In this document: positions 1 to 63,981 of the stretch, one piece after another | Layout of the letters: each line of letters starts with the position of its first letter | How positions within the stretch are numbered: the first letter of the stretch is position 1 | Assembly: GCA_016650045.1 (NCBI GenBank) | Contig: JAENWK010000005.1 | Coordinates: forward strand, 1 to 63,981 | Length of the DNA: 63,981 nt | Source of the DNA: Eubacteriaceae bacterium | GTDB taxonomy: Bacteria; Bacillota; Clostridia; Eubacteriales; Eubacteriaceae | Direction of reading: 5' to 3' | Position numbers and translations under genes: made by a program | Notes under the pieces: model-generated | The model's input: the letters and a program-made list of their open reading frames with translations, nothing else | Told to the model about the DNA's origin: nothing | Databases searched by the model: none

Positions 1-1
1 C

Positions 2-763
2 TATGCCATCATTGGTAAAACAAGTCCTACAAAAATTGAGCGGGATGATAATCTTTGCGTTCATTGCAAAAAATGCAACAAAACCTGTCCCGTTAACATT
101 GATATTGAACAGTCGGATATAATTACCGATGCTGAATGTATCAACTGCAATGAATGTGTTCTGGTCTGTCCTGAAAAAGGCGCTCTTGAAATTAAAACCG
201 CCAAAAAAACAGTTCATCCCATGGTCATTTTGACCCTGGTGGTCGGTTTATTCTTTGGAACAATTTTTATTGCCCAGATAACCGGTAATTTTGAAGTGTT
301 GCCGCCAGCCATTGCACAAGGAGAGCTTGTTCCCATTTATGAAGTCAAAGGTTATAATACTATTGAAGAAGCGACAACCCTATCAGGATTGTCCCTTGAA
401 GAAGTTTACAAGCAACTGGGTATCCCTCAAGATGTCCCAAAGAGTACTCAATTCAAGAATATTTCAGCCCTATATCCAGACTATAGCTTTGATGCGGCGA
501 AAGCAAATGCCGGCGGATCTGAAAGCGATTCAAACCAAACGGAATCATCAGAGAACACCGGAACTTCGGAAAAAATTGATGTCAGTGCCATTAAAGGTTC
601 CATGAGTATTCGGGAAGCAATGTATAGCCTGAATATGGATTCAACAGCCTTCTATGCACTTTTCAAAATTCCGGAAGCTGTTCCACCCCAAACCCTATTA
701 AAAGAAATTTCAACTGTTTCACCCGGCTATGATTTTCAACAGATCAAAGATTCATTACAGTGA
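2..763 (+). CDS. 4Fe-4S membrane protein, C-terminal part (5' end outside window)
   Basis: The frame is open from the first bases, so the gene begins upstream of the window. The visible part starts with a two-cluster ferredoxin segment (CVHCKKCNKTCP, then CINCNECVLVCP). One hydrophobic helix follows (VILTLVVGLFFGTIF), then an extracytoplasmic tail. The tail has two related units of about 48 residues, each with a small-helix pattern (I.EA...L....FY/VY..L.IP..VP..T..K.IS...P.Y.F), joined by a Ser/Asn/Glu-rich linker. This resembles NapH/RnfB-like Fer4 membrane proteins, which pass electrons at the membrane. The duplicated tail is less usual and may bind a partner. A strong terminator follows. 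The family is reasonably sure; the exact role is unknown. Confidence 0.75.
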   Translation, partial: YAIIGKTSPTKIERDDNLCVHCKKCNKTCPVNIDIEQSDIITDAECINCNECVLVCPEKGALEIKTAKKTVHPMVILTLVVGLFFGTIFIAQITGNFEVLPPAIAQGELVPIYEVKGYNTIEEATTLSGLSLEEVYKQLGIPQDVPKSTQFKNISALYPDYSFDAAKANAGGSESDSNQTESSENTGTSEKIDVSAIKGSMSIREAMYSLNMDSTAFYALFKIPEAVPPQTLLKEISTVSPGYDFQQIKDSLQ

Positions 764-801
764 TAGTTAACGTAAAACCTTTTTCATCTTAAACAAACAT
801 C

Positions 802-844
802 AAAAGAACCTTCCGGATAAAATTCTATCCGGGAGGTTCTTTTG
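802..844 (+). terminator. Rho-independent terminator
   Basis: A long near-perfect inverted repeat (AAAAGAACCTTCCGGATA against TATCCGGGAGGTTCTTTT, loop AAATTC) ends in a T run. It lies 38 bases after the stop of the Fe-S protein gene. Confidence 0.9.
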
Positions 845-1069
845 ATGCCGAAGCATTATATGAAAAATCTCTAAAGTAAATCAAGTTGAAACAGCTTCTG
901 TTTTACGATGAAAAAGTCCTCAGCTGGCCTCGCGACTCAGCATACTGGAATCGTCTCTCTGAAAAACTGCAGTCAGGAGCTGTCAGCCAAATTGTCCAAT
1001 GGCGTCGTTCCCTGAATTCAATGGTTACCTATGACTCGACGATTGATCTTGTCTTCAGAAATATTTTTC
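845..1069. other. Intergenic stretch without a convincing gene
   Basis: A 66-codon frame with a TTG start (886-1086) is open here. It has no ribosome binding site, resembles nothing I know, and runs into the promoter of the next gene. It could be a gene remnant. I see nothing else in this stretch. Confidence 0.4.
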
Positions 1070-1098
1070 TTGACATAATATGTTAAAAACAATATAGT
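1070..1098 (+). promoter_or_regulatory. Sigma-A promoter of the padR gene
   Basis: TTGACA (1070-1075), 17-base spacer, TATAGT (1093-1098). It leaves a leader of about 80 nt before the PadR start. PadR proteins usually repress their own promoter, so an operator probably overlaps this site (inference). Confidence 0.75.
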
Positions 1099-1183
1099 GT
1101 GATAAACATGTATGTGTGAAGTATTCAGCTATGAATTTAAAAACGAATACTTTCTGTTTAAGTAAAAGAAGAGGAGAACAGTC

Positions 1184-1522
1184 ATGGCTAACGTAAAATA
1201 TGGTCGACATCTACCAGCATTTATTTTATTGTTTTTAACAAAAGGTTCTACCTACGGATCGGCTCTATTAAATCGGATGGAAGCTGAAATGCCCTACAAT
1301 TTTTCGGATGGACCAGCAGTTTATCGAGCCCTCAATGAATTAGAAAAAGTGGAAGCTGTGATCGCCCAATGGGATACCTCAGCCAAGGGAGCTGCAAAAA
1401 AGTTTTATACAATCACAGATAAAGGAATGCTGAAATTATGTGAATTCAAGATAGATATAGAACAACGAAAAACAAACTTGGAATTCTTTCTGAATGAATT
1501 TGCAAAAGCAGAAAATAAATAA
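1184..1522 (+). CDS. PadR-family transcriptional regulator
   Basis: 112 residues. The protein has the PadR winged helix: a first helix and HTH (HLPAFILLFLTKGSTYGSAL), then a recognition region with PAVYRALNELEK and a wing ending in YTITDKG. PadR proteins are dimeric repressors that respond to small molecules or stress. The ATG follows GAGGAG at a good distance, and a consensus promoter lies upstream. The next gene starts 20 bases after the stop and carries its own zinc and HTH-like regions, so the two probably form one transcript. No target transporter gene is adjacent, so the signal is unknown. Confidence 0.85.
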   Translation: MANVKYGRHLPAFILLFLTKGSTYGSALLNRMEAEMPYNFSDGPAVYRALNELEKVEAVIAQWDTSAKGAAKKFYTITDKGMLKLCEFKIDIEQRKTNLEFFLNEFAKAENK

Positions 1523-1542
1523 ATATCAAGAGGAGACTTATT

Positions 1543-1917
1543 ATGGAAAAATGTTGTTCATGCGGTATTGAATTGGAAAAAGATGATATCTATAAGGTAA
1601 AAGGAAAAATATTTTGTGATGACTGTGCTCTCGGTCAGCACAAATTAGTTCAAACCTGTGATCCCAGTGCTGTCCTCAGTGCCAAGCTGGATCGGCAACG
1701 ATCCGGCCAAACGGGCACCCAGGGTTTAACACCCCGTCAAAAAGAGTTTTATGAGTACATTGTGGCTAATAACGGAGTAACGGCTGCCCAATGTGAGAAA
1801 AAGTTCGGGCTGACACCTGAAGATGTCAGTTCAGAGTTAAGTGTTTTAAGACATGCCGAGCTGGGTAAGGGTCAGAAACGCTCAGACGGTGTTTATTTTG
1901 TTGTTTGGGAAGCCTAA
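1543..1917 (+). CDS. Zinc-ribbon plus winged-helix small protein, function unknown
   Basis: 124 residues. The first 35 residues form a LIM-like zinc knuckle with CCSCGIELEKDDIYKVKGK then FCDDC. After a short linker, residues 60-124 look like a winged helix (LTPRQKEFYEYIV, then a predicted HTH and a basic wing with GKGQKRSDGVYFVVWE). The start follows AGAGGAG. It is co-transcribed behind the PadR gene, so it is probably a small regulatory or DNA-binding protein in the same response. I recognise no named family. Confidence 0.7.
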   Translation: MEKCCSCGIELEKDDIYKVKGKIFCDDCALGQHKLVQTCDPSAVLSAKLDRQRSGQTGTQGLTPRQKEFYEYIVANNGVTAAQCEKKFGLTPEDVSSELSVLRHAELGKGQKRSDGVYFVVWEA

Positions 1918-2022
1918 TATATAATATCATTAAAATATAATGTCATTATGTTTTATTAAATGTGACAGAACTATTTCACAAGATTTGTATAAAATCTAAA
2001 AACTGATATAAAAAAAATAAAT

Positions 2023-2062
2023 TTAAGGGACCAATGGCGGCAAACCGCCATTGGTCCCTTAA
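2023..2062. terminator. Perfect 18-bp hairpin terminator between converging genes
   Basis: TTAAGGGACCAATGGCGG and its exact complement are separated by CAAA. On the minus strand the hairpin is followed by a T-rich run, so it terminates the MoaE-like gene. It probably also stops the rightward PadR transcript. Confidence 0.85.
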
Positions 2063-2145
2063 GTGTATTATAAATCAATTTTCGGCAAGTCAATAAAAAG
2101 AACGAAACAAACATTTTATTTCCTCAAAACGAAGATTTATATTGC

Positions 2146-2553
2146 TTACTTTTTTTCGATTTCCGTAACACATGTGGTTTTAATCGTCTCGACCAGGAAT
2201 TGTAAAGCATCAATCACATGTGGTCTGATGTCACCGCCAATCAGAACGTACATGATATCATCACCAAGTTCCAGGTGACCTTCATTCAGCCAAACCCTGA
2301 CATGGAATATACCGTCCATCATATGGGTTTTTGCGATTGCAGCATCCACCTTTTGGGCATCATAAAAAAATTCCATTCCTTTTACTAACGTACCGTCATC
2401 GAATCCCTGGCGGACCTTGGCTTTGGGTGTTTGACGCACGGTACCATTATGAACTAAATACATGCCTTCCTGTAAAGCTGCCGAATCATTTTTTGCTTCT
2501 TTTAGCCATTTATCAACGGATGGCGATTCTTTTTTTGTTTTTTCATTCATCAT
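2146..2553 (-). CDS. MoaE-like (molybdopterin synthase large subunit family) protein
   Basis: 135 residues. The fold-defining MoaE features can be followed: a first strand GMYLVHNGTVR, a helix FYDAQKVDAAIA, then VRVWLNEGHLELGDDIMYVLIGG, and a last helix ending in EIEKK, near where MoaE carries its catalytic lysines. MoaE joins MoaD thiocarboxylate to precursor Z in molybdenum cofactor synthesis. No moaD or other moa gene is near, and the HR motif of MoaE reads IRPH here, so the enzyme activity is uncertain. Two starts fit the GAGGAG site: ATG at 2553 (used) or TTG at 2556. The gene lies downstream of the methyltransferase gene on the same strand. Confidence 0.65.
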   Translation of the reverse strand: MMNEKTKKESPSVDKWLKEAKNDSAALQEGMYLVHNGTVRQTPKAKVRQGFDDGTLVKGMEFFYDAQKVDAAIAKTHMMDGIFHVRVWLNEGHLELGDDIMYVLIGGDIRPHVIDALQFLVETIKTTCVTEIEKK

Positions 2554-2720
2554 CAAATTAGCAACTCCTCATTTTAGCTATTTTTCGTTTGCATTATGAC
2601 TATCATCCCACCAGAAGCAAGGCAGCGACTCTGACCTTTTCTGTTATATACAGACAGCTCGATATACAGATTGTGCTTTACCACGTTTAAAATTTATTAC
2701 GTACTGCGTGTGGTCGTTTA

Positions 2721-3527
2721 TTATTTCTTGAGTGTGCCGAAGATGCCTTCTCTGTAGGCACCGATGTATTCCATGCAGTAGTCATCTTCGCCAAGAAGCG
2801 CTTCTGTTGCAAAGATGATCCCCATTAAATCCCGGTTTAATGGATCCAGTATGGCACTGTCCATTCCTGCGTTCATGGCCAGAACTACAAAGCCCATGTT
2901 TACCATTTTACGTACTGGGAGATTAAATGATATGTTACTTACCGCTCCAGTAACATGAATAGTTGGATATTGTTCTTTGATTCCCCGGATGACTTCGGTG
3001 ACCATACTGATTCCGTCTTCTGAAGTACAAAGCATTTCAACCAGTGGATCAATATGCATCCGTGAAGGATCAATGTTGTATTCTTTCACTTTTACCATTA
3101 AATCTGCAAAGACATCTAAACGGTCTTTGGCAGTTTTAGGAATTCCTTTGTCACTGTTTAACAGGGCAACACATTCCCATTTGGTATCGGCAATGGCTTT
3201 GAATGCCAAATCAACTTTGTCCCCTTCCAAAGAAACGGAATTGAACAGGCCTGGCTTGTTACAGTATTTCATGGATTCGATACAGGTCAAAACGTTGGGA
3301 CTGTCCACTGCAATGGGAAGATCAGTTGCAGCCTGTACAATATCGATTAACCATTTCATGGTTTCCAGTTCAATGTCATCATCCACTGATGCACAGACAT
3401 CAATAAAATTCGCACCGGCTTCGGTTTGTTTGATGGCCAGGTCTCGAATAAAATCTGCGTCCTTGTTTGCAATAGCCTTGGCTGTCGACGGAATTGCACC
3501 GTTAATTTTTTCTCCAATAATAATCAT
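2721..3527 (-). CDS. mtgA: Methyltetrahydrofolate:corrinoid methyltransferase (MtgA/AcsE family)
   Basis: 268 residues of pterin-binding TIM barrel, starting IIIGEKINGAIPSTAKAI, with the family blocks DVCASVDDD, AVDSPN, NSVSLEG, HIDPLVE and GAVSNISFNLP. Family members move a methyl group between a corrinoid protein and tetrahydrofolate. AcsE does so in the Wood-Ljungdahl pathway, while MtgA/MtqA do so after demethylation of quaternary amines. No corrinoid protein, MttB-type methyltransferase or acs gene is adjacent, so the partner is encoded elsewhere. A GGAGG site lies ahead of the ATG and a promoter lies about 140 bases upstream. This gene is the strongest pointer to an acetogen. The symbol is by family only. 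Confidence 0.8.
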   Translation of the reverse strand: MIIIGEKINGAIPSTAKAIANKDADFIRDLAIKQTEAGANFIDVCASVDDDIELETMKWLIDIVQAATDLPIAVDSPNVLTCIESMKYCNKPGLFNSVSLEGDKVDLAFKAIADTKWECVALLNSDKGIPKTAKDRLDVFADLMVKVKEYNIDPSRMHIDPLVEMLCTSEDGISMVTEVIRGIKEQYPTIHVTGAVSNISFNLPVRKMVNMGFVVLAMNAGMDSAILDPLNRDLMGIIFATEALLGEDDYCMEYIGAYREGIFGTLKK

Positions 3528-3662
3528 TTTTTTATTTACCTCCTCAGGAATTTTTTTAAATAATCAGTTTTAACTTCTTTTAAATCAAATTGTTGATAAA
3601 TTCTTATTTAATTCCAACAATATATTTCCAGAATGTTATATTTTTTTATTTTGTACGTGTAC

Positions 3663-3691
3663 AGTATAGCACCCATGAAAAGGTACGTCAA
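3663..3691 (-). promoter_or_regulatory. Promoter of the methyltransferase gene
   Basis: Read on the minus strand: TTGACG, 17-base spacer, TATACT. The leader of about 130 nt is AT-rich. I found no cobalamin riboswitch features in it. Confidence 0.65.
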
Positions 3692-4212
3692 TGATTATAT
3701 TATATGCATTTAATAATTATTTATTTGATTTAAATACTTATATAATAGCGATTTTAAAAGTCATTATATATTTAATGATATGCATTTAAATTTTAATAAA
3801 TTATCCTTTCACGGATGTTTTTATTGATAATTTAATGATTCTGTAGTTAAATAAAATGAATTTGATTAAGAAAAGGAAAGATAATGACCGATAATATAGA
3901 AAAAACTCAATTTTCCCAGCCTTGAAATACAGCTGAGGCATTAAAATACCGGTATCTGGAACTCCTAAAAAATACATGTTGACAGAAAAATGCACCCAAC
4001 ATCTGATATAATGAAGATGCAAACCAACAAATTCAGACAGGAAAGATGCATACCACTACGATAACCCAAAACAGCTTTCCGGATCTGTTCCCAGGCGTTC
4101 CAGGGTTTCAATTTTTCTTTCTTGGTAAGCATTCACATGATGCCTCCACATTCTATTTTAATTCAATAATCAAAGGAAATGGGTTCCTTTCACGGCAAAC
4201 AAAAAGCGACCC
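3692..4212. other. AT-rich intergenic region with a possible gene remnant
   Basis: No convincing gene. The plus-strand frame 4047-4217 (about 56 codons, starting MHTTTITQNSF) follows a weak AGGAAAG. The opposite strand at 4030-4150 reads NAYQERKIETLERLGTDPES, which looks protein-like but has no start. Either could be the trace of a lost gene. From 3692 to 3800 the sequence is very AT-rich without further structure. Confidence 0.35.
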
Positions 4213-4235
4213 TTAGTGCGAAAAATTCGCACTAA
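4213..4235 (-). terminator. Terminator of der
   Basis: TTAGTGCGAA and its exact complement around AAA. On the minus strand a GGGTCGCTTTTTG tail follows. It lies about 125 bases beyond the der stop. Confidence 0.7.
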
Positions 4236-4359
4236 AAGTCTCGTTACCATTCAGTTCTATAAAGCCAGGCGTTAGCCAGTCTGTTGACTTTATTGTTCAA
4301 CTACTCCCTTTTAACTTGTTTCGTTATAAACTAACCTCTCAATTTTGTCAATGCCTGAC

Positions 4360-5685
4360 CTAGTATTCTGTTGTCCGTTCTCTGATAAAGACATTAATCG
4401 GTGTTCCAAAGAAATCAAAGGTTTCTCTGATTTTATTTTCCAAATAACGTTGATATGAGAAGTGTACCAGCGTTGCATCATTAACAAAAATAACAAAGGT
4501 TGGTGGATTGATGGCAACCTGAGACGAATAATAAAGTCGTAATCGTCGCCCGTGTTTGGATGGCGGTTGTTTCATGAGGACAAACTCTGCCATGGCCTCA
4601 TTGAGCTTACCAGTGGTAATACGTTTGGCGCTTTGAGCTTTAACATACTCAATGGTTTCGAATATTTTACCTAAACGCTGACCCGTTTTAGCAGATATAA
4701 AGATGATGGGAGCATAATCCATAAAGGAAAGCATATCTCTGATATCATCTTCATTTTTTTTCATAGTTTTATTATCTTTTTCAACGGCATCCCATTTATT
4801 AACAATGATAATGGAGGGCTTTGATCGATTATGAGCAATGCCGGCAATCTTTGCATCCTGTTCGGTGACTCCTTCGGAACCATCAATCATAATTAAAACG
4901 ACCTGGCTTCTTTCCACTGCGGCAATGGCACGGACAATACTGTATCGTTCAATGTCTTCATAGATTTTCTTTTTTCGTCTGAGGCCAGCAGTATCAATTA
5001 ATACATAATCCTGGCCATCATAGCGAACATTGGTATCAACGGCATCCCGGGTGGTTCCTGGAATATTGCTGACAATCAGTCGTTCTTCCCCTAAAACCTT
5101 ATTGATCAGGGTGGATTTTCCAACATTCGGTTTTCCAATAACCGCCACTCTCAGGCGGTCATCTTCCTCTTCTTCTTCACTATAATATCGCTTAACATGA
5201 TCGATCACCTCATCAAGAAAATCCCCCAGGCCAAGACCCTGTTCGGCTGAAATTCCAATCGGATCGCCTAAGCCAAGATTATAAAACTCAAAGATACTGG
5301 CTTCCAGATTTTTACTGTCCACCTTATTAACCGCCAGCAGAACATCCTTATCATGCTTGCGGATCATATTCGCAACTTCTAAATCCGTTGCCGTCATCCC
5401 TTCACGGCCATCAACCATGAGGATGATGAGATCCGCCATATCAATGGCAATCTCAGCTTGAATACGCATTTGCATCAGGATATCATCCTTGGTATGGGGT
5501 TCTATCCCGCCGGTGTCAATGAGGGTAAAATGGTGATTAAGCCATTCGGCATCAGCAATGATCCGGTCTCTGGTAACCCCTGGGGTATCTTCTACAATGG
5601 CTATTCGTTCTCCAACTAATTTATTAAACAGGGTGGACTTTCCAACATTCGGGCGTCCAACCACAGCAACTATCGGCTTTGGCAT
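4360..5685 (-). CDS. der: Ribosome-associated GTPase Der (EngA)
   Basis: 441 residues, the normal length. Two tandem GTPase domains are visible: the first with GRPNVGKST, DTPGVTRD, DTGG and NKVD; the second from about residue 180 with GKPNVGKST, GTTRD, DTAG and NKWD. A KH-like C-terminal domain follows. Der is essential for maturation of the 50S ribosomal subunit. The gene starts 6 bases after the stop of the DUF512 gene, so the two are translated from one message, as in many Firmicutes. Confidence 0.97.
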   Translation of the reverse strand: MPKPIVAVVGRPNVGKSTLFNKLVGERIAIVEDTPGVTRDRIIADAEWLNHHFTLIDTGGIEPHTKDDILMQMRIQAEIAIDMADLIILMVDGREGMTATDLEVANMIRKHDKDVLLAVNKVDSKNLEASIFEFYNLGLGDPIGISAEQGLGLGDFLDEVIDHVKRYYSEEEEEDDRLRVAVIGKPNVGKSTLINKVLGEERLIVSNIPGTTRDAVDTNVRYDGQDYVLIDTAGLRRKKKIYEDIERYSIVRAIAAVERSQVVLIMIDGSEGVTEQDAKIAGIAHNRSKPSIIIVNKWDAVEKDNKTMKKNEDDIRDMLSFMDYAPIIFISAKTGQRLGKIFETIEYVKAQSAKRITTGKLNEAMAEFVLMKQPPSKHGRRLRLYYSSQVAINPPTFVIFVNDATLVHFSYQRYLENKIRETFDFFGTPINVFIRERTTEY

Positions 5686-5690
5686 AGTAA

Positions 5691-7019
5691 TTATTCCTCA
5701 CTTATTATTTTTAGAATCAGGCTTTCGCCATTAACCGGTACCCCTATAACCTTTAGGTTGAGTGCATTACTCAGGGTTTCCAGTGTCCAATCATCCAGTA
5801 ACAGTTTCGTCCCACTTCTGAGTGCATTTTCAGGAATGAGCAAACTTTCTCTTGACGATTCTTTTATTTTCGTCTTTAATTGCTCAATGATATCATGACC
5901 TGTGATTAAACCGGAAATGCTAATCTCTTCTCCAAAAAAATCATTTTCTATGGGATAGACTATTACATCAATGGCGGGAATCCGTTTTTTCGTTTTTTCT
6001 ATTAACTTTAAAATAAATTCATAAGCAGCCATTCCGGTGACAATACCAATTTTTGGAAAACTGGTTTTCTTTGAAGCCGCTTTATAATACTTTTCCAGTG
6101 CAGTATTAAAAGAATCTTTAAAATCCGCCAGCGTGCCTACCCCATTTTCAATTTGAGGAAACCCATCGTAGTAGGATGGCTCCGGTATCAATGCTTTGGC
6201 CTTTAGGAAAAACTCATCACTGGCATAGACAAAACCTTCGCCATAGATTTCTTCCATTTCATTGTGGACTTTTTCAATAATCTTTAAAGTTCTTTGAGAA
6301 CTGGCCTGATCAAAGCCCTCAATTTTTTGAAGCCCCTGTCGATGCCTGGAAATCCCAACCGGCACCACTGAAACGGATTGGATAGTGGGATAAAATCCCT
6401 TTAAATCTTCCAAGGTTTTCACTAGTTCTTCGCCATCATTATAGCCTGGTACCAATACAATTTGTCCATTCATTTGAATATTATTGGTTTTAAAGGCTTC
6501 TAAGTAATCCAACACATTCCCGGCAAAACGATTATTGAGCATTTCACAGCGCAAAGCTGGGTTGGTGGTATGAATGGATAAATTCATGGGCATAATCCGG
6601 TATCGGATAATACGTTCCATTTCAGCTGTGGACAGGTTGGTCATGGTAATGTAATTTCCAGTCAGAAAGGACAAACGTTCATCATCATCCTTCACATACA
6701 GACTTTCTCGCATGCCCTTTGGCAACTGATCAATAAAGCAAAATATACAATTATTTTTACAGGTTTTTGTCTGAATCATTTCTTCTGAAAATAGAACTCC
6801 CAGATCTTCATCAAGATCTTTTTCGATTTCTAGTTCCCAGATTTCGCCATCCAATTTTTCAATCTCTAATAATAATTCCTCATCAGCCATTAAATAGCGA
6901 TAATCCAGAACATCTATAATCGTTGTTCCGTTAATTGATATCAGCTTATCCCCTGGTACAATTTCCATTTGATCCAGTATACTATTTTCAAGCACACCTT
7001 CGATTATAAATTTTTTCAC
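5691..7019 (-). CDS. DUF512 family protein: PDZ plus radical-SAM-like
   Basis: 442 residues. The N-terminus is a PDZ-like segment (residues 1-60, with GDKLISINGTTI). It is followed by a radical-SAM cysteine motif CKNNCIFC and the family sequence FIDQLPKGMRESLYVKDDD, then a C-terminal DUF512 domain. The family is widespread in Clostridia and is almost always next to der, as here, which suggests a role connected with ribosome assembly. The substrate is unknown. The ATG follows a Shine-Dalgarno-like AAGAGAG. Confidence 0.9.
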   Translation of the reverse strand: MKKFIIEGVLENSILDQMEIVPGDKLISINGTTIIDVLDYRYLMADEELLLEIEKLDGEIWELEIEKDLDEDLGVLFSEEMIQTKTCKNNCIFCFIDQLPKGMRESLYVKDDDERLSFLTGNYITMTNLSTAEMERIIRYRIMPMNLSIHTTNPALRCEMLNNRFAGNVLDYLEAFKTNNIQMNGQIVLVPGYNDGEELVKTLEDLKGFYPTIQSVSVVPVGISRHRQGLQKIEGFDQASSQRTLKIIEKVHNEMEEIYGEGFVYASDEFFLKAKALIPEPSYYDGFPQIENGVGTLADFKDSFNTALEKYYKAASKKTSFPKIGIVTGMAAYEFILKLIEKTKKRIPAIDVIVYPIENDFFGEEISISGLITGHDIIEQLKTKIKESSRESLLIPENALRSGTKLLLDDWTLETLSNALNLKVIGVPVNGESLILKIISEE

Positions 7020-7106
7020 TGGCTTCTCTCTTGTTTCTTCACAATTTAAAAACTGCCCGCAAAACTAGCCGGCAGATCTATGATTCTATTATATAATATT
7101 TTACCA

Positions 7107-7135
7107 TAAAAAAAACCTCATGTAAGGTTTTTTTT
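7107..7135 (-). terminator. Terminator of the DUF2284 gene
   Basis: An A8-CC / GG-T8 hairpin with a short loop (AAAAAACCTCATGTAAGGTTTTTT). It is T-rich on both strands and lies about 90 bases after the DUF2284 stop. Confidence 0.7.
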
Positions 7136-7222
7136 CAAACTCAACCGCAGAATGTTCATAAAAAAGTCCCATTATTCTGAAATTTCGTTTTTTTAATAGA
7201 ATCAGAGTGGTTAAAGTCCTTT

Positions 7223-7756
7223 TTATGGACGATATAAAACCAAACAAAAGAATGCCGCATTCCCCATACCGGCATTATAAGTCATTTTGAAGTTCATGGA
7301 CATACGCATCACATCAATGCCGCAGCCTTCCATGGAATATTGGGTTTTTTCAGGGAAGCGACACGGCTCCTCTTCCAACGCAGAACATTTTTCGCAAATG
7401 GTGCAAGGACCTGCCCCCATCACAAACACATCATCATTTTCAAAGACTTTACGCAATTTTGATGTTGCTTCGTTAAACAATACCCCACTGTTCATCATAT
7501 CCTCTCTGTTTTTAATGGAAAGGACAATGTTCACTAAATACGCATCATCATATTTCTCAACTCTGGCAACCCGTACTTCTTCACTGCCGGCTTTGGGTGG
7601 ACAGGCATGATTTTTTCCAAAGTTCCCACAGATGTTTCTTTCACATTGGTTGAATACATCCTGGGTAATGATCACATCGCTGAACTTAATTTTCTTGTGC
7701 TCAAAAAATCCGGTAGTTCCAAATGTCTCAATTAATCGTTCTTCTAATTTTTTCAT
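7223..7756 (-). CDS. DUF2284 cysteine-rich metal-binding protein
   Basis: 177 residues with the DUF2284 pattern. There is a C..NICGNFGKNHACPP block near residue 40, a GPCTICEKCSALEEEPCRFP block near 120, and the tail SMEGCGIDVMRM. The cysteines probably hold an Fe-S cluster or another metal. The family is common in anaerobes and its function is not established. It has its own terminator and a likely start at MKKLEERL. It is not clearly in one operon with the next Fe-S gene, which lies 226 bases upstream. Confidence 0.85.
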   Translation of the reverse strand: MKKLEERLIETFGTTGFFEHKKIKFSDVIITQDVFNQCERNICGNFGKNHACPPKAGSEEVRVARVEKYDDAYLVNIVLSIKNREDMMNSGVLFNEATSKLRKVFENDDVFVMGAGPCTICEKCSALEEEPCRFPEKTQYSMEGCGIDVMRMSMNFKMTYNAGMGNAAFFCLVLYRP

Positions 7757-7982
7757 TACTTTATCCCTTCATCTATTCATAAAATATTTTTATCAGAGAT
7801 TAACTTTAATTTACTTTACTTGGAATGCAATGCAATCTTATGCCATTAATCACTTTCAAATGTATTTTAAACGTATATAATAATATTTCTATATCCTACA
7901 TCTTATGCAAATAAAAGTAAAGTGGTTACAGACAATGATAAATAAACATCCATAAAAGTTTAGCTGGATCATGTCCAATTTT

Positions 7983-8708
7983 TTATTTCTTCCCAACCGG
8001 ACAGGCAACGACACACAAACCACACACCGCTCCCCTGCCAATATGCTGGTAGTCCACTTTCATATGAGTGCTGCAGCTGTAGGCATCGTAAAGTTTGTTT
8101 CGAGGCATTCCCGGTTCCCAGAGACAGCCCTCAATGGCCATGGCCGGGCAGGCTTTAACACAAACCCGGCAGGAACCGCAGGAACTTTCTGTGGTGGGCA
8201 ACCCGGTGCTCAGAGGCGCATTGGTTAATACCGTTCCCAGGCGAATTCTCGGGCCATGGGTGTGATGAATAAATAAGGCACTTCGGCCAATCCAACCCTG
8301 TCCGGCTAACACCGCCCCTGTTTTGTGTTGGAATGCACCCGTAAATTTATCCTTGGGATCCGATACTGACTGGGAAGCCGGAATGGCAATGGATGGGTAT
8401 CCCTGCTCCTCCAAAAATAGCACCAGCCGAAGGGTAATATTGTCTATAAGCCGATTTACACTTCGATAATGGCTAAAATAGGTTTGGGTAGGTTCGTTTT
8501 CTATTTGATTGAGAATGCCGTCGGAAATCCGAATGATGACGGTAATCCCCCTGCTGCATCCCATTCTTTTTTCATCGGGTAAACACTCAATGTCTGAAAA
8601 GCCCAGTTCCGTAGCACCTAAAGACTTTCCCAGATCAATGAGTGCCGCCCTAAGGGTTTCACTTTTGTCAAAAATTGCTGATGTGGTTTTTGCTTCTGAT
8701 TTTTCCAT
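7983..8708 (-). CDS. Epoxyqueuosine-reductase-like 4Fe-4S double-cluster protein
   Basis: 241 residues from the chosen start MEKSEAKTT, which follows AGAGGAAA; a longer in-frame extension has no binding site. The C-terminus holds two cluster motifs, CGSCRVCVKACP and CGLCVVACP, with an extra cysteine (YSCSTH) between, as in QueG. Queuosine reductase QueG is about 380 residues and has a HEAT-like tail. This protein is shorter and lacks it, so it is a QueG paralogue of unknown substrate (a corrinoid reductase-like role is possible) rather than QueG. It is divergent from the DUF4364 gene. Confidence 0.75.
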   Translation of the reverse strand: MEKSEAKTTSAIFDKSETLRAALIDLGKSLGATELGFSDIECLPDEKRMGCSRGITVIIRISDGILNQIENEPTQTYFSHYRSVNRLIDNITLRLVLFLEEQGYPSIAIPASQSVSDPKDKFTGAFQHKTGAVLAGQGWIGRSALFIHHTHGPRIRLGTVLTNAPLSTGLPTTESSCGSCRVCVKACPAMAIEGCLWEPGMPRNKLYDAYSCSTHMKVDYQHIGRGAVCGLCVVACPVGKK

Positions 8709-8800
8709 ATTTTCCTCTTTTTTCTTTAGAACTAACCACATTATCCCTTTAATATGGTACAATACAATTACTTGTACAATAAACAAAGGTGGTGGTAACC

Positions 8801-9325
8801 ATGCTCTTTAACTCTGAGCAACAGGCTGAAAATAAACTCATTATTTTATACGTTTTAAAACAAATCAATACGTCACTGACCCGTGAACAAATCGCATTAA
8901 TTGTCATTGAAAATTTACAAATCAGTTATTTTGATATTCAGCTTTATATTGATGATCTGTTAAAAGATGAATTCCTTTCGACCTTGGATTTTGACGGTAA
9001 ATCAGTCCTTACGCTAACACCTATTGGTAAAGAAACCCTTAAAGTTTTTAACAACAAGATTCCAACTTATATTATGGAAATGATAAACCTGTATCTTCAG
9101 GAAAACCGAGAAAAGATTTTTAAGGAAGTCAAGGTCACTGCAAACTATCAAAAAAAAGGTGCATCGGATTACCTTGTCCAATTAAAGCTGCTTGAAAATA
9201 ATAGTATGCTCATGGAAATAAATTTTAATGCGCCAACTTTAAAGCTTGCCCTTGATATTTGTGATCGATGGAAAGCTAACACCCAGGAACTATACGCATC
9301 CGTTCTTAAAACCCTCACCCAATAA
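8801..9325 (+). CDS. DUF4364 family protein (winged-helix-like)
   Basis: 174 residues. It begins with a winged-helix-like region (KLIILYVLKQINTSLTREQI, then LTLTPIGKETLKVF). A C-terminal half rich in beta strands follows. It matches the DUF4364 family of Clostridia, thought to be DNA-binding. ATG 8801 is chosen because AAAGGTGG sits 8 bases upstream; the in-frame GTG at 8789 lies inside that site. It is transcribed divergently from the QueG-like gene across a short shared control region. Confidence 0.8.
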   Translation: MLFNSEQQAENKLIILYVLKQINTSLTREQIALIVIENLQISYFDIQLYIDDLLKDEFLSTLDFDGKSVLTLTPIGKETLKVFNNKIPTYIMEMINLYLQENREKIFKEVKVTANYQKKGASDYLVQLKLLENNSMLMEINFNAPTLKLALDICDRWKANTQELYASVLKTLTQ

Positions 9326-9428
9326 AAATTAATAGCAAAAGTATTGTGAGCTTCGCTGTCTAGTTACATCAAAGCAAATTAAGGTGGTTTTATAAATTTT
9401 CCGATTACCTAAATAAAAATAAGAATAG

Positions 9429-9464
9429 GAGGCTGTTGCAAATTTTTGCAACAGCCTCTTTTTT
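9429..9464 (+). terminator. Strong terminator, overlapping the end of the P-ATPase gene
   Basis: A 14-bp stem GAGGCTGTTGCAAA / TTTGCAACAGCCTC with a 2-base loop and six T. It stops the DUF4364 transcript. Read on the other strand it also ends in a T-rich run after the P-ATPase stop. Confidence 0.9.
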
Positions 9465-12126
9465 ATGCTCTTTTTAGTTTTAGTTTTTTTCTAAGCAAAC
9501 ATCCGATAAACTTTGTAAACTCGACAATCACTAAAGGACTAAGTGAACCGATAATCACAACAAACCATTGGATTCCATTCATGGCAACCACATGAAAAAT
9601 GGGTTGAAATGCAGGAATTAATAGTACTGCTAATTGGAGGGCAAAGGATAATCCCAATGCCATCCATAAATATCGATTTGTGAAAAGCCCTGAATTAAAC
9701 AGGGATTTCTTTTGTGACCGAACATTAATGGCATGGGTCAACTGAGAAAATGCCAATACCGCAAAACACATGGTTCTTGCAACATCAATGCTATAATTCG
9801 CCAATCCAATTTGGAAAACGGTTAATGTGATGATCGCCAGTATAATCCCCTGGTACACAATACGCCCGCCCAGTCCATGGGCAAAGACACTTTCTTGGGG
9901 ATTTCGCGGTTTTTCGTTCATAATTCCAGGATCATTCTTTTCAACACCCAGGGCAAGGGCCGGCAAGCTATCTGTCACCAAATTAATCCATAGGATATGA
10001 ATGGGAAGCAGGGGTTGTATCCAACCAACCAGGGTTGCAATAAACAGAATGAGAATCTCTGCAATGTTACAGGATAAAAGAAAGTGAATGGCTTTTTTAA
10101 TATTCGCGTAAATTCCCCGTCCTTCTTCCACTGCTGACACTATGGTGGAAAAGTTATCATCTGTTAATATCATTTCTGCGGCTTCCTTGGAAACATCCGT
10201 ACCGGTGATTCCCATGGCGCAGCCAATATCCGCTTTTTTAAGCGCTGGTGCATCATTGACACCGTCACCGGTCATGGCAACCACCTGGCCCTTTTTCTGC
10301 CAGGCCTCCACGATGCGAACTTTATGTTCCGGAGCAACCCGGGCATAGACTGCAATATGCTCAATTTTATCGCTAAGCTCCTGATCACTGAGTCGTGCCA
10401 ACTCAATGCCAGTGAGAGCCAAACTCTTTTCTTCAAAAATATTTAATTCCCTGGCAATGGCGACCGCAGTATTCTTATGGTCGCCGGTGATCATAACCGT
10501 TTTGATTCCGGCTTTTTTACAAATCTGGATGGAATCTTTGACTTCTTCTCTTGGTGGATCAATCATACCGGTTAATCCGCAGAAAATAAGGTTATTTTCC
10601 AGTTCTTCAAAAGTAATTTCAGGCTTCACAGCGTATCTTTTGTAGGCATAGGCAATGACACGGTAAGCTTCATTGGAAAGAGCCTCATTATTGCCGTGAA
10701 TCTTTTCAATCATCACATCGGTTAAAGGGAAAATACCATCAGTTAAAAAAACATGTCCAACCCTTGAAATCAAAACGTCTGGGGCCCCTTTGGTAAAACT
10801 GTACCAGGATTCGCCGATTTTATGTACCGTGGTCATGAGCTTTCGACCAGAATCAAAGGGCAACTCACCAACCCTTGGAAATTTTTCTTCCTCGGAGACT
10901 TTATCATAATCCAAGGTTCCTGCAAAGGCCACCATGGAAACCTCGGTAGGATCTCCTATTTCCTGGCGTCCATCATTTCCATTAACAATGGAGGCGTCAT
11001 TACAAAGCAGTCCAATTTGTGCCACCATTTTTTCTGGACCGTTTAAGACTCGTTCTTTTAAGTCTTTGGTGTCCATAACCATGTCGTTAACATAAATCTT
11101 TTTAATGGTCATTTTATTTTGTGTTAAGGTGCCTGTTTTATCTGAACAAATAACCGAAGCACAGCCCAGGGTTTCAACGGCTGGCAGCTTTCTGATAATG
11201 GCATTCTTAGTCACAAGCTTTTGAACACCGATAGCCAAAACCACGGTCACCACTGCCGGTAAACCTTCGGGAATGGCCGCAACGGCCAGACTTACTGCCG
11301 TTAAAAATAATAATAAAGGATCTCCTCCGCGAATGAGTCCAATGATAAAAACCGCAGCACAGGCAATAATCGCACCGATGGCCAACACTTTTCCCAATTC
11401 TTCTAACCGCCTTTGAAGTGGGGTTTGCATGGTTTTTGTTCCCTGGATCATCCCTGCAATTTTACCGATTTCGGAGTTCATGCCGGTGGCTGTTACCACA
11501 TATTTTCCCCGACCGTAATTCACCAAACTGCTCATATAGACAGAGTTTGTCCGATCCCCCAAAGCTGTTTCCGGCTCTTCAATATTAGCAATTGATTTAT
11601 TCACCGGCATGGACTCCCCGGTTAATGAGGATTCCGTAATTTTTAGCGAGGCTTCCTCAATCAAACGACCATCCGCTGGCACAAAATCTCCGGCGTCTAA
11701 AAACACAACATCTCCGGGAACCAGGTCTTCTGATTTTATGACTTCACGCTGATTGTTTCGTAAAACCTTCGCTTCTGGAATTGTCAGGTTTTTCAAGGCT
11801 TCCATGGAATTTTCCGCCTTTTTTTCCTGTATGGCACCGATGAGGGCATTGACAATGACAATAATGAGAATAAGAACGGTATCGCTGATTTCTCCCAGGA
11901 ATCCTGAAATAACCGCTGCAACCAAAAGCACCAGAATGAGAAAATCTTTGAACTGGGAGATAACCATGATCCCAAAGGATCTTCTCTCACCTTCATCCAT
12001 TTTATTTTTCCCATGAATTTTTATTCTTTCATCTACCTGACTGGAATTTAATCCTGTCAGTGGGTTAAGTTCAAAAGCCTGTTCGATTTCTAATGGTGAA
12101 CTTAAAAAGCTTTCTTTTCTTTCCAA
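9463..12126 (-). CDS. P-type ATPase, Ca2+ (or Mn2+/Ca2+) exporter
   Basis: 887 residues, a P2A (SERCA/PMCA-like) pump. Motifs: TGES at 169-172, PEGLP at 286-290 in M4, CSDKTGTLT with phosphorylated Asp329, and a hinge with TGDGVNDAPALK. In M5 the pair N..E (CNIAEI) and in M6 N..TD (NLVTDSLPAL) match the SERCA calcium-site residues, so both metal sites look present. It pumps divalent cations out of the cytoplasm. Translation starts at TTG 12126, preceded by AAAGGAGG. A yybP-ykoY riboswitch upstream makes Mn2+ export or Mn2+-triggered Ca2+/Mn2+ efflux likely. Confidence 0.93.
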   Translation of the reverse strand: MERKESFLSSPLEIEQAFELNPLTGLNSSQVDERIKIHGKNKMDEGERRSFGIMVISQFKDFLILVLLVAAVISGFLGEISDTVLILIIVIVNALIGAIQEKKAENSMEALKNLTIPEAKVLRNNQREVIKSEDLVPGDVVFLDAGDFVPADGRLIEEASLKITESSLTGESMPVNKSIANIEEPETALGDRTNSVYMSSLVNYGRGKYVVTATGMNSEIGKIAGMIQGTKTMQTPLQRRLEELGKVLAIGAIIACAAVFIIGLIRGGDPLLLFLTAVSLAVAAIPEGLPAVVTVVLAIGVQKLVTKNAIIRKLPAVETLGCASVICSDKTGTLTQNKMTIKKIYVNDMVMDTKDLKERVLNGPEKMVAQIGLLCNDASIVNGNDGRQEIGDPTEVSMVAFAGTLDYDKVSEEEKFPRVGELPFDSGRKLMTTVHKIGESWYSFTKGAPDVLISRVGHVFLTDGIFPLTDVMIEKIHGNNEALSNEAYRVIAYAYKRYAVKPEITFEELENNLIFCGLTGMIDPPREEVKDSIQICKKAGIKTVMITGDHKNTAVAIARELNIFEEKSLALTGIELARLSDQELSDKIEHIAVYARVAPEHKVRIVEAWQKKGQVVAMTGDGVNDAPALKKADIGCAMGITGTDVSKEAAEMILTDDNFSTIVSAVEEGRGIYANIKKAIHFLLSCNIAEILILFIATLVGWIQPLLPIHILWINLVTDSLPALALGVEKNDPGIMNEKPRNPQESVFAHGLGGRIVYQGIILAIITLTVFQIGLANYSIDVARTMCFAVLAFSQLTHAINVRSQKKSLFNSGLFTNRYLWMALGLSFALQLAVLLIPAFQPIFHVVAMNGIQWFVVIIGSLSPLVIVEFTKFIGCLLRKKLKLKRA

Positions 12127-12275
12127 TTAATTTCCTCCTTTAAAAATAGATAATTGCCAAATTCATAAATATTTTTGTAACGTATAGGCGAACAGTCGTT
12201 AAACGGTACGACGTATAGTGGAAAAAATGTTTCATGTAAACAAATAGCAAAACTCACAGTACTTTCGCAATTACA

Positions 12276-12370
12276 AAAATATAAAGACCTTGTTATCCAA
12301 CCGGGGAAATTCTTCCCGTATTGACGACTGGATAAATCCTTGCGGCGAGTTACTCCCCTTCAGGGTGTAA
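12276..12370 (-). promoter_or_regulatory. yybP-ykoY family (Mn2+) riboswitch upstream of the P-ATPase
   Basis: On the minus strand the conserved pieces appear in order: GAAGGGGAGTAA (5' arm), a small stem, AGTCGTCAATACGGG, a hairpin, CCCCGGTTGGATAACAAGG, and the closing TCTTTA that pairs with the 5' arm. These match the aptamer known from Lactococcus yybP and Bacillus ykoY, which binds Mn2+ and switches on efflux genes. It lies about 150 bases before the ATPase start. The expression platform is not obvious. Confidence 0.85.
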
Positions 12371-12415
12371 ATTCTTTTAATGCATTTTAGTACAGTATTG
12401 GCATAGATGAAAGGC

Positions 12416-15064
12416 CTATTTTTGATAATAAGCCAATCGTTCCTTTACCTTATCCATTGTTTCAATATATATCCGTTGTTTTTCACGTTCAATTTCAACC
12501 ACTTTTTCCGGGGCTTTATCGATGAACCCTTTATTGAAAAGTTTTTGATTGAGACGTTCAATTTCTTTTTGCAGTTTGCTTTGTTCATTTGTCAGTCGCG
12601 CAATTTCTTTTTCTTTATCAACCAATTCATCTAAATTAATGAAGAGTTCAAGATCCTCAACCACAGCTGAAACAAAATTTTCTTCGATTTCTTTTTTTGT
12701 AATCAGCTTAATGGTGGAAACCGAAGCCAGCTTTTGAAAATACAAAAGTGATTCTTCCATTAAGTGGATTAATTTTTTGTTATCTGAAATAATAAAGAGC
12801 TGGGTTTTTTTGGAGTATGGCACATCCATTTCTGAGCGAATATTTCGAATACTTCGGATGACTTCCATTAAAAAAACAACCTGTTTTTCATCATCAGGAA
12901 AAACAAAGGACTCGTCATAATGGGGCCACTGGGCAATCATTATGTCTCCGGTAGTTCCTGGTAAATAACCGTTAATTTCTTCGGTGATAAATGGCGTGAA
13001 GGGGTGTAATAATCGAAGTATGGTATCTAAAACAATCCTTAGTGTATATTGGGCAGCGAGTTTGGTTGTTTCTTCTTCCCCATACAGTCTCGGTTTTACC
13101 AGTTCAATATACCAGTCACAATATTCATTCCAGGTAAAATCATAAATTTTCGATGCGGCAATCCCCAACTCATATTTACTCATATTATGGTTTACCTCCT
13201 GAACAATGGTGTTCATTCGGCTTAAAATCCATTTATCTGTATTTTCAAGATGGGCCAAAGTCTCATCCTTTTTATCCATAATATCATCGTCAAGGTTCAT
13301 CAAAACAAATCGGGCGGCATTCCATATTTTATTTAAAAAGTTTCGGCTGGATTCAACCTTTTCATCCTGCCAGCGGATGTCATTTCCTGCGGAATTGCCT
13401 GTAATAATGGTAAACCGCAGTGCATCGGCACTGTAGGTTTTAATGAGTTCCAGCGGATCAATGCCATTCCCCAAAGATTTGCTCATTTTTCGTCCCTGGG
13501 AATCTCTGACTAATCCATGGATATAAACATCTTTAAATGGCGGTTCACCCATTTCGTTAATGCCCATAAAAATCATTCGAGCAACCCAAAAGAAAATAAT
13601 ATCATAGCCTGTAACCAGTACTGTGGTCGGATAGAATTTTTTTAAATCTTCGGTATCCTCTGGCCAGCCCAAGGTTGAAAAGGGCCAAAGCGCTGAGCTG
13701 AACCAGGTATCTAAAACATCCTCTTCCTGAGTGAAATGAGATCCTCCACATTTTGGACAGGTTAGTGGCATTTCTTTTGCAACAATCATATCCCCACAAT
13801 CATCACAATAATAGGCTGGAATGCGATGTCCCCACCACAATTGACGTGAAATACACCAATCTCGAATGTTTTCCATCCAATTATAGTATATTTTACTGAA
13901 ACGATCCGGAATAAATTCAGTTTCCCGGTTTCTGACAGCTTCCAGTGCCGGTTTAGCCAGAGGTTCCATATTCACAAACCATTGCTCAGAGGTCATTGTT
14001 TCCACGGTGGTTGAACAGCGGTAACAGCCCCCAACATTGTGTTGATGTTCCTCGATTTTTTCAAGAAGACCCAGGTCGTCTAGATCTTTCACTACCGCTT
14101 TTCGGCATTCATAACGATCCAAGCCTTTATAGATTCCGGCCAGATCATTCATGGTTGCATCATCGTTGATGACGCGAATTTGTTCCAGGTTATGTCGAAG
14201 CCCTACTTCATAATCATTGGGATCATGGGCCGGAGTCATTTTAACAACCCCTGTTCCAAAATTAATATCCACATAGGTATCAGCCACAATGGGAATTTCT
14301 TTATTTAATAAAGGTAATATAACGGTTTTTCCAATGAGATGCTGATATCGTTCATCATCGGGATGGACAGCGACTCCAGAATCTCCCAGCATGGTTTCCG
14401 GGCGTGTGGTGGCCACGGTGAGAAATTCGTCGCTATTTGCCAGTGGGTACCTGATATGCCACAAATGTCCCTGTTCCTCGGCATATTCCACCTCAGCTTC
14501 GGATAAAGCGGTTTTACAGGTAGGACACCAGTTGATAATCCGGCTTCCCTTATAAATCAAGCCTTTGTTATAAAGGCTGACAAAGGCTTCATTCACGGCT
14601 TGACTGCAACCTTCATCCATGGTGAACCGTTCCCGGCTCCAGTCACAGGAGGCTCCCAGTTTTTTTAATTGATCGGTGATCCGTGTTTTATAGGTCAGTG
14701 CCCAATCCCAGGCCCGTTCCATATAGGCTTCCCGGCCAATGTCTTTTTTGGTTTTACCTTCTTCTTCCCGGAGCTTATCCACCACCTTAACCTCGGTGGC
14801 AATACTGGCATGATCCGTTCCCGGCAGCCATAGAGCAGCATAGCCATCCATGCGTTTATATCGGGTGAGAACATCCTGGAGGGTACCGTCAAAGGCATGA
14901 CCCATATGCAGTTGGCCGGTAATGTTTGGTGGCGGCATGACAATGGTAAAAGGCTTACCCTGGGGATGAACTTCGGGTTTAAAATACCCTTTTTCTTCCC
15001 AGTCTGCATAGGTTTTATTCTCAACTTCTTTTGGATTATAGATTTTCGACATTTCTTTTTTCAT
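12416..15064 (-). CDS. valS: Valyl-tRNA synthetase
   Basis: 882 residues, class I. The HIGH motif appears as HMGH in [15 protein letters not shown] (about residue 50), the editing domain (CP1) lies in the middle, KMSKS is present in [14 protein letters not shown], and a C-terminal coiled coil is rich in Lys/Glu. It charges tRNA-Val and clears mis-charged Thr. It starts 3 bases after the stop of the glycosyltransferase gene, so it is translationally coupled. There is no room for a T-box directly in front. Confidence 0.98.
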
Positions 15065-15067
15065 AGT

Positions 15068-16213
15068 TCACTCACCTGCTGATTTCAATAGTCTTTTTTT
15101 ATTGTTTTTAATTAAATTCTGACATAGCTCTATGGTTTTACTCATGGAGTGTTTTGCGGCTTCTTCAGACATATTCTCTGACATTCGTTTAATGATATAT
15201 TTATTCTCAAATAAGAAATCAACCATTGAGGTCAGATCCTTAATCTTATTGACTTTAATAGCCATTCCGCCATCCACCAGATAATCCGCATTTTCATCTT
15301 CCTGGCCCGGGTAATAAAATGGAATAATCATGGGAATGTTTTTAACAATGGCTTCTGTGGAAGTTAATCCTCCCGGTTTTGAAATAATCGCATCTGACAT
15401 GTCCATTAATTCTGAAACGTTGTTGACGAAACCATAAATTTCCACAATCTTATTATCTGACGTTTCTTTACTGCTGAGATTTCGGATTTCCTTTTCAATC
15501 TTAGCGTTATTGCCACAAACCACGATGATGCGAATCTTTTCCCTGACTTTTAACAACGAAGAAAAAGCTTTTTCCATTTGTTTGGTTCCCAAACTTCCGG
15601 CCATTAATAAAATAGTACCGGCAATATCTGTTTTTCCCTTGGGATCAAGACGATTATTTTTAAGAAATGTTTGACGAATGGGAATTCCGTATGGATAAAT
15701 AATATCAGGGGCAATCCCTTTATCCATCATGGTTTGCTTGGTGTAGTCACTGCCGACGATATAAGCATCAATCATTTTTTTAAGATAAAGGGTATGGATC
15801 TTATAATCAGTGACGATTGATAAAACGGGTACATCAAAGGCATGATGTTCTTTTAGTGTCCCAAGAACATTAGTAACGAAGGGATGGGTTGTAATGATTA
15901 AATCAGGATTGCCGGCACGAATCAAGGGTACAATTTCAGGGTTCATAATGTGCGTAAGGACTTGAAATATCCCTTGTTGAAAGCGATTCATGTTATTAAA
16001 CTGGTTGTACATCTGTTCATATAATTTCGGAACATTGACCACCATTTGCTGATATCCTTTTGTGATCAGACGATCCAGAGTGACATTGCTTTCTTTAAAC
16101 GCATCATAAACTTCGGTCTCAAAACCAGCATTATCCAGGGATTCTTTTAAGGACTGGGCTGCTAAATTATGACCGGCACCGGTAGATGCCGTAAAAATAA
16201 ATACCTTTGACAT
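15068..16213 (-). CDS. MGDG synthase / UgtP-like glycosyltransferase (GT28)
   Basis: 381 residues. The N-terminus SKVFIFTASTGAGHNLAAQSL is the MGDG-synthase-type nucleotide-sugar entry loop. The C-terminal half carries the GT28 donor site (MAGSLGTKQ, then SKPGGLTSTEAI and PFYYPGQEDENA). Such enzymes add glucose or galactose to diacylglycerol to make membrane glycolipids. It lies in proB - 51-aa peptide - this gene - valS. The start follows AGGTAA, 13 bases after the previous stop. Confidence 0.85.
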   Translation of the reverse strand: MSKVFIFTASTGAGHNLAAQSLKESLDNAGFETEVYDAFKESNVTLDRLITKGYQQMVVNVPKLYEQMYNQFNNMNRFQQGIFQVLTHIMNPEIVPLIRAGNPDLIITTHPFVTNVLGTLKEHHAFDVPVLSIVTDYKIHTLYLKKMIDAYIVGSDYTKQTMMDKGIAPDIIYPYGIPIRQTFLKNNRLDPKGKTDIAGTILLMAGSLGTKQMEKAFSSLLKVREKIRIIVVCGNNAKIEKEIRNLSSKETSDNKIVEIYGFVNNVSELMDMSDAIISKPGGLTSTEAIVKNIPMIIPFYYPGQEDENADYLVDGGMAIKVNKIKDLTSMVDFLFENKYIIKRMSENMSEEAAKHSMSKTIELCQNLIKNNKKRLLKSAGE

Positions 16214-16226
16214 AGTTTACCTATTC

Positions 16227-16382
16227 CTAATCTTCGAAATCTTTTGTAAAGAGATAGTTCACACGCATTAATTTTCCGCCAAGGGCCTCTTCTCTTCTTT
16301 TTTCAACAAAATAGATTCCGCCAAAAACCGTTAACATTCCTGCTGCAACTGCAGCGAATCCGACCAATAATTTTTTTAACAT
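16227..16382 (-). CDS. 51-residue single-pass membrane peptide
   Basis: Short open frame between proB and the glycosyltransferase gene, with a strong GGAGG site 5 bases before the ATG. The protein starts MLKKLLVGFAAVAAGMLTVF, a signal-anchor-like helix. A charged segment EKRREEALGGK and an acidic end KDFED follow. Good start, tight packing in the operon and a sensible membrane design argue that it is real. The function is unknown. Confidence 0.7.
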   Translation of the reverse strand: MLKKLLVGFAAVAAGMLTVFGGIYFVEKRREEALGGKLMRVNYLFTKDFED

Positions 16383-16418
16383 GTTAACCTCCATAGATGA
16401 CTGGATTAACCAATCATT

Positions 16419-17228
16419 TTATTTTTTCATTAGTTCGCTGATAAAAACGGTTCCTATTTCTTTTCCCTCTAGTATCTCATAAAGGATATCTGATCTTTCT
16501 CCTGAGGCAATGACCATATCAATGCCACAGCCGGTGGCATATTTTGCAGCTTCAAGCTTTGTAACCATGCCTCCGGTGCCCTGGCAGGAGCCAGCACTTC
16601 CGGCACTTTCACAAATATTACTGTCAATCTTTGTCACGGTTCTAATGAGCCTGGCATCCTCATTAAGCGATGGATTATCATCGTAAAGGCCATCCACATC
16701 CGATAAAATCACTAAGAGATCGGCTCCGACAATATCTGCTGTCATTGCCGAAAGAATGTCATTATCACCAAAGCACTCCTCTTCAATTTCATCGGTGGCA
16801 ATGCAGTCATTCTCATTGACAATGGGAATAATTCCCCGTTCAATCAGGGCGCTAAAGGTATTGATTGCATTGTTGCGTTTAATGGAATGCTTAAATACAT
16901 CCTTGGTTAACAAGATTTGTCCCACCGTTTGATGATATTCATCGAAAAACTTGTGGTAAATCTGCATTAATAATCCCTGTCCCACTGATGCAGCGGCCTG
17001 TTTTTCCTTCAGCTTTTTTGGGCGTTCCTTCATATTCATACGGTTCATACCAGCGCCAATGGCACCAGACGACACAAGAACCATTCTTTTTCCACTATTT
17101 TCAAGGTCAGTTAATACCTTGGCCAGATTATCCAATTTCTTAAAATCAAGGGTTCCATTGGGATGGGTAACTGACGTTGTCCCCATTTTGACCACAATGG
17201 TTTGGGCATCTTTTATTTTTTCTCGCAT
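16419..17228 (-). CDS. proB: Glutamate 5-kinase (short form)
   Basis: 269 residues with the amino-acid-kinase fold: VKMGTTSVT, VSSGAIGAGMNRM, NENDCIATDEIE and DVDGLYDDNP. It lacks the C-terminal PUA domain of the about 370-residue enzymes, as some Gram-positive forms do. It makes glutamyl-5-phosphate, the first step of proline synthesis. proA and proC are not next to it. It is probably first in the transcript with the 51-aa peptide, the glycosyltransferase and valS. Confidence 0.93.
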   Translation of the reverse strand: MREKIKDAQTIVVKMGTTSVTHPNGTLDFKKLDNLAKVLTDLENSGKRMVLVSSGAIGAGMNRMNMKERPKKLKEKQAAASVGQGLLMQIYHKFFDEYHQTVGQILLTKDVFKHSIKRNNAINTFSALIERGIIPIVNENDCIATDEIEEECFGDNDILSAMTADIVGADLLVILSDVDGLYDDNPSLNEDARLIRTVTKIDSNICESAGSAGSCQGTGGMVTKLEAAKYATGCGIDMVIASGERSDILYEILEGKEIGTVFISELMKK

Positions 17229-17305
17229 ATATACCTCCTAAACCTTGTATCTTGATTGTTTATTATATCAAAGAAACACTAAACATCAAAATATTTTTTT
17301 GTGGT

Positions 17306-20300
17306 TTAGCTGCATCCGGTGGTTGTTCCGCAGTCCAAACATAGCTTACACGTCCCATTGCGCATCATACGATCACTGCCGCATTGGCTGCAGGTTTCCC
17401 CATATAGGGTTTCTGCCTGGGGATTTTGGTTGTAAACCGAGATCATTCCACCATCAGCCAATGACTGAGGTACTGGATTAGCCTGATTCACCGTGGTTGT
17501 GTTGTATTCTGTTACCACGCCGCCATCGGTCATGGATTTGTGCACCAGATTCGCCTGATTCATCATGGTAAAGTTTTTAGGTTTAACCTGACAATTGGAA
17601 AAATCCCCATGCTCAATGTCAAGAACCTTACTGATCAAGTCTGAAATTGAAGACGCAAATTTAATATAAGGATGCCTGGCAACAAAACCCGACGGCTCAT
17701 ATTTCTGACCGCGCAGCATTTTAGATATCTGATCCGGTGGAATATGGTATTGGAGCATATTGGAAATTGACTTGGACAGTGAAGCCAACAACCCCTTAAC
17801 CACAGTGCCTTCTTTGTCAGTTGAAACAAACAGTTCGGCAATACCGCCATCCTCATAAAATCCAATAGTAATATAAAGCTCAATATCACCGATTTTTGCA
17901 GCATGGGTTCGACTTAGGCGCATGCCTTCGGGTCTGATACGATTGGGAACTTTCTTGGATCCCTCTTTGGCAAGCTCCAGAAGTTCAGTGTAGGTATAAT
18001 CTCCAAGCGATTTTTCTGTGTCTTCAGCCATTCCAGAACTTAATGGTTGGGACGCTTTACAGGCATCACGATAAATGGCAATGGCCTTGGTTCCGGTACG
18101 GTAAGCGAGTATATTAATATTTTCAACATCTTCCACACTGGCGTCATTGGGAAGATTAACGGTTTTTGAAACCGAGCCGCTAATCATTGGCGTAATGGCG
18201 GATACCATTAAAACATGACCCATGGGAGATATGGTATTGGCGGTATCAAATACTGGCAAATGTTCCAATTTAATATGGGGAGCTCCTTCAAGCCCCTCAT
18301 GAAGGAAATAACCATTCCCGTCTTTTTCAATCATATAGGTTAGAATATCACTGATTTCCTGGGAGCTGTATCCCAGATTATCCAGAGCAATTTCCATGAC
18401 AGGGTTTACCATTTCCATGGAACCGCCGCCAATGAGTCGTTTGAAAACCACATGATTATAAAAAGGTTCCACTGAGGTTGCCCCGCAATCCATGGCAAAA
18501 GAAATAGTGCCTGTGGGAGCAATGGCGGATACCTGGGCATTACGGTAGCCATAGGCTTCTCCGACTTCTTCCGCACGTTGCCATGCTTCTTTAAGTTGAA
18601 GGCTGATTTCCTTAAAGCCCATTTTCTTCAGGAGCTGGTGATTAATTTTGATGGGTTCATAATGCAGTCCCTCATAGTTATCAGTTCTTGCACCGGCAAC
18701 CCGGCTGTGATTGCGAATGACCTTTTTCATATGTGATTCATTCACAGCATACATGGGAAAAGCGCCAACCTTTCCTGCCATTAATCCGGAAACATAATAG
18801 GAAACTCCGGTCATCAGGCCTGTAATACTGGCAATCAGGGTTCGACTTTCCGGTGAATCATAGGGTAAACCCAGTGCCAGAAGCAAGGATGCTGCATTGG
18901 CAATGCCCAAACCTGTGGTTCTGAATAAATAGCTTTTTCTGGCAACATCTTTGGTTGGAAATTGACCTTTGAAAATAGAGGCTTCCAAGGTACATTGGAT
19001 CAATCCCACTAAATGTACATATTCTTCAGTTTTAAAACTGTTGTCCTCAGGGTTGAAAAAACGGAAAATATTAATGGATGCCAGATTGCAGGCAGTGTCA
19101 TCTAAAAAGGCATATTCTGAACAGGGATTGGTTGCATTGATCCGGTTTCCCTTTTCCCCAACGGCACCATTTTCTCCGCCGGGGCAGGTATGCCAGGCAT
19201 TAAATAAATCATCAAACTGAATGCCAGGATCCGCGCATTCCCAGGTGGCGGTATTCAGACTTTTCCATAATTCCTTAACCGGAACTTCACGATCAACACT
19301 GCTGTCAGCACGGCCCTTTAATTTAATTTGATGGTCCGGTTCATTTTTTAAATTTAAAACGGCTTTCATAAAATCGGCGTTTAATCGAACCGAATTATTG
19401 CCATTTTGTCCACTGACGGTTTGATATGCTTCACCATCCATGGATAAATCATAACCCATTTTACCAAGATCTCTGACTTTTTGCTCTTCTTTGGACTTCC
19501 AGTTTATAAAGGTTTCAATTTCCGGATGATCAATATCAACAATTACCATTTTGGCTGCACGGCGAGTGGTGCCACCAGATTTAATGGCACCGGCATTGCG
19601 ATCCAGCCCCAAAAGAAAACTGATCATTCCTGAGGATTGGCCGCCACTGGTCAGACCTTCATTAACGCCTCTGAGATTGGAAAAATTGGTTCCAACACCT
19701 GAACCGCCTTTGAACAACTTTGTCTCACTGACATAATGCTCAGAAATAGAATGTTCTCCCAGCAATCGATCCTGTATGGACAAAATAAAGCAGGCACTTG
19801 CCTGGGTTCTTGTATAGCGGTCCTCGGATTCTAAAACTTGACCTGATTTTTCATCATAGTAGTAAAGATCATCCTTGGATCCGCTGATTTGATAGCTGCG
19901 CATGAGACCTGTGTTAAACCACTGCGGCGAATTTGGTGCCCACATTTGTTTCAAAAAGGCATATACCAGCTCATCATAATATATTTGCCATTCTTCCTGG
20001 GTATCAATAAGCCCTTCATCTTTTAGAGCATCGGTCCAAAAACCCACAAGACGATCTGCGATTTCACGCATGCTATGTTCATAGCCAAGATGATTGGGGA
20101 TTCCTTTGCGTCTGAAGTATTTTGTGGCAATGATATTACATGCATTTTGTGAATATTCTTCGGGAAATTCCAAATCCTTCATTTCAAAAATAGTTTCGCC
20201 TGTTTGATAATTTTTCAGGATGACATCAACGGTTTGCCACTTGAAAAGGTCATAAACCGTTTTTTCTGAGTTTTCTAATTCTTTTGTAAAGATGCGTTTA

Positions 20301-20323
20301 AAGCACTGATTCAATTGTTTCAA
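17306..20323 (-). CDS. nrdJ: Adenosylcobalamin-dependent ribonucleotide reductase (class II)
   Basis: 1005 residues. Catalytic features: N-x-C-x-E at 399-403 (NPCSE), the redox pair C178 and C412, and the barrel motif PTGTISF. The C-terminus carries the redox/zinc cysteines CSQCGSDRMMRNGTCKLCLDCG. It makes deoxyribonucleotides without oxygen using coenzyme B12. The TTG start is preceded by AAAGGAG. The gene has its own promoter about 50 bases upstream. No NrdR gene is in the window. Confidence 0.97.
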   Translation of the reverse strand: MKQLNQCFKRIFTKELENSEKTVYDLFKWQTVDVILKNYQTGETIFEMKDLEFPEEYSQNACNIIATKYFRRKGIPNHLGYEHSMREIADRLVGFWTDALKDEGLIDTQEEWQIYYDELVYAFLKQMWAPNSPQWFNTGLMRSYQISGSKDDLYYYDEKSGQVLESEDRYTRTQASACFILSIQDRLLGEHSISEHYVSETKLFKGGSGVGTNFSNLRGVNEGLTSGGQSSGMISFLLGLDRNAGAIKSGGTTRRAAKMVIVDIDHPEIETFINWKSKEEQKVRDLGKMGYDLSMDGEAYQTVSGQNGNNSVRLNADFMKAVLNLKNEPDHQIKLKGRADSSVDREVPVKELWKSLNTATWECADPGIQFDDLFNAWHTCPGGENGAVGEKGNRINATNPCSEYAFLDDTACNLASINIFRFFNPEDNSFKTEEYVHLVGLIQCTLEASIFKGQFPTKDVARKSYLFRTTGLGIANAASLLLALGLPYDSPESRTLIASITGLMTGVSYYVSGLMAGKVGAFPMYAVNESHMKKVIRNHSRVAGARTDNYEGLHYEPIKINHQLLKKMGFKEISLQLKEAWQRAEEVGEAYGYRNAQVSAIAPTGTISFAMDCGATSVEPFYNHVVFKRLIGGGSMEMVNPVMEIALDNLGYSSQEISDILTYMIEKDGNGYFLHEGLEGAPHIKLEHLPVFDTANTISPMGHVLMVSAITPMISGSVSKTVNLPNDASVEDVENINILAYRTGTKAIAIYRDACKASQPLSSGMAEDTEKSLGDYTYTELLELAKEGSKKVPNRIRPEGMRLSRTHAAKIGDIELYITIGFYEDGGIAELFVSTDKEGTVVKGLLASLSKSISNMLQYHIPPDQISKMLRGQKYEPSGFVARHPYIKFASSISDLISKVLDIEHGDFSNCQVKPKNFTMMNQANLVHKSMTDGGVVTEYNTTTVNQANPVPQSLADGGMISVYNQNPQAETLYGETCSQCGSDRMMRNGTCKLCLDCGTTTGCS

Positions 20324-20371
20324 TTATTTATTTCTCCTTTAATAAAATACATCATCTTGCGATGCTTTATC

Positions 20372-20400
20372 AGTATATTCCTATATATGGTACTGAGCAA
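20372..20400 (-). promoter_or_regulatory. Promoter of nrdJ with an NrdR-box-like spacer
   Basis: Minus strand: TTGCTC, 17 bases, TATACT. The spacer contains ACCATATATAGG, close to the central part of the NrdR box (CwATATATwG), and the surrounding CAGTA...TACTG is an inverted repeat. Only one clear box is seen; NrdR usually needs two. Confidence 0.5.
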
Positions 20401-20470
20401 TGTATTTTTTTGTATTTTTTTGTTTCCGTTTTTTTGTTTTATAAATTGTTTTTTTGTCTTAACCACAAAG

Positions 20471-20494
20471 AAAAGGCTCTGGAAAGAGCCTTTT
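20471..20494 (-). terminator. Terminator of the ptb-ior-plsY operon
   Basis: A 10-bp stem AAAAGGCTCT / AGAGCCTTTT with a 4-base loop, followed on the minus strand by CTTTGTGG. It lies between plsY and the nrdJ promoter. Confidence 0.75.
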
Positions 20495-20592
20495 CGACTG
20501 TTGACAAGCCCATATTTCAAGGCCAATGTTTTATGGTTGATTGTCCTAAACTCGTAAAGGCTAAGCCTGGTTAATCTGAGGCACGCAAACTA

Positions 20593-20623
20593 AACAACTC
20601 ATTGCCTTTACTAATGGGTTGTT
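20593..20623 (-). other. Hairpin just after plsY
   Basis: Inverted repeat AACAACCCATT / AATGAGTTGTT with one mismatch and a 9-base loop, 45 bases past the plsY stop. There is no T run, so it is more likely an mRNA-end stabilising hairpin than a terminator. Confidence 0.4.
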
Positions 20624-20668
20624 AATTTTATAAACGATAAATAAATCTGATTAAATGCTAAATGATTT

Positions 20669-21277
20669 TTATTTGATCCGGGCTTTTTGTCCAATCTTAC
20701 TTTCCCTGTGTTGAATAATCCGCCCAATGTTTTTGCGGTGCTGATAAAAACTAAAGAAAAAGAGAACAAAGGCAAGAATAATTTCCCAAATGGACCGACT
20801 CAATGCAATGGTCGTAATGGGCAGCACCAGCATGCCAACAAGGGATGTCAAAGAAACCATTCGCCAAACAATCAGAACAAGAATGCCAATAACTATGGCG
20901 ATTAAAGTAACCTGCCAGTCAAGGGTAAGAAAAACCCCCAGTGACGTTGCTGTTCCTTTTCCGCCTCGAAATTGGAGAAATAGAGGCCAATTATGACCGG
21001 CCACAACAGCGATACCACCCAACATCAGGAAAAAATCACCGAGACCAATCTGTGTTCCTGCAAAGATAACCAGACTGCCCTTAAGGGCATCCAGAAGAAA
21101 AACCGGTATTGCATATTTTGTTCCCATCACCCGAAGAACATTGGTGGTACCGGCATTACCGCTGCCGTAATTGCGAACATCCTCTTTTTTGAAGAACTTA
21201 ACAACAATATAAGCAAAATTGAGATTTCCAATTAAATAAGCAGCAATAACAAAAATTAATCCAATAAATATCATCAT
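20669..21277 (-). CDS. plsY: Glycerol-3-phosphate acyltransferase PlsY
   Basis: 202 residues from ATG 21277, preceded by AAGAGGTAGG; a longer frame extends into the upstream gene. Multi-pass membrane protein with the PlsY motifs GSGNAGTTNVLRV, LDALKG, GHNWPLFLQFRGGKGTAT and a last helix with FFFSFYQHRKNIGR. It moves acyl groups from acyl-phosphate to glycerol-3-phosphate. In many Firmicutes plsY sits after der; here it closes the ptb-ior operon instead. Confidence 0.96.
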   Translation of the reverse strand: MMIFIGLIFVIAAYLIGNLNFAYIVVKFFKKEDVRNYGSGNAGTTNVLRVMGTKYAIPVFLLDALKGSLVIFAGTQIGLGDFFLMLGGIAVVAGHNWPLFLQFRGGKGTATSLGVFLTLDWQVTLIAIVIGILVLIVWRMVSLTSLVGMLVLPITTIALSRSIWEIILAFVLFFFSFYQHRKNIGRIIQHRESKIGQKARIK

Positions 21278-21290
21278 TTTCCTACCTCTT

Positions 21291-21575
21291 TCAAGTCTTT
21301 GAATTCGAGTCTTCTTTAACACGATTAATAAGAATCATAACCTTTTCTAAAACCCCGTCATAATTTTCTTTTTGATGGGGATAGGTACAACGAATACAAT
21401 TCTTTATGCCTTTTGCTGTATAAATAAAGTTACCGCCACAATCCTTGCCTAGTGCGTACAATGGACAATAACAAAAGAGACAATTAAAGTTATCACAATC
21501 TTTCACTTGGTGACACGGAAAATACTCACAAGCACTATGCGTGAAAAATTTAAAATTTTCACTTTCCAGATCCAT
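21291..21575 (-). CDS. Cysteine-rich small domain protein (PF04071-like)
   Basis: 94 residues from ATG 21575, which overlaps the stop region of iorB. The pattern is CEYFPCHQVKDCDNFNCLFC, then YCPLYAL, CGGNF, KNCIRCTYPHQKENYD. This is the cysteine-rich small domain found in anaerobes and next to corrinoid or methyl-transfer genes; it probably binds metal. It is translationally linked to iorB and followed after 13 bases by plsY. The role is unknown. Confidence 0.8.
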   Translation of the reverse strand: MDLESENFKFFTHSACEYFPCHQVKDCDNFNCLFCYCPLYALGKDCGGNFIYTAKGIKNCIRCTYPHQKENYDGVLEKVMILINRVKEDSNSKT

Positions 21576-21576
21576 T

Positions 21577-22149
21577 TTAAACCGCATCCATTCCGGCATT
21601 GAGAGCTTTGATATTGAGTTCAATAAATTGTTTTTTTATATTATCCTGAAGAATTTTTTCCCAGTCAATGTCCATAAGACCCATGGCTTTAACAATGGAT
21701 CCCAAAAGAATGACATTCATCACTTTTTTATTTCCCAATTTTTCCGCCATTTGAGTGGCTGACATCACACGCATAGTCACTTTTCTTTTGATTTCCTCAA
21801 TGATTCCTTCAGGATAAGCATTGGCTCCGATAATGACAGACAAAGGATAAATCTCGGTATCATTAACAATGATTTTACCGGTGGGTTTTAGATATTCCAA
21901 GGCCCTAAGAGCTTCCAGTTTTTCAAAAGCAACGACAATATCCGCGGTGCCAATTTCGATTACCGGAGATTGGACATCATCGCCATAGCGTACCAGTGAC
22001 GACACCGATCCACCACGCTGGCTCATGCCGTGAATCTCACTCATTTTTACGTCATATCCCGCTTCCATTAAACCAATGGTTAAAAGCTTGGCTGCCAGAA
22101 TCGTTCCCTGTCCGCCAACACCAACTAATACAATATTTTTTGTTTCCAT
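21577..22149 (-). CDS. iorB: Indolepyruvate:ferredoxin oxidoreductase, beta subunit
   Basis: 190 residues of the 2-oxoacid oxidoreductase gamma-type domain, with GVGGQGTILAAKLL, SEIHGMSQRGGSV and VAFEKLEALR. Together with IorA it oxidises indolepyruvate and phenylpyruvate to arylacetyl-CoA and reduces ferredoxin. The stop of iorA is directly in front, so the two subunits are co-translated. Confidence 0.95.
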   Translation of the reverse strand: METKNIVLVGVGGQGTILAAKLLTIGLMEAGYDVKMSEIHGMSQRGGSVSSLVRYGDDVQSPVIEIGTADIVVAFEKLEALRALEYLKPTGKIIVNDTEIYPLSVIIGANAYPEGIIEEIKRKVTMRVMSATQMAEKLGNKKVMNVILLGSIVKAMGLMDIDWEKILQDNIKKQFIELNIKALNAGMDAV

Positions 22150-23931
22150 TTATCTTACCTCCGCTTCAATGGCTTGCTTCGGACAAATTTGGGCGCAAAC
22201 CCCACAGCCAACGCAGAGCTCTTTGAGTATTCCTGATTTTTTATTGACTCTGTCAAAGGCCAACGCCGGACATCCTGATTTCAGGCATTTTTTACATCCC
22301 ACACAAGTGTCAACATTAACGGTACACAAATTCTTAAAGGCCTTTGGAAATTCATCTTTGTCCTGGCTTGAGAATTTTTTCAAAACACAGGGCCATCGGG
22401 TGATGACAACTGCCGGACCCTCGGTTTCCAAACCCCAGGTAATGGTGTCATTGACGTCTTTTAGGTTGTTGGGATCAATGGTCCTAACATTTGTGACACC
22501 ACAAGCCGTTACAATGGCCTGAATATCAAGAACCGGTGAGGCTTCGCCTTTTAGATCATACCCGGTGCCCGGGTTTTGCTGATGTCCTGTCATGCCGGTA
22601 ATACGGTTATCCAGAATAATGGTCAGAGTATTACTTTTGTTATAGGTCACATCCATCAGGCCGGTAATGCCAGAATGGAAGAAGGTCGAATCGCCTAAAA
22701 TCGAAACCACTTTTTTACTGGTGTCCCCTTTAATATCAAAAGCCTTTTGGACGCCGTGGCCGGCACTGATGCTGGCACCCATACAGATCATGGCATCACT
22801 GGCATTATAGGGTGGCATAAGTCCCAGAGAATAACATCCAATGTCACTGAAGATCATAACGTCCTTGCGTTTGCCCAAATCGTAAAATACTCCGCGGTGA
22901 GGACATCCGGCACAAAACGTCGGTGGACGGGGAAGCACCATTTCAGGGTTTGGCTGAATGGTTGACACCTTTTCTCCAAAGAGAGCTTCTCGAATCCGAT
23001 CCGGGGTGAGTTCACCCATGGATGGCAGTTTTTCTTTTCCAATGCAGACAATCCCGGCGGCCTTAATTTCTTTCTCCATAATGGGGTCGTTTTCTTCGAA
23101 AATATAAAGGGTTTTCTTGTCTTTAGAAAAATTTCGAATCTTTTCCATGGGCAAAGGGTAGCTAAAACCGATTTTGAGATAGGATACCGTATTGCCAAAA
23201 ACTTCCTTGGCATATCGGTAGGCAACCCCGGAGCCAATCACTCCAATGTCCGACCCATTATCTTCAATATAATTAAAGGGAGTGGTATTTGAATAAAGTT
23301 CCAGACGTTTTAAATTATCTGCCAGCTTTACCTGCATTCCTTTTGCAAAGGCAGGCAAGGGACAATACTTCCGAATGTTTTTTTCATAGGGTTTGTCTGG
23401 AACCTCTACACGATCCATACATTCAACAGTGGATTTAGAGTGGCAAACCCGGGTTGTCATTCGAAAAAGTACCGGCATATCGTATTTTTCACTGACGTCA
23501 TAGGCTTCTTTAATCATGTCCTTGGCTTCCTGGCTGTCTGAAGGTTCAAACAGACAAACCTTGGCATGTCTGGCATAATTTCGATTGTCCTGTTCATTTT
23601 GAGACGAATGCATGCCCGGTTCATCGGCAGTGACTAAAACGGCACCACCGTTTACCCCAAGATAGGCAAAGGTGAACAGCGGGTCGGCAGCAACATTTAC
23701 CCCAACGTGTTTCATGGCGCAAAGTGTTCGGATGCCGCCAATGGAGGCACCAGCTGCAGCTTCCAAAGCGACTTTTTCATTGGGAGCCCATTCCGACACA
23801 ATATCATGATACAGTGCCACATTTTCTAATATTTCGGTACTGGGAGTGCCCGGATAGGCAGTGGCGAATTTTACGCCTGCTTCCCAAGCTCCGCGAGCAA
23901 TAGCTTCATTTCCTGTTAATAGTTTCTTCAT
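22150..23931 (-). CDS. iorA: Indolepyruvate:ferredoxin oxidoreductase, alpha subunit
   Basis: 593 residues. The order is pyrimidine domain (AYPGTPSTEILENVA), central transketolase-like domain, TPP-binding site (GDSTFFHSGITGLMD...N), and a C-terminal ferredoxin with two cluster motifs, CVGCKKCLKSGCP and CVGCGVCAQICP. It catalyses CoA- and ferredoxin-dependent decarboxylation of aryl pyruvates from Trp, Phe and Tyr. It lies 25 bases after ptb in the same transcript. Confidence 0.97.
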   Translation of the reverse strand: MKKLLTGNEAIARGAWEAGVKFATAYPGTPSTEILENVALYHDIVSEWAPNEKVALEAAAGASIGGIRTLCAMKHVGVNVAADPLFTFAYLGVNGGAVLVTADEPGMHSSQNEQDNRNYARHAKVCLFEPSDSQEAKDMIKEAYDVSEKYDMPVLFRMTTRVCHSKSTVECMDRVEVPDKPYEKNIRKYCPLPAFAKGMQVKLADNLKRLELYSNTTPFNYIEDNGSDIGVIGSGVAYRYAKEVFGNTVSYLKIGFSYPLPMEKIRNFSKDKKTLYIFEENDPIMEKEIKAAGIVCIGKEKLPSMGELTPDRIREALFGEKVSTIQPNPEMVLPRPPTFCAGCPHRGVFYDLGKRKDVMIFSDIGCYSLGLMPPYNASDAMICMGASISAGHGVQKAFDIKGDTSKKVVSILGDSTFFHSGITGLMDVTYNKSNTLTIILDNRITGMTGHQQNPGTGYDLKGEASPVLDIQAIVTACGVTNVRTIDPNNLKDVNDTITWGLETEGPAVVITRWPCVLKKFSSQDKDEFPKAFKNLCTVNVDTCVGCKKCLKSGCPALAFDRVNKKSGILKELCVGCGVCAQICPKQAIEAEVR

Positions 23932-23956
23932 TTTTTATTTTTGTTCCTCTCTGATA

Positions 23957-24874
23957 TTATGTTGTTTTTCCCTGGGTTGCAATATAGGCACCCAGAGCAA
24001 TGGAATTCAATTTATTTTGATAAGAATCTGACCGCGATGTGAGAACAATGGGAACTTGGGCTCCCATAACCACACCTGCCAATTGAGCATTTCCTAAATA
24101 GGTCATAATTTTTGCAATGGCATTGCCTGTTTCAATATTGGGGGCTAACACGATGTCCGCATCCCCGGCAACTTCAGAAACAAAGCCTTTGACCTGGGCT
24201 GATTTTTTTGAAATAACCAAATCCATGGCCATGGGCCCATCAACAATCACATCTTCACCAAAATAACCGGTTTGCCAAAGCGCCTTCAGGGCCTGAGCAT
24301 CCACGGTGGCTTGCATTTTAGGATTAACCTTTTCTTTGGCGGCTAAACAAGCCACTTTAATGGGGTGAATTCCTAAAATCTTTGCCAGATCCAAAGCGTT
24401 TTCGATGATTCCCTTCTTTTTTTCAAAATCAGGAGAAATAATCATCCCGCCATCGGATAAAATTAAAAATTTATGATAGGTGCTGATTTTAAGAACCATG
24501 ACGCTGCTGAGAAGACGCCCTGACATTAAACCCTGGGTTTTATTAATAACAGCTTTCAAAAAAATAGAGGTGTCTACAAGACCCTTCATTATAAAATCCG
24601 CCTGACCCACCCGAACCATTTTCACTGCTTTTTCACAGGCAATGCCAGGGTCTTCAATATCAATAATTTCGATATTGGTTAATTCAATTTTTTCAGTATT
24701 ACTGATTTCTAAAATATCGTTTTTGTTTCCAATAAGTATAACACCAATTAAATGCCTTTTCTTTGCATCTGAAACAGCTTTAAGGACATCAGTTTCAGCT
24801 GCCGCCGCAACCACAAGTATTGGCCTAGGGCCAACCGGTGTGAACCAATTTAAGTCTTCAAAATTTCTGATCAT
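23957..24874 (-). CDS. Phosphate acyltransferase, phosphate butyryltransferase-like
   Basis: 305 residues of the Ptb/Pta fold, with ILSDGGMIISPDFEKKKGII, VDGPMAMDLVIS and PNIETGNAIAKIMTYLG. Ptb enzymes exchange CoA for phosphate on short or branched acyl groups. As the first gene of the iorAB operon it probably turns arylacetyl-CoA into arylacetyl-phosphate, which a kinase could use to make ATP (inference). No butyrate or acetate kinase gene is next to it. The start follows GAGAGGT. Confidence 0.85.
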   Translation of the reverse strand: MIRNFEDLNWFTPVGPRPILVVAAAAETDVLKAVSDAKKRHLIGVILIGNKNDILEISNTEKIELTNIEIIDIEDPGIACEKAVKMVRVGQADFIMKGLVDTSIFLKAVINKTQGLMSGRLLSSVMVLKISTYHKFLILSDGGMIISPDFEKKKGIIENALDLAKILGIHPIKVACLAAKEKVNPKMQATVDAQALKALWQTGYFGEDVIVDGPMAMDLVISKKSAQVKGFVSEVAGDADIVLAPNIETGNAIAKIMTYLGNAQLAGVVMGAQVPIVLTSRSDSYQNKLNSIALGAYIATQGKTT

Positions 24875-25076
24875 TTCGACCTCTCAATTTTATGTATGAA
24901 TCATTATACACTAATCAGAGCTATTTTTAAAGAAGCAATTTCGATTAATCCTTATTTTCATGAGAATATTTACTTAAAATAAAACTAAAGATGCTGGTTC
25001 ATTATTGAGCATAATCAGTATATCAGAGTCAGCAAAAAAAAGCTACCAACACGTTGAAGTGGTCAATACAACTAAA

Positions 25077-25100
25077 AAAAAGCCCTTTTAAAGGCTTTTT
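25077..25100 (-). terminator. Terminator of the citrate synthase gene
   Basis: AAAAAGCC / GGCTTTTT stem around CTTTTAAA, with T runs on both sides, 14 bases after the stop. Confidence 0.8.
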
Positions 25101-25113
25101 ATTTTTTTTGATG

Positions 25114-26481
25114 CTATTCTCTTTCTTCTAATGGGATATACTCACTGCGTTCGCACACATTTTTATAGGCAGGACGTATGATTTTACCTGCATTAATGAG
25201 CTCTTCCAGACGATGAGCACTCCACCCTGAAATACGTGCCATGGCAAAAATCGGAGTAAATAACTGCAGCGGTAAATCCAACATATTATAGACAAAGCCG
25301 CTATAAAAATCGACATTGGCGCTGACACCTTTGTAAATTTTACGTTCTTCCCCAATGACGATGGGGGCTAAACGTTCGACCATGGAATAAAGTTCGAATT
25401 CATCATGGAGACCTTTTTCATCCGAAAGACTTTTTACAAAACCTTTAAAGACTTCAGCTCGGGGATCTGAAACAGAGTAAATTGCATGGCCCATGCCATA
25501 AATTAAACCGGCTTTATCAAAAGCTCTTTTATGGAGGAGGTCCACCAAATATTGCCTTACCTGTTTCTCGTCAGTCCAATCTTCAAGAGTGTTTTTCATG
25601 TCATCAAACATTTGAACCACCTTAATATTGGCGCCGCCATGTTTTGGTCCCTTCAGTGAACCCAATGAAGCTGCAATCACAGAATAGGTATCCGTACCAG
25701 AAGATGACACCACATGGGTGGTAAAGGTTGAATTATTACCACCGCCATGTTCCGCATGAAGTACTAAAGCAATATCGAGAATGCGCGCTTCCAACTCCGT
25801 GTATTGACTGTCTGAGCGTAAAATATGCAAAATATTTTCTGCAGTTGAAAGCTCGGGTTGTGGTGAATGAATATAAAGACTTTGTCCATCATGATAATGT
25901 TTGTAAGCCTGATACCCGTAAACTGCCAAAAGCGGAAACAATGCTATGAGCTCTAAACATTGTCTTAAAACATTGGGAATTGAAACATCACTGGCATTAT
26001 CATCATAGGAAAATAAAGTAAGCACACTTCTAGCCAGTGTGTTCATCATATCGGAGCTTGGAGCCTTCATAATAATGTCCCTGACAAAACTAGTCGGTAA
26101 GCTTCGGTATTTTCCCAGAATTTTTGTAAAATCGGTAAGTTCCTTACGATCAGGTAGATCTCCAAAAAGAAGAAGATAGGTGACTTCTTCAAATCCAAAG
26201 CGTTTCTCCTCAACAAATCCATTGACCAGATTTTCAACGTTAATCCCGCGATAGAAGAGCTTACCTTCTTTTCCGATCTTAACGCCATTTTCAAAGGTAA
26301 ATGCCTGAATTTCAGAAATTTCCGTTAATCCGGTGAGAACGCCATTCCCTTCTAAATCACGCAAACCTCGGTTGACCTTAAATTTTTTGTAAAGTTCTGT
26401 TTCAATGGTGCTATTTTTAGTACATAATTCGCTATAGGCAATAATTTCAGGGGTAATTTCTGAAAAAATACGATTCATCAT
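25114..26481 (-). CDS. gltA: Citrate synthase (citrate / 2-methylcitrate synthase family)
   Basis: 455 residues with FYRGINVENLVNGF near the N-terminus, the conserved HAEHGGGNNSTFTTHVVSS block (catalytic His), GPKHGGAN and the GMGHAIYSVSDPRA block. It joins acetyl-CoA and oxaloacetate (or propionyl-CoA) for glutamate synthesis. It stands alone, with its own terminator. Prokaryotic 2-methylcitrate synthase cannot be excluded. Start ATG at MMNRIFSE. Confidence 0.93.
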   Translation of the reverse strand: MMNRIFSEITPEIIAYSELCTKNSTIETELYKKFKVNRGLRDLEGNGVLTGLTEISEIQAFTFENGVKIGKEGKLFYRGINVENLVNGFVEEKRFGFEEVTYLLLFGDLPDRKELTDFTKILGKYRSLPTSFVRDIIMKAPSSDMMNTLARSVLTLFSYDDNASDVSIPNVLRQCLELIALFPLLAVYGYQAYKHYHDGQSLYIHSPQPELSTAENILHILRSDSQYTELEARILDIALVLHAEHGGGNNSTFTTHVVSSSGTDTYSVIAASLGSLKGPKHGGANIKVVQMFDDMKNTLEDWTDEKQVRQYLVDLLHKRAFDKAGLIYGMGHAIYSVSDPRAEVFKGFVKSLSDEKGLHDEFELYSMVERLAPIVIGEERKIYKGVSANVDFYSGFVYNMLDLPLQLFTPIFAMARISGWSAHRLEELINAGKIIRPAYKNVCERSEYIPLEERE

Positions 26482-26961
26482 CCATCCTCCAAATTCATAT
26501 TTAATGGTATTTATAATTTCTCTTTATTATACCTTAAACCATCTGTTTTATAAAGTTATTTGTTTTCTTTTTTTTGTATTTTTGAAAGTTTTTTTTTTCA
26601 ACTGTCATCTAATTTATTATAAAGTTGCTTTATGAGGTGCAATTACTCGAAAATACCTAAAAAGGACCTGATATGCAAGTTTTTAAGATTAAATAATAAT
26701 AAATTCGAAAGTTTAGCAATGGTTTCTTGCATTATCATGGTTTTATAGCAAATTAATTTTCTTCTTTATTTTAAGGATCTATTAATTAGTTTCGCCAAAC
26801 GCGACTGTTTCATTTTTTGAACTGCCTTTTCTTTAATGCTGGGCTAAGGAGTAGATTGAAGGACTTTTAAAAATATTTGAAGTTTATTTGCTTCATGGAC
26901 TAATCTCAAAACATAAAAAAACCAAAAACCAATGATAAATGGTTTTTGGGATTATAAACGA
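26482..26961. other. Intergenic region, chromosomal side of the island
   Basis: AT-rich, without a gene. It presumably holds the citrate synthase promoter near its start. Its last 40 bases hold the terminator that served tRNA-Trp before the island arrived. Confidence 0.5.
26922..26949 (-). terminator. Old terminator of tRNA-Trp, now separated from it
   Basis: CCAAAAACCA / TGGTTTTTGG stem around TGATAAA-type loop; on the minus strand a seven-T run follows. It sits 12 bases outside the left island repeat, where the end of a tRNA-Trp transcript would be. Confidence 0.75.
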
Positions 26962-27015
26962 TTATTAAATTGGCAGGGGTATGAGGATTCGAACCTCAGG
27001 CACGCGGTTTTGGAG
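26962..27015. repeat. Left attachment repeat (truncated tRNA-Trp 3' half)
   Basis: 54 bases identical to 42347-42400. It holds the tRNA-Trp sequence from the anticodon loop to the CCA end, plus 9 bases beyond. It lacks the 5' half, so it is not a tRNA gene. Confidence 0.9.
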
Positions 27016-27078
27016 GGCATTAGTCTATTGATACAGAAGGCTTTATAACGCCATATATTGTCACTTCTGTAGAAAATA

Positions 27079-27098
27079 CACCACAATTCACCACAATT
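27079..27098. repeat. Tandem 10-bp repeat, possible integrase arm sites
   Basis: CACCACAATT twice in a row, 64 bases inside the left repeat. Related ACCACA pairs lie at the right end (42181 and 42192). Tyrosine integrases of this kind bind paired arm-type repeats near the ends. The assignment is an inference. Confidence 0.45.
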
Positions 27099-27124
27099 GG
27101 TTGCATTTTATTCTATATAATAGG

Positions 27125-27322
27125 TCATGCGATCCTCTCCTTCGACCGTTCTCTTTCCCATTTTTCCAGATCACTTTCGATGATGTTCCATCTTCTCCCT
27201 ACTTTAAACGCTGGAAAACTTCTTTCCTTAACAAGTGCATAAGCTGTATCGTTTCCAATTTTATAACGCTTTTTTATATCCTCGATACTGATAATGTTGC
27301 TTGAACTTTTTAAATTATTCAT
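27125..27322 (-). CDS. Excisionase (HTH, Xis-like)
   Basis: 65 residues from ATG 27322, preceded by AGGGG 5 bases earlier; the longer open frame has no such site. It reads IISIEDIKKRYKIGNDTAYALVKE, a winged-helix of the DNA-binding excisionase type, then FPAFKVGRRWNIIESDLEKWE. These proteins bend the end of the element and steer the integrase toward excision. It lies at the far end from the integrase. Confidence 0.8.
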   Translation of the reverse strand: MNNLKSSSNIISIEDIKKRYKIGNDTAYALVKERSFPAFKVGRRWNIIESDLEKWERERSKERIA

Positions 27323-27332
27323 CTGGCACCCC

Positions 27333-28139
27333 TCACGCTGACATCTGTTCATCTGCGTTATTAGATGACAACAGCTCTGCGTTCTTAGGTAACAACTTCT
27401 CAAAAAAATACTTTTGACCGTCAATGGTTACTAACGAAACTGGAATCATTTCAACTATCCCTATTGAACGTTCAATAGGTTTATAACCTAATCTAAATAA
27501 ATCCAAATCGATTGATTTTTTAGTGGGTATATACCCGCCAAGACTCTGGCGTATCAGATAATTTTCTAACCGAAACAACTTAAACAGCTTTGTCCTATCC
27601 GTTTTATAACCATTTTGGTTTAGTAAAATCGCTAACTCAGCCATTGGTACTGTCCCTTCCCTACCATTAATTTTTTCTGCCAATTCAAAATTTTCTCTGT
27701 TTTCTTCTATATATATGCTCAGTTTTGAATTTTTTGCTTCCAGTCCTTTAATCATTTCGATTAAGGCTTCCGGGTTTTGATGGTATTCTTCAATCTTTTC
27801 TGGCGTTATGTATCCCCCAAATTTTTTAATTGCTGGTAAAACATCATCACTTACCCAGTCCTGGAATTCCTCAGCTTCTTTCTTGTGCGATTTAAAGATT
27901 AGCTTATAAACTCCACTTTCGGTTATGAAGTTCTCACCAGCATTGTTTAGCTTTCGGATGTCCTTATCTCGGACATCCGAATTTGTCAATTTAATCACCT
28001 GGTTAGCATTCATCTTTGACAAATGATTTCTTACGGCACTTTCTGTTAAATCAAGACAATCACCACAATGGTACGGGTTAAATAATACCCGCCCGTTAAA
28101 TTCAAATACTTCTACTTCTTTATCTTTGAAAATCATCAT
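27333..28139 (-). CDS. BRO-family phage antirepressor
   Basis: 268 residues. The N-terminal BRO domain (1-110) shows the EVFEFNGRVLFNPYHCG start, the FITESGVYKLIFKSHK block and the QDWVSDDVLPAIKKFGGY motif. A linker helix follows, then a KilA-C-like domain with AELAILLNQNGYKTDRTKLF. Such proteins act on phage or host repressors. It ends 11 bases before the excisionase gene, so the pair is probably one transcript. Confidence 0.85.
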   Translation of the reverse strand: MMIFKDKEVEVFEFNGRVLFNPYHCGDCLDLTESAVRNHLSKMNANQVIKLTNSDVRDKDIRKLNNAGENFITESGVYKLIFKSHKKEAEEFQDWVSDDVLPAIKKFGGYITPEKIEEYHQNPEALIEMIKGLEAKNSKLSIYIEENRENFELAEKINGREGTVPMAELAILLNQNGYKTDRTKLFKLFRLENYLIRQSLGGYIPTKKSIDLDLFRLGYKPIERSIGIVEMIPVSLVTIDGQKYFFEKLLPKNAELLSSNNADEQMSA

Positions 28140-28219
28140 AACACATTTCCCCTTTATGCTTTCAAAATTTTTAGTATTAATTTATAACCATGTAAAGAAT
28201 CAATTTTTCATCTTTAATT

Positions 28220-28594
28220 CTAATTTACTGTTTTTCCATTATCCTCCTCCCCTTCGGATACCGTGTTATACCCACCTGTTTTTCTAATTTGTGGTAAAAC
28301 TTCTTTTGTAATCCATCTTTTAAACTCTTTTGTAGATGACAGTTGACTCGAAAAAATCAAAGAAAACAGTCCAGATTCATTGATTACGGTAGCATCTACC
28401 CATCGCCCCTTAGCGTCTTGGAATGAGATTTCACCCATATCTTCAGCATCTACATGGTCTTTTAACGCCTTTGTTACTCTAGGATATTTCAGTGCCTTAG
28501 CTGCATCTTTACCAATAAACCAGAGTTTGCCATCTATTAGGGCACCTGCTACATTTTCTAAATCAATTTGTTCAAAATATTTTAAACTACTCAT
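28220..28594 (-). CDS. Short BRO N-terminal domain protein
   Basis: 124 residues, the BRO-N domain alone: a start with WFIGKDAAKALKYPRVTKAL, then VINESGLFSLIFSSQLSS and FKRWITKEVLPQIRKTGGY. The C-terminal DNA-binding half is missing. It may be a truncated antirepressor or a partner of the longer BRO protein downstream. Confidence 0.85.
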   Translation of the reverse strand: MSSLKYFEQIDLENVAGALIDGKLWFIGKDAAKALKYPRVTKALKDHVDAEDMGEISFQDAKGRWVDATVINESGLFSLIFSSQLSSTKEFKRWITKEVLPQIRKTGGYNTVSEGEEDNGKTVN

Positions 28595-28667
28595 CGTTTT
28601 CCCCTTTTCATTTTTAAAATTTATTCAAGTTTTCCCATTTTTACAACTAATCGACAAGCGACCATTT

Positions 28668-28694
28668 TCAGTATTTCTTAGCAACGATGGACAT
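28668..28694 (-). CDS. Tiny open frame, possible leader peptide
   Basis: AAAGGAGGACTCAAA precedes an ATG and a frame of eight residues, MSIVAKKY, about 75 bases before the short BRO gene. The binding site is unusually good for so short a frame. It may be a leader peptide or the start of a broken gene. Confidence 0.3.
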   Translation of the reverse strand: MSIVAKKY

Positions 28695-28769
28695 TTTGAG
28701 TCCTCCTTTCGATTAATAGAGCATAGAAATCTATGTAAACCCATGCCATTTAGGCGCACTTAATTAAGC

Positions 28770-28957
28770 CACGAGAGCTTTAGCAATTATCGCAGTGAGC
28801 TAACAGTGAACATGGCATTATTGATTAAACTAAATCTTTTTATGGTGGGTGTTTTTGAAGTGCACTTTTAATCTATGCAAGATATGTTGAAGATTTTTTG
28901 GTTTGAGAGTGGTATGATTGGTTGAAAATTATTTTTGTAGAATCACGAGAGCTTTAG
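28770..28957. repeat. 14-bp direct repeat around the end of the helicase-like gene
   Basis: CACGAGAGCTTTAG occurs at 28770-28783 and 28944-28957. The second copy overlaps the stop codon of the helicase-like gene, and ATTAAGCCACG is also shared near both. The 160 bases between hold no gene. It looks like a small duplication or an insertion scar. Confidence 0.5.
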
Positions 28958-30261
28958 AATTCCCCATTAAGCCACGCAATCAGCAAATTTCGCATTCTTT
29001 CGCTCGGAATATAAATATCTATTGGCTTATTATCTCGAATTGCCGATCTCCAAATCCATTGAATCATTTCGCTCAATGCGTAGGCGTCTCTATCAAAACT
29101 AATGCTTTTTGCGCTAAATAGGTGCTCAATATAGGGATGGATGAACCGATTTACTAAATAAATTAGAGCTATCTTGTCCCGATATTCGTTCGTCGCCCTG
29201 GCGTTTATTGGCACGAAACTATTTTCGTTCATTCTTGTTGTCTTTATATCATCAATGTGATTTTTAAATACCGTCCACATTAATTTTGTTGTGCAATTGC
29301 TCAATTTTTCGGAAATGAAACTGTTCGTCTTTCTTTTGATCTTTTTAATATCTGATTCTTCGATTTCTTTGTAATATCTCACTGATAATTTTTCCTTTCT
29401 GCTGCCAATATCCTTTTTCCCAATTTCATTTTTGTTTTCAGATTCAACTATGTGAATTTTGGTTTTGAGTTTTTTTCGCATCTCAAGGTCAAATTTCAGA
29501 TATTCATCATAGTTCACTAAGGAATAAATGTATTTTGTGCGTCCATTCACCCTGTGCTTTATTATTCCAAATTTTTCATACTGAATAGCGAAGAATTCAA
29601 AGTAATATGATAAAAGCTGATATTCAAGTTGATACGTCATAACAATTATTTCCTTAAAAATGTTTTCTGTGAATACTCTATGAGGAAATAATTCGATTAA
29701 AACAGTGTTTGCTGAGAAATATATCTCTTTTAATTCGATTATCTCTTTAAGTTGTGAATAACGATTCAACGATTTTTCAGCATCAACCCAAGACAATTTG
29801 TATTCACTATCTATTGAGATGAGATTTTTATCAATTAACGTGTGGATATCATTTTTGCAAATTCTTTGCCTCTCATCTTCGCTGTATTCGTCATAATCAG
29901 TATAAAGATCAATTATCTGAACGACTTCTACGACTTCATCCATTATCAGAATATAATTTTGCTCCTTGATTAGCTTGAAAGCTTCCTCGTCTAAAAGCTT
30001 AAATAATGAATGGGTAGTAGCAATATTTTTTCCTTTAATGACAAGATCCTTGAAGTTTCTGTGCTTACTACCTTTCCCAAGTTTTACATTAGGTGTACAA
30101 AATCGCTTCCCTTTGCAGCCTTTCTTAATCCGCTCAGTCTCGCTCAAAAGGGGTGTAATATAAACCACTTTCTGTGTATCGGGTAGTTCCTTGATGTACT
30201 CAATTATATAGCACGTTTTGCCTGTACTTGGCATAGAATCAATAATTTTTATTTTGTCCAT
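28954..30261 (-). CDS. Phage-type helicase/ATPase-like protein
   Basis: 435 residues from ATG 30261, preceded by GGAGG; a longer frame extends upstream without a site. A Walker A variant SMPSTGKT at residues 7-14 and a DEVVEV Walker B near 110 are clear. Downstream there is a long charged middle, and a C-terminal block with YRDKIALIYLVNRFIHPYI and ALSEMIQWIWRSAIRDNKPI, as in replication-region proteins of Gram-positive phages and plasmids. It probably works in element replication. It is preceded by a long non-coding region with a consensus promoter. Confidence 0.6.
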   Translation of the reverse strand: MDKIKIIDSMPSTGKTCYIIEYIKELPDTQKVVYITPLLSETERIKKGCKGKRFCTPNVKLGKGSKHRNFKDLVIKGKNIATTHSLFKLLDEEAFKLIKEQNYILIMDEVVEVVQIIDLYTDYDEYSEDERQRICKNDIHTLIDKNLISIDSEYKLSWVDAEKSLNRYSQLKEIIELKEIYFSANTVLIELFPHRVFTENIFKEIIVMTYQLEYQLLSYYFEFFAIQYEKFGIIKHRVNGRTKYIYSLVNYDEYLKFDLEMRKKLKTKIHIVESENKNEIGKKDIGSRKEKLSVRYYKEIEESDIKKIKRKTNSFISEKLSNCTTKLMWTVFKNHIDDIKTTRMNENSFVPINARATNEYRDKIALIYLVNRFIHPYIEHLFSAKSISFDRDAYALSEMIQWIWRSAIRDNKPIDIYIPSERMRNLLIAWLNGEF

Positions 30262-31088
30262 TAGTCCTCCGTGTGTTTTAATATTTATGAAGCGGAATGT
30301 CCGCTTTGCCACTAAATGAAATAGTTATACATCTTGCGTTTTTAATACAGCTTGTTTGATTACAGAATTGAAATGAAAGATGACAATCGGGGTTTCTTGA
30401 AATGGCTACATATAGCGATTTGAGGCTCTCGATTTTTTGGAATACAGCCTGATTTTTGATACGTCTTAAACGGCTCTAATATGCGTTTTTTATGAAATGT
30501 TTCTAAAAATTTGAAAAAAGACATGACATCAAACTGCATAACAAAGCCATTTCAAAGATGTTATCCTTTTAAAGAAACATAATATATATACAGACATTAT
30601 TGTTTATGTAAATTCGCATTATCGAAATAAAGAATATTCTGAGTTGATCGGAGATAATTGAATAATGATCGAAGTATGAAAAGAAAATTGAAAATATTGT
30701 GGTGTTTAGACTAATTTTTCACATAGGTTTTTAATGAATTTGGACAACAGCTAGATAGCAAATCTAACTACGTTTCGGAGAGATCCACTATTGGTTGATC
30801 TTGGAACTACGTCTTTCGCTTTCGCTCTTATTCTAATAAAATAAAGATAGACTGTTTGCTCTGAACACAAAAATGATCTGCATACTAGGATAGTTGGGAA
30901 ATTTTTGAAATAAAACATGAGACAGCTTGAAATTTTCAAAAGCTGATAAAGAGAAAATTGTAATTTATTCTGGGAGATTTATCATAAAATGCTGAAGGAG
31001 ACGGCTTAAATTTGAAGAAATCATTAAACCTATAAAACATCACAGCTAAACGAGCATGGGAGAATGATAGACATTTAGCCTAGTACCT
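30262..31088. other. Non-coding stretch between the helicase-like gene and a strong promoter
   Basis: About 830 AT-rich bases. If the promoter at 31089-31117 drives the helicase-like gene, this is an unusually long leader. A weak 62-codon minus frame at 30751-30939 has no ribosome binding site. An RNA gene or an origin is possible, but no clear structure is visible by eye. Confidence 0.4.
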
Positions 31089-31117
31089 ATTATAGCATAT
31101 TATATGCTCACTGTCAA
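31089..31117 (-). promoter_or_regulatory. Consensus promoter with a palindrome in its spacer
   Basis: Minus strand: TTGACA, exactly 17 bases, TATAAT. The spacer contains the perfect palindrome AGCATATTATATGCT (31094-31108), overlapping the -10 element. This is the layout of a strongly repressed promoter. It fires leftward toward the helicase-like gene. Confidence 0.75.
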
Positions 31118-31219
31118 CCTAAAAGTAAATTAAAATGAATTCATTGGATGTCAATAGTAAAGTATTTGTTGAAATCACTTATATATACACGAAAATATAC
31201 CAGTTAGGAGAGAGTAGAT

Positions 31220-31408
31220 GTGCTTATAGGTACATTTGTTGTATTGAATGACATAAATTATGTAAAATACCCCCTATTATTAGAAATTCTCTATTTTATA
31301 GAAGTTCACAATATTTTTATACTGCATATTGCATTAAAAATAAGGTATACATTGACTAATGAAAATAGATCACTCATAATCAGCCATCCAAAACATATTT
31401 TACAATAA
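31220..31408 (+). CDS. Possible small protein, unknown
   Basis: 62 codons from GTG 31220, preceded by AGGAGAGA. The protein is hydrophobic (LEILYFIEVHNIFILHIALK) and has no relatives I know. It lies alone in the AT-rich tract, about 130 bases from the divergent consensus promoter. The binding site is its only support. Confidence 0.3.
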   Translation: MLIGTFVVLNDINYVKYPLLLEILYFIEVHNIFILHIALKIRYTLTNENRSLIISHPKHILQ

Positions 31409-32256
31409 AGAATGGTTCTAAACTACGTCTGATATCTATATGATTCTGTTTTGTTTATAATGATTATTGATTAGCCACTTTTGTTTTTTAGGAATAGCAT
31501 CTTGATATCTGTTAAATCAATGTTAGAATCCAGATTGATATCAATGAATCTATACTTATTGTAACTAGTCGTAAACCAAACACAGTAGATGCTCTAGACA
31601 GAAAGATGACAATAGATAAAAAGATCAGAAGTAAATGAGGTAGTAAACAATTCCTAGGTAGTAGTTGTAAGTTAATATTAATTATGAGAGTAAGACAGTT
31701 ATCATGTCTGCTTCTAATAGAGCTTCTGCTTCCCTTATAATTATGTGAGGTGTTCATTGGGAGAAGACTCACGCACAAGGGAAGAGGGAACACTAAGATA
31801 CTCATATAGTTTAGAACAAAAGTCCAAACGGTTATTTGAGTCATAGCCAGATCGGTGATTGTAGAATAGTATGATGCTTTATTTTATAATAAACAAATAT
31901 GAGAAATATGATTTGTTTAAAAATGTTGCAAACAATATTTATTTAAATATAATATTGAATAGGTTGTATCATACAATGAATGCTTTTATATTAGATACAG
32001 TAGTGTTCTAACATACACAACAAAATTTAGTGTGAAAACTCAAACTCGAATCCGCATGACTAAAAAAGCAAACCTAATTATTCCTCCTTTTAAACACTGA
32101 TCATGCCGCTTGTTGCGTCTATGCTGATTAACTTAAAATACATCATATCACATAGTTGCTAATAAGTCAAGTAAATTGTAGCTATCGCCTATTGTATCTC
32201 AATAGTTGAAATGAGCTTTGATATTGAAATTGAGTTTCTAAGCACGAAGATATAAC
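31409..32256. other. AT-rich tract without a recognised gene
   Basis: The minus frame at 31512-31844 is long but hydrophobic and unsupported. On the plus strand a piece near 31505-31640 reads INVRIQIDINESILIVTSR, which looks like a decayed coding start. I see no further structure. Confidence 0.35.
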
Positions 32257-32258
32257 CT

Positions 32259-33430
32259 TTTTAGTCGATTTTCTCCATTGTAGTGCTTTGTTTGACGACC
32301 TAAAATTCCTTCCCCTTATGTTTGTACCTGTTGAGATTCTATTCCAAAATCTCTTTATAAAGTCTATAAAATCGCCCAATTTCTCCCTTCGCTAGGACAG
32401 TTTTCAGACCTTAAATTCGTGAGCCATATAAAGTGACCCTTAGAACATTTAGTTTAAAATTTTCCCTACGGAAGGACGTTTTTAGCCCTAAAATATTTAA
32501 GCTACTTCATTCTCTTCTTGCTCGTGTAAAACCTGATTACAAACATGCTCAAAATCTCTATAAAATTGCCCAATTTCTCCCTTGGGAAGGACAGTTTTTC
32601 GAGGTTAAAATCGTTACCCACATCCCAATACCTTTTTCAACCTCAAATGAGAAACCCTTCACTTACTACCTGTTACGCACCTTTTAAAAATTTTGTTTGA
32701 TTTAGATTGATTTAATCCCTCGTTCTACGAACAAAACCTTGGTTTATTTATTGTATCTAATTTTCTATTCCTAGCATTTTTTTAACTTCTGCGTGGGAAT
32801 ATGTTGTTTTATCAGGATCGGCTTCATATTCTGCAATCACTTTTAAATCAAATTCATCTTCCGATTTTTTAAAAAATATTTCCAAAATAATTTCGGTCAC
32901 ACTCATATCATGAGATTTTGCATAATCCTCAATTATTTTTTTTTCTTCATCTGTAACTTGTAGTGAAATCATTGGCATATGGATCACTTCCCTTCTGTCC
33001 TAGATTATGACAAATCATCTTTTAATCCTCAACTTGGAACTGGAATTTATTTTAAAGAACTACTGAAATTGGATGGGGCAAACCCAAAGAATTGCTTGCA
33101 AAGAGATCATTGCAGAATTTGGGACAAAAGAAGAGGAAGCTCAAAGGACAACCGCTCTTTAAAGTCTGGTTATTTTATATTGATTGTATACCCAATGAGT
33201 GGTAAATTTCAATAAATAAATAAGATTTATTAGGTGTTAGAACTCAAATTTAGCTATTCTACAAATAGCTGCGATATGATCCCCTCACGTTGTGAAAATT
33301 AAAGATACTGACAATAGTGTTTTATGCACCTAGATTCAGTCTGTTTTAGTCGAATTTTCCTTTACAGCTCCCATGTTTGACGACCTGAAAATTGTGTTCC
33401 TTATGTTTGTACCTGTTAAGATTCTATTTC
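32259..33430. repeat. Family of five imperfect repeats
   Basis: Copies at about 32270-32310, 32379-32419, 32458-32498, 32573-32613 and 33352-33394 share a core of the type TTTCTCC.TT...GGACAGTTTT followed by a CCT.AAAATT block. The first and last are part of a longer match of about 87 bases (32259-32345 and 33344-33430). Copies 2 and 4 share extra sequence that reads GEIG(R/Q)FYR on the minus strand, so part of the family may be decayed coding sequence. The outer copies flank an orphan antitoxin gene. Confidence 0.55.
32757..32978 (-). CDS. RelB/DinJ-like antitoxin, without a visible toxin
   Basis: 73 residues from ATG 32978, preceded by AAGGGAAG. The start MISLQVTDEEKKIIEDYAKS with MSVTEIILEIF is a ribbon-helix-helix antitoxin N-terminus, and the end ADPDKTTYSHAEVKKMLG is typical of RelB-family tails. 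The toxin gene would normally follow directly; no open frame is found downstream before the repeats, so this may be a decayed toxin-antitoxin locus. Confidence 0.75.
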   Translation of the reverse strand: MPMISLQVTDEEKKIIEDYAKSHDMSVTEIILEIFFKKSEDEFDLKVIAEYEADPDKTTYSHAEVKKMLGIEN

Positions 33431-33615
33431 GAAGAAAAGGCTAAAATAATGATAGTGATTAGTAAGTGTTGAGTTTCATTATCCAATTTACAGTAATGTG
33501 TTGCAATATCCTTTAGAAAATGCTTATAATATAGGTGTTGATGTCAACGATTACGAACCGAAGACTCTCAAAGAAATTTTACGAGAATAAAAATTTAAGA
33601 AAAGAGGAAAATATC
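32979..33615. other. Region without a firm gene
   Basis: A plus frame of 78 codons (32979-33215) and a 29-codon frame in another register (33073-33162, MGQTQRIACKEIIAEFGTKE) are open, but neither has a ribosome binding site. The second looks like the remnant of a real protein. The fifth repeat copy lies at 33352-33394. Confidence 0.35.
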
Positions 33616-34008
33616 ATGTTAAATCGTATTCAGAGTTTGCCAAAATGGGTTAAAATTACCAGTATTGTTGTGGGAGCATTAATTCTAATTATACTAGCAA
33701 CTACCTTTGTTAATTCAATGACTAGAAGCCCCTTAGTTGGCAAATGGGAACCTGACTACGATAAATACGGAGTAATCGAAAATGAGCCCACTCCTCATTA
33801 TACTTTTAATTCTGACGGAACATTCACTTTTGGTAATGACGTTGGAGTATACACTACAAAAGATGGTGTGTTGACACTTGATTTTGATGAGCCAGGAGTA
33901 AAGACGATAAGTTCAGAATATGAAATAATAGATGGCAAGTTGGCAATAGCAGGGAAAAAGGCTCTTGTGAAAACTGACAGATTCCACAAACAATTAAAAA
34001 GTGAATAA
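33616..34008 (+). CDS. Single-pass membrane protein with a lipocalin-like (DUF5640-type) exterior
   Basis: 130 residues from ATG 33616, preceded by AGAGGAAAA. A cytoplasmic start MLNRIQSLPKWVK, one helix (ITSIVVGALILIILATTFV), and an outside domain with LVGKWEPDYDKYG, YTFNSDGTFTFG and YEIIDGKLAIAGKK. This beta-rich W.....F..DG.F pattern is common in DUF5640 proteins. The role is unknown. A similar domain ends the protein at 35384-36286. Confidence 0.7.
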   Translation: MLNRIQSLPKWVKITSIVVGALILIILATTFVNSMTRSPLVGKWEPDYDKYGVIENEPTPHYTFNSDGTFTFGNDVGVYTTKDGVLTLDFDEPGVKTISSEYEIIDGKLAIAGKKALVKTDRFHKQLKSE

Positions 34009-34150
34009 AATAACGATTTTATTTGTAGCAATGATTATCAAAGAATTACCATATTTTGAAACAAAAAAAAGAGAACCAGCTATTGATTCTCCTAAATAGA
34101 TAAAATTAAAGATTTGGTTTTCTTACGCTAATGTTTTTTGATGTTCCAAT

Positions 34151-34378
34151 TCATACCCAATTTTTTGCATCTGTGACCACCATTTCCAATGGAATATCTC
34201 TTACTGCTTTGGCTATTCTAGTGATCAATACTACTTCATTTTCACCATAAGTCTCTTCTCCGCACTGGCTGCATTTTTCACATTTAATATTTTTAATAAC
34301 AATCACGCAATCTTTAGTTTTACTTGTATGAGTAGTCATTGTTTCTTTCATATTTCCACCGCAATATACACATTCCAT
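34151..34378 (-). CDS. YgiT-type zinc finger protein (MqsA-like antitoxin N-domain)
   Basis: 75 residues with two CxxC pairs, MECVYCGG and CEKCSQCGEE, followed by YGENEVVLITRIAKAV. This is the zinc-finger half of MqsA-like antitoxins; a C-terminal HTH is absent. No MqsR-type toxin gene is adjacent, so it may be a remnant or a stand-alone regulator. Confidence 0.75.
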   Translation of the reverse strand: MECVYCGGNMKETMTTHTSKTKDCVIVIKNIKCEKCSQCGEETYGENEVVLITRIAKAVRDIPLEMVVTDAKNWV

Positions 34379-34519
34379 ATAAGTTACCTTCTTTCAATTT
34401 TATTTGTTTTTATACTGAGCTTTAACCAAAAACTCCAATTATTATTACAAAGCTGTTTTATAATTTATTAGATGTTCTATTCAGTAACGTCGTGCAAAAA
34501 TCAATAATTGTAATAGTAT

Positions 34520-35110
34520 CTAGATTACCTCCAATTGAATTCCATTTGACAGGTTCTCATATTCTTTTACTTTTCGGTAAAACGTTGGTTTTGAAAGGTT
34601 CAATTTTTTCATAGCTTCTACAGCCTTGATTTTTCCATTTTTCCATTCTGAGTAGACTATCATAAATGCTGTTTGATCAACCTTAATTGGTTTTCGTCCT
34701 TTATATTTGCCTTGGGCTTTAGCAATTGCAATTCCTTCCTTTTGTCTTTGCAACATACATTCACGCTCAAACTCATAAATCCCTGCAAAAATGGTTAACA
34801 TCAATCTTCCTTGTGGGGTTGTCGTATCAATGTTCTCCTTATGACTGATGAATCCTATACCTTTTTCACCTAATTCATCAACAATCTTTAACAAATCAGT
34901 GGTAGATCTTGCCAGTCTAGAATAAGATTCCACGATCACAATATCGTCTTTACGAACAAAGCTTATCATCTCTTGTAATGCTGGTCTATTAGTTTTCTTT
35001 CCTGATATTTTATCAATGAAAACACGTTCTACACCTAATTGATCCATGATGACTTCCTGACGGGCTTCATTCTGTTCTTCAGTTGATACTCTTACATAGC
35101 CTACTTTCAT
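34520..35110 (-). CDS. Serine recombinase (resolvase/invertase family)
   Basis: 196 residues from ATG 35110, preceded by AAGGAG. Catalytic start VGYVRVSTEEQN (nucleophile Ser), then SRLARSTTDLLKIVDELG, QGRLMLTIFAGIYEFERE and a C-terminal HTH with KLNLSKPTFYRKVKEYE. It resembles Tn3/Hin-type resolvases, not the large serine integrases. It may resolve multimers of the element or invert DNA; no inverted target sites were found nearby. Confidence 0.9.
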   Translation of the reverse strand: MKVGYVRVSTEEQNEARQEVIMDQLGVERVFIDKISGKKTNRPALQEMISFVRKDDIVIVESYSRLARSTTDLLKIVDELGEKGIGFISHKENIDTTTPQGRLMLTIFAGIYEFERECMLQRQKEGIAIAKAQGKYKGRKPIKVDQTAFMIVYSEWKNGKIKAVEAMKKLNLSKPTFYRKVKEYENLSNGIQLEVI

Positions 35111-35142
35111 TTGATCCATCTCCTTCAACAGTTATTGGAACA

Positions 35143-35171
35143 AGTATATCATCATTTAAAAATAGTGTCAA
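35143..35171 (-). promoter_or_regulatory. Promoter of the resolvase gene
   Basis: Minus strand: TTGACA, 17 bases, TATACT. The -10 lies about 30 bases ahead of the ATG. Confidence 0.75.
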
Positions 35172-35288
35172 TAGGGTATATAATTATTTAGAAACGTTTC
35201 TTTTTAAATCGTAGACTTATGTGAGACCTTTTTCTTGTAAATTGAATAGGTTCAATAGAGCATGGTCTAACGGACTATATTTTTTTTA

Positions 35289-35316
35289 TAAAAAAGCCAC
35301 CCTTAACAGGAGGCTT
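35289..35316 (-). terminator. Terminator of the gene at 35384-36286
   Basis: AAGCCTCC / GGGTGGCTT-type stem, with a T run following on the minus strand, about 70 bases past the stop. Confidence 0.65.
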
Positions 35317-35383
35317 GATACAATTTTATTTTTGATTTTTCTCTCAAGGATCAAACAAACAAGAAAGGTGTTTGTTTTGAAAT

Positions 35384-36286
35384 TTAATAAATATGTGTAA
35401 ACTTAAAATCATTTAACATACCCACCCTTTTGAATACAACGTTGTTAATTATCAATTGGTCACCTATAGTTGCTAATGTACCTGTGCCTATTACAGTACT
35501 ACCATTATCTAATTTAAGTGTTAATGTATAAAAGTCATCTAAAACGGAATCTGAACTAGATTTTCTTTCGAATTCGTATTGCCCCTTTATTAAAGAATTT
35601 TTATCATCATATAATATGCCTACATCCTTTGACTCGGGAATATAGATATTAAATTCTCCTGAGTCAAAAATAGTTAAGTTTGCAACACTTTTGGATCCAT
35701 ATCCAAAGTTATTATAATCTACTTCCCAGTCGCCAACAATTACATCTGGTGATAAATTAAAAGAAGTTGATAACCCCATTGATACTAATTTATTATTTAT
35801 TACTAACATAAGTTCATTTGAAAATCCAGTAGATTCCTGCATTGCGTTTAAATTGTATGATTTTTTATTTAAATCATTTGGGTCTTTATAAACTTCCATT
35901 TTTGCTATAAAATTAGATGATCCATCCACATTTGGAATGAAAAACCCACGAATTGCATCAAGAGTCTTAAGTATATCCATCTTACCATCTATTTCAGCTG
36001 GTATGCCTGAATCAAACAAATTATTCATTCCATTATGAAAAGCATCAGATTCTGTTATACCAGTTTTTTTTATGCCTGATTCAATTATATTAAAATCTTT
36101 TGCATAATCAGATAAATCTTTAGGTGATACTTCTGCGTTAGAGTTTCTATTATTATAAATTTCAGTCAACCTATTTTCAGCTTTTTGAGCTTCTTTGTTT
36201 AAATTCATTTTTGCAATAACAACTACAGAAATACTTGTGACAACTATTAAAAATACAATTGATATAATCACATACTTCTTTTTCAT
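35384..36286 (-). CDS. Secreted or anchored protein with a DUF5640-like C-terminus
   Basis: 300 residues from ATG 36286, preceded by AGGAG. One N-terminal helix (YVIISIVFLIVVTSISVVVIA) is followed by a helical region and, from about residue 185, a beta-rich domain with VIVGDWEVDYNNFGYG, FDSGEFNIYI and QYEFERK. The same domain ends the small protein at 33616-34008, so the two may be related cargo. The function is unknown. Confidence 0.7.
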   Translation of the reverse strand: MKKKYVIISIVFLIVVTSISVVVIAKMNLNKEAQKAENRLTEIYNNRNSNAEVSPKDLSDYAKDFNIIESGIKKTGITESDAFHNGMNNLFDSGIPAEIDGKMDILKTLDAIRGFFIPNVDGSSNFIAKMEVYKDPNDLNKKSYNLNAMQESTGFSNELMLVINNKLVSMGLSTSFNLSPDVIVGDWEVDYNNFGYGSKSVANLTIFDSGEFNIYIPESKDVGILYDDKNSLIKGQYEFERKSSSDSVLDDFYTLTLKLDNGSTVIGTGTLATIGDQLIINNVVFKRVGMLNDFKFTHIY

Positions 36287-36412
36287 TTTTCTCCTCATTC
36301 TTTTATAAATTTAAAATTGGCACTAATTCTCTTTATCTAAGTTCTGATTAATAAAAGTCCATTCATGAATCCAAAACAACATGCTAAATAAAATATGAGT
36401 TTATCAGTATGT

Positions 36413-36625
36413 CTATTTTTCCACAGTATAACCACAATTGCTACATTGGAACATCACTTTTTTCTTTCCTAATGCTCCACCGATTAATCCAATCGGGCCA
36501 AGCAGGACTGCTCCTAAAGCTGCTTTACCTCCGCTTATTCCTCCTTGACGTTCACTTACCATCTCCATTGTTTTACTTTTCCCGCATTTTGGACAAATGC
36601 CTGGTGCGACTGGTGTTTTTGCCAT
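36413..36625 (-). CDS. Small double zinc-ribbon protein with a glycine-rich hairpin
   Basis: 70 residues. CPKCGK near the N-terminus and CSNCGY near the C-terminus frame a hydrophobic, glycine-rich middle (GKAALGAVLLGPIGLIGGAL). The design suggests a membrane-inserting hairpin held by a zinc ribbon. A likely start at MAKTPVAPG follows AGGAGA. It is common in Clostridia as a hypothetical protein. Confidence 0.75.
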   Translation of the reverse strand: MAKTPVAPGICPKCGKSKTMEMVSERQGGISGGKAALGAVLLGPIGLIGGALGKKKVMFQCSNCGYTVEK

Positions 36626-36766
36626 GATCTTCTCCTTTCATCCTCGTTTTTGTTTAAAAGATTAATATATTTAATTTTAGTATACTACCAAATCATCATT
36701 TAAGAAATTAATATTTAAAAAAGATAACCACATTGTACTTTATTTACTTATTGGAATTTAGTATCA

Positions 36767-37015
36767 TTAGTTCTCTTTATCATTATCAGGTCTTAGATCA
36801 TCGATTGTTAGTGGGATTTTAATCTCCTCTCCAGCATCAAAATATAATTTGCAACTTAAAAATTCACTTGTTTTTATTAAATCATCGGCTGAAAAACTTC
36901 CTCTGTTAAATTTGTTTCTCATTGATTGTGGTGTAATGTTCAAATAGTCGGCTAAATCTTTATTCTTTTTGTTCTTTAACTTCAATAACGATTTGATTTT
37001 TCCTGAAACTGACAT
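36767..37015 (-). CDS. Small HTH regulator, likely repressor of the divergent promoter
   Basis: 82 residues. The HTH is KNKDLADYLNITPQSMRNKF, of the Cro/CI type, with a following segment LIKTSEFLSCKLYFDAGEEI. The start follows AGGAGG. The gap to the next gene (37016-37177) holds repeated operator-like sequences, so it probably represses itself and the rightward gene. Confidence 0.8.
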   Translation of the reverse strand: MSVSGKIKSLLKLKNKKNKDLADYLNITPQSMRNKFNRGSFSADDLIKTSEFLSCKLYFDAGEEIKIPLTIDDLRPDNDKEN

Positions 37016-37045
37016 TAAATGAACCTCCTTTTTTCTAAATTATAA

Positions 37046-37155
37046 CCTATTTAGAGTATATTAGCAATCAATTTAATTTATATAATACTCAATAAGATGT
37101 ATATTTAAGTTGACAAAAAACCTATATTGATGTAAAATATACTCAATAAGGTGTA
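37046..37155. promoter_or_regulatory. Divergent promoter region with repeated operators
   Basis: TACTCAATAAGATGTA (37086-37101) and TACTCAATAAGGTGTA (37140-37155) are direct copies; related inverted half-sites lie near 37046-37059 and 37119-37133. The rightward promoter TTGACA (37110-37115), 17 bases, TAAAAT (37133-37138) is framed by the two copies. This is the expected layout for repression by the divergent HTH protein. Confidence 0.7.
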
Positions 37156-37177
37156 CTTTGCAACGAAGGAGAAAGAT

Positions 37178-37378
37178 ATGAAAAAAAATATTTTGAATGT
37201 AGTGGAAGAAGAAGTGGTTGACTTAGATGTTTTGTCCCAAGGGATTAGGAATAATGAATACCAGGGCTTTTATGAAATGCAAAATGAAGATTTTACACTC
37301 AGTGATTACAGTAACCCATTCGAAAATATGAGAGATTTATCTATGGATTCAAGAGGATCAATACGATATTCATACTAA
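37178..37378 (+). CDS. Small acidic protein, unknown
   Basis: 66 residues from ATG 37178, preceded by AAGGAGAAAG. It is very acidic (VVEEEVVDLDVL, EMQNEDFTLSDYSNPF) and has no family I know. It is the first gene after the operator region and is followed by a hairpin terminator. It may be an anti-repressor, a toxin-neutralising protein, or a target-mimic inhibitor; none of this is shown. Confidence 0.6.
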   Translation: MKKNILNVVEEEVVDLDVLSQGIRNNEYQGFYEMQNEDFTLSDYSNPFENMRDLSMDSRGSIRYSY

Positions 37379-37474
37379 ATATTAAAGTGGAAGTTGATTG
37401 ACTTTGTAAAAAAGCTGATGTGATTTCTTTTGAATAAGATTAAAGCAAAAAATGCAAAGAACACTTGTAAATTT

Positions 37475-37512
37475 AAAATCGAGAATAATCCATTAGGGTT
37501 TTTCTCGATTTT
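37475..37512 (+). terminator. Terminator after the small acidic protein
   Basis: AAAATCGAGAA / TTCTCGATTTT stem with a 16-base loop, followed by a T-rich tail. Confidence 0.75.
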
Positions 37513-37522
37513 ATTGTTTTTG

Positions 37523-37550
37523 TTGTGAAATGCGTTATTAGTGCTATAAT
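37523..37550 (+). promoter_or_regulatory. Probable promoter of the TerB-domain gene
   Basis: TTGTGA, 16-base spacer, TATAAT. It would leave a 5' leader of about 200 nt before the start at 37759. Confidence 0.55.
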
Positions 37551-37758
37551 TAAAAGTAAAGACGCACATAAGACAACTACAGTGAAGTAATCACAATTAG
37601 TAAGCTGCAAATTAATAATTTCAAAAACAAAATACAGAGGACAATATATCGCTAAAAGAATATTTAATTAACATTATCTGAGAAATAAATCTTACGATGC
37701 TTATAAAATCTGCTTGGTTGTAAACTATTTTAAAATATAGGTTAGGGTGCTTAAATAA

Positions 37759-40053
37759 ATGGAATATATAGTATTATTGGCGATGTGGGTATTTATATGT
37801 TTATTTCTTTCAGCTTCATTTGGGGAAGCCGGAATTATTATTTTTTTCGTATTATTTTTTGGCGTACCTATTATTTGGGTTTTTCTGCTTTTTAATTCTG
37901 ATAATACTTCGACACTTGTTTCTAAAAAGAAGGATGAGGATTGCGATAGTCATGTGCTTGGTCAGCTGGATAAAAAAGAAAAACAAATTAATTATAGTTA
38001 TGGCAAAACAACAAACACAGAATTCCATAATGTTGATAAACAGTGTATGCCTTTATCTGATTTAAAGGAGTTAATAACTGATAAAACAGATGAAACTATC
38101 GAAGTGAATTCACCAATATCAGAAAATGTTGATATTTTAGATAAGAAAAATCTCGATGAAAAGCGATTTATTCTTGATGAGAACACGATACCGGTAGAAG
38201 CAGGTAAGAATATAAATGAACCTCTTAAGAAAATATTGGTTGAAACTTTAGTAAACGATAAAAGTGATAGTGTAGCGGTTAATTCATCAAGTTATTTAAT
38301 TGTTGTTGACAATAACAGAGCTGCGGACAAACCAAAATATCAATATGTTGAAAAAATCGGTTCGGGAGTTTATGAACCTGACAAAGATTTTAATTTTGCT
38401 GAATTTGAATTAATTGATAACAGAAAATCAGATATAAAGGCAGTCCGTATACCACCAAGGCCAAATAGAGATCTAACTAAAGATGTTTATAGAAAAATGA
38501 AAGACATATACAGTCGTAGTTTTAAAACCTCCTATCAAATATTTTATGAGCAAGCGAAATTCATGGAAAACCATATAGAAAACCATACGCCCATCTTTGA
38601 TTATTCAGTTGATTTTATGTCGGGTTTTCCAACGTATACAGACATGACGGATGAACAATTACGGTGGTATTTTTACTGGCGGGGAAATGTTCGAAAAAAA
38701 AATTATATCAAGACAAGTCTTTCATACATATATGTTTATACATATGAACTAGTCAATAAAATAGGTGTCAAAGACTCTGAAGATGGTCTAAATAAGTTAA
38801 TTGATTTATGGAAAGCATATCGGGGGGAGCACAATCATCTGGATAAATACCTCCCGGAGTGGATTCATGACTATAATATTGTACATGAGTGTAATCGAGA
38901 TTATTATAAATTGATTGATGAGCTGACTTATGAGTTTGATAAGAGTGGCGGTTATAATAATTGGATTGCTCGAGAGGTTCTGGTTCAAATGGCTTCTAAT
39001 CAAAACTATGAGCTAACATGTAATCTGCTTGAAAGATCTTCAGATTATAAATTCACAAGAAGTAAGTTTTATACAAGTCAATACGGGCATTATCTTGTTG
39101 ATATTGTAGGTCAATCCTTAACTGAAATTGAAAAATTTAGATTTGAAACCAGTAATTTGCAATTGGTTCACCTGTTAGTTGGCAACAGAAAAGATCAAAG
39201 ATGGTATCCGTTTAGAAATTCCCCTTTTAACTCAGAAATATTTTCTGAATATCAAGAATCCTTTATAATTAATACAATGAAATTTTGGATTGATAAAGGA
39301 GATTGGTATAGCACTTATCCTCAGAAAATTTCTAATACAAGTAAAAAATATATTGGAGACATCGTTAAGGCTACCGAAGCATATTTAAGAGACGTATTTC
39401 AATTCAAAGGAAAACTCAAAATTGAAAATATTGAGCCATCAATAAGAGCAATATCAAAAGGTGTTGTAACTCGTTATTGTAAAGATAACAAACTTTTTTT
39501 TATTTCAAAGCCAAAGATTCATGATGATATGAATGGATTTTTAAAAAACAATAATATTGGTGCTGAATTTCATTTTGATAGGAGTAAACTTAGTCAAATA
39601 CGTAAAGATTCTGTAGAGATACAAAATAAGTTGATCATTGATTGTGAAAATACACTAAATGAAGAAATTCTGGTTTCGACGATTGAAAGTACTAAAATAG
39701 TTGCTGAAAAAATATCAATACTGGCTACAGAAAATGTTGAAGAAAAAAATAACTGGAAACGATTTTTCGATAGTCTTACTGAAATTAATATAAAAACACT
39801 CAAAGTGTTGATAAAGAAAGAGGATGTTAATAGAAAATTAACTGAGATCGCACAAAATGGATATACAATGCTAGAAGTAATGCTGGAATCTATTAATGAA
39901 ATATCTTTGGAATGTTTGGATGATAATATTTTGGATACAAGTGATTCTCCACCCTATATTTACGAGGATTATGTTTCTGAAATAAAAAAACTAATTATTG
40001 AGAATTGCGATGCAAGATTGAATAGTCCAGAGAATTTTGAGGTTCTTTCTTGA
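37759..40053 (+). CDS. Membrane-anchored TerB_N / TerB_C domain protein
   Basis: 764 residues. Two N-terminal membrane helices (about 3-20 and 24-44) are followed by a long polar linker (50-210). A TerB_N domain spans about 255-385: FYEQAKFMENH, then GFPTYTDMTDEQLRWYFYWRGNVR, then TSLSYIYVYTYELVNKIGV. A TerB_C-like domain sits at about 675-755 with NNWKRFFDSL, VMLESINEISLECLDDN and PPYIYEDYVSEIKKLI. TerB-type domains occur in tellurite/stress and phage-defence loci, where they may sense metals or assemble at the membrane. Neighbours are a HTH switch and a coiled-coil HTH protein. A weak AGGGTG precedes the ATG. Confidence 0.8.
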   Translation: MEYIVLLAMWVFICLFLSASFGEAGIIIFFVLFFGVPIIWVFLLFNSDNTSTLVSKKKDEDCDSHVLGQLDKKEKQINYSYGKTTNTEFHNVDKQCMPLSDLKELITDKTDETIEVNSPISENVDILDKKNLDEKRFILDENTIPVEAGKNINEPLKKILVETLVNDKSDSVAVNSSSYLIVVDNNRAADKPKYQYVEKIGSGVYEPDKDFNFAEFELIDNRKSDIKAVRIPPRPNRDLTKDVYRKMKDIYSRSFKTSYQIFYEQAKFMENHIENHTPIFDYSVDFMSGFPTYTDMTDEQLRWYFYWRGNVRKKNYIKTSLSYIYVYTYELVNKIGVKDSEDGLNKLIDLWKAYRGEHNHLDKYLPEWIHDYNIVHECNRDYYKLIDELTYEFDKSGGYNNWIAREVLVQMASNQNYELTCNLLERSSDYKFTRSKFYTSQYGHYLVDIVGQSLTEIEKFRFETSNLQLVHLLVGNRKDQRWYPFRNSPFNSEIFSEYQESFIINTMKFWIDKGDWYSTYPQKISNTSKKYIGDIVKATEAYLRDVFQFKGKLKIENIEPSIRAISKGVVTRYCKDNKLFFISKPKIHDDMNGFLKNNNIGAEFHFDRSKLSQIRKDSVEIQNKLIIDCENTLNEEILVSTIESTKIVAEKISILATENVEEKNNWKRFFDSLTEINIKTLKVLIKKEDVNRKLTEIAQNGYTMLEVMLESINEISLECLDDNILDTSDSPPYIYEDYVSEIKKLIIENCDARLNSPENFEVLS

Positions 40054-40176
40054 TTTTGATTAAATAGCAAAGAAAAATTGCGTATTTTCAAGAATAAACG
40101 TTTATGTATTGAATATTGATTGCGCTTTATCTGGTTAACAGTTAAACAAAAAAGCTTGAAAAGTTTACAAAATATG

Positions 40177-40204
40177 TTGACTTTATAAACCTTTAGCATA
40201 TAAT
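40177..40204 (+). promoter_or_regulatory. Promoter of the heptad-repeat protein gene
   Basis: TTGACT, 16-base spacer, TATAAT. The start point would fall almost on the ribosome binding site, so the leader is very short. Confidence 0.7.
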
Positions 40205-40223
40205 TTATACGGAGGTGGTAAAA

Positions 40224-40721
40224 ATGAATGAGGAAGAATATCTCAGTGTGCAAGAATTCTCAGAGTTAATTGGAAAGACCTATCAGAGCGTCTATAAGCG
40301 TTTAGACAACAGTTTAAAGCCATATGTAAAAGAATTTAAAGGCAAAAAAGTTATTAGTATACGTGCTTTAGAAAAATATAATATGGAAATTCCACAAGAA
40401 TTTATAGAAGAAGAATTTATAGAAGAAGTAATAATAGAAAATAAAACAATGGATAGTAATACGATATTGAACGCATTTATTGGAACAATAAAACAATTAG
40501 AAACAAAAGACAGACAAATATCAGAAAAAGATGAGCGGTTAAAGGAAAAAGACAGACAAATATCAGAAAAAGATAAACAAATATCGGAAAAAGATGAGTG
40601 GTTAAAGGAAAAAGACAAACGATTATCAGAAAAAGATGAGTGGTTAAAGGAAAAAGATAAACAAATATCAGAAAAAGATGAGCGGTTAAAGGATATAACT
40701 CAATTGGTACTGGGGCAGTGA
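40224..40721 (+). CDS. HTH protein with a nine-heptad coiled-coil tail
   Basis: 165 residues from ATG 40224, preceded by GGAGGTGG. Residues 1-50 look like a MerR/HTH domain (YLSVQEFSELIGKTYQSVYK, then GKKVISIRALEKY). After an acidic linker (IEEEFIEEVII) come nine near-identical heptads of the type KDxQISE / KDExLKE. This layout resembles DUF536-like proteins of Gram-positive plasmids. The rod probably makes a dimer or a filament. It has its own promoter and lies between the TerB gene and the integrase. Confidence 0.75.
   Translation: MNEEEYLSVQEFSELIGKTYQSVYKRLDNSLKPYVKEFKGKKVISIRALEKYNMEIPQEFIEEEFIEEVIIENKTMDSNTILNAFIGTIKQLETKDRQISEKDERLKEKDRQISEKDKQISEKDEWLKEKDKRLSEKDEWLKEKDKQISEKDERLKDITQLVLGQ
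40506..40694. repeat. Tandem 21-bp coding repeat (9 units)
   Basis: Nine 21-base units in frame, alternating versions of KDRQISE and KDERLKE. DNA identity between units is high, so the array probably expanded recently and may vary in copy number between strains. Confidence 0.9.
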
Positions 40722-40869
40722 ATAACAAAAACAAACGAACAATGTTTTTTGCAAGTGCCGTATGTGCCCCCCTATTGCAAACTTTTTTCCACGATGTAGA
40801 TATTGAAAACGATTCGATATAGGCAAATATAGAATGAGAAAGCGCTTAAAAGCCTTTAATCAGAATTTA

Positions 40870-40914
40870 AAAGCCCATCTTTGCACGAAATACAATCGTT
40901 CGAAAATGGGCTTT
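40870..40914 (-). terminator. Probable terminator of the integrase gene
   Basis: AAAGCCCAT / ATGGGCTTT ends a long inverted structure 13 bases past the integrase stop; a TTTAAATTC tail follows on the minus strand. Confidence 0.6.
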
Positions 40915-40926
40915 ATGAGAGATTTT

Positions 40927-42123
40927 TTATATATCATCAATAATCATAACGGCATCTATCTTCTGCTCTTTTATTATATGAATATATGTATTATAGGTTA
41001 TATTAACGTCAGCATGTCCCAATAATTCCGATACTAATTTGATATTCACTCCTTTTTTAAATAGCTGAGTAGCAAATGTATGTCTCAAAGTGTGCAATCC
41101 AGAATCTTCAATACCGGCTCTTTTAAGAATCATTTTATATGTTCTAAGAAAATTTCTATTCGTCACAGGTTTCCCGGCAAGTCCCTCAATCACATATCCA
41201 TCTTCCCCACTGTAACGAATCTTTTTTAATTCTAAAAGCGAATTAATAGCTGTATTATTTAACGAAATATTTCTATTACTAGCATTTGTCTTTACCGAAT
41301 TTTGAACCATATACTTTGTCCTTGGTTTACTTGGATCTTCCCTGTTTATTGTTCCAATCATATTCTTTGACACTTTAACAAACTTATTTTTAAAATCGAT
41401 ATCATTCCATTTTAAGGCTAACACTTCCCCAGTCCTCATACCTGTGTTCAATAGAAAGATATAGCTATATCCGTATCTATAAATATATTGGTCTTTGCTT
41501 ATATATTGTGCAGTTGCAGCTTCCTTAAATCGGTCAATCTCACTTGCTATAATCTTATCATTTTTATTAAGTGTTTTTTCATCGGACAATACGGATATAT
41601 TATTTTTTTCAAAATTATGTACAGATGGCAAAACCACTTTGCTGCAAGGACTATAACTAATATATTGTCCAACAGCGTATTCACATGATGCATTTACAGC
41701 GCAGTAAGCTTTTTTTATGGATGAGCGTGATAAACCCTCAACTTCCATTTTATTAATTAAATTATTCTGTATTATTATTGGTGTTAACTCACTCAATCTA
41801 AAATGGCCTATTTTTGGTATTACATGTTTATTAATAGTTAATTCCAATCTATCAAATGAAGTTGGTTTTAAGCATGGCTTTTTAACAACGGATAACCATT
41901 GTTTTATAAAGCTCTCAAAATAAATCTCATTATTTGTTGGATTATTTGTTTGTGTCAATTTGAATTTATCCATTTTATCAAAAACTTCTTGAACATTTTT
42001 TCCATAAAAAGATTTTCTCTTTGATTTACCTTCGTTATCTTTAACAGACAACATACCTTCATAACTTCCATCTTTCCTTTGCCTTATAGTCCCTGCACCA
42101 TTCGGATTCCTTGTTTTAGCCAT
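40927..42123 (-). CDS. Tyrosine integrase of the island
   Basis: 398 residues. An N-terminal arm-binding domain (NGAGTIRQRKDGSYEG) and a SAM-like core-binding domain (from about 65) precede the catalytic domain. Catalytic residues: Arg230 (NTGMRTGEV), His344 and Arg347 (HTLRH), His370 (LLGHAD) and Tyr380 (TYNTYIHI). It belongs to the group that uses tRNA genes. It lies beside the intact tRNA-Trp, as expected. The start follows AGGAGT. Confidence 0.95.
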   Translation of the reverse strand: MAKTRNPNGAGTIRQRKDGSYEGMLSVKDNEGKSKRKSFYGKNVQEVFDKMDKFKLTQTNNPTNNEIYFESFIKQWLSVVKKPCLKPTSFDRLELTINKHVIPKIGHFRLSELTPIIIQNNLINKMEVEGLSRSSIKKAYCAVNASCEYAVGQYISYSPCSKVVLPSVHNFEKNNISVLSDEKTLNKNDKIIASEIDRFKEAATAQYISKDQYIYRYGYSYIFLLNTGMRTGEVLALKWNDIDFKNKFVKVSKNMIGTINREDPSKPRTKYMVQNSVKTNASNRNISLNNTAINSLLELKKIRYSGEDGYVIEGLAGKPVTNRNFLRTYKMILKRAGIEDSGLHTLRHTFATQLFKKGVNIKLVSELLGHADVNITYNTYIHIIKEQKIDAVMIIDDI

Positions 42124-42180
42124 CGTTTATCACTCCTTATTCCGTTTATATTGCAGTTATACCATATAAAAAATGAAAAC

Positions 42181-42197
42181 ACCACATTTTTACCACA
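42181..42197. repeat. Paired ACCACA motifs, possible right arm sites
   Basis: ACCACA at 42181 and 42192, 11 bases apart, lie between the integrase start and the right repeat. They resemble the tandem CACCACAATT at the left end. Confidence 0.4.
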
Positions 42198-42346
42198 GTT
42201 AAGAAGATTTTATAGGAGATATAAGGTGTATACAATATAATTTGCACAACACTTTATATAATTATTCATACATATGTTAATCTGTTTTAAACATAAAAAA
42301 AGCCCTCTAACCCTTTGTCTAAGCGGTTATGAGAACTATAAACTAT

Positions 42347-42400
42347 TTATTAAATTGGCAGGGGTATGAGGATTCGAACCTCAGGCACGCGGTTTTGGAG
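42347..42400. repeat. Right attachment repeat (within tRNA-Trp)
   Basis: 54 bases identical to 26962-27015, covering tRNA-Trp from the anticodon loop to 9 bases past its 3' end. Confidence 0.9.
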
Positions 42401-42431
42401 ACCGCTGCTCTACCAGCTGAGCTATACCCCT
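42356..42431 (-). tRNA. tRNA-Trp (anticodon CCA)
   Basis: Minus strand. The acceptor AGGGGTA pairs with TACCCCT, discriminator G, and the CCA end is encoded. The D-arm starts GCTCAGCTGGTAGAGC, the anticodon loop reads CTCCAAA, and the T-arm holds TTCGAAT. It is whole and should still work, because the island restored its 3' half. Confidence 0.95.
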
Positions 42432-42484
42432 GCGTCAGCAACAGTCGTAGTATATGATTTTTCGAGGAAAATGTCAAGGGCTTT

Positions 42485-43918
42485 TTATACTTTTAAATCA
42501 GTTTTGTTAAGATTCAGAATGCTTTTATTGGCTTTTAGGATGGGATTGACTTCCTCATTAATAAAATCCGTGACCTGCTGAGGTGCTCTTCCCACATAAA
42601 GTGAAGGGTCAAGTAAGGCATCAACATCCTTTGCTTCTAAATTAAAGGTGCCATCTTTTAATATTCTTTCAATTAAATCATTGGGTTTTCCTTCAACCTT
42701 AACCGTATTCCCGGCTTCCATTGACAGGACTCTAATCTTTTCATGGAGTTCCTGACGATCGCCTCCTCGTTTGACACCTTCCATAATAATGTTTTCAGTT
42801 ACCATAAAAGGAAGCTCCGCATTAATGTGCTGAAGAATTACTTTGGGATAAACAACCAGGTTTTCCGAAACGTTAATGGCAATCATAATAATGGCATCTG
42901 CTGCCAGAAAACCTTCGGGAATACTAATACGTTTATTGGCCGAATCATCCAACGTCCGTTCAAACCACTGGGTTGCAGCTGTGACGGCTGGATTAAGTGA
43001 ATTAATAATAATATGACGAGCCAGGGAGCAAATGCGCTCGGTCCGCATTGGATTTCTTTTATAGGCCATGGCGGATGAGCCAATTTGAGTTTTTTCAAAG
43101 GGTTCTTCCACTTCTTTAAGGCTTTGAAGCAGGCGAATATCTGTTGCAAATTTACTCAGACTTTGGGCAATTCCACTTAAAACATTTAATACCTGGGCAT
43201 CAAATTTTCGAGGGTAGGTTTGGCCGGTAACCGCAAAGGTTTTCTTGAACCCCATTTTCTCAGCCACCAGTTGGTCAATCCGTTTCACCTTTTCCTGATC
43301 ACCATCGAAAAGCTCCATAAAGCTTGCCTGGGTTCCGGTCGTTCCCTTGGCTCCCCGAAGCTTCACATTGTCAATCACATGATTCAGATCGCCTAAATCC
43401 ATTAACAAATCCTGGATCCATAGGCAGGCCCGTTTCCCGACCGTTGTGAGTTGCGCCGGTTGAAAATGAGTAAAGCCCAGGGTAGGTAATTCCTGATGTT
43501 TAATGGCGAATTTTGACAAATGATTGATTAGATTGATTAAAAGATTTTGAATATGGATTAAACCTTCGGTATACACAATAATATCCGTATTGTCGCCCAC
43601 ATAGGCACTGGTAGCACCAAGATGGATTATCCCTTTTGCTTTAGGGCATTGTGCCCCATAGGTATGGACATGGGCCATAACATCATGCCGCAGTTCTTTT
43701 TCTTTTTGTGCGGCCAGTTCATAATCAATATCGTATATTTTTGATTTGAGCTCATTAATTTGTTCTTCCGTTATATGAAGGCCCAAATCTTTTTCTGCTT
43801 CTGCCAGGGCAACCCAAAGTTTACGCCATGTTTGAAACTTATTATCCGCAGAAAATATTTTCAGAATTTCCTTTGAGGAATAACGTTCAATTAGAGGATT
43901 TTCATAATATTCTTTCAT
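42485..43918 (-). CDS. purB: Adenylosuccinate lyase
   Basis: 477 residues of the fumarase/aspartase superfamily. The signature [16 protein letters not shown] lies near residue 290, with [12 protein letters not shown] and [12 protein letters not shown] before it. It cleaves adenylosuccinate and SAICAR in purine synthesis. It stands alone on the minus strand just upstream of tRNA-Trp. Confidence 0.97.
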
Positions 43919-43987
43919 TTTTCTATTTCCTTTTCAGTAATTTAATAACACTCAATAAATTCCTCATAGATTTTATTTTATTCTCCA

Positions 43988-44776
43988 TCATGATTGAACC
44001 TCATAAGTTTCATAAACTCGTGTAATGGCTATAACCTTGTTATCAGTCTCACCTATTTCTAAAATAATGCCATTGATTTGAACATTTCCTTTGGCTGTCA
44101 CAAACCGTTTTGGGCGTTTTGTTAACATACTCTCAATAATAATCTCTTTATCAACACCAATAACCCCATCTAAAGGACCTGTCATGCCAATATCGGTGAT
44201 GTAAGCCGTTCCTTGAGGTAAAAGCCGTTCATCTGCTGTTTGAACATGGGTATGGGTTCCATAAACTGCGGTGGCGAAACCATCCATATAATACCCAAAG
44301 GCAATTTTTTCGGAGGTTGCTTCGGCATGAAAATCGATAATGATAATATCTGCAGAATTTTTAATGTCATTCATGAGCGGTTTTATTAAATTAAACGGAC
44401 ACGAAAGGTTTGGCATAAATATTTGGCCAGACAAATTAATAATACCGATTCTTTTATTTAGATGATGAAAAATTTGGAAACCTTTCCCCGGACAAGGGTC
44501 AGGATAATTAAGGGGACGGATAATTTGAGGATAGTCATCAATGGCATCCAATAGTTCTTTTTGATGCCAAACATGATTTCCCATGGTAATAGCATCAATG
44601 GGTAACGACAATAATTCCTTGGCATTTTTTATGGTTAAGCCATTGCCTCCGGAAGCATTCTCACCATTAATGATGGTAAAATCAATGTCATTTTGATTAA
44701 TGATCTGTGCTAGCTGTTTTTGAAGAATATTTCGTCCAGGTCGCCCAAAGACGTCACCAAGTATTAATATTTTCAT
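43988..44776 (-). CDS. ymdB: YmdB-family metallophosphoesterase
   Basis: 262 residues. Metal ligands are in ILGDVFGRPGRN, NGENASGG, MGNHVWHQKE, DFHAEATSEK and YGTHTHVQTADE. YmdB enzymes hydrolyse cyclic nucleotides and are usually next to rny, as here. In Bacillus they affect RNase Y targets and biofilm development. It is 63 bases downstream of the rny stop, across a terminator. Confidence 0.95.
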   Translation of the reverse strand: MKILILGDVFGRPGRNILQKQLAQIINQNDIDFTIINGENASGGNGLTIKNAKELLSLPIDAITMGNHVWHQKELLDAIDDYPQIIRPLNYPDPCPGKGFQIFHHLNKRIGIINLSGQIFMPNLSCPFNLIKPLMNDIKNSADIIIIDFHAEATSEKIAFGYYMDGFATAVYGTHTHVQTADERLLPQGTAYITDIGMTGPLDGVIGVDKEIIIESMLTKRPKRFVTAKGNVQINGIILEIGETDNKVIAITRVYETYEVQS

Positions 44777-44790
44777 TTTATATCCTTTTT

Positions 44791-44815
44791 ATTAATTATT
44801 AATTATTAATTATTA
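44791..44815. repeat. ATTAATT microrepeat
   Basis: ATTAATT three times in a row plus ATTA, between the ymdB start and the rny terminator. Probably just simple sequence. Confidence 0.8.
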
Positions 44816-44839
44816 AAAAAAAGAGGAGATAAACTCCCC
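44815..44839 (-). terminator. Terminator of rny
   Basis: GGGGAG / CTCCTC stem with a TTTAT loop and an eight-T run on the minus strand, directly after the rny stop. Because it lies before ymdB, it may act as a partial stop. Confidence 0.75.
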
Positions 44840-46384
44840 TTATTTTGCGTAATCGCTGGCTCTTGTTTCGCGAATCAGGTTTACCTTGATGTTTCCTGGG
44901 TATTCCATTTCCGCTTCAATCTTTTTAGCAATATCTCGGGATAATAAGATCATCCCATCATCGTCAACTTCACTTGGTTTAACCATAATTCTTACTTCAC
45001 GTCCGGCTTGAATAGCATAGCATTTTTCTACACCATCAAAGGCCATGGCAATGGTTTCAAGTTCTTGTAAACGTTGGATATAGGAAACCAATGTTTCTCT
45101 TCTGGCGCCAGGTCTTGCTGCTGAAATGGCATCAGCTGATTGCACAAGTACTGCTTCCATTGTTTGTGCTTCAACATCACCATGATGAGCTTCCACGGCG
45201 TGGATGATATTTTTGTTTTCTTTGTATTTCTTAAGAAGATTTACTCCAATTTCAACATGTGGACCTTCAACCTCATGGTCAATGGCTTTTCCAATATCAT
45301 GTAATAAACCCGCTCTTTTTGCAACTTTAATGTTTCCATCAAGCTCAGCGGCCATGATTCCGGCCAAATGTGAAACCTCAATGGAATGTTTGAGTACATT
45401 TTGTCCATAACTTGTTCGATATTTCAATCGGCCAAGCAATTTTATTATTTCAGGGTGTAACCCGTGAATACCTGTATCAAAACAGGCCTGTTCTCCAACT
45501 TCCTTAATCTGAGCTTCAACTTCTTTTTGAGATTTTTTTACCATCTCTTCAATTCTGGCAGGATGAATCCTTCCATCAATGATTAATTTTTCAAGGGATA
45601 GTCTTGCAACTTCCCGACGTATTGGATCAAAACCAGAAAGAATAACTGCTTCTGGAGTATCATCAATAATAAGGTCAATACCGGTAAGTGTTTCCAAGGT
45701 ACGAATATTTCGACCTTCACGTCCGATAATACGGCCTTTCATTTCATCATTAGGTAAGTTTACCACAGTAATGGTATGTTCGGCTACATGGTCAGCTGCA
45801 CAGCGTTGTATGGACTGTGCGATTAACTCTTTCGCTTTTTTATCAGCAACGGCTTTTGATTCCACCTCAATCTGACGGATCATAATCGCAGCCTCGCGAC
45901 GTGTTTCCTTACTGACATCCTCAAGCAAAATTGTTTTTGCTTCGTCATAGGTCATGCCGGAAATACGTTCAAGTTCTTTCACCTGTTCTTCGACTAACCC
46001 ATCAAGGGTTTCTTTTTTCTTTTCTACTTCTTTTCCTTTTTTGCCCAGAGCTTCTTCATTGCGCTCAAGGTTGGTCAATTTTTTTTCAAGGTTCTCTTCT
46101 TTTTGAACCAGTCGATTCTCCATTTTTTGAAGTTCGGCTCGACGTTCTCGGTTATCTTTTTCAATGGTTTCTTTTAAAGCCAAAGATTCTTCCTTAGCAT
46201 TAAACAGAATTTCCTTTTTTAAAGTTTCGCCTTCTTTTGCTGCATCATTGACAATCGTTGTTGCTTTTAGTTCAGCATTATTAATTTTGCCTTCGGCAAT
46301 ATTTTTTCGAATGAGATATCCGACACCAAAAGCTATTCCAATTCCAATAATTAAGATAATTGTTAGTATGTCTATAATTTTCAC
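44840..46384 (-). CDS. rny: Ribonuclease Y
   Basis: 514 residues, the usual length. An N-terminal membrane helix ([20 protein letters not shown]) and a long coiled coil (about 40-150) precede the KH domain ([17 protein letters not shown]) and the HD nuclease domain ([17 protein letters not shown]). It starts mRNA decay at the membrane. The gene sits after recA as in many Clostridia. Confidence 0.97.
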
Positions 46385-46506
46385 CTCCTTATAAAATTCA
46401 TAGTCAATTCTTTATTACTCTCATCATAATCTATATTTTATACTTTTTTAAAATTAGTGTCAAGAAACAACGGTCATACTTCTGTTATATTTTAAGGTTA
46501 ATGAGA

Positions 46507-46532
46507 AAAGAACCCCATAATTGAGATTCTTT
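46507..46532 (-). terminator. Terminator of recA
   Basis: AAAGAATCTC / GGGGTTCTTT stem (two G-U pairs) around AATTAT, followed by TTCTC, 26 bases past the recA stop. Confidence 0.6.
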
Positions 46533-46557
46533 CCGAAATTTCTTTGCCTATTTTGTT

Positions 46558-47652
46558 TTAAAGAATGTTAATTTCTTCTGCTTCGTTGCTATCAAGGTTC
46601 TCATTAACTTTATCTTCTGGTGTCTTTTCAATTTTATCCGCTGCATTTTTTGCACGAATTTCTTTTTCAATGGCATCTGCCACCTCTGGGTTGGCCATTA
46701 GAAATTCTTTTGAATTATCTCTTCCCTGTCCTAATCGCTGATCCATGTATGAGAACCATGAACCGGATTTATCAACAATTTCGAAAATAACCCCAACATC
46801 AAGAAGATCACCTTCTCTGGAAATACCCTTGCCATACATAATGTCAAATTCAGCCTGTTTAAAAGGCGATGCAATTTTATTTTTTACAATTTTTGCCCGG
46901 GTACGATTTCCAATCATTTCTGTACCTTTTTTAAGGGTTTCAATACGTCGAACGTCAATTCTTACAGAAGCGTAGAATTTAAGGGCCCGGCCGCCAGACG
47001 TTGTTTCCGGATTTCCATACATCACACCAATTTTTTCTCTTAACTGGTTAATGAAAATCGTTGAAGTATTGGATTTTTTAATAACACCTGCAAGTTTTCT
47101 TAATGCCTGGGACATTAACCGTGCCTGGAGTCCCACATGGGAATCTCCCATTTCACCGTCAATTTCCGCTCGGGGTACCAAAGCGGCCACGGAATCAATG
47201 ACAATGACATCAATGGCATTACTTCTCACCAATGCTTCAACAATTTCCAGTGCCTGTTCTCCGGTATCGGGTTGGGCAACCAGAAGATTGTCAATATCAA
47301 CACCCAGAGCTCTGGCGTAAATCGGATCCAGAGCATGTTCAGCATCAATAAAAGCCGCATTCCCGCCCGTTTTTTGAGCCTCGGCAATAATATGAAGGGC
47401 AATGGTGGTTTTACCGGAAGATTCCGGGCCATAGATTTCAATGACACGTCCTCGCGGAACCCCACCAATACCAAGAGCAATATCCAAGCCAATTGAAGAC
47501 GTTGATATGAAATCAATATCAAGTTTTGTTCCTTCATCTCCCAGGCGCATAACCGCACCTTTACCAAAGCTTCGTTCAATATTTTTTAGTGCGGCATCCA
47601 GTGCTTTTTCTTTATCCGTTAATTTTTCTGGTGTTTTTATTTTTTCAGCCAT
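46558..47652 (-). CDS. recA: Recombinase RecA
   Basis: 364 residues. Walker [10 protein letters not shown], the [16 protein letters not shown] block, the loop 2 region [20 protein letters not shown], and an acidic C-terminus (EEINIL). It drives homologous strand exchange and LexA cleavage. The start is at [11 protein letters not shown]. No LexA box is evident in the short gap upstream. Confidence 0.98.
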
Positions 47653-47707
47653 CTTTTACCATCCTATTCATTATTGAGAACATTAGTTTCCTTTTATTAT
47701 AGTTAAC

Positions 47708-48949
47708 TTATTCCATTTTGTCAACAATAGACTGTCGAATAAGATGAAATACTTTATTCGCCGTTTTTTGCTGAATTATTTTTCGATCGCCTTTAAAATG
47801 GCATTGGATTACTTGCGTATTTCCCTTGTAGTTTAGGCCGATATAAACAAGGCCAACCGGCTTTTCTTCAGAGCCGCCATCGGGTCCTGCAATCCCGGTA
47901 ACCGACACGTTGAGGTCAGCATCGGAAATTTTTTGAAGATTTTCACACATTTCCCGGGCTGTTTCGGTACTGACAGCACCAAAAGTATCCAGGGTATCCT
48001 CTTTCACATGGAGGATCTTTTTCTTTGCTTCATTTGAATATGAAACTATGCCAAACCCAAAAACCTTTGAAATCCCCGGCTGTTTGGTGAGTTCTGAGGC
48101 AATCAATCCTCCGGTACAGGACTCTGCGGTGGCAATGGTAACATTTTTTTCCATTAACAATTTTCCAACAGCTTCGCAAAGGGAGTCTTTTGAAAATGCA
48201 AAGATATTCTCCCCAAAACGCTCAATCATAATGGCTTCATATTTATCCAGCAACGCATTGACCACTTTTACATCTTTACCATTGGCGGTAATGCGAACCA
48301 AGACTTCTCCCATTTTTGCATAGGTGGCAATGGTAGGATTGTCCTGAACATCAATAAGGTCAAGCAAACGATCCTCGGCAGCTGATTCACCAATATCAGA
48401 TAGATTATAATATCTCGAAACAACCAACTGATCCTGTTGTTTGTTAATGAGCTTTAAAACAGAGCCTTCAAACATGCCGATCATTTCCCGTGGTGGGCCT
48501 GGCAACAAAATAACCGTTTTCCCGTTCTCCTGAATCATTATCCCAGGAGCCGTTCCTCTTGGGTTCGTTAATACTGTCGCATTTTCCGGAACTAATGTTT
48601 GTTTAAGATTATTATCAGTCATGACAAATTCACGATTGACAAAGTATTGAAGTAAGTCTTCTTTAACTTTGTCATCCTGAACTAAATTTTTTCCAAACAG
48701 CTTTGATATGACTTCTTTGGTTAAATCATCCTGAGTTGGTCCAAGACCCCCTGTTGTAATAATCAAATCGCTTCTTTGCAGTGCAATTTTCATGACCTCT
48801 TCCAGGCGTTTGGGATTATCGCCAACCGTTGTATGATAACAAACACTGATGCCAAGTAAAGAGAGTTCTTTTGATAAGTAGTGTACATTGGTGTTAAGGG
48901 TATCCCCTACTAAAAGCTCAGTTCCAACCGATATGAGTTCACATTTCAT
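47708..48949 (-). CDS. cinA: CinA family protein (competence/damage-inducible; NMN deamidase)
   Basis: 413 residues. The N-terminal MoCF-binding-like domain has GTELLVGDTLNTN, TTGGLGPTQDDLTKEV and LLPGPPREM. The C-terminal amidase domain has TAESCTGGLIASELT and SVTGIAGPDGGSEEKPVGLV. CinA cleaves pyridine nucleotides and often lies beside recA, as here. Confidence 0.95.
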   Translation of the reverse strand: MKCELISVGTELLVGDTLNTNVHYLSKELSLLGISVCYHTTVGDNPKRLEEVMKIALQRSDLIITTGGLGPTQDDLTKEVISKLFGKNLVQDDKVKEDLLQYFVNREFVMTDNNLKQTLVPENATVLTNPRGTAPGIMIQENGKTVILLPGPPREMIGMFEGSVLKLINKQQDQLVVSRYYNLSDIGESAAEDRLLDLIDVQDNPTIATYAKMGEVLVRITANGKDVKVVNALLDKYEAIMIERFGENIFAFSKDSLCEAVGKLLMEKNVTIATAESCTGGLIASELTKQPGISKVFGFGIVSYSNEAKKKILHVKEDTLDTFGAVSTETAREMCENLQKISDADLNVSVTGIAGPDGGSEEKPVGLVYIGLNYKGNTQVIQCHFKGDRKIIQQKTANKVFHLIRQSIVDKME

Positions 48950-49016
48950 TGTTTGATTCCTTTCAAAGCGGTTTTCGTTAGACCATCTTATTTTACAACT
49001 ACTTTTTCACAAAAAG

Positions 49017-49556
49017 CTACATTGACCGGAATACATTTTTGTTAATAATAAAATAATCAACTCCGGAAAAAATGGTTAAAATTGTCGCCACGTATATCAT
49101 AATCGTATCCGCAGGAAAATTGATTAAAGAGAATGGCCAGTTATTAAACAGAATAATAACAATGGCAATCATTTGGGACATTGTTTTTGCTTTTCCCCAT
49201 TTACTGGCGGCAATCACAATACCATCGGACGCTGCCAGGGTTCTCAATCCCGTAATGGCAAATTCTCTGGCAATGATGATGATGACGATCCATGCGGGAA
49301 CTGAACCTAACTGGACAAAGCATATGAGTGCCGAACATACCAGCAGCTTATCAGCTAAAGGATCCATGAATTTTCCGAAATCCGTGACCAGATTTCGACT
49401 CCGGGCAAGGTAACCATCCAGGCTGTCTGTTAATGCGGCAATAATAAACAGTGCCGCAGCAATGGGTTCATGAAATGGAAAATCAATTAGTAATGCGGCA
49501 ATAAAAAAGGGAATCATCAGAATTCTAACAACCGTAATTTTATTTGGTAAATTCAT
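49017..49556 (-). CDS. pgsA: CDP-diacylglycerol--glycerol-3-phosphate 3-phosphatidyltransferase
   Basis: 179 residues from ATG 49556, preceded by AGGAG at 9 bases; a TTG two codons earlier is possible. The CDP-alcohol phosphotransferase signature DSLDGYLARSRNLVTDFGKF and DPLADKLL lie in a multi-helix membrane protein. It makes phosphatidylglycerol-phosphate. The start overlaps the 3' end of rimO by 17 bases. Confidence 0.95.
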   Translation of the reverse strand: MNLPNKITVVRILMIPFFIAALLIDFPFHEPIAAALFIIAALTDSLDGYLARSRNLVTDFGKFMDPLADKLLVCSALICFVQLGSVPAWIVIIIIAREFAITGLRTLAASDGIVIAASKWGKAKTMSQMIAIVIILFNNWPFSLINFPADTIMIYVATILTIFSGVDYFIINKNVFRSM

Positions 49557-50883
49557 TTTCAATATCTCCTATCAAATCATATTCAAGTGCATTAACGATT
49601 TTCACTGGATAAAAACTTCCTATGGCAAGTGTCTCACCTTGACTGTCAACAATCACCGAACCATCAATTTCCGGTGCATCGCCATAACATCGTCCCAGAT
49701 AAGACTCCTCATCAAGGTCTTCGATGAGAACCTTTAACACCTGTCCCACATGCAGTTGATTTTTTTCAAGTGAAATTTCTTGCTGGGTCATCATAATCTC
49801 TTTATATCTCTCATCTTTGGTGTCTTCCGAAATTTGGTCATCAAAAGATGCCGCCGGTGTATTTTCTTCCCGTGAATATTTAAACGCCCCTAAATGGTCA
49901 AATTTAAGTTCCTTGATGGCCTCCAACAGTGCCAGGTGATCTGATTTTGTTTCTCCTGGAAAACCGGTAATAATGGAAGTTCTCAGGACGGCATCCGGAA
50001 GGGACTTTCGTATTAAGGTACTGATGTCTTTTATTTTCTCCAAGGACATTTTTCGTCCCATTCGCTTTAAGATGCCATCAACGGTATGTTGAAGTGGGAT
50101 ATCAAAATAGTTGCAGATACTGTCAACCTTTTTAACAACATCAAGTAATCTCTGTGTAATTCCTTCAGGATACAGGTACATCATCCGAATCCACTCAAAG
50201 TCATAGGCCTTGGCTATTTCTTCCAATAAACTGGGTAAATCAAACCCTTCATTAAGATCCTGACCATAGGGAGCGATATCCTGGCCAATGAGGATAATTT
50301 CCTTGATTCCGTTTTCCTGAAGATAGCTTAACTCATTGAAAATATCCTGACTTTTACGACTGCGATACTTTCCTCTGATTTTTGGAATAATACAATAGGT
50401 ACACCCATGATCACAGCCTTCGCTGATTCTCATAAATGCGGTGACAGATCCTTTGGGAATATACCGTTTGACCTGAGAAAAAGATTCTTTGTCAACATCA
50501 CCCGTATACTTTCCATGATCAGATCCCTCGAAATTATTCAAAAGATCAATAATGTCATCAAAATGACCGACGCCTAAAAATCCATCAATTTCCGGAATTT
50601 CTTCGGCTAATTCGGTATGGTAGCGTTCTGCCATACAACCTGCCACAATCAAAATTTTACAAATCCCACTTTTTTTATGCTGTGCATATTCCAGAACATA
50701 ATCAATGGATTGTTCTTTGGCTTCCTGAATAAAACAACAGGTGTTGACAATAATAATTTCGGCTTTTTGGGGATCTTCTTCAATGCTGTAGTTTTTTTCC
50801 TGGATCAGACCCAACATGAGTTGTGAATCAATGGTATTTTTATCACAGCCCAATGTTGTCATATGAATGGTTTTATTTTTCAT
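49540..50883 (-). CDS. rimO: Ribosomal protein S12 methylthiotransferase RimO
   Basis: 447 residues. The N-terminal cluster domain starts TTLGCDKNTIDSQLML. The radical-SAM core has SEGCDHGCTYCIIPKIRG, followed by a TRAM domain near the C-terminus. It methylthiolates an Asp of S12. It lies just after ftsK (7 bases) and overlaps pgsA. Confidence 0.96.
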   Translation of the reverse strand: MKNKTIHMTTLGCDKNTIDSQLMLGLIQEKNYSIEEDPQKAEIIIVNTCCFIQEAKEQSIDYVLEYAQHKKSGICKILIVAGCMAERYHTELAEEIPEIDGFLGVGHFDDIIDLLNNFEGSDHGKYTGDVDKESFSQVKRYIPKGSVTAFMRISEGCDHGCTYCIIPKIRGKYRSRKSQDIFNELSYLQENGIKEIILIGQDIAPYGQDLNEGFDLPSLLEEIAKAYDFEWIRMMYLYPEGITQRLLDVVKKVDSICNYFDIPLQHTVDGILKRMGRKMSLEKIKDISTLIRKSLPDAVLRTSIITGFPGETKSDHLALLEAIKELKFDHLGAFKYSREENTPAASFDDQISEDTKDERYKEIMMTQQEISLEKNQLHVGQVLKVLIEDLDEESYLGRCYGDAPEIDGSVIVDSQGETLAIGSFYPVKIVNALEYDLIGDIENEFTK

Positions 50884-50890
50884 TTTTCAC

Positions 50891-53305
50891 CTACTCCCGA
50901 TTATTATATTCATCTTCAGAAACCAATAATTTTCGTGGTTTACTGCCATTGGGGCCTGAAATAACCCCACGTTCTTCAAGATCATCAATGATTCTTCCCG
51001 CCCGGGCATACCCTACCTGTAACTTTCGCTGGAGCATGGATGTTGATAACTGATTATATTCAAAACCAATGGTGATGGCATCGTCAATGAGGGCATCACC
51101 TTGTCTGGTTTTAGTTTTAACTTCTGGTTCCTTTGAAATGGCTTCTTCAATGGCAGGATCGTATTGGATGCCTTTTTTGATTTTCACAGCGTCGATGATC
51201 GCATTTATTTCTGAATCCGACACATAGGTACACTGCACCCGGGTTGGTTTGGATTGTCCCACCGGAAAATAAAGCATGTCCCCTTTTCCAAGGAGTTTTT
51301 CAGCGCCGCCCATATCCAGGATTGTTCGTGAATCCGTATTCGACGCCACAGCAAAAGCAATTCTTGATGGAATGTTGGCTTTAATCAGCCCGGTAATAAC
51401 ATCCACTGAGGGTCGCTGGGTCGCAATAATCAAATGGATACCACACGCCCGAGCCAGTTGGGCAATACGGCATATGGCGTTTTCAACCTCTTTAGGGGAA
51501 GTGGCCATCAGGTCTGCCAACTCATCAATGACGATGACAATCCGGGGTAGTTTTTTTTCACCCTGTAGGGTCATCAAGTGATTATAACCTTTAATATCCC
51601 GCACATTATGATCTTTGAATAACATATAACGATCCGTCATTTCTTTCAAACCCCAGTTAAGGGCATAGGCCGCTTTTTTGGGATCGGTTACGACCGGTAT
51701 CAGCAAATGCGGAATGGCATTGTATTGATTTAATTCAACCATCTTAGGGTCAATCATAATAAATCGCACCTCATCCGGTGAGGATTTGTAGATCAGACTC
51801 ACAATAATACTGTTAATGCAAACACTTTTCCCGGAACCGGTGGCTCCGGCAATAAGCATATGAGGCATTTTTCCAATATCCCCAATGACGCTTTCTCCCG
51901 AAAGGGTTTTCCCCAGGGCGAAGGTTAGCGGACTTTTACTATCTATGAATTTAGGGGTGTCGATGATTTCTCGCAAACCAACAATTTCTGAAACATCATT
52001 GGGAACTTCAATGCCAACCGCTGCTTTTCCCGGAATCGGAGCTTCAATACGGATGTCTGAAGTTGCCAGGGCCAGGGCTAAATCATTGGATAGACTGACA
52101 AATTTATTCACTTTTACCCCGGCGTCAAGCTGAAGTTCAAAACGGGTGATACTGGGACCAACGTTGACCTCAATTATTTTTGCCCGAACTCCAAAATTCT
52201 TAAGTGTTTCTTCGATTATTTTTGCTTTTTTTAAAACATCATCTTTTTTGGATTTCTTTTTAATCACCTGGGGATTCAAAAGATCTATGGAGGGAAAGAC
52301 ATAATCCTGTACTGGTTCATCAATCAAAATCTTTTCAAAATTTATTTCCCTGGTTTCTTCAATATCTTTGGATTTTTTTTCATGAACGACCCCAGCCATG
52401 GGTTCAATGGGATTAAAAAACTGTTCATTAATTTTCATAGGCACTGTGCCATTATTGTCAAATTCTTCTTCGGTGAAACCAAAGGGATCTCCTGCATATT
52501 TCTTTTTTTGACCCTTTTGTTTTTTATTCACTGTTTCAAACAATGAATTGTTGTCATTGATTTGAAGGGGTTCGAATAATGCGCCATCATTGATTAAATC
52601 ACTGATGGGGGGAATCATCGTTGTCTCGGAGCTATGATTTTTTGTAGCTTTAACTTCGTCTTTAATCCTTTTTTTATCTTTGGCTATTTCGATTTTTTCG
52701 GAAATGCACTCTTTAATTGAAGGTCCATTTTTATTTTTTTCTTTCATGTATTCCCAATATTTTTTAAGGCTATTCCTGAAAATAATCACCAGGATTAAAA
52801 TCGAACTAAATAATAGAATTAAAACAGTTCCGGTGGAAGAAAATAATTTTATAAATAGGGCTGCCAGTAAAATACCGATAATCCCACCGTACTGACCATA
52901 TTGGGCCAAATGAAAGAGATCCAAAACATTATATCCTGAAAAATCAGGAATGTTGATACTAAAGGCAATCATTGCATTGATTAATAAAATAAAGATTAAA
53001 ATACAATTTTGAGCCCAGTCATTTATTTTATTCAAACAAAATAAAACGCCAAGCACAAAAAGGTAAAGCGAAATAAAAAGTGAGGATGTTCCAAAACAAT
53101 AGCTAAACCCCTGCCTTACAATATTACCTACAATCCCCGCACTGAAATCAATGTAGGCATAGGCTGAAAACAATCCCAGAGCAATGAGAAATAAACCTAT
53201 CACCAGGTTATTGTTTAATAGTTTTTTAGTTGTATTATTTTTTTTGCGGCTTCCCGTTGCTTTTCTTCTTTTATGCGTTTTTGAATTACTTTTTTTTACG
53301 GCCAT
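50891..53305 (-). CDS. ftsK: DNA translocase FtsK/SpoIIIE
   Basis: 804 residues. Four N-terminal membrane helices (about 30-175), a variable linker, the alpha/beta motor with GATGSGKSVCINS and VIDELADLMATSPKEVE, and the C-terminal gamma winged helix (LSTSMLQRKLQVGYARAGRI). It pumps DNA during division or spore formation. It is probably the first gene of the ftsK-rimO-pgsA-cinA run. Confidence 0.96.
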   Translation of the reverse strand: MAVKKSNSKTHKRRKATGSRKKNNTTKKLLNNNLVIGLFLIALGLFSAYAYIDFSAGIVGNIVRQGFSYCFGTSSLFISLYLFVLGVLFCLNKINDWAQNCILIFILLINAMIAFSINIPDFSGYNVLDLFHLAQYGQYGGIIGILLAALFIKLFSSTGTVLILLFSSILILVIIFRNSLKKYWEYMKEKNKNGPSIKECISEKIEIAKDKKRIKDEVKATKNHSSETTMIPPISDLINDGALFEPLQINDNNSLFETVNKKQKGQKKKYAGDPFGFTEEEFDNNGTVPMKINEQFFNPIEPMAGVVHEKKSKDIEETREINFEKILIDEPVQDYVFPSIDLLNPQVIKKKSKKDDVLKKAKIIEETLKNFGVRAKIIEVNVGPSITRFELQLDAGVKVNKFVSLSNDLALALATSDIRIEAPIPGKAAVGIEVPNDVSEIVGLREIIDTPKFIDSKSPLTFALGKTLSGESVIGDIGKMPHMLIAGATGSGKSVCINSIIVSLIYKSSPDEVRFIMIDPKMVELNQYNAIPHLLIPVVTDPKKAAYALNWGLKEMTDRYMLFKDHNVRDIKGYNHLMTLQGEKKLPRIVIVIDELADLMATSPKEVENAICRIAQLARACGIHLIIATQRPSVDVITGLIKANIPSRIAFAVASNTDSRTILDMGGAEKLLGKGDMLYFPVGQSKPTRVQCTYVSDSEINAIIDAVKIKKGIQYDPAIEEAISKEPEVKTKTRQGDALIDDAITIGFEYNQLSTSMLQRKLQVGYARAGRIIDDLEERGVISGPNGSKPRKLLVSEDEYNNRE

Positions 53306-53339
53306 TGTTCTCCTCTAACTATAATTAACCATATAATAA

Positions 53340-53363
53340 AAGGTGCAGGAAAACCTGCACCTT
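53340..53363 (-). terminator. Terminator of the pnp-dut message
   Basis: AAGGTGCAGG / CCTGCACCTT with a 4-base loop and a TTTTATTAT tail on the minus strand, between dut and ftsK. Confidence 0.85.
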
Positions 53364-53441
53364 GTGATTATTTCATAACATACGATTGGAAAGCGGTGCA
53401 GCGATCATAGAAAATTAAATTTTCACGGCTTAGCATACTTC

Positions 53442-53903
53442 TTATTCTTTTCCTGAGTGGCCAAAGCCACCAGACCCACGGTCGCTGGTTTCCAATGCCT
53501 CAACCGAGGTGACTTCTGAAAAATCAGCTTTAATGACTTCTGAAAAAACCATTTGGGCTATTCTTTCACCAGGCTTAAGTTCATAGGTTTTGTCTATTAA
53601 TACTATCATAATAACCTTAATTTCTCCACGAAAATCGGAATCAATGGTTCCAATCCCGTTAACCAGAGAAAGGCCGTGCTTGAGAGCTAAACCGCTTCTT
53701 GCGCGGACTTGGGCTTCAATTCCAACCGGAATTTCAAGAAATAACCCGGTTGGAATTTGGTATACCTGGCGTGGTTGCAGTAGTATGCTTTCAGCGATGT
53801 TTGCTTTTAAATCAACCCCGACTGACCCAATGGTCTGATATTCCGGAAGGGAATATTCTGAAGCGTTAAATATTTTTATATGTCTAGTTTTCAAAATAAT
53901 CAC
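53442..53903 (-). CDS. dut: dUTP diphosphatase
   Basis: 153 residues of trimeric dUTPase. Motifs: GSVGVDLKANI, ARSGLALKHGLSLVNGIGTIDSDFRGEI, ERIAQMVF, and the C-terminal arm DRGSGGFGHSG. It removes dUTP to protect DNA. Its GTG start overlaps the pnp stop by one base (TAGTG), so it is coupled to pnp. Confidence 0.96.
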   Translation of the reverse strand: MIILKTRHIKIFNASEYSLPEYQTIGSVGVDLKANIAESILLQPRQVYQIPTGLFLEIPVGIEAQVRARSGLALKHGLSLVNGIGTIDSDFRGEIKVIMIVLIDKTYELKPGERIAQMVFSEVIKADFSEVTSVEALETSDRGSGGFGHSGKE

Positions 53904-55981
53904 TATTCCTTAGGAAGCATTGCCTTACGTGATAAATTAATACGTCCCTGACCATCTATTTCCATAACCTTAACCAGAACTTCATCACCGATGTTCACAA
54001 CATCTTCAACGGCATTAACCCGTTCGTTGGCAAGCTTTGAAATATGAATTAAGCCATCTTTGTCTCCGGGTATGGATACAAAAGCACCGAAATTCATAAT
54101 ACGAACGACTTTACCAGTAAAGACTTCTCCGACTTCAATCTCACGTACAATATTTTCAATGATTTCTTTTGCACGATCTCCGGAAGCTGTATCAACGGAT
54201 GCAATGAACACTCGACCATCATCCTGGATATCAATTTTAACCCCAGTTTCATCAATAATTTTATTAATGACTTTTCCGCCGGAACCAATAACGTCTCTGA
54301 TTTTTTCCGGTTTGATTTGAAGAATGATAATCCGTGGTGCATAGGGTGATAAATCAGCCCGTGGCGTAGAAATTTCTTTATTCATAATGTCTAAAATATG
54401 AAGTCGTCCGATTCTTGCCTGTTCAAGGGCTTCCGTTAATACTTCTTTGCTTATGCCATCCACTTTAATATCCATTTGGATCGCGGTAATACCGGCTTCG
54501 GTGCCAGCTACTTTAAAGTCCATATCGCCAAGGGCATCTTCCATTCCCTGGATGTCTGAAAGAATGGCAAGTTGATCATTCTCTTTAATAAGACCCATTG
54601 CGATACCGGCAACTGGGGCTTTTAATGGAACACCAGCGGCCATTAATGAAATAGAACTTCCACACACACTGGCTTGTGATGTGGAACCATTAGAGCTTAG
54701 AACTTCCGATACCACCCGAATGGCATAGGGAAAATCTTCCTCAGAGGGAAGCATTGGCATCAGTGCACGTTCTGCAAGGGCGCCATGTCCAATTTCACGT
54801 CGTCCTGGACCTCTGGAAGAGCGGGCTTCCCCAACACTGTAGGAAGGAAAATTATAATGATGGATATATCGCTTTGATTCATCATTGGATAAACCATCAA
54901 GGATTTGAACATCTCCTAATACTGACAATGTAACGACTGATAAAACCTGGGTTTCGCCACGAGTGAATAAACCAGAGCCATGTGGTCTGGCAAGATAATC
55001 AACCTTGGCGGAAATGTTTCTGATTTCATCCAATTTTCGATTATCCGGACGAATACGATCTTCAAGGATCATTCTTCTGATTTCTTTTTTTAACAGGGCA
55101 TTGAGAACTTCATCAATATCATTTCCCTGATTTGGATAGATTTCTGAAAAATGTTTTTTGACGAGATCTTTGACAGCATCAATATTTTCAAGCCGTTCAG
55201 TTTTATCGGCTGTTTTCACTGCATCTGCTAATTGATCCCCTAGGAAAGTACCAACTTCTGCTTTGATTTCATCAGATGCCGTAAAAAGAATGTATTCCTT
55301 TTTTTCTTTTCCCACAGCGGCAATGATTTCTTCCTGAAAAGCACAGATTTTTTTAATTTCTTCATGGGCCAATAAGATTCCTTCAAGCATCACTGCTTCA
55401 GAAATTTCATTACCGCCAGCTTCAACCATCATAATGGCATCTTTTGTTCCAGATACGATTAGGCTGAGGTCACTGAGGTGGCGTTGTTCTTCATTGGGGT
55501 TAACAATGTATTCTCCATTAAGGTATCCTATTTCGACAGCACCTGTTGGACCATTAAAGGGAATATCGGAAATGGAAAGGGCAATGGATGAGCCAATCAT
55601 TGCAACGATTTCAGGAGCATTATCCTGGTCAACTGACATAACTGTTGTGACAATTTGAACATCATTTCTAAATCCTTTTGGGAAAAGTGGTCTAATGGGT
55701 CGATCGATTAGTCGACAACTTAAAATTGCTTTTTCAGTTGGTCGGCCCTCGCGTTTAATAAAACCACCAGGGAATTTCCCGACAGAATATTGTTTTTCTT
55801 CATAATCGCAACTTAAAGGGAAAAAATCCATACCTTCTCGTGGTTTCTTTGAAGCTGCAGCTATCGCTAAAACTTCTGTTGCACCATATCTAATCATGGC
55901 AGCGCCTTTAGCGAGTTGGGCTACTTCGCCAATTTCCACTCGGAAAGGACGACCAGCAATTTGTGTTTCAAAAATATTCAT
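53903..55981 (-). CDS. pnp: Polyribonucleotide nucleotidyltransferase (PNPase)
   Basis: 692 residues. Two RNase PH domains (the first with [21 protein letters not shown], the second with [11 protein letters not shown] and DGISNDES-like block), then KH ([18 protein letters not shown]) and S1 ([20 protein letters not shown]). It degrades RNA 3' to 5'. The gene follows rpsO across a terminator, the classic arrangement. Confidence 0.98.
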
Positions 55982-56002
55982 TTTTTCTCACTTTCTGTTT
56001 TT

Positions 56003-56032
56003 TTTAAAAAAAAGAGGCGGAATACTCCGCCT
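56003..56032 (-). terminator. Attenuator/terminator between rpsO and pnp
   Basis: AGGCGGA / TCCGCCT stem with an eight-T run on the minus strand. It lies only 5 bases past the rpsO stop and about 20 before the pnp start, so read-through probably sets pnp levels. Confidence 0.85.
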
Positions 56033-56036
56033 TCAA

Positions 56037-56303
56037 TTATTTTCTTAAGCTTAATCTTTTTATGAGGTCACGATATCTTCTGATATCTTTGCCTTTAAGG
56101 TAAGTTAACAGTCTTCTTCGTTGTCCAACAAGTTTCAACAAACCGCGGTTTGAATGATGATCTTTCTTATGGATTTGAAGATGTCCATTAATGTCATTAA
56201 TTCTTGAAGTTAATAGTGCAATCTGAACTTCAGGTGATCCAGTATCACCATCATGTGTTTTGTAGTCTTCGACCACTTGTGCTTTTAATTCTTTGCTAAT
56301 CAT
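56037..56303 (-). CDS. rpsO: 30S ribosomal protein S15
   Basis: 88 residues, full length. The S15 signature is clear: [39 protein letters not shown] and [20 protein letters not shown]. It binds 16S rRNA and usually represses its own message through a leader structure, which I could not identify here. Confidence 0.98.
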
Positions 56304-56425
56304 TTTTAAATCTCCTTTTTTAATAAATTATCCATAGACTGAGAATTTTGTTGGAGTATCAAAAAACCAAGTGAATGGAATTAACCCAGTAATCATAGCA
56401 TACATAACAACCCGTGTAAATGAAT

Positions 56426-57334
56426 TTAATGAATATAATTTTTCCTGATAAATTCAATATCGTCTTTAATCTGTGAAACCAATGCATCGACGGTTTCAAA
56501 CTTAATTTCATTTCGGATCTTTTTCTTAAAAACAATGGTAATATCATCACCGTAAATATTTTCTTCAAAATCAAAAATATAGGTTTCAATGCTAAAGGGA
56601 TGCTTTTCAAAGGTGGGATTAAACCCCAAATTGGTCAAACCATAAAAGCACTTTCCTTTGTAATAAACATGAGAAAAGTAAACTCCGGTATTAGGCAAAA
56701 TAATCTTTTTTTGCAATTGAATATTTGCGGTTGGAATCCCATATTGTCGGCCAAGACCTTTTCCTTCAACCACTTTTCCGGTTAAGGTATAATCCCGGCC
56801 TAAAAATGTTTTTACTTCTTCAACCTGTCCACAGCTAATCAGTTCTCGAATAAATGAAGAGCTCACAGGGTTTTTGTTAATAATACAAGGAGGGATCACT
56901 GAAACCGTGAATCCGAATTTTTCTCCAAGGGCAATTAAATCTTTTGTTGTTCCCGCACCTTTGTATCCGAAATTATAATTAAAGCCCACCACAATGGTTT
57001 TAATATTATATTTTTTCAAAAGATAATCAACAACAAATTTCTCAGGTGAAAGTTTCATGAGCTTTTCATTAAAAGTGTTTATAAAGAAATAGTCAATTCC
57101 CAGATCATGAATCATCACTTCTTTTTCATCATTTGAAGTAATTAACCAAGGTGTATATTTAGGAAAAATAAATTCTAATGGATGTTCTTTGAATGTCATT
57201 ACACCTGTTTTATAGCCCTTGGCTTTTCCGATTTTCACTGTTTCATTTAATAGAGCTTGATGCCCAAGATGAACACCATCGAAAAAACCAAGGGCTAAAA
57301 CAATTTTTTCTCCCTGGTACGTTGTTTTTGACAT
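56426..57334 (-). CDS. ribF: Bifunctional riboflavin kinase / FAD synthetase
   Basis: 302 residues. The N-terminal adenylyltransferase has LALGFFDGVHLGHQALL and the C-terminal kinase has GRDYTLTGKVVEGKGLGRQYG followed by PTANI. It makes FMN and FAD. It starts 8 bases after truB. Confidence 0.95.
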   Translation of the reverse strand: MSKTTYQGEKIVLALGFFDGVHLGHQALLNETVKIGKAKGYKTGVMTFKEHPLEFIFPKYTPWLITSNDEKEVMIHDLGIDYFFINTFNEKLMKLSPEKFVVDYLLKKYNIKTIVVGFNYNFGYKGAGTTKDLIALGEKFGFTVSVIPPCIINKNPVSSSFIRELISCGQVEEVKTFLGRDYTLTGKVVEGKGLGRQYGIPTANIQLQKKIILPNTGVYFSHVYYKGKCFYGLTNLGFNPTFEKHPFSIETYIFDFEENIYGDDITIVFKKKIRNEIKFETVDALVSQIKDDIEFIRKNYIH

Positions 57335-57342
57335 TAGCTACC

Positions 57343-58260
57343 TCACAATAATTTTACTGGTTTCACATAGGCATCGTCATCACTTGGGTAAAAAGAGCCC
57401 ATGCCCACCAGTTCGTTGTCCACATATAACCGCAATATTTCTGAAGGATAATAAGCATCAAAGGACTCAACCGCATTCCACTGATAAAGCTTGTTACCAT
57501 TGGTAAGAAATTTTTTTCCCTGTTCATTGGCTGTCACGCACCGATATCGATCAAGGGAATATGCCATAGAATAGATGAACTCGTCTAATTGGTTGTTTTC
57601 TTCTTTTTTTTCTATTTCCGACAGTTTGTGAGCTGTCTCGATGGTAAAATCACCAACCCGATGACGCAGTAAACTTCCCATACAGCCATAGGACCCGAGA
57701 GCCGCACCAATGTCCTGACATAAAGAACGGATATAAGTTCCTTTGGAGCAAGTGACCATGAGTTTAGCCTGTTGTTTTTCTTCAGAAAACTCAAGCAGTG
57801 ATAATTTGGAAATACTAACCGGACGCTCAGGTATTTCTACGGCTTCGCCGCTTCTTGCGTAGTGGTAAAGTTTTTTTCCTTTAATTCTGATTGCCGAATA
57901 AATAGGTGGCTTTTGCATGATGTTTCCAGTAAATCGGCTTAATATTTTTTCAAAAGCATCCAATGTCACTTTGGATCCGCCATCATGAATGAGCTTTCCA
58001 GAAATATCACCGGTATCGGTCTCAATTCCCAGAATCACTTGGGCCTCATAGGTTTTTTCATGCTCGATAATATACTCAACCATTTTAGTGGCTTTACCAA
58101 TACATAAAACGAGAACTCCTTCAGCATCTGGATCAAGAGTTCCTGTATGTCCTATTTTTTTTGTTTTCAATATTTTTCGTGCTCTAAAGACAACATCATG
58201 GGATGTCATTCCCTTTTCCTTATAAACGTTCAGATACCCGTTGTACTCAGGCATTGGCAT
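57343..58260 (-). CDS. truB: tRNA pseudouridine(55) synthase
   Basis: 305 residues from ATG 58260; ATG 58254 is also possible and a longer frame exists. Catalytic block GHTGTLDPDAEGVLVLCIGK with the nucleophilic Asp, then KPPIYSAIRIKGKKLY and a C-terminal PUA-like end. It modifies U55 of the T-loop. The start overlaps the end of the DHH gene, so translation is coupled. Confidence 0.96.
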   Translation of the reverse strand: MPMPEYNGYLNVYKEKGMTSHDVVFRARKILKTKKIGHTGTLDPDAEGVLVLCIGKATKMVEYIIEHEKTYEAQVILGIETDTGDISGKLIHDGGSKVTLDAFEKILSRFTGNIMQKPPIYSAIRIKGKKLYHYARSGEAVEIPERPVSISKLSLLEFSEEKQQAKLMVTCSKGTYIRSLCQDIGAALGSYGCMGSLLRHRVGDFTIETAHKLSEIEKKEENNQLDEFIYSMAYSLDRYRCVTANEQGKKFLTNGNKLYQWNAVESFDAYYPSEILRLYVDNELVGMGSFYPSDDDAYVKPVKLL

Positions 58261-59209
58261 CACGCTGGGTTTGATAAACATCTAAAAGGTCTTTTTTCAA
58301 AAGGTCAATATCCCCGCAAAAAGTAAAACCTGCTGCCCGTTCGTGGCCACCCCCACCATATTTTAAAGCAACCATATGGATATCATAGGGAGCTTTTGCA
58401 CGAAGGGATACGCGGTACTCTCCATCTTTAACTTCTTTTAAAAGTGCGGTAATAATCACGCCGCTGGTATTTTGACCGATGTTTGCAACATCATCACTAA
58501 TATTTAATGCTCCCCCATAATTTGCAATGGTCTCATGATCAAGAACCATCATGGCAATGGGTGTATCGGTAATGATTTCCATGGAGTGTATCGCTGCCCC
58601 GGTCATTTTCATTTGACAGAAATTTTTCTGATTATGCAACATCTTTGATAAGGATGCAAAGTTCGGTTTAATGGTGTAAAGTTCACTTAGAATTTGATGA
58701 GTATCTGCGGTAACATTAGAAAACTGAAAGCTGCCAGTATCTGTAGAAATCCCGGTAAATATTGCATCTGCCATATCTTCACTAATCTTTACGCTTAATG
58801 CTTTTAATAACCAATATACAATTTCAGCCGTTGCCCCGGTAATTTCAACAAAGTTAAGATTCCCATAACAATAGTTACTTTTATGATGATCTATGACCAG
58901 GTTAACCTTTGCCTCAGGAAAATTTTCAGGTTTGAAAGCAAATTCATAACTGGAGCAATCCAGAAAAATAATAACATCATATTTTTCTTTTAAGGATTGA
59001 TTAAAACATTCAATTTCTTTAAAGAAAATTAATTTTTCTTCAATCGGAACTTGAATATAATAATCAACGGATTTATTGAGTTGTTTCAATCCTTTTCCCA
59101 AGGCGATAGCTGAGCCAATGGCATCCCCATCAGGTTTTTGATGGATCAAAATAAGAAAGCTATTGTTTTCATTTAAACATTCAATTATTTCATCAGGAAT
59201 CTTTTTCAT
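58247..59209 (-). CDS. DHH-family phosphoesterase (NrnA-like)
   Basis: 320 residues. DHH motifs: HQKPDGDAIGSAIAL, a second metal site with FLDCSS, DHHKSNYCYG, and the C-terminal DHHA1 block KYGGGGHERAAGF. NrnA-like enzymes degrade very short RNAs and pAp. It overlaps rbfA and truB, giving the usual rbfA-nrnA-truB order. Confidence 0.9.
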   Translation of the reverse strand: MKKIPDEIIECLNENNSFLILIHQKPDGDAIGSAIALGKGLKQLNKSVDYYIQVPIEEKLIFFKEIECFNQSLKEKYDVIIFLDCSSYEFAFKPENFPEAKVNLVIDHHKSNYCYGNLNFVEITGATAEIVYWLLKALSVKISEDMADAIFTGISTDTGSFQFSNVTADTHQILSELYTIKPNFASLSKMLHNQKNFCQMKMTGAAIHSMEIITDTPIAMMVLDHETIANYGGALNISDDVANIGQNTSGVIITALLKEVKDGEYRVSLRAKAPYDIHMVALKYGGGGHERAAGFTFCGDIDLLKKDLLDVYQTQRDANA

Positions 59210-59576
59210 TCGTTTCCTTCAACTTTTTCTTATCCTCGATGTCTTTTAAAATTGATTCAATGTGCATTCCATATTCAACGGAATCATCAATTTCAAAAAC
59301 TAACGCAGGAACAGAATGGACTTTTATGACCTGACCAAGACTGGATCTTAAAAAGCTCTTTGCATTATTTAAAAGTTCAATCACAGCTTTTTTCTGAGCT
59401 TCATCACCAAACACGCTGACATAAACTGTGGCTGTTTTTAAATCTGTGGTTGCTTTAACACTTGTAATGCTTAAATTGCTGTCATGAATCCGTGAATCTT
59501 TCATTTTATGTATAATGATCAGGCTTAATTCTCGTTGAATTTGCCCATTTATTTTTTCACTGCGATGTGATGCCAT
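59193..59576 (-). CDS. rbfA: Ribosome-binding factor A
   Basis: 127 residues from ATG 59576, preceded by AAGGAGGT. KH-like fold with EKINGQIQRELSLIIIHK, SVKATTDLKTATVYVS and PALVFEIDDSVEYGMHIESI. It helps 16S 5'-end maturation in the cold. The gene overlaps the following DHH gene. Confidence 0.95.
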   Translation of the reverse strand: MASHRSEKINGQIQRELSLIIIHKMKDSRIHDSNLSITSVKATTDLKTATVYVSVFGDEAQKKAVIELLNNAKSFLRSSLGQVIKVHSVPALVFEIDDSVEYGMHIESILKDIEDKKKLKETNEKDS

Positions 59577-59614
59577 AGGTTTGACCTCCTTCATTATGAA
59601 AGAAGACGATTTGT

Positions 59615-61822
59615 CTATCTTTCAATTTTTTCCATGGTAAATGCTTCAATAATATCACCGGTTTTTAAATCATTGAATTTTTCAATACCAATGCCGCATT
59701 CATAGCCGGTACTGACTTCTTTAACATCATCTTTAAATCGTTTTAAAGATTCTATTTTCCCTTCAAATACAACAATCCCGTCTCTTATAATCCTGATATC
59801 ATCATTTCGATTGATTTTCCCATCAATAACGTAACAACCAGCAATGGTCCCAATACTTGGAATTTTAAAGACTTCTCGTATTTCGGCATTTCCCAGAACT
59901 TTTTCACGATATTCCGGTGCAAGCATGCCTTCCATGGCTTTTTTAATATCATCAATGGCATCATAAATAACACGATACAGACGAATATCAACTTCTTCGG
60001 TTTCAGCCAATTTTAATGCATTTTTATCAGGTCGCACATTAAATCCAATAACAATAGCATTGGATGTGGATGCCAGGAGAATATCGGTTTCGTTAATGGC
60101 ACCAACAGCACCATGAATCACCTTGATTCTCACTGAAGCGTTATCTAATTTTTCAAGGGATTGTATAATGGCTTCAATGGATCCTTGAACATCAGCTTTA
60201 ATAATAATATTGATGTCTTGAATATTACCATCCTGAATTTGGCTAAAAAGGTCATCCAAAGAAATATTTGTACGACGTATGCGTTCGCCTTTTTGAAGTT
60301 CCTTACGTTTTTGAGCTAATTGTCGGGCTTCTTTTTCATTTTCAAGAACAATGAAATCATCACCCGCAACAAGAATATCAGACAGACCTGACACTTCAAC
60401 CGGTGTTGAAGGACCTGCTTTTTTAAGACGCTTTGTCTTATCATCTATCATGGTTCTTACCTTACCATAGGTCGTTCCTGAAATAATGGAATCCCCGACA
60501 TGCAAAGTTCCTTGTTGAACTAATAGCGTTGCTACCGGGCCCGTGCCTCTTTTTACCTGGGCTTCAATAACACTGCCTCGTGCTTCACGTCCGGCATCCG
60601 CTGTTAATTCTTCCATTTCGGACATCATAATAATCATTTCCAGCAAGTTGTCAATACCTTCACCTGTTTTTGCAGAAACAGGCACAGCGATAGTCTCGCC
60701 ACCCCATTCTTCGACAACAAGATTATATTTGGTTAAATCCTGTTTAACTCGATCGGGATCCGCACCTGGTTTATCAATTTTATTAATAGCAACTAAAATC
60801 GGAACTCCCGCTGCTTTCGCATGATTAATTGCTTCAACCGTTTGTGGCATAACACCATCATCAGCAGCAACAACTAAAACCGCGATATCCGTAATTTGAG
60901 CCCCACGTGAACGCATTGCTGTAAAAGCTTCATGGCCCGGTGTATCGATAAAAGTTATGGATTGATTTTTAACGTTAACAGTATAAGCCCCAATATGTTG
61001 GGTAATTCCACCGGCTTCGCTGGACATAACATTTGTTTTACGAATACGGTCAAGAAGCGATGTCTTCCCATGGTCAACATGTCCCATAACGGTAACCACT
61101 GCTGGGCGTATGGTTTCATTTTCGGTTTCTTCTTCGTCATATTCTTCGAGAATTTTAGCAACAACATCCTCGATTTTAATGGCTTCAACTTCAAAACCAA
61201 ATTCTGAAGCTACGATGGATGCTGTATCAAAGTCAATTTCCTGGTTGATGCTTACCATGGTACCAGCCATCATTAATGTTTTAATGATTTCAGTAACGTT
61301 TATTTCGAGAATATCTGCAAGTTCCCCGACAGTAAGAATTTCAGGAATTTCATAGATTTGGTTTTCCTGAGTTGTTTTCTTCTTTTCATCCTTTATCCGT
61401 TTATAAACACTTCGTGCTGTTTTCTCTTTTTTACTATGATCCCGTACTTTGGTTTGTGAACCCTGATTTCCAGCAACCGGACGTTTTTTATCTCCTGGTT
61501 TTTTAGATGAACCCCCATGAGCATTTTTACTTTTAACAGGTTCTTTGGCAGAACTGGTTTCATTCGCTTGTTTTTGTTGCTGTGGTTCATTTTGAGATGC
61601 CTTTAATGGACTTTTCTCTTGAGAACCCGCAGGTTTGCTTTTCTCTAAATCCCTAAAATATTTTTCTTTATCAAACTTTTCTTCGAATTCAGAAATTTGT
61701 TGTTCAGTTAGGGCGCTCATATGATTTTTTACAGGAATATTGTGCTGATTTAAAATGACTACGAATTCCTTGCTTGGAATATTATAATTTTTTGCAAAAT
61801 CGTATACTCTTAATTTTGACAT
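59615..61822 (-). CDS. infB: Translation initiation factor IF-2
   Basis: 735 residues. IF2 N-terminal domain ([20 protein letters not shown]), a Lys/Gln-rich linker (about 55-160), the G domain with [20 protein letters not shown] and NKIDKPGAD, then domains II-IV ending DIIEAF. It places fMet-tRNA on the ribosome. The start follows AGGGAGG. Confidence 0.98.
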
Positions 61823-61849
61823 ATTATTCCTCCCTTCAATTTTATGTAT

Positions 61850-62122
61850 TTATTTAGTTATTATTTTTTCAGAGAGTTGTTGTCGTATACTTTCCACGAC
61901 TTCCTTCTCTACTTTTCTTTTAAAGGCCCGTTCTAGATAATTTTTTGTGAAAAATTGATTAATGCACTCTTCGGATTTGCACAGGTATGCGCCTCGACCA
62001 TTGGCTTTTCCAGTCGGATCAAAAAAAATCTGTCCGGAATTATCTGATACAATCCGTAATAAGTCACGTTTATCAAATTTCGAATGGCATATGACACAGG
62101 TTCGCTGTGGAATTTTTTTCAT
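61850..62122 (-). CDS. rnpM: RNase P modulator RnpM (YlxR)
   Basis: 90 residues from ATG 62122, preceded by AGAGAGG. The YlxR pattern is present: RTCVICHSKFDKRDLLRIV, then DPTGKANGRGAYLC and a C-terminal basic helix. YlxR proteins bind RNase P RNA and modulate tRNA processing. The adjacent L7Ae-type gene (ylxQ) is missing before infB. Confidence 0.93.
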   Translation of the reverse strand: MKKIPQRTCVICHSKFDKRDLLRIVSDNSGQIFFDPTGKANGRGAYLCKSEECINQFFTKNYLERAFKRKVEKEVVESIRQQLSEKIITK

Positions 62123-62190
62123 ATTCAACCTCTCTGACATTGACAATGGTAATATTATATCATAACAAAGCTAAAATATTAATTAAACAC

Positions 62191-63309
62191 TTAAAATTCT
62201 AGTTCAAGCTCTTCTTTTAATTCCTTTAAGATATCTTCATTACTATTAACGGATTTTTCGACAACTCTGTTATCAGCAACATAGGTAAGTTTGCTTTTTA
62301 TATCAATTTTCCAACCTGTGAGCTTTGCTGCCAAACGAACATTTTGACCTTCTTTTCCAATGGCTAAAGAAAGCTGATAGTCGTCAACAATGGCAATGGC
62401 TGTTTTATCATCCTTACTGGGAATGACTTTAACAACTTTAGCAGGGCTTAGGGCATTGGCAATGTACTCTTCAATACTATCGCTCCATTTAATAACATCA
62501 ATTTTTTCGTTGGAAAGCTCATTGATAATATTTTGTACCCGGACACCTTTTTGTCCAACACAGGCTCCCACTGGATCAATGCTTGGATCATTGGCCTTAA
62601 CGGCAACCTTTGTTCTTGATCCTGCTTCTCTTGAAATTGAAACAATGTCAACAATACCATCAAATATTTCTGGTACTTCTGATTCAAAAAGACGTTTTAC
62701 CAGTCCCGGATGGGTTCTTGAAACATTGATCTGCGGACCTTTTGTTGTTTTCTTAACCATTAATAAATATACTTTTATTCTCTGGTTGACTTCATAGGTT
62801 TCACCCAGGGTCTGTTCGGAAGGAAGCATGACTGCTTCAAGCTTTCCAACTTCAACGTAGACAATTCCTTTTTCAACACGTTTAATAATTCCAGTTAAAA
62901 CTTCGTCTTGTCGTTCAAGGTAATCATTATATATGACGTTGCGTTCAGCTTCTTTGATTCTCTGAATGATTAATTGTTTTGCATTTTGTGCAGCAATTCT
63001 GCCGAAATCTCTTGGCCGTACTTCTTTTCTAAAAAGATCTCCAATATTATAGTTAGGATCGACTTCTCTCGCTTTTTCAAGTGAGATCTGATAAAGATCA
63101 TTTTCAGGTACTTCCATAATTTCTTTCATTGCAAAAACTTGGATATCCCCTTTTTCACGATCTATATTAATTTCAACATTTTGAGCATTACCATAATTCT
63201 TTTTGTATGCTGTGGTAATGGCCGCTTCAATGGCTTCAATTAAATCTTCCTTATCGATTGATTTCTCTTCTTGAATTGTATCGAGAGCTCTAATAAACTC
63301 CGCATTCAT
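62191..63309 (-). CDS. nusA: Transcription termination/antitermination protein NusA
   Basis: 372 residues. N-terminal RNA-polymerase-binding domain, S1 (GIIKRVEKGIVYVEVGKLEA), and two KH domains (GACVGQKGVRVQNIINEL; LAIGKEGQNVRLAAKLTGW). It ends after the KH domains, as in other Firmicutes. It lies 24 bases after the rimP stop. Confidence 0.97.
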   Translation of the reverse strand: MNAEFIRALDTIQEEKSIDKEDLIEAIEAAITTAYKKNYGNAQNVEINIDREKGDIQVFAMKEIMEVPENDLYQISLEKAREVDPNYNIGDLFRKEVRPRDFGRIAAQNAKQLIIQRIKEAERNVIYNDYLERQDEVLTGIIKRVEKGIVYVEVGKLEAVMLPSEQTLGETYEVNQRIKVYLLMVKKTTKGPQINVSRTHPGLVKRLFESEVPEIFDGIVDIVSISREAGSRTKVAVKANDPSIDPVGACVGQKGVRVQNIINELSNEKIDVIKWSDSIEEYIANALSPAKVVKVIPSKDDKTAIAIVDDYQLSLAIGKEGQNVRLAAKLTGWKIDIKSKLTYVADNRVVEKSVNSNEDILKELKEELELEF

Positions 63310-63332
63310 ATTTTTTTTTCCCGCCTTCCATA

Positions 63333-63824
63333 TTATTCAGCTTTTGGCTGAGCTTTAAAATTCAACTCATCCAAAACATTTGCCTTAGCTATTTTACTAT
63401 TGTCCATTTGAATAATTTCTCCGGTTTCAAGTTCAAGCGAGAGTGACTCAGTGGTATAAGATTTTAAAATCCCGGAGTAGTCTTTCTTTCCGTCCAGAGG
63501 AGCAAAGAGACGAATGGTTATTTTTTTATTTATATTTGCCAGATAGTGTCGTTCTTTCTTTATTGGCCGATCAATTCCCGGTGATGAAACCTCCAGAAAA
63601 TAACTTTGTTCAATGGGATCACTTTCGTCTAAAACCTCGCTGACAGCTCGGCTAACGACTTCACAATCATCCATTGTTATGCCATGATCGGTATTAATAA
63701 ATAAAACCAAAGCCCAATCCTTACCTCTTTTTTCAAAAATAAGATCTGCCAACTCATAGCCGAGAGACTCTACTACCGGAGTGATCAGTTCTTCTAATAA
63801 AACTTCTTTTGATACCTTTTTCAT
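63333..63824 (-). CDS. rimP: Ribosome maturation factor RimP
   Basis: 163 residues of the YhbC/RimP fold: LGYELADLIFEKRGKDWALV, then DDCEVVSRAVSEVLDE, EVSSPGIDRPIKKERHY. It helps 30S maturation. It heads the nusA operon; two palindromes lie upstream at 63857-63906. Confidence 0.95.
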   Translation of the reverse strand: MKKVSKEVLLEELITPVVESLGYELADLIFEKRGKDWALVLFINTDHGITMDDCEVVSRAVSEVLDESDPIEQSYFLEVSSPGIDRPIKKERHYLANINKKITIRLFAPLDGKKDYSGILKSYTTESLSLELETGEIIQMDNSKIAKANVLDELNFKAQPKAE

Positions 63825-63856
63825 AAAATCTCCTTTTTTATATGAAATGCCATGAA

Positions 63857-63906
63857 TTCACCCTTAAGGGTGAAAAATACTTAAGAGTGGGTTACCCCAC
63901 TCTTAA
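63857..63906. other. Two adjacent hairpins upstream of rimP
   Basis: TTCACCCTTAAGGGTGAA (63857-63874) is a perfect palindrome, and TTAAGAGTGGG / CCCACTCTTAA (63881-63906) forms an 11-bp stem. On the minus strand the second is followed by GTATTTTTC, so it may end the gene upstream of the window. The first could be an operator or part of the rimP leader. Confidence 0.6.
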
Positions 63907-63981
63907 TGAAATTTTATTGAATTGTACTTACAATTAATAAATTCATATTTCATAAAAACGACTAAACTTCTAAAATTTCAA

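Follow-up and report, generated by a model that had tools for sequence, protein, structure and literature searches.

The closest described systems are the yybP-ykoY riboswitches (RF00080) of X. oryzae and L. lactis. In X. oryzae, the aptamer comprises P1.1, P1.2, a sarcin-ricin-like L1 with an extruded A10 and an L3 whose invariable A48 contacts Mn2+ via N7; Mn2+ holds P1.1, the helix that competes with the terminator, and L1 and P1.1 carry the response (PMC6754395). The class also stands before P-type ATPases: Mn2+ riboswitches of this kind, described as complete and responsive, precede yoaB in L. lactis and mgtA in S. pneumoniae, the Lactococcus pump and Streptococcus mgtA being identified here after reviews. 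Martin and colleagues (2019) reportedly paired a Mn2+ riboswitch with a 'calcium' P-type pump. A further case comes from C. difficile, a member of the Clostridia. There, a review predicts one Mn2+ riboswitch, the CD2503 leader, before a cation-translocating P-type ATPase (PMC11477304); this leader, compared here by its description only, is predicted to be a normal member of the class, whereas the element reported below is a relic and, set beside yoaB and mgtA, a fragment.

Here we describe this element in a window of 63,981 nucleotides, the whole stretch of DNA that was analysed, which belongs to a draft assembly of 217 contigs from an organism whose genus is probably Acetobacterium. An earlier note on the window had proposed that Mn2+ controls a pump that would be annotated as calcium-specific. 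Because the Mn2+ riboswitch class is known before P-type ATPases, this pairing is of an already published kind; it describes the window's past and is probably right for its relatives. Among the papers listed on riboswitch decay and on Acetobacterium with manganese, none reported a relic riboswitch before this pump. With a probability of roughly 85%, we read the element at 12294-12364 as a degraded Mn2+ riboswitch, in which a deletion reaching from P4 at least through the terminator's 5' strand would have left the pump constitutive and Mn2+-independent.

Results

The yybP-ykoY-derived element lies on the minus strand (12294-12364) between valS (12416-15064, minus strand) and the pump gene (9463-12126, minus strand), in a leader of 289 nt; valS is also the upstream neighbour of the pump in many, though not all, of the relatives read. 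The ribosome-binding site of the pump, AAGGAGG, is found at 12134-12140 (minus strand). The gene itself encodes an intact P2A-type cation pump of 887 aa with a TTG start and DKTGT at residue 329, and the Pfam domains E1-E2_ATPase, Cation_ATPase_N and Cation_ATPase_C are complete and above cut-off, confirming the full-length P2A-type ATPase that had been read from the sequence. The description 'SERCA-like' is a loose one: the PMR1-type NCBIfam model TIGR01522 scores best (765.7, cut-off 798.3), ahead of the SERCA-type TIGR01116 (686.3, cut-off 703.4), and the pump stays below both cut-offs. Similarly, the residues of both calcium sites are present as far as the metal-ligand motifs of M4, M5 and M6 are concerned (VAAIPEGLP at 282, CNIAE at 686, WINLVTD at 713), but the place of SERCA E908 in M8 is presumably taken by Gln795. 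The closest solved structure is that of Listeria lmo0841 (LMCA1; 6zhf, 9euq), with 782 bits over residues 24-874, and in the alignment Glu690 and Gln795 of the window pump face Ala and Arg of LMCA1. The dN/dS ratio is 0.08 against the ortholog in genome G008 and 0.05, near saturation, against that in G017, with four of the six relatives saturated and yielding no value. The pump is under purifying selection and is kept while its switch is not.

The part of the leader nearest valS is well preserved. The 5' strand of the aptamer (12347-12362, minus strand) consists of P1.1 (12357-12362), the 5' half of L1, GGAGTA (12351-12356), and P1.2 (12347-12350); its bases are identical to the columns that never vary among complete relatives (GGGGAGTA.CT), and the covariance model R1 recognises it too. 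The 5' strand of L1, GGGGAGTA, including its A-minor adenosine, occupies 12351-12358. P3 and L3 are intact (12294-12334, minus strand), with P3.1 formed by 12326-12334 and 12294-12302 and P3.2 by 12313-12317 and 12304-12308, and the invariable, discriminating A of L3 is at 12322 (minus strand). Judged by comparing L3 with its description in PMC6754395, this A would be the equivalent of A48, carried by GTCGTCA. The window shares the 5' L1 GGGGAGTA, P3.1 and P3.2, the discriminator adenosine and the cation-pump context with the X. oryzae and L. lactis structures, and is collinear with its complete relatives from P1.1 to P3, after which the alignment diverges. P3 and L3 are predicted to fold normally in the window, and the same helices covary in 21 relatives; since the fold z-score of the window element (-1.42 and -1.66 in two computations) is unconvincing alone, the covariation in relatives was used instead.

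R1 was built from 21 complete relatives with the window left out. It matches the window with 46.4 bits (E 2.9e-10) in a window search with filters off and with 41.3 bits (E 2.5e-7; 12280-12364) in a genome search with default filters. The 21 aligned elements support a structure of five helices (P1.1, P1.2, P3.1, P3.2 and P4): 91.0% of 577 cells are paired, slid versions giving 29-51%, 18 of the 28 pairs vary on both sides, and 500 shuffles never came up to it on any of the five measures used. The weakest helix is P4, with 61% paired in a poorly aligned region. The yybP-ykoY assignment at these coordinates thus stands, by a model trained without the window, although the element is incomplete; by descent it is a member of the family, a relic homologous to complete members in front of the orthologous gene. 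R1 is not fully sensitive: a default search of 20 loci gave 14 matches at E<1e-5 and none in L003, L004, L024, L025, L030 and L032, although L032 carries an element of a second subtype.

This second subtype (GGGAGTAGTTG, GTCAACA, ACTGG, GAGACTTTTA) covaries too (11 aligned rows). The next gene, read at 20 of its 30 loci, encodes a P-type ATPase in eight cases, a GDT1-type exporter (AEMGDKTQ) in seven and a protein that we presume to be MntP-like in four, and was not found in one. P-type, MntP and MneA types are named as Mn2+ exporters in PMC9331361, so the presence of known exporter kinds behind the second subtype supports the ligand. The motif of the first kind also occurs in Thermoanaerobacter, Thermoanaerobacterium and Lysobacteraceae.

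The RF00080 search, which the earlier note had proposed as a check that could refute the family assignment, returned no match at the gathering cut-off in the window and none at E<=10 over 12080-12480; in the whole genome, a single place on another contig appeared at E<=10, with 8.6 bits. Taken at face value, this result goes against the assignment, but RF00080 is a poor test here and was dropped as the deciding one, because complete relatives score poorly too. None of 40 family genomes exceeded the cut-off, and those listed among the eight matched at E<=0.001 are second-subtype elements. Of eight loci searched at E<=1, only L012 was reported (20.1 bits, cut-off 45), while L010, L014, L018, L020, L021 and L026, which also carry complete elements, were not. 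Elements were found by R1 at E<=1 in 23 of the 40 family genomes and by a further model, R2, at E<=0.05 in 33 of them, both counts including training genomes.

How common is the complete arrangement? The pump was searched in 61 genomes and leaders were read at 30 listed loci; seven of 19 genus genomes, the window's own included, have a pump match of at least 70% identity. In most of the family's other genera with leaders read, the order ahead of the pump is GGGGAGTAACTC, P2, P3 (with GTCGTCA or GTCGACA, and CCGG), P4 and GAGTAAGACCT, followed by a terminator whose 5' strand overlaps the 3' strand of P1.1 in complete relatives. Among relatives, the terminator gives a fold z-score of -5.7 in L006 and of -7.0 in L060. 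No element was found by eye or by R1 at L024 (genome G035), and too little upstream DNA was available to read L022. The window leader is 77% identical to the orthologous G017 leader over about 100 bp of DNA (E 1.3e-14). At L005 and L008, palindrome-rich repeats lie between the complete riboswitch and the pump, those of L008 as an array of GGCGAAGCCCGCGA... units.

When 84,980 species genomes were scanned for L3 together with the 5' motif, 48 loci emerged. The named species among the motif matches are Eubacterium callanderi, E. barkeri, E. aggregans and Pseudoramibacter porci, with callanderi and porci assigned to the Eubacteriaceae in NCBI taxonomy. R1, the sorting rule used here, which still detects the shortened window element, matches 34 of the 48 at E<=1: 33 at full length with 47-93 bits, some of them training rows, and one cut by a contig end; the remaining 14 have no match at this threshold. 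Completeness is therefore the norm, from which the window departs. The 33 full-length loci are exactly those with NAGACC. A count of 33 out of 33 complete was discarded as circular, the 3' motif being inside that sorting rule. Requiring CCGG or CTCGG after L3 selects 38 of the 48 loci, 33 with the 3' part, one cut and four without it (L052, L059, L066, L076), and requiring at least 7/8 pairing in P3 selects 26, 24 with the 3' part and two without (L066, L072). These five exceptions were taken as chance matches, since R1 does not match them at E<=1.

Compared with this background and with the X. oryzae and L. lactis structures, the window lacks the strands that close P1.1 and P1.2 on the 3' side, along with the L1 3' half, the greater part of P4 and the terminator; RF00080 gives it no score. 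The sequence GAGTAAGACC, which comprises the P1.2 3' strand, the L1 3' half and the start of the P1.1 3' strand, is absent from the 289-nt leader, where its best match (three mismatches in ten) is the 5' L1 itself; in three intact leaders tested as a control, it was found with no mismatch. The L1 3' half with P1.2 (GAGTNAGACC) is likewise not found in the window leader, the best match again being the 5' strand. Predicted folds of the window do not form the P1.1 switch helix, whose 3' strand is missing, and P4, a helix of the four-way junction, is reduced to CAAG on its 5' side. The earlier view that all conserved elements are recognisable fails on these absences: GAGTAAGACC, most of P4 and the terminator. 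Its remark that the platform has no plain terminator was borne out by a scan of 12100-12500, in which the leader has no intrinsic terminator and the single terminator-like site (12413-12434) lies at the end of valS; this missing terminator is part of the damage itself.

The break can be placed at a deletion scar (12275-12293, minus strand), where the P4 start CAAG runs into AAGGTCTTTATATTTTT, as judged against the leaders of G008, G013, G017, G006 and G014. By this comparison, AAGGTCTTTATATTTTT comes closest to the former terminator's 3' strand, and AACAAGGTCTTTATATTTTT in the window most resembles the beginning of P4 fused to that strand; the corresponding stretches are ATAAAGGTCTTATATG in G008 and ATAAAGGTCTTTTTATAT in G017. 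Alternatively, AAGGTCTTTAT could represent the 3' strand of P1.1, altered at two positions (AAGACCTTTAT), or it could have arrived with the repeat described below, as the copy L177 in the same genome is preceded by AAAGGTCTTATTT; this sequence precedes L177 only and none of the other compared copies (14 and four more). P4 and GAGT are missing whichever origin of the scar holds.

Beyond the scar lies an interspersed repeat of about 111 bp (12162-12272, minus strand), identified from alignments with copies in the same genome and in the genus. The genome holds 16 further copies or part copies at E<=3.4e-10 (L088-L097 and L177 on its contigs, genome G000), those matched being 78-89% identical to the window repeat, and the outer limits differ between aligned copies. 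The whole leader, used as a query, matches 16 of 19 genus genomes, many of the matches being to the repeat part and some to the aptamer part. Around 9330-9420 (plus strand), after a DUF4364 gene, a stretch resembles the start of the repeat by eye (AGCAAAAGTATTGTGAGCTTCGCTG); it is not among the repeat matches listed for the genome.

The closest relatives carry damage to this element as well, of other kinds. In a tree of 21 pump proteins, the window genome and G008 are sisters (100/100), and the pair falls into one clade with G016, G013 and G017 (99/99), while G006 and G014, which have complete aptamers (GAGTCAGACC), fall outside. The element is altered in five of the seven genus orthologs, in at least four ways, and all five belong to this one clade; the four damaged leaders in other genomes are L003, L004, L006 and L007. 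G008 has lost the 5' half and keeps the 3' strand of P3, AAGACC (with GAGT changed to AAAT) and a hairpin with a broken T-run. As the window keeps the 5' half and G008 an altered 3' half, their ancestor presumably had both, and two deletions would have occurred since. Little besides a hairpin is left in G016. G013 and G017 share changes in the core (GGGAAATA, GCC, CCAG) next to a strong, intact terminator (z -5.7 in G017); R1 scores them at 62.5 and 65.5 bits, and their changed core suggests that both switches may be inactive. A link between aptamer loss and the GDT1 exporter was considered and rejected: GDT1 is found in 13 of 19 genus genomes, present in G013, G016, G017 and G006 and absent from the window genome, G008 and G014, so that of the two genomes with complete aptamers G006 has it and G014 does not.

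R2 matches two places in the genome, window positions 4230-4315 and positions 4092-4187 of contig C3, both part of its training; R1, trained on neither, gives them 35.2 and 22.9 bits. The first is an apparently complete second leader of the Mn2+ type (4230-4315, minus strand), downstream of der and with a terminator at 4208-4240 (z -5.7). Behind it, all that is left of a P-type ATPase is a remnant of 26 codons (4059-4136), which matches (17/26 identical) the start of a pump in G062, a genome of the E. callanderi genus, where that pump too has a leader of this kind; such pump starts were recognised by eye. Here the switch was kept and the pump lost, the mirror image of the element at 12294-12364. 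The C3 leader is complete, has a terminator (L143:1093-1187) and precedes an intact P2A-type pump with an open frame of 880 aa; pairs of an R2 leader and a pump like that on C3 recur in most genus genomes. A search of the genome for GDT1 proteins gave no match at E<=0.001, and Mn2+ induction is probably left to the P2A pump on C3.

Discussion

The ancestor of this locus would have carried a complete yybP-ykoY aptamer and a terminator before the pump. Without Mn2+, the strand GACCTTTAT... would have been drawn into the terminator; with Mn2+, docking of L1 and L3 would have kept it in P1.1, and transcription would have continued. In the window, a deletion presumably took out everything from P4 through the terminator's 5' strand, if not more, and the repeat now follows the scar; the exact ends of the deletion are reconstructed from aligned leaders, and the repeat may have arrived with it, before it or after it. 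The remnant is expected to fold P3 and L3, without forming P1.1 or the L1-L3 metal pocket in the known way, and with no terminator left to prevent, transcription of the intact pump would be constitutive and independent of Mn2+. In X. oryzae the response resides in L1 and P1.1, the parts built by the deleted strands, and this supports reading the element as a relic. Having lost the strand that would close P1.1, one half of the L1 loop that binds the metal, and the terminator, the leader probably no longer places this pump under Mn2+ control, contrary to the earlier proposal; for the orthologous pump of related genera, Mn2+ induction through the complete leaders is very likely.

Could the shortened element still work as an Mn2+ switch, on a translational or otherwise unusual platform? 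It has kept an intact P3, an L3 with the discriminator A and the L1 5' half, and R1 still gives 41-46 bits. Moreover, PMC6754395 suggests that contact between L3 and the 5' half of P1.1/L1 may persist with the 3' strand occupied by a probe, so the window element may bind Mn2+ weakly. However, P1.1, the P1.2 3' strand, the L1 3' half and the terminator are missing, the same element carries different lesions in close relatives, and the scar and the ribosome-binding site lie about 150 nt apart, in a post-scar leader that folds no better than shuffles (z +1.04). A predicted fold pairs the ribosome-binding site with a T-run of the repeat, but sequestration of the site was rejected, as this region does not outdo shuffles. 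We consider a working switch improbable.

Still less probable is a rescue by the repeat, in which its GAGTT (12251-12255) would pair with AACTC (12347-12351), rebuild P1.2 and give a new, altered metal switch. With filters off, R1 indeed puts its 3' end at this GAGTT and thereby gains over the shorter default match (46.4 versus 41.3 bits), and none of the 14 other aligned repeat copies has GAGT at this place (13 GAGC, one GAAC), which makes the pairing strand particular to the window copy. Yet GAGT is one base from the common GAGC and could easily be chance, a stretch of seven nt in the model has to span 32 nt in this match, and the pairing restores neither the L1 3' half nor P1.1, nor a terminator. 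A broader version of this idea, to which we give equally little credence, sees in the half aptamer with its captured repeat a shortened P3/L1 metal sensor, neighbouring species having rebuilt or dropped control in other ways; if true, the clade would show a metal riboswitch remodelled piece by piece and not merely lost. That the organism has a complete riboswitch, lost through an assembly error, is about as doubtful: the draft state of the assembly and an interspersed repeat at the scar speak for it, but the repeat copies are only 78-89% identical, valS and the pump stand in the expected order and relatives show other lesions. Chance resemblance to yybP-ykoY can be dismissed despite the silence of RF00080 at E<=10, given the R1 E-value of 2.9e-10, the identity with the G017 leader and the same place before the same gene in relatives.

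Read as a relic that has released its pump, the locus illustrates that a recognisable front half of a riboswitch does not make a working switch: most of the recognisable bases lie in the 5' part and P3, and the switching strand lies in the 3' part. The search also exposed a gap in RF00080, as the current Rfam model leaves below its cut-off complete elements that are common in this family. Together, the genus leaders form a natural series for one pump in one place, with two complete elements, two damaged by point changes, two sisters cut from opposite ends and one reduced to a hairpin. A released pump beside pumps that are still controlled could help to show which 'calcium' P-type pump carries Mn2+.
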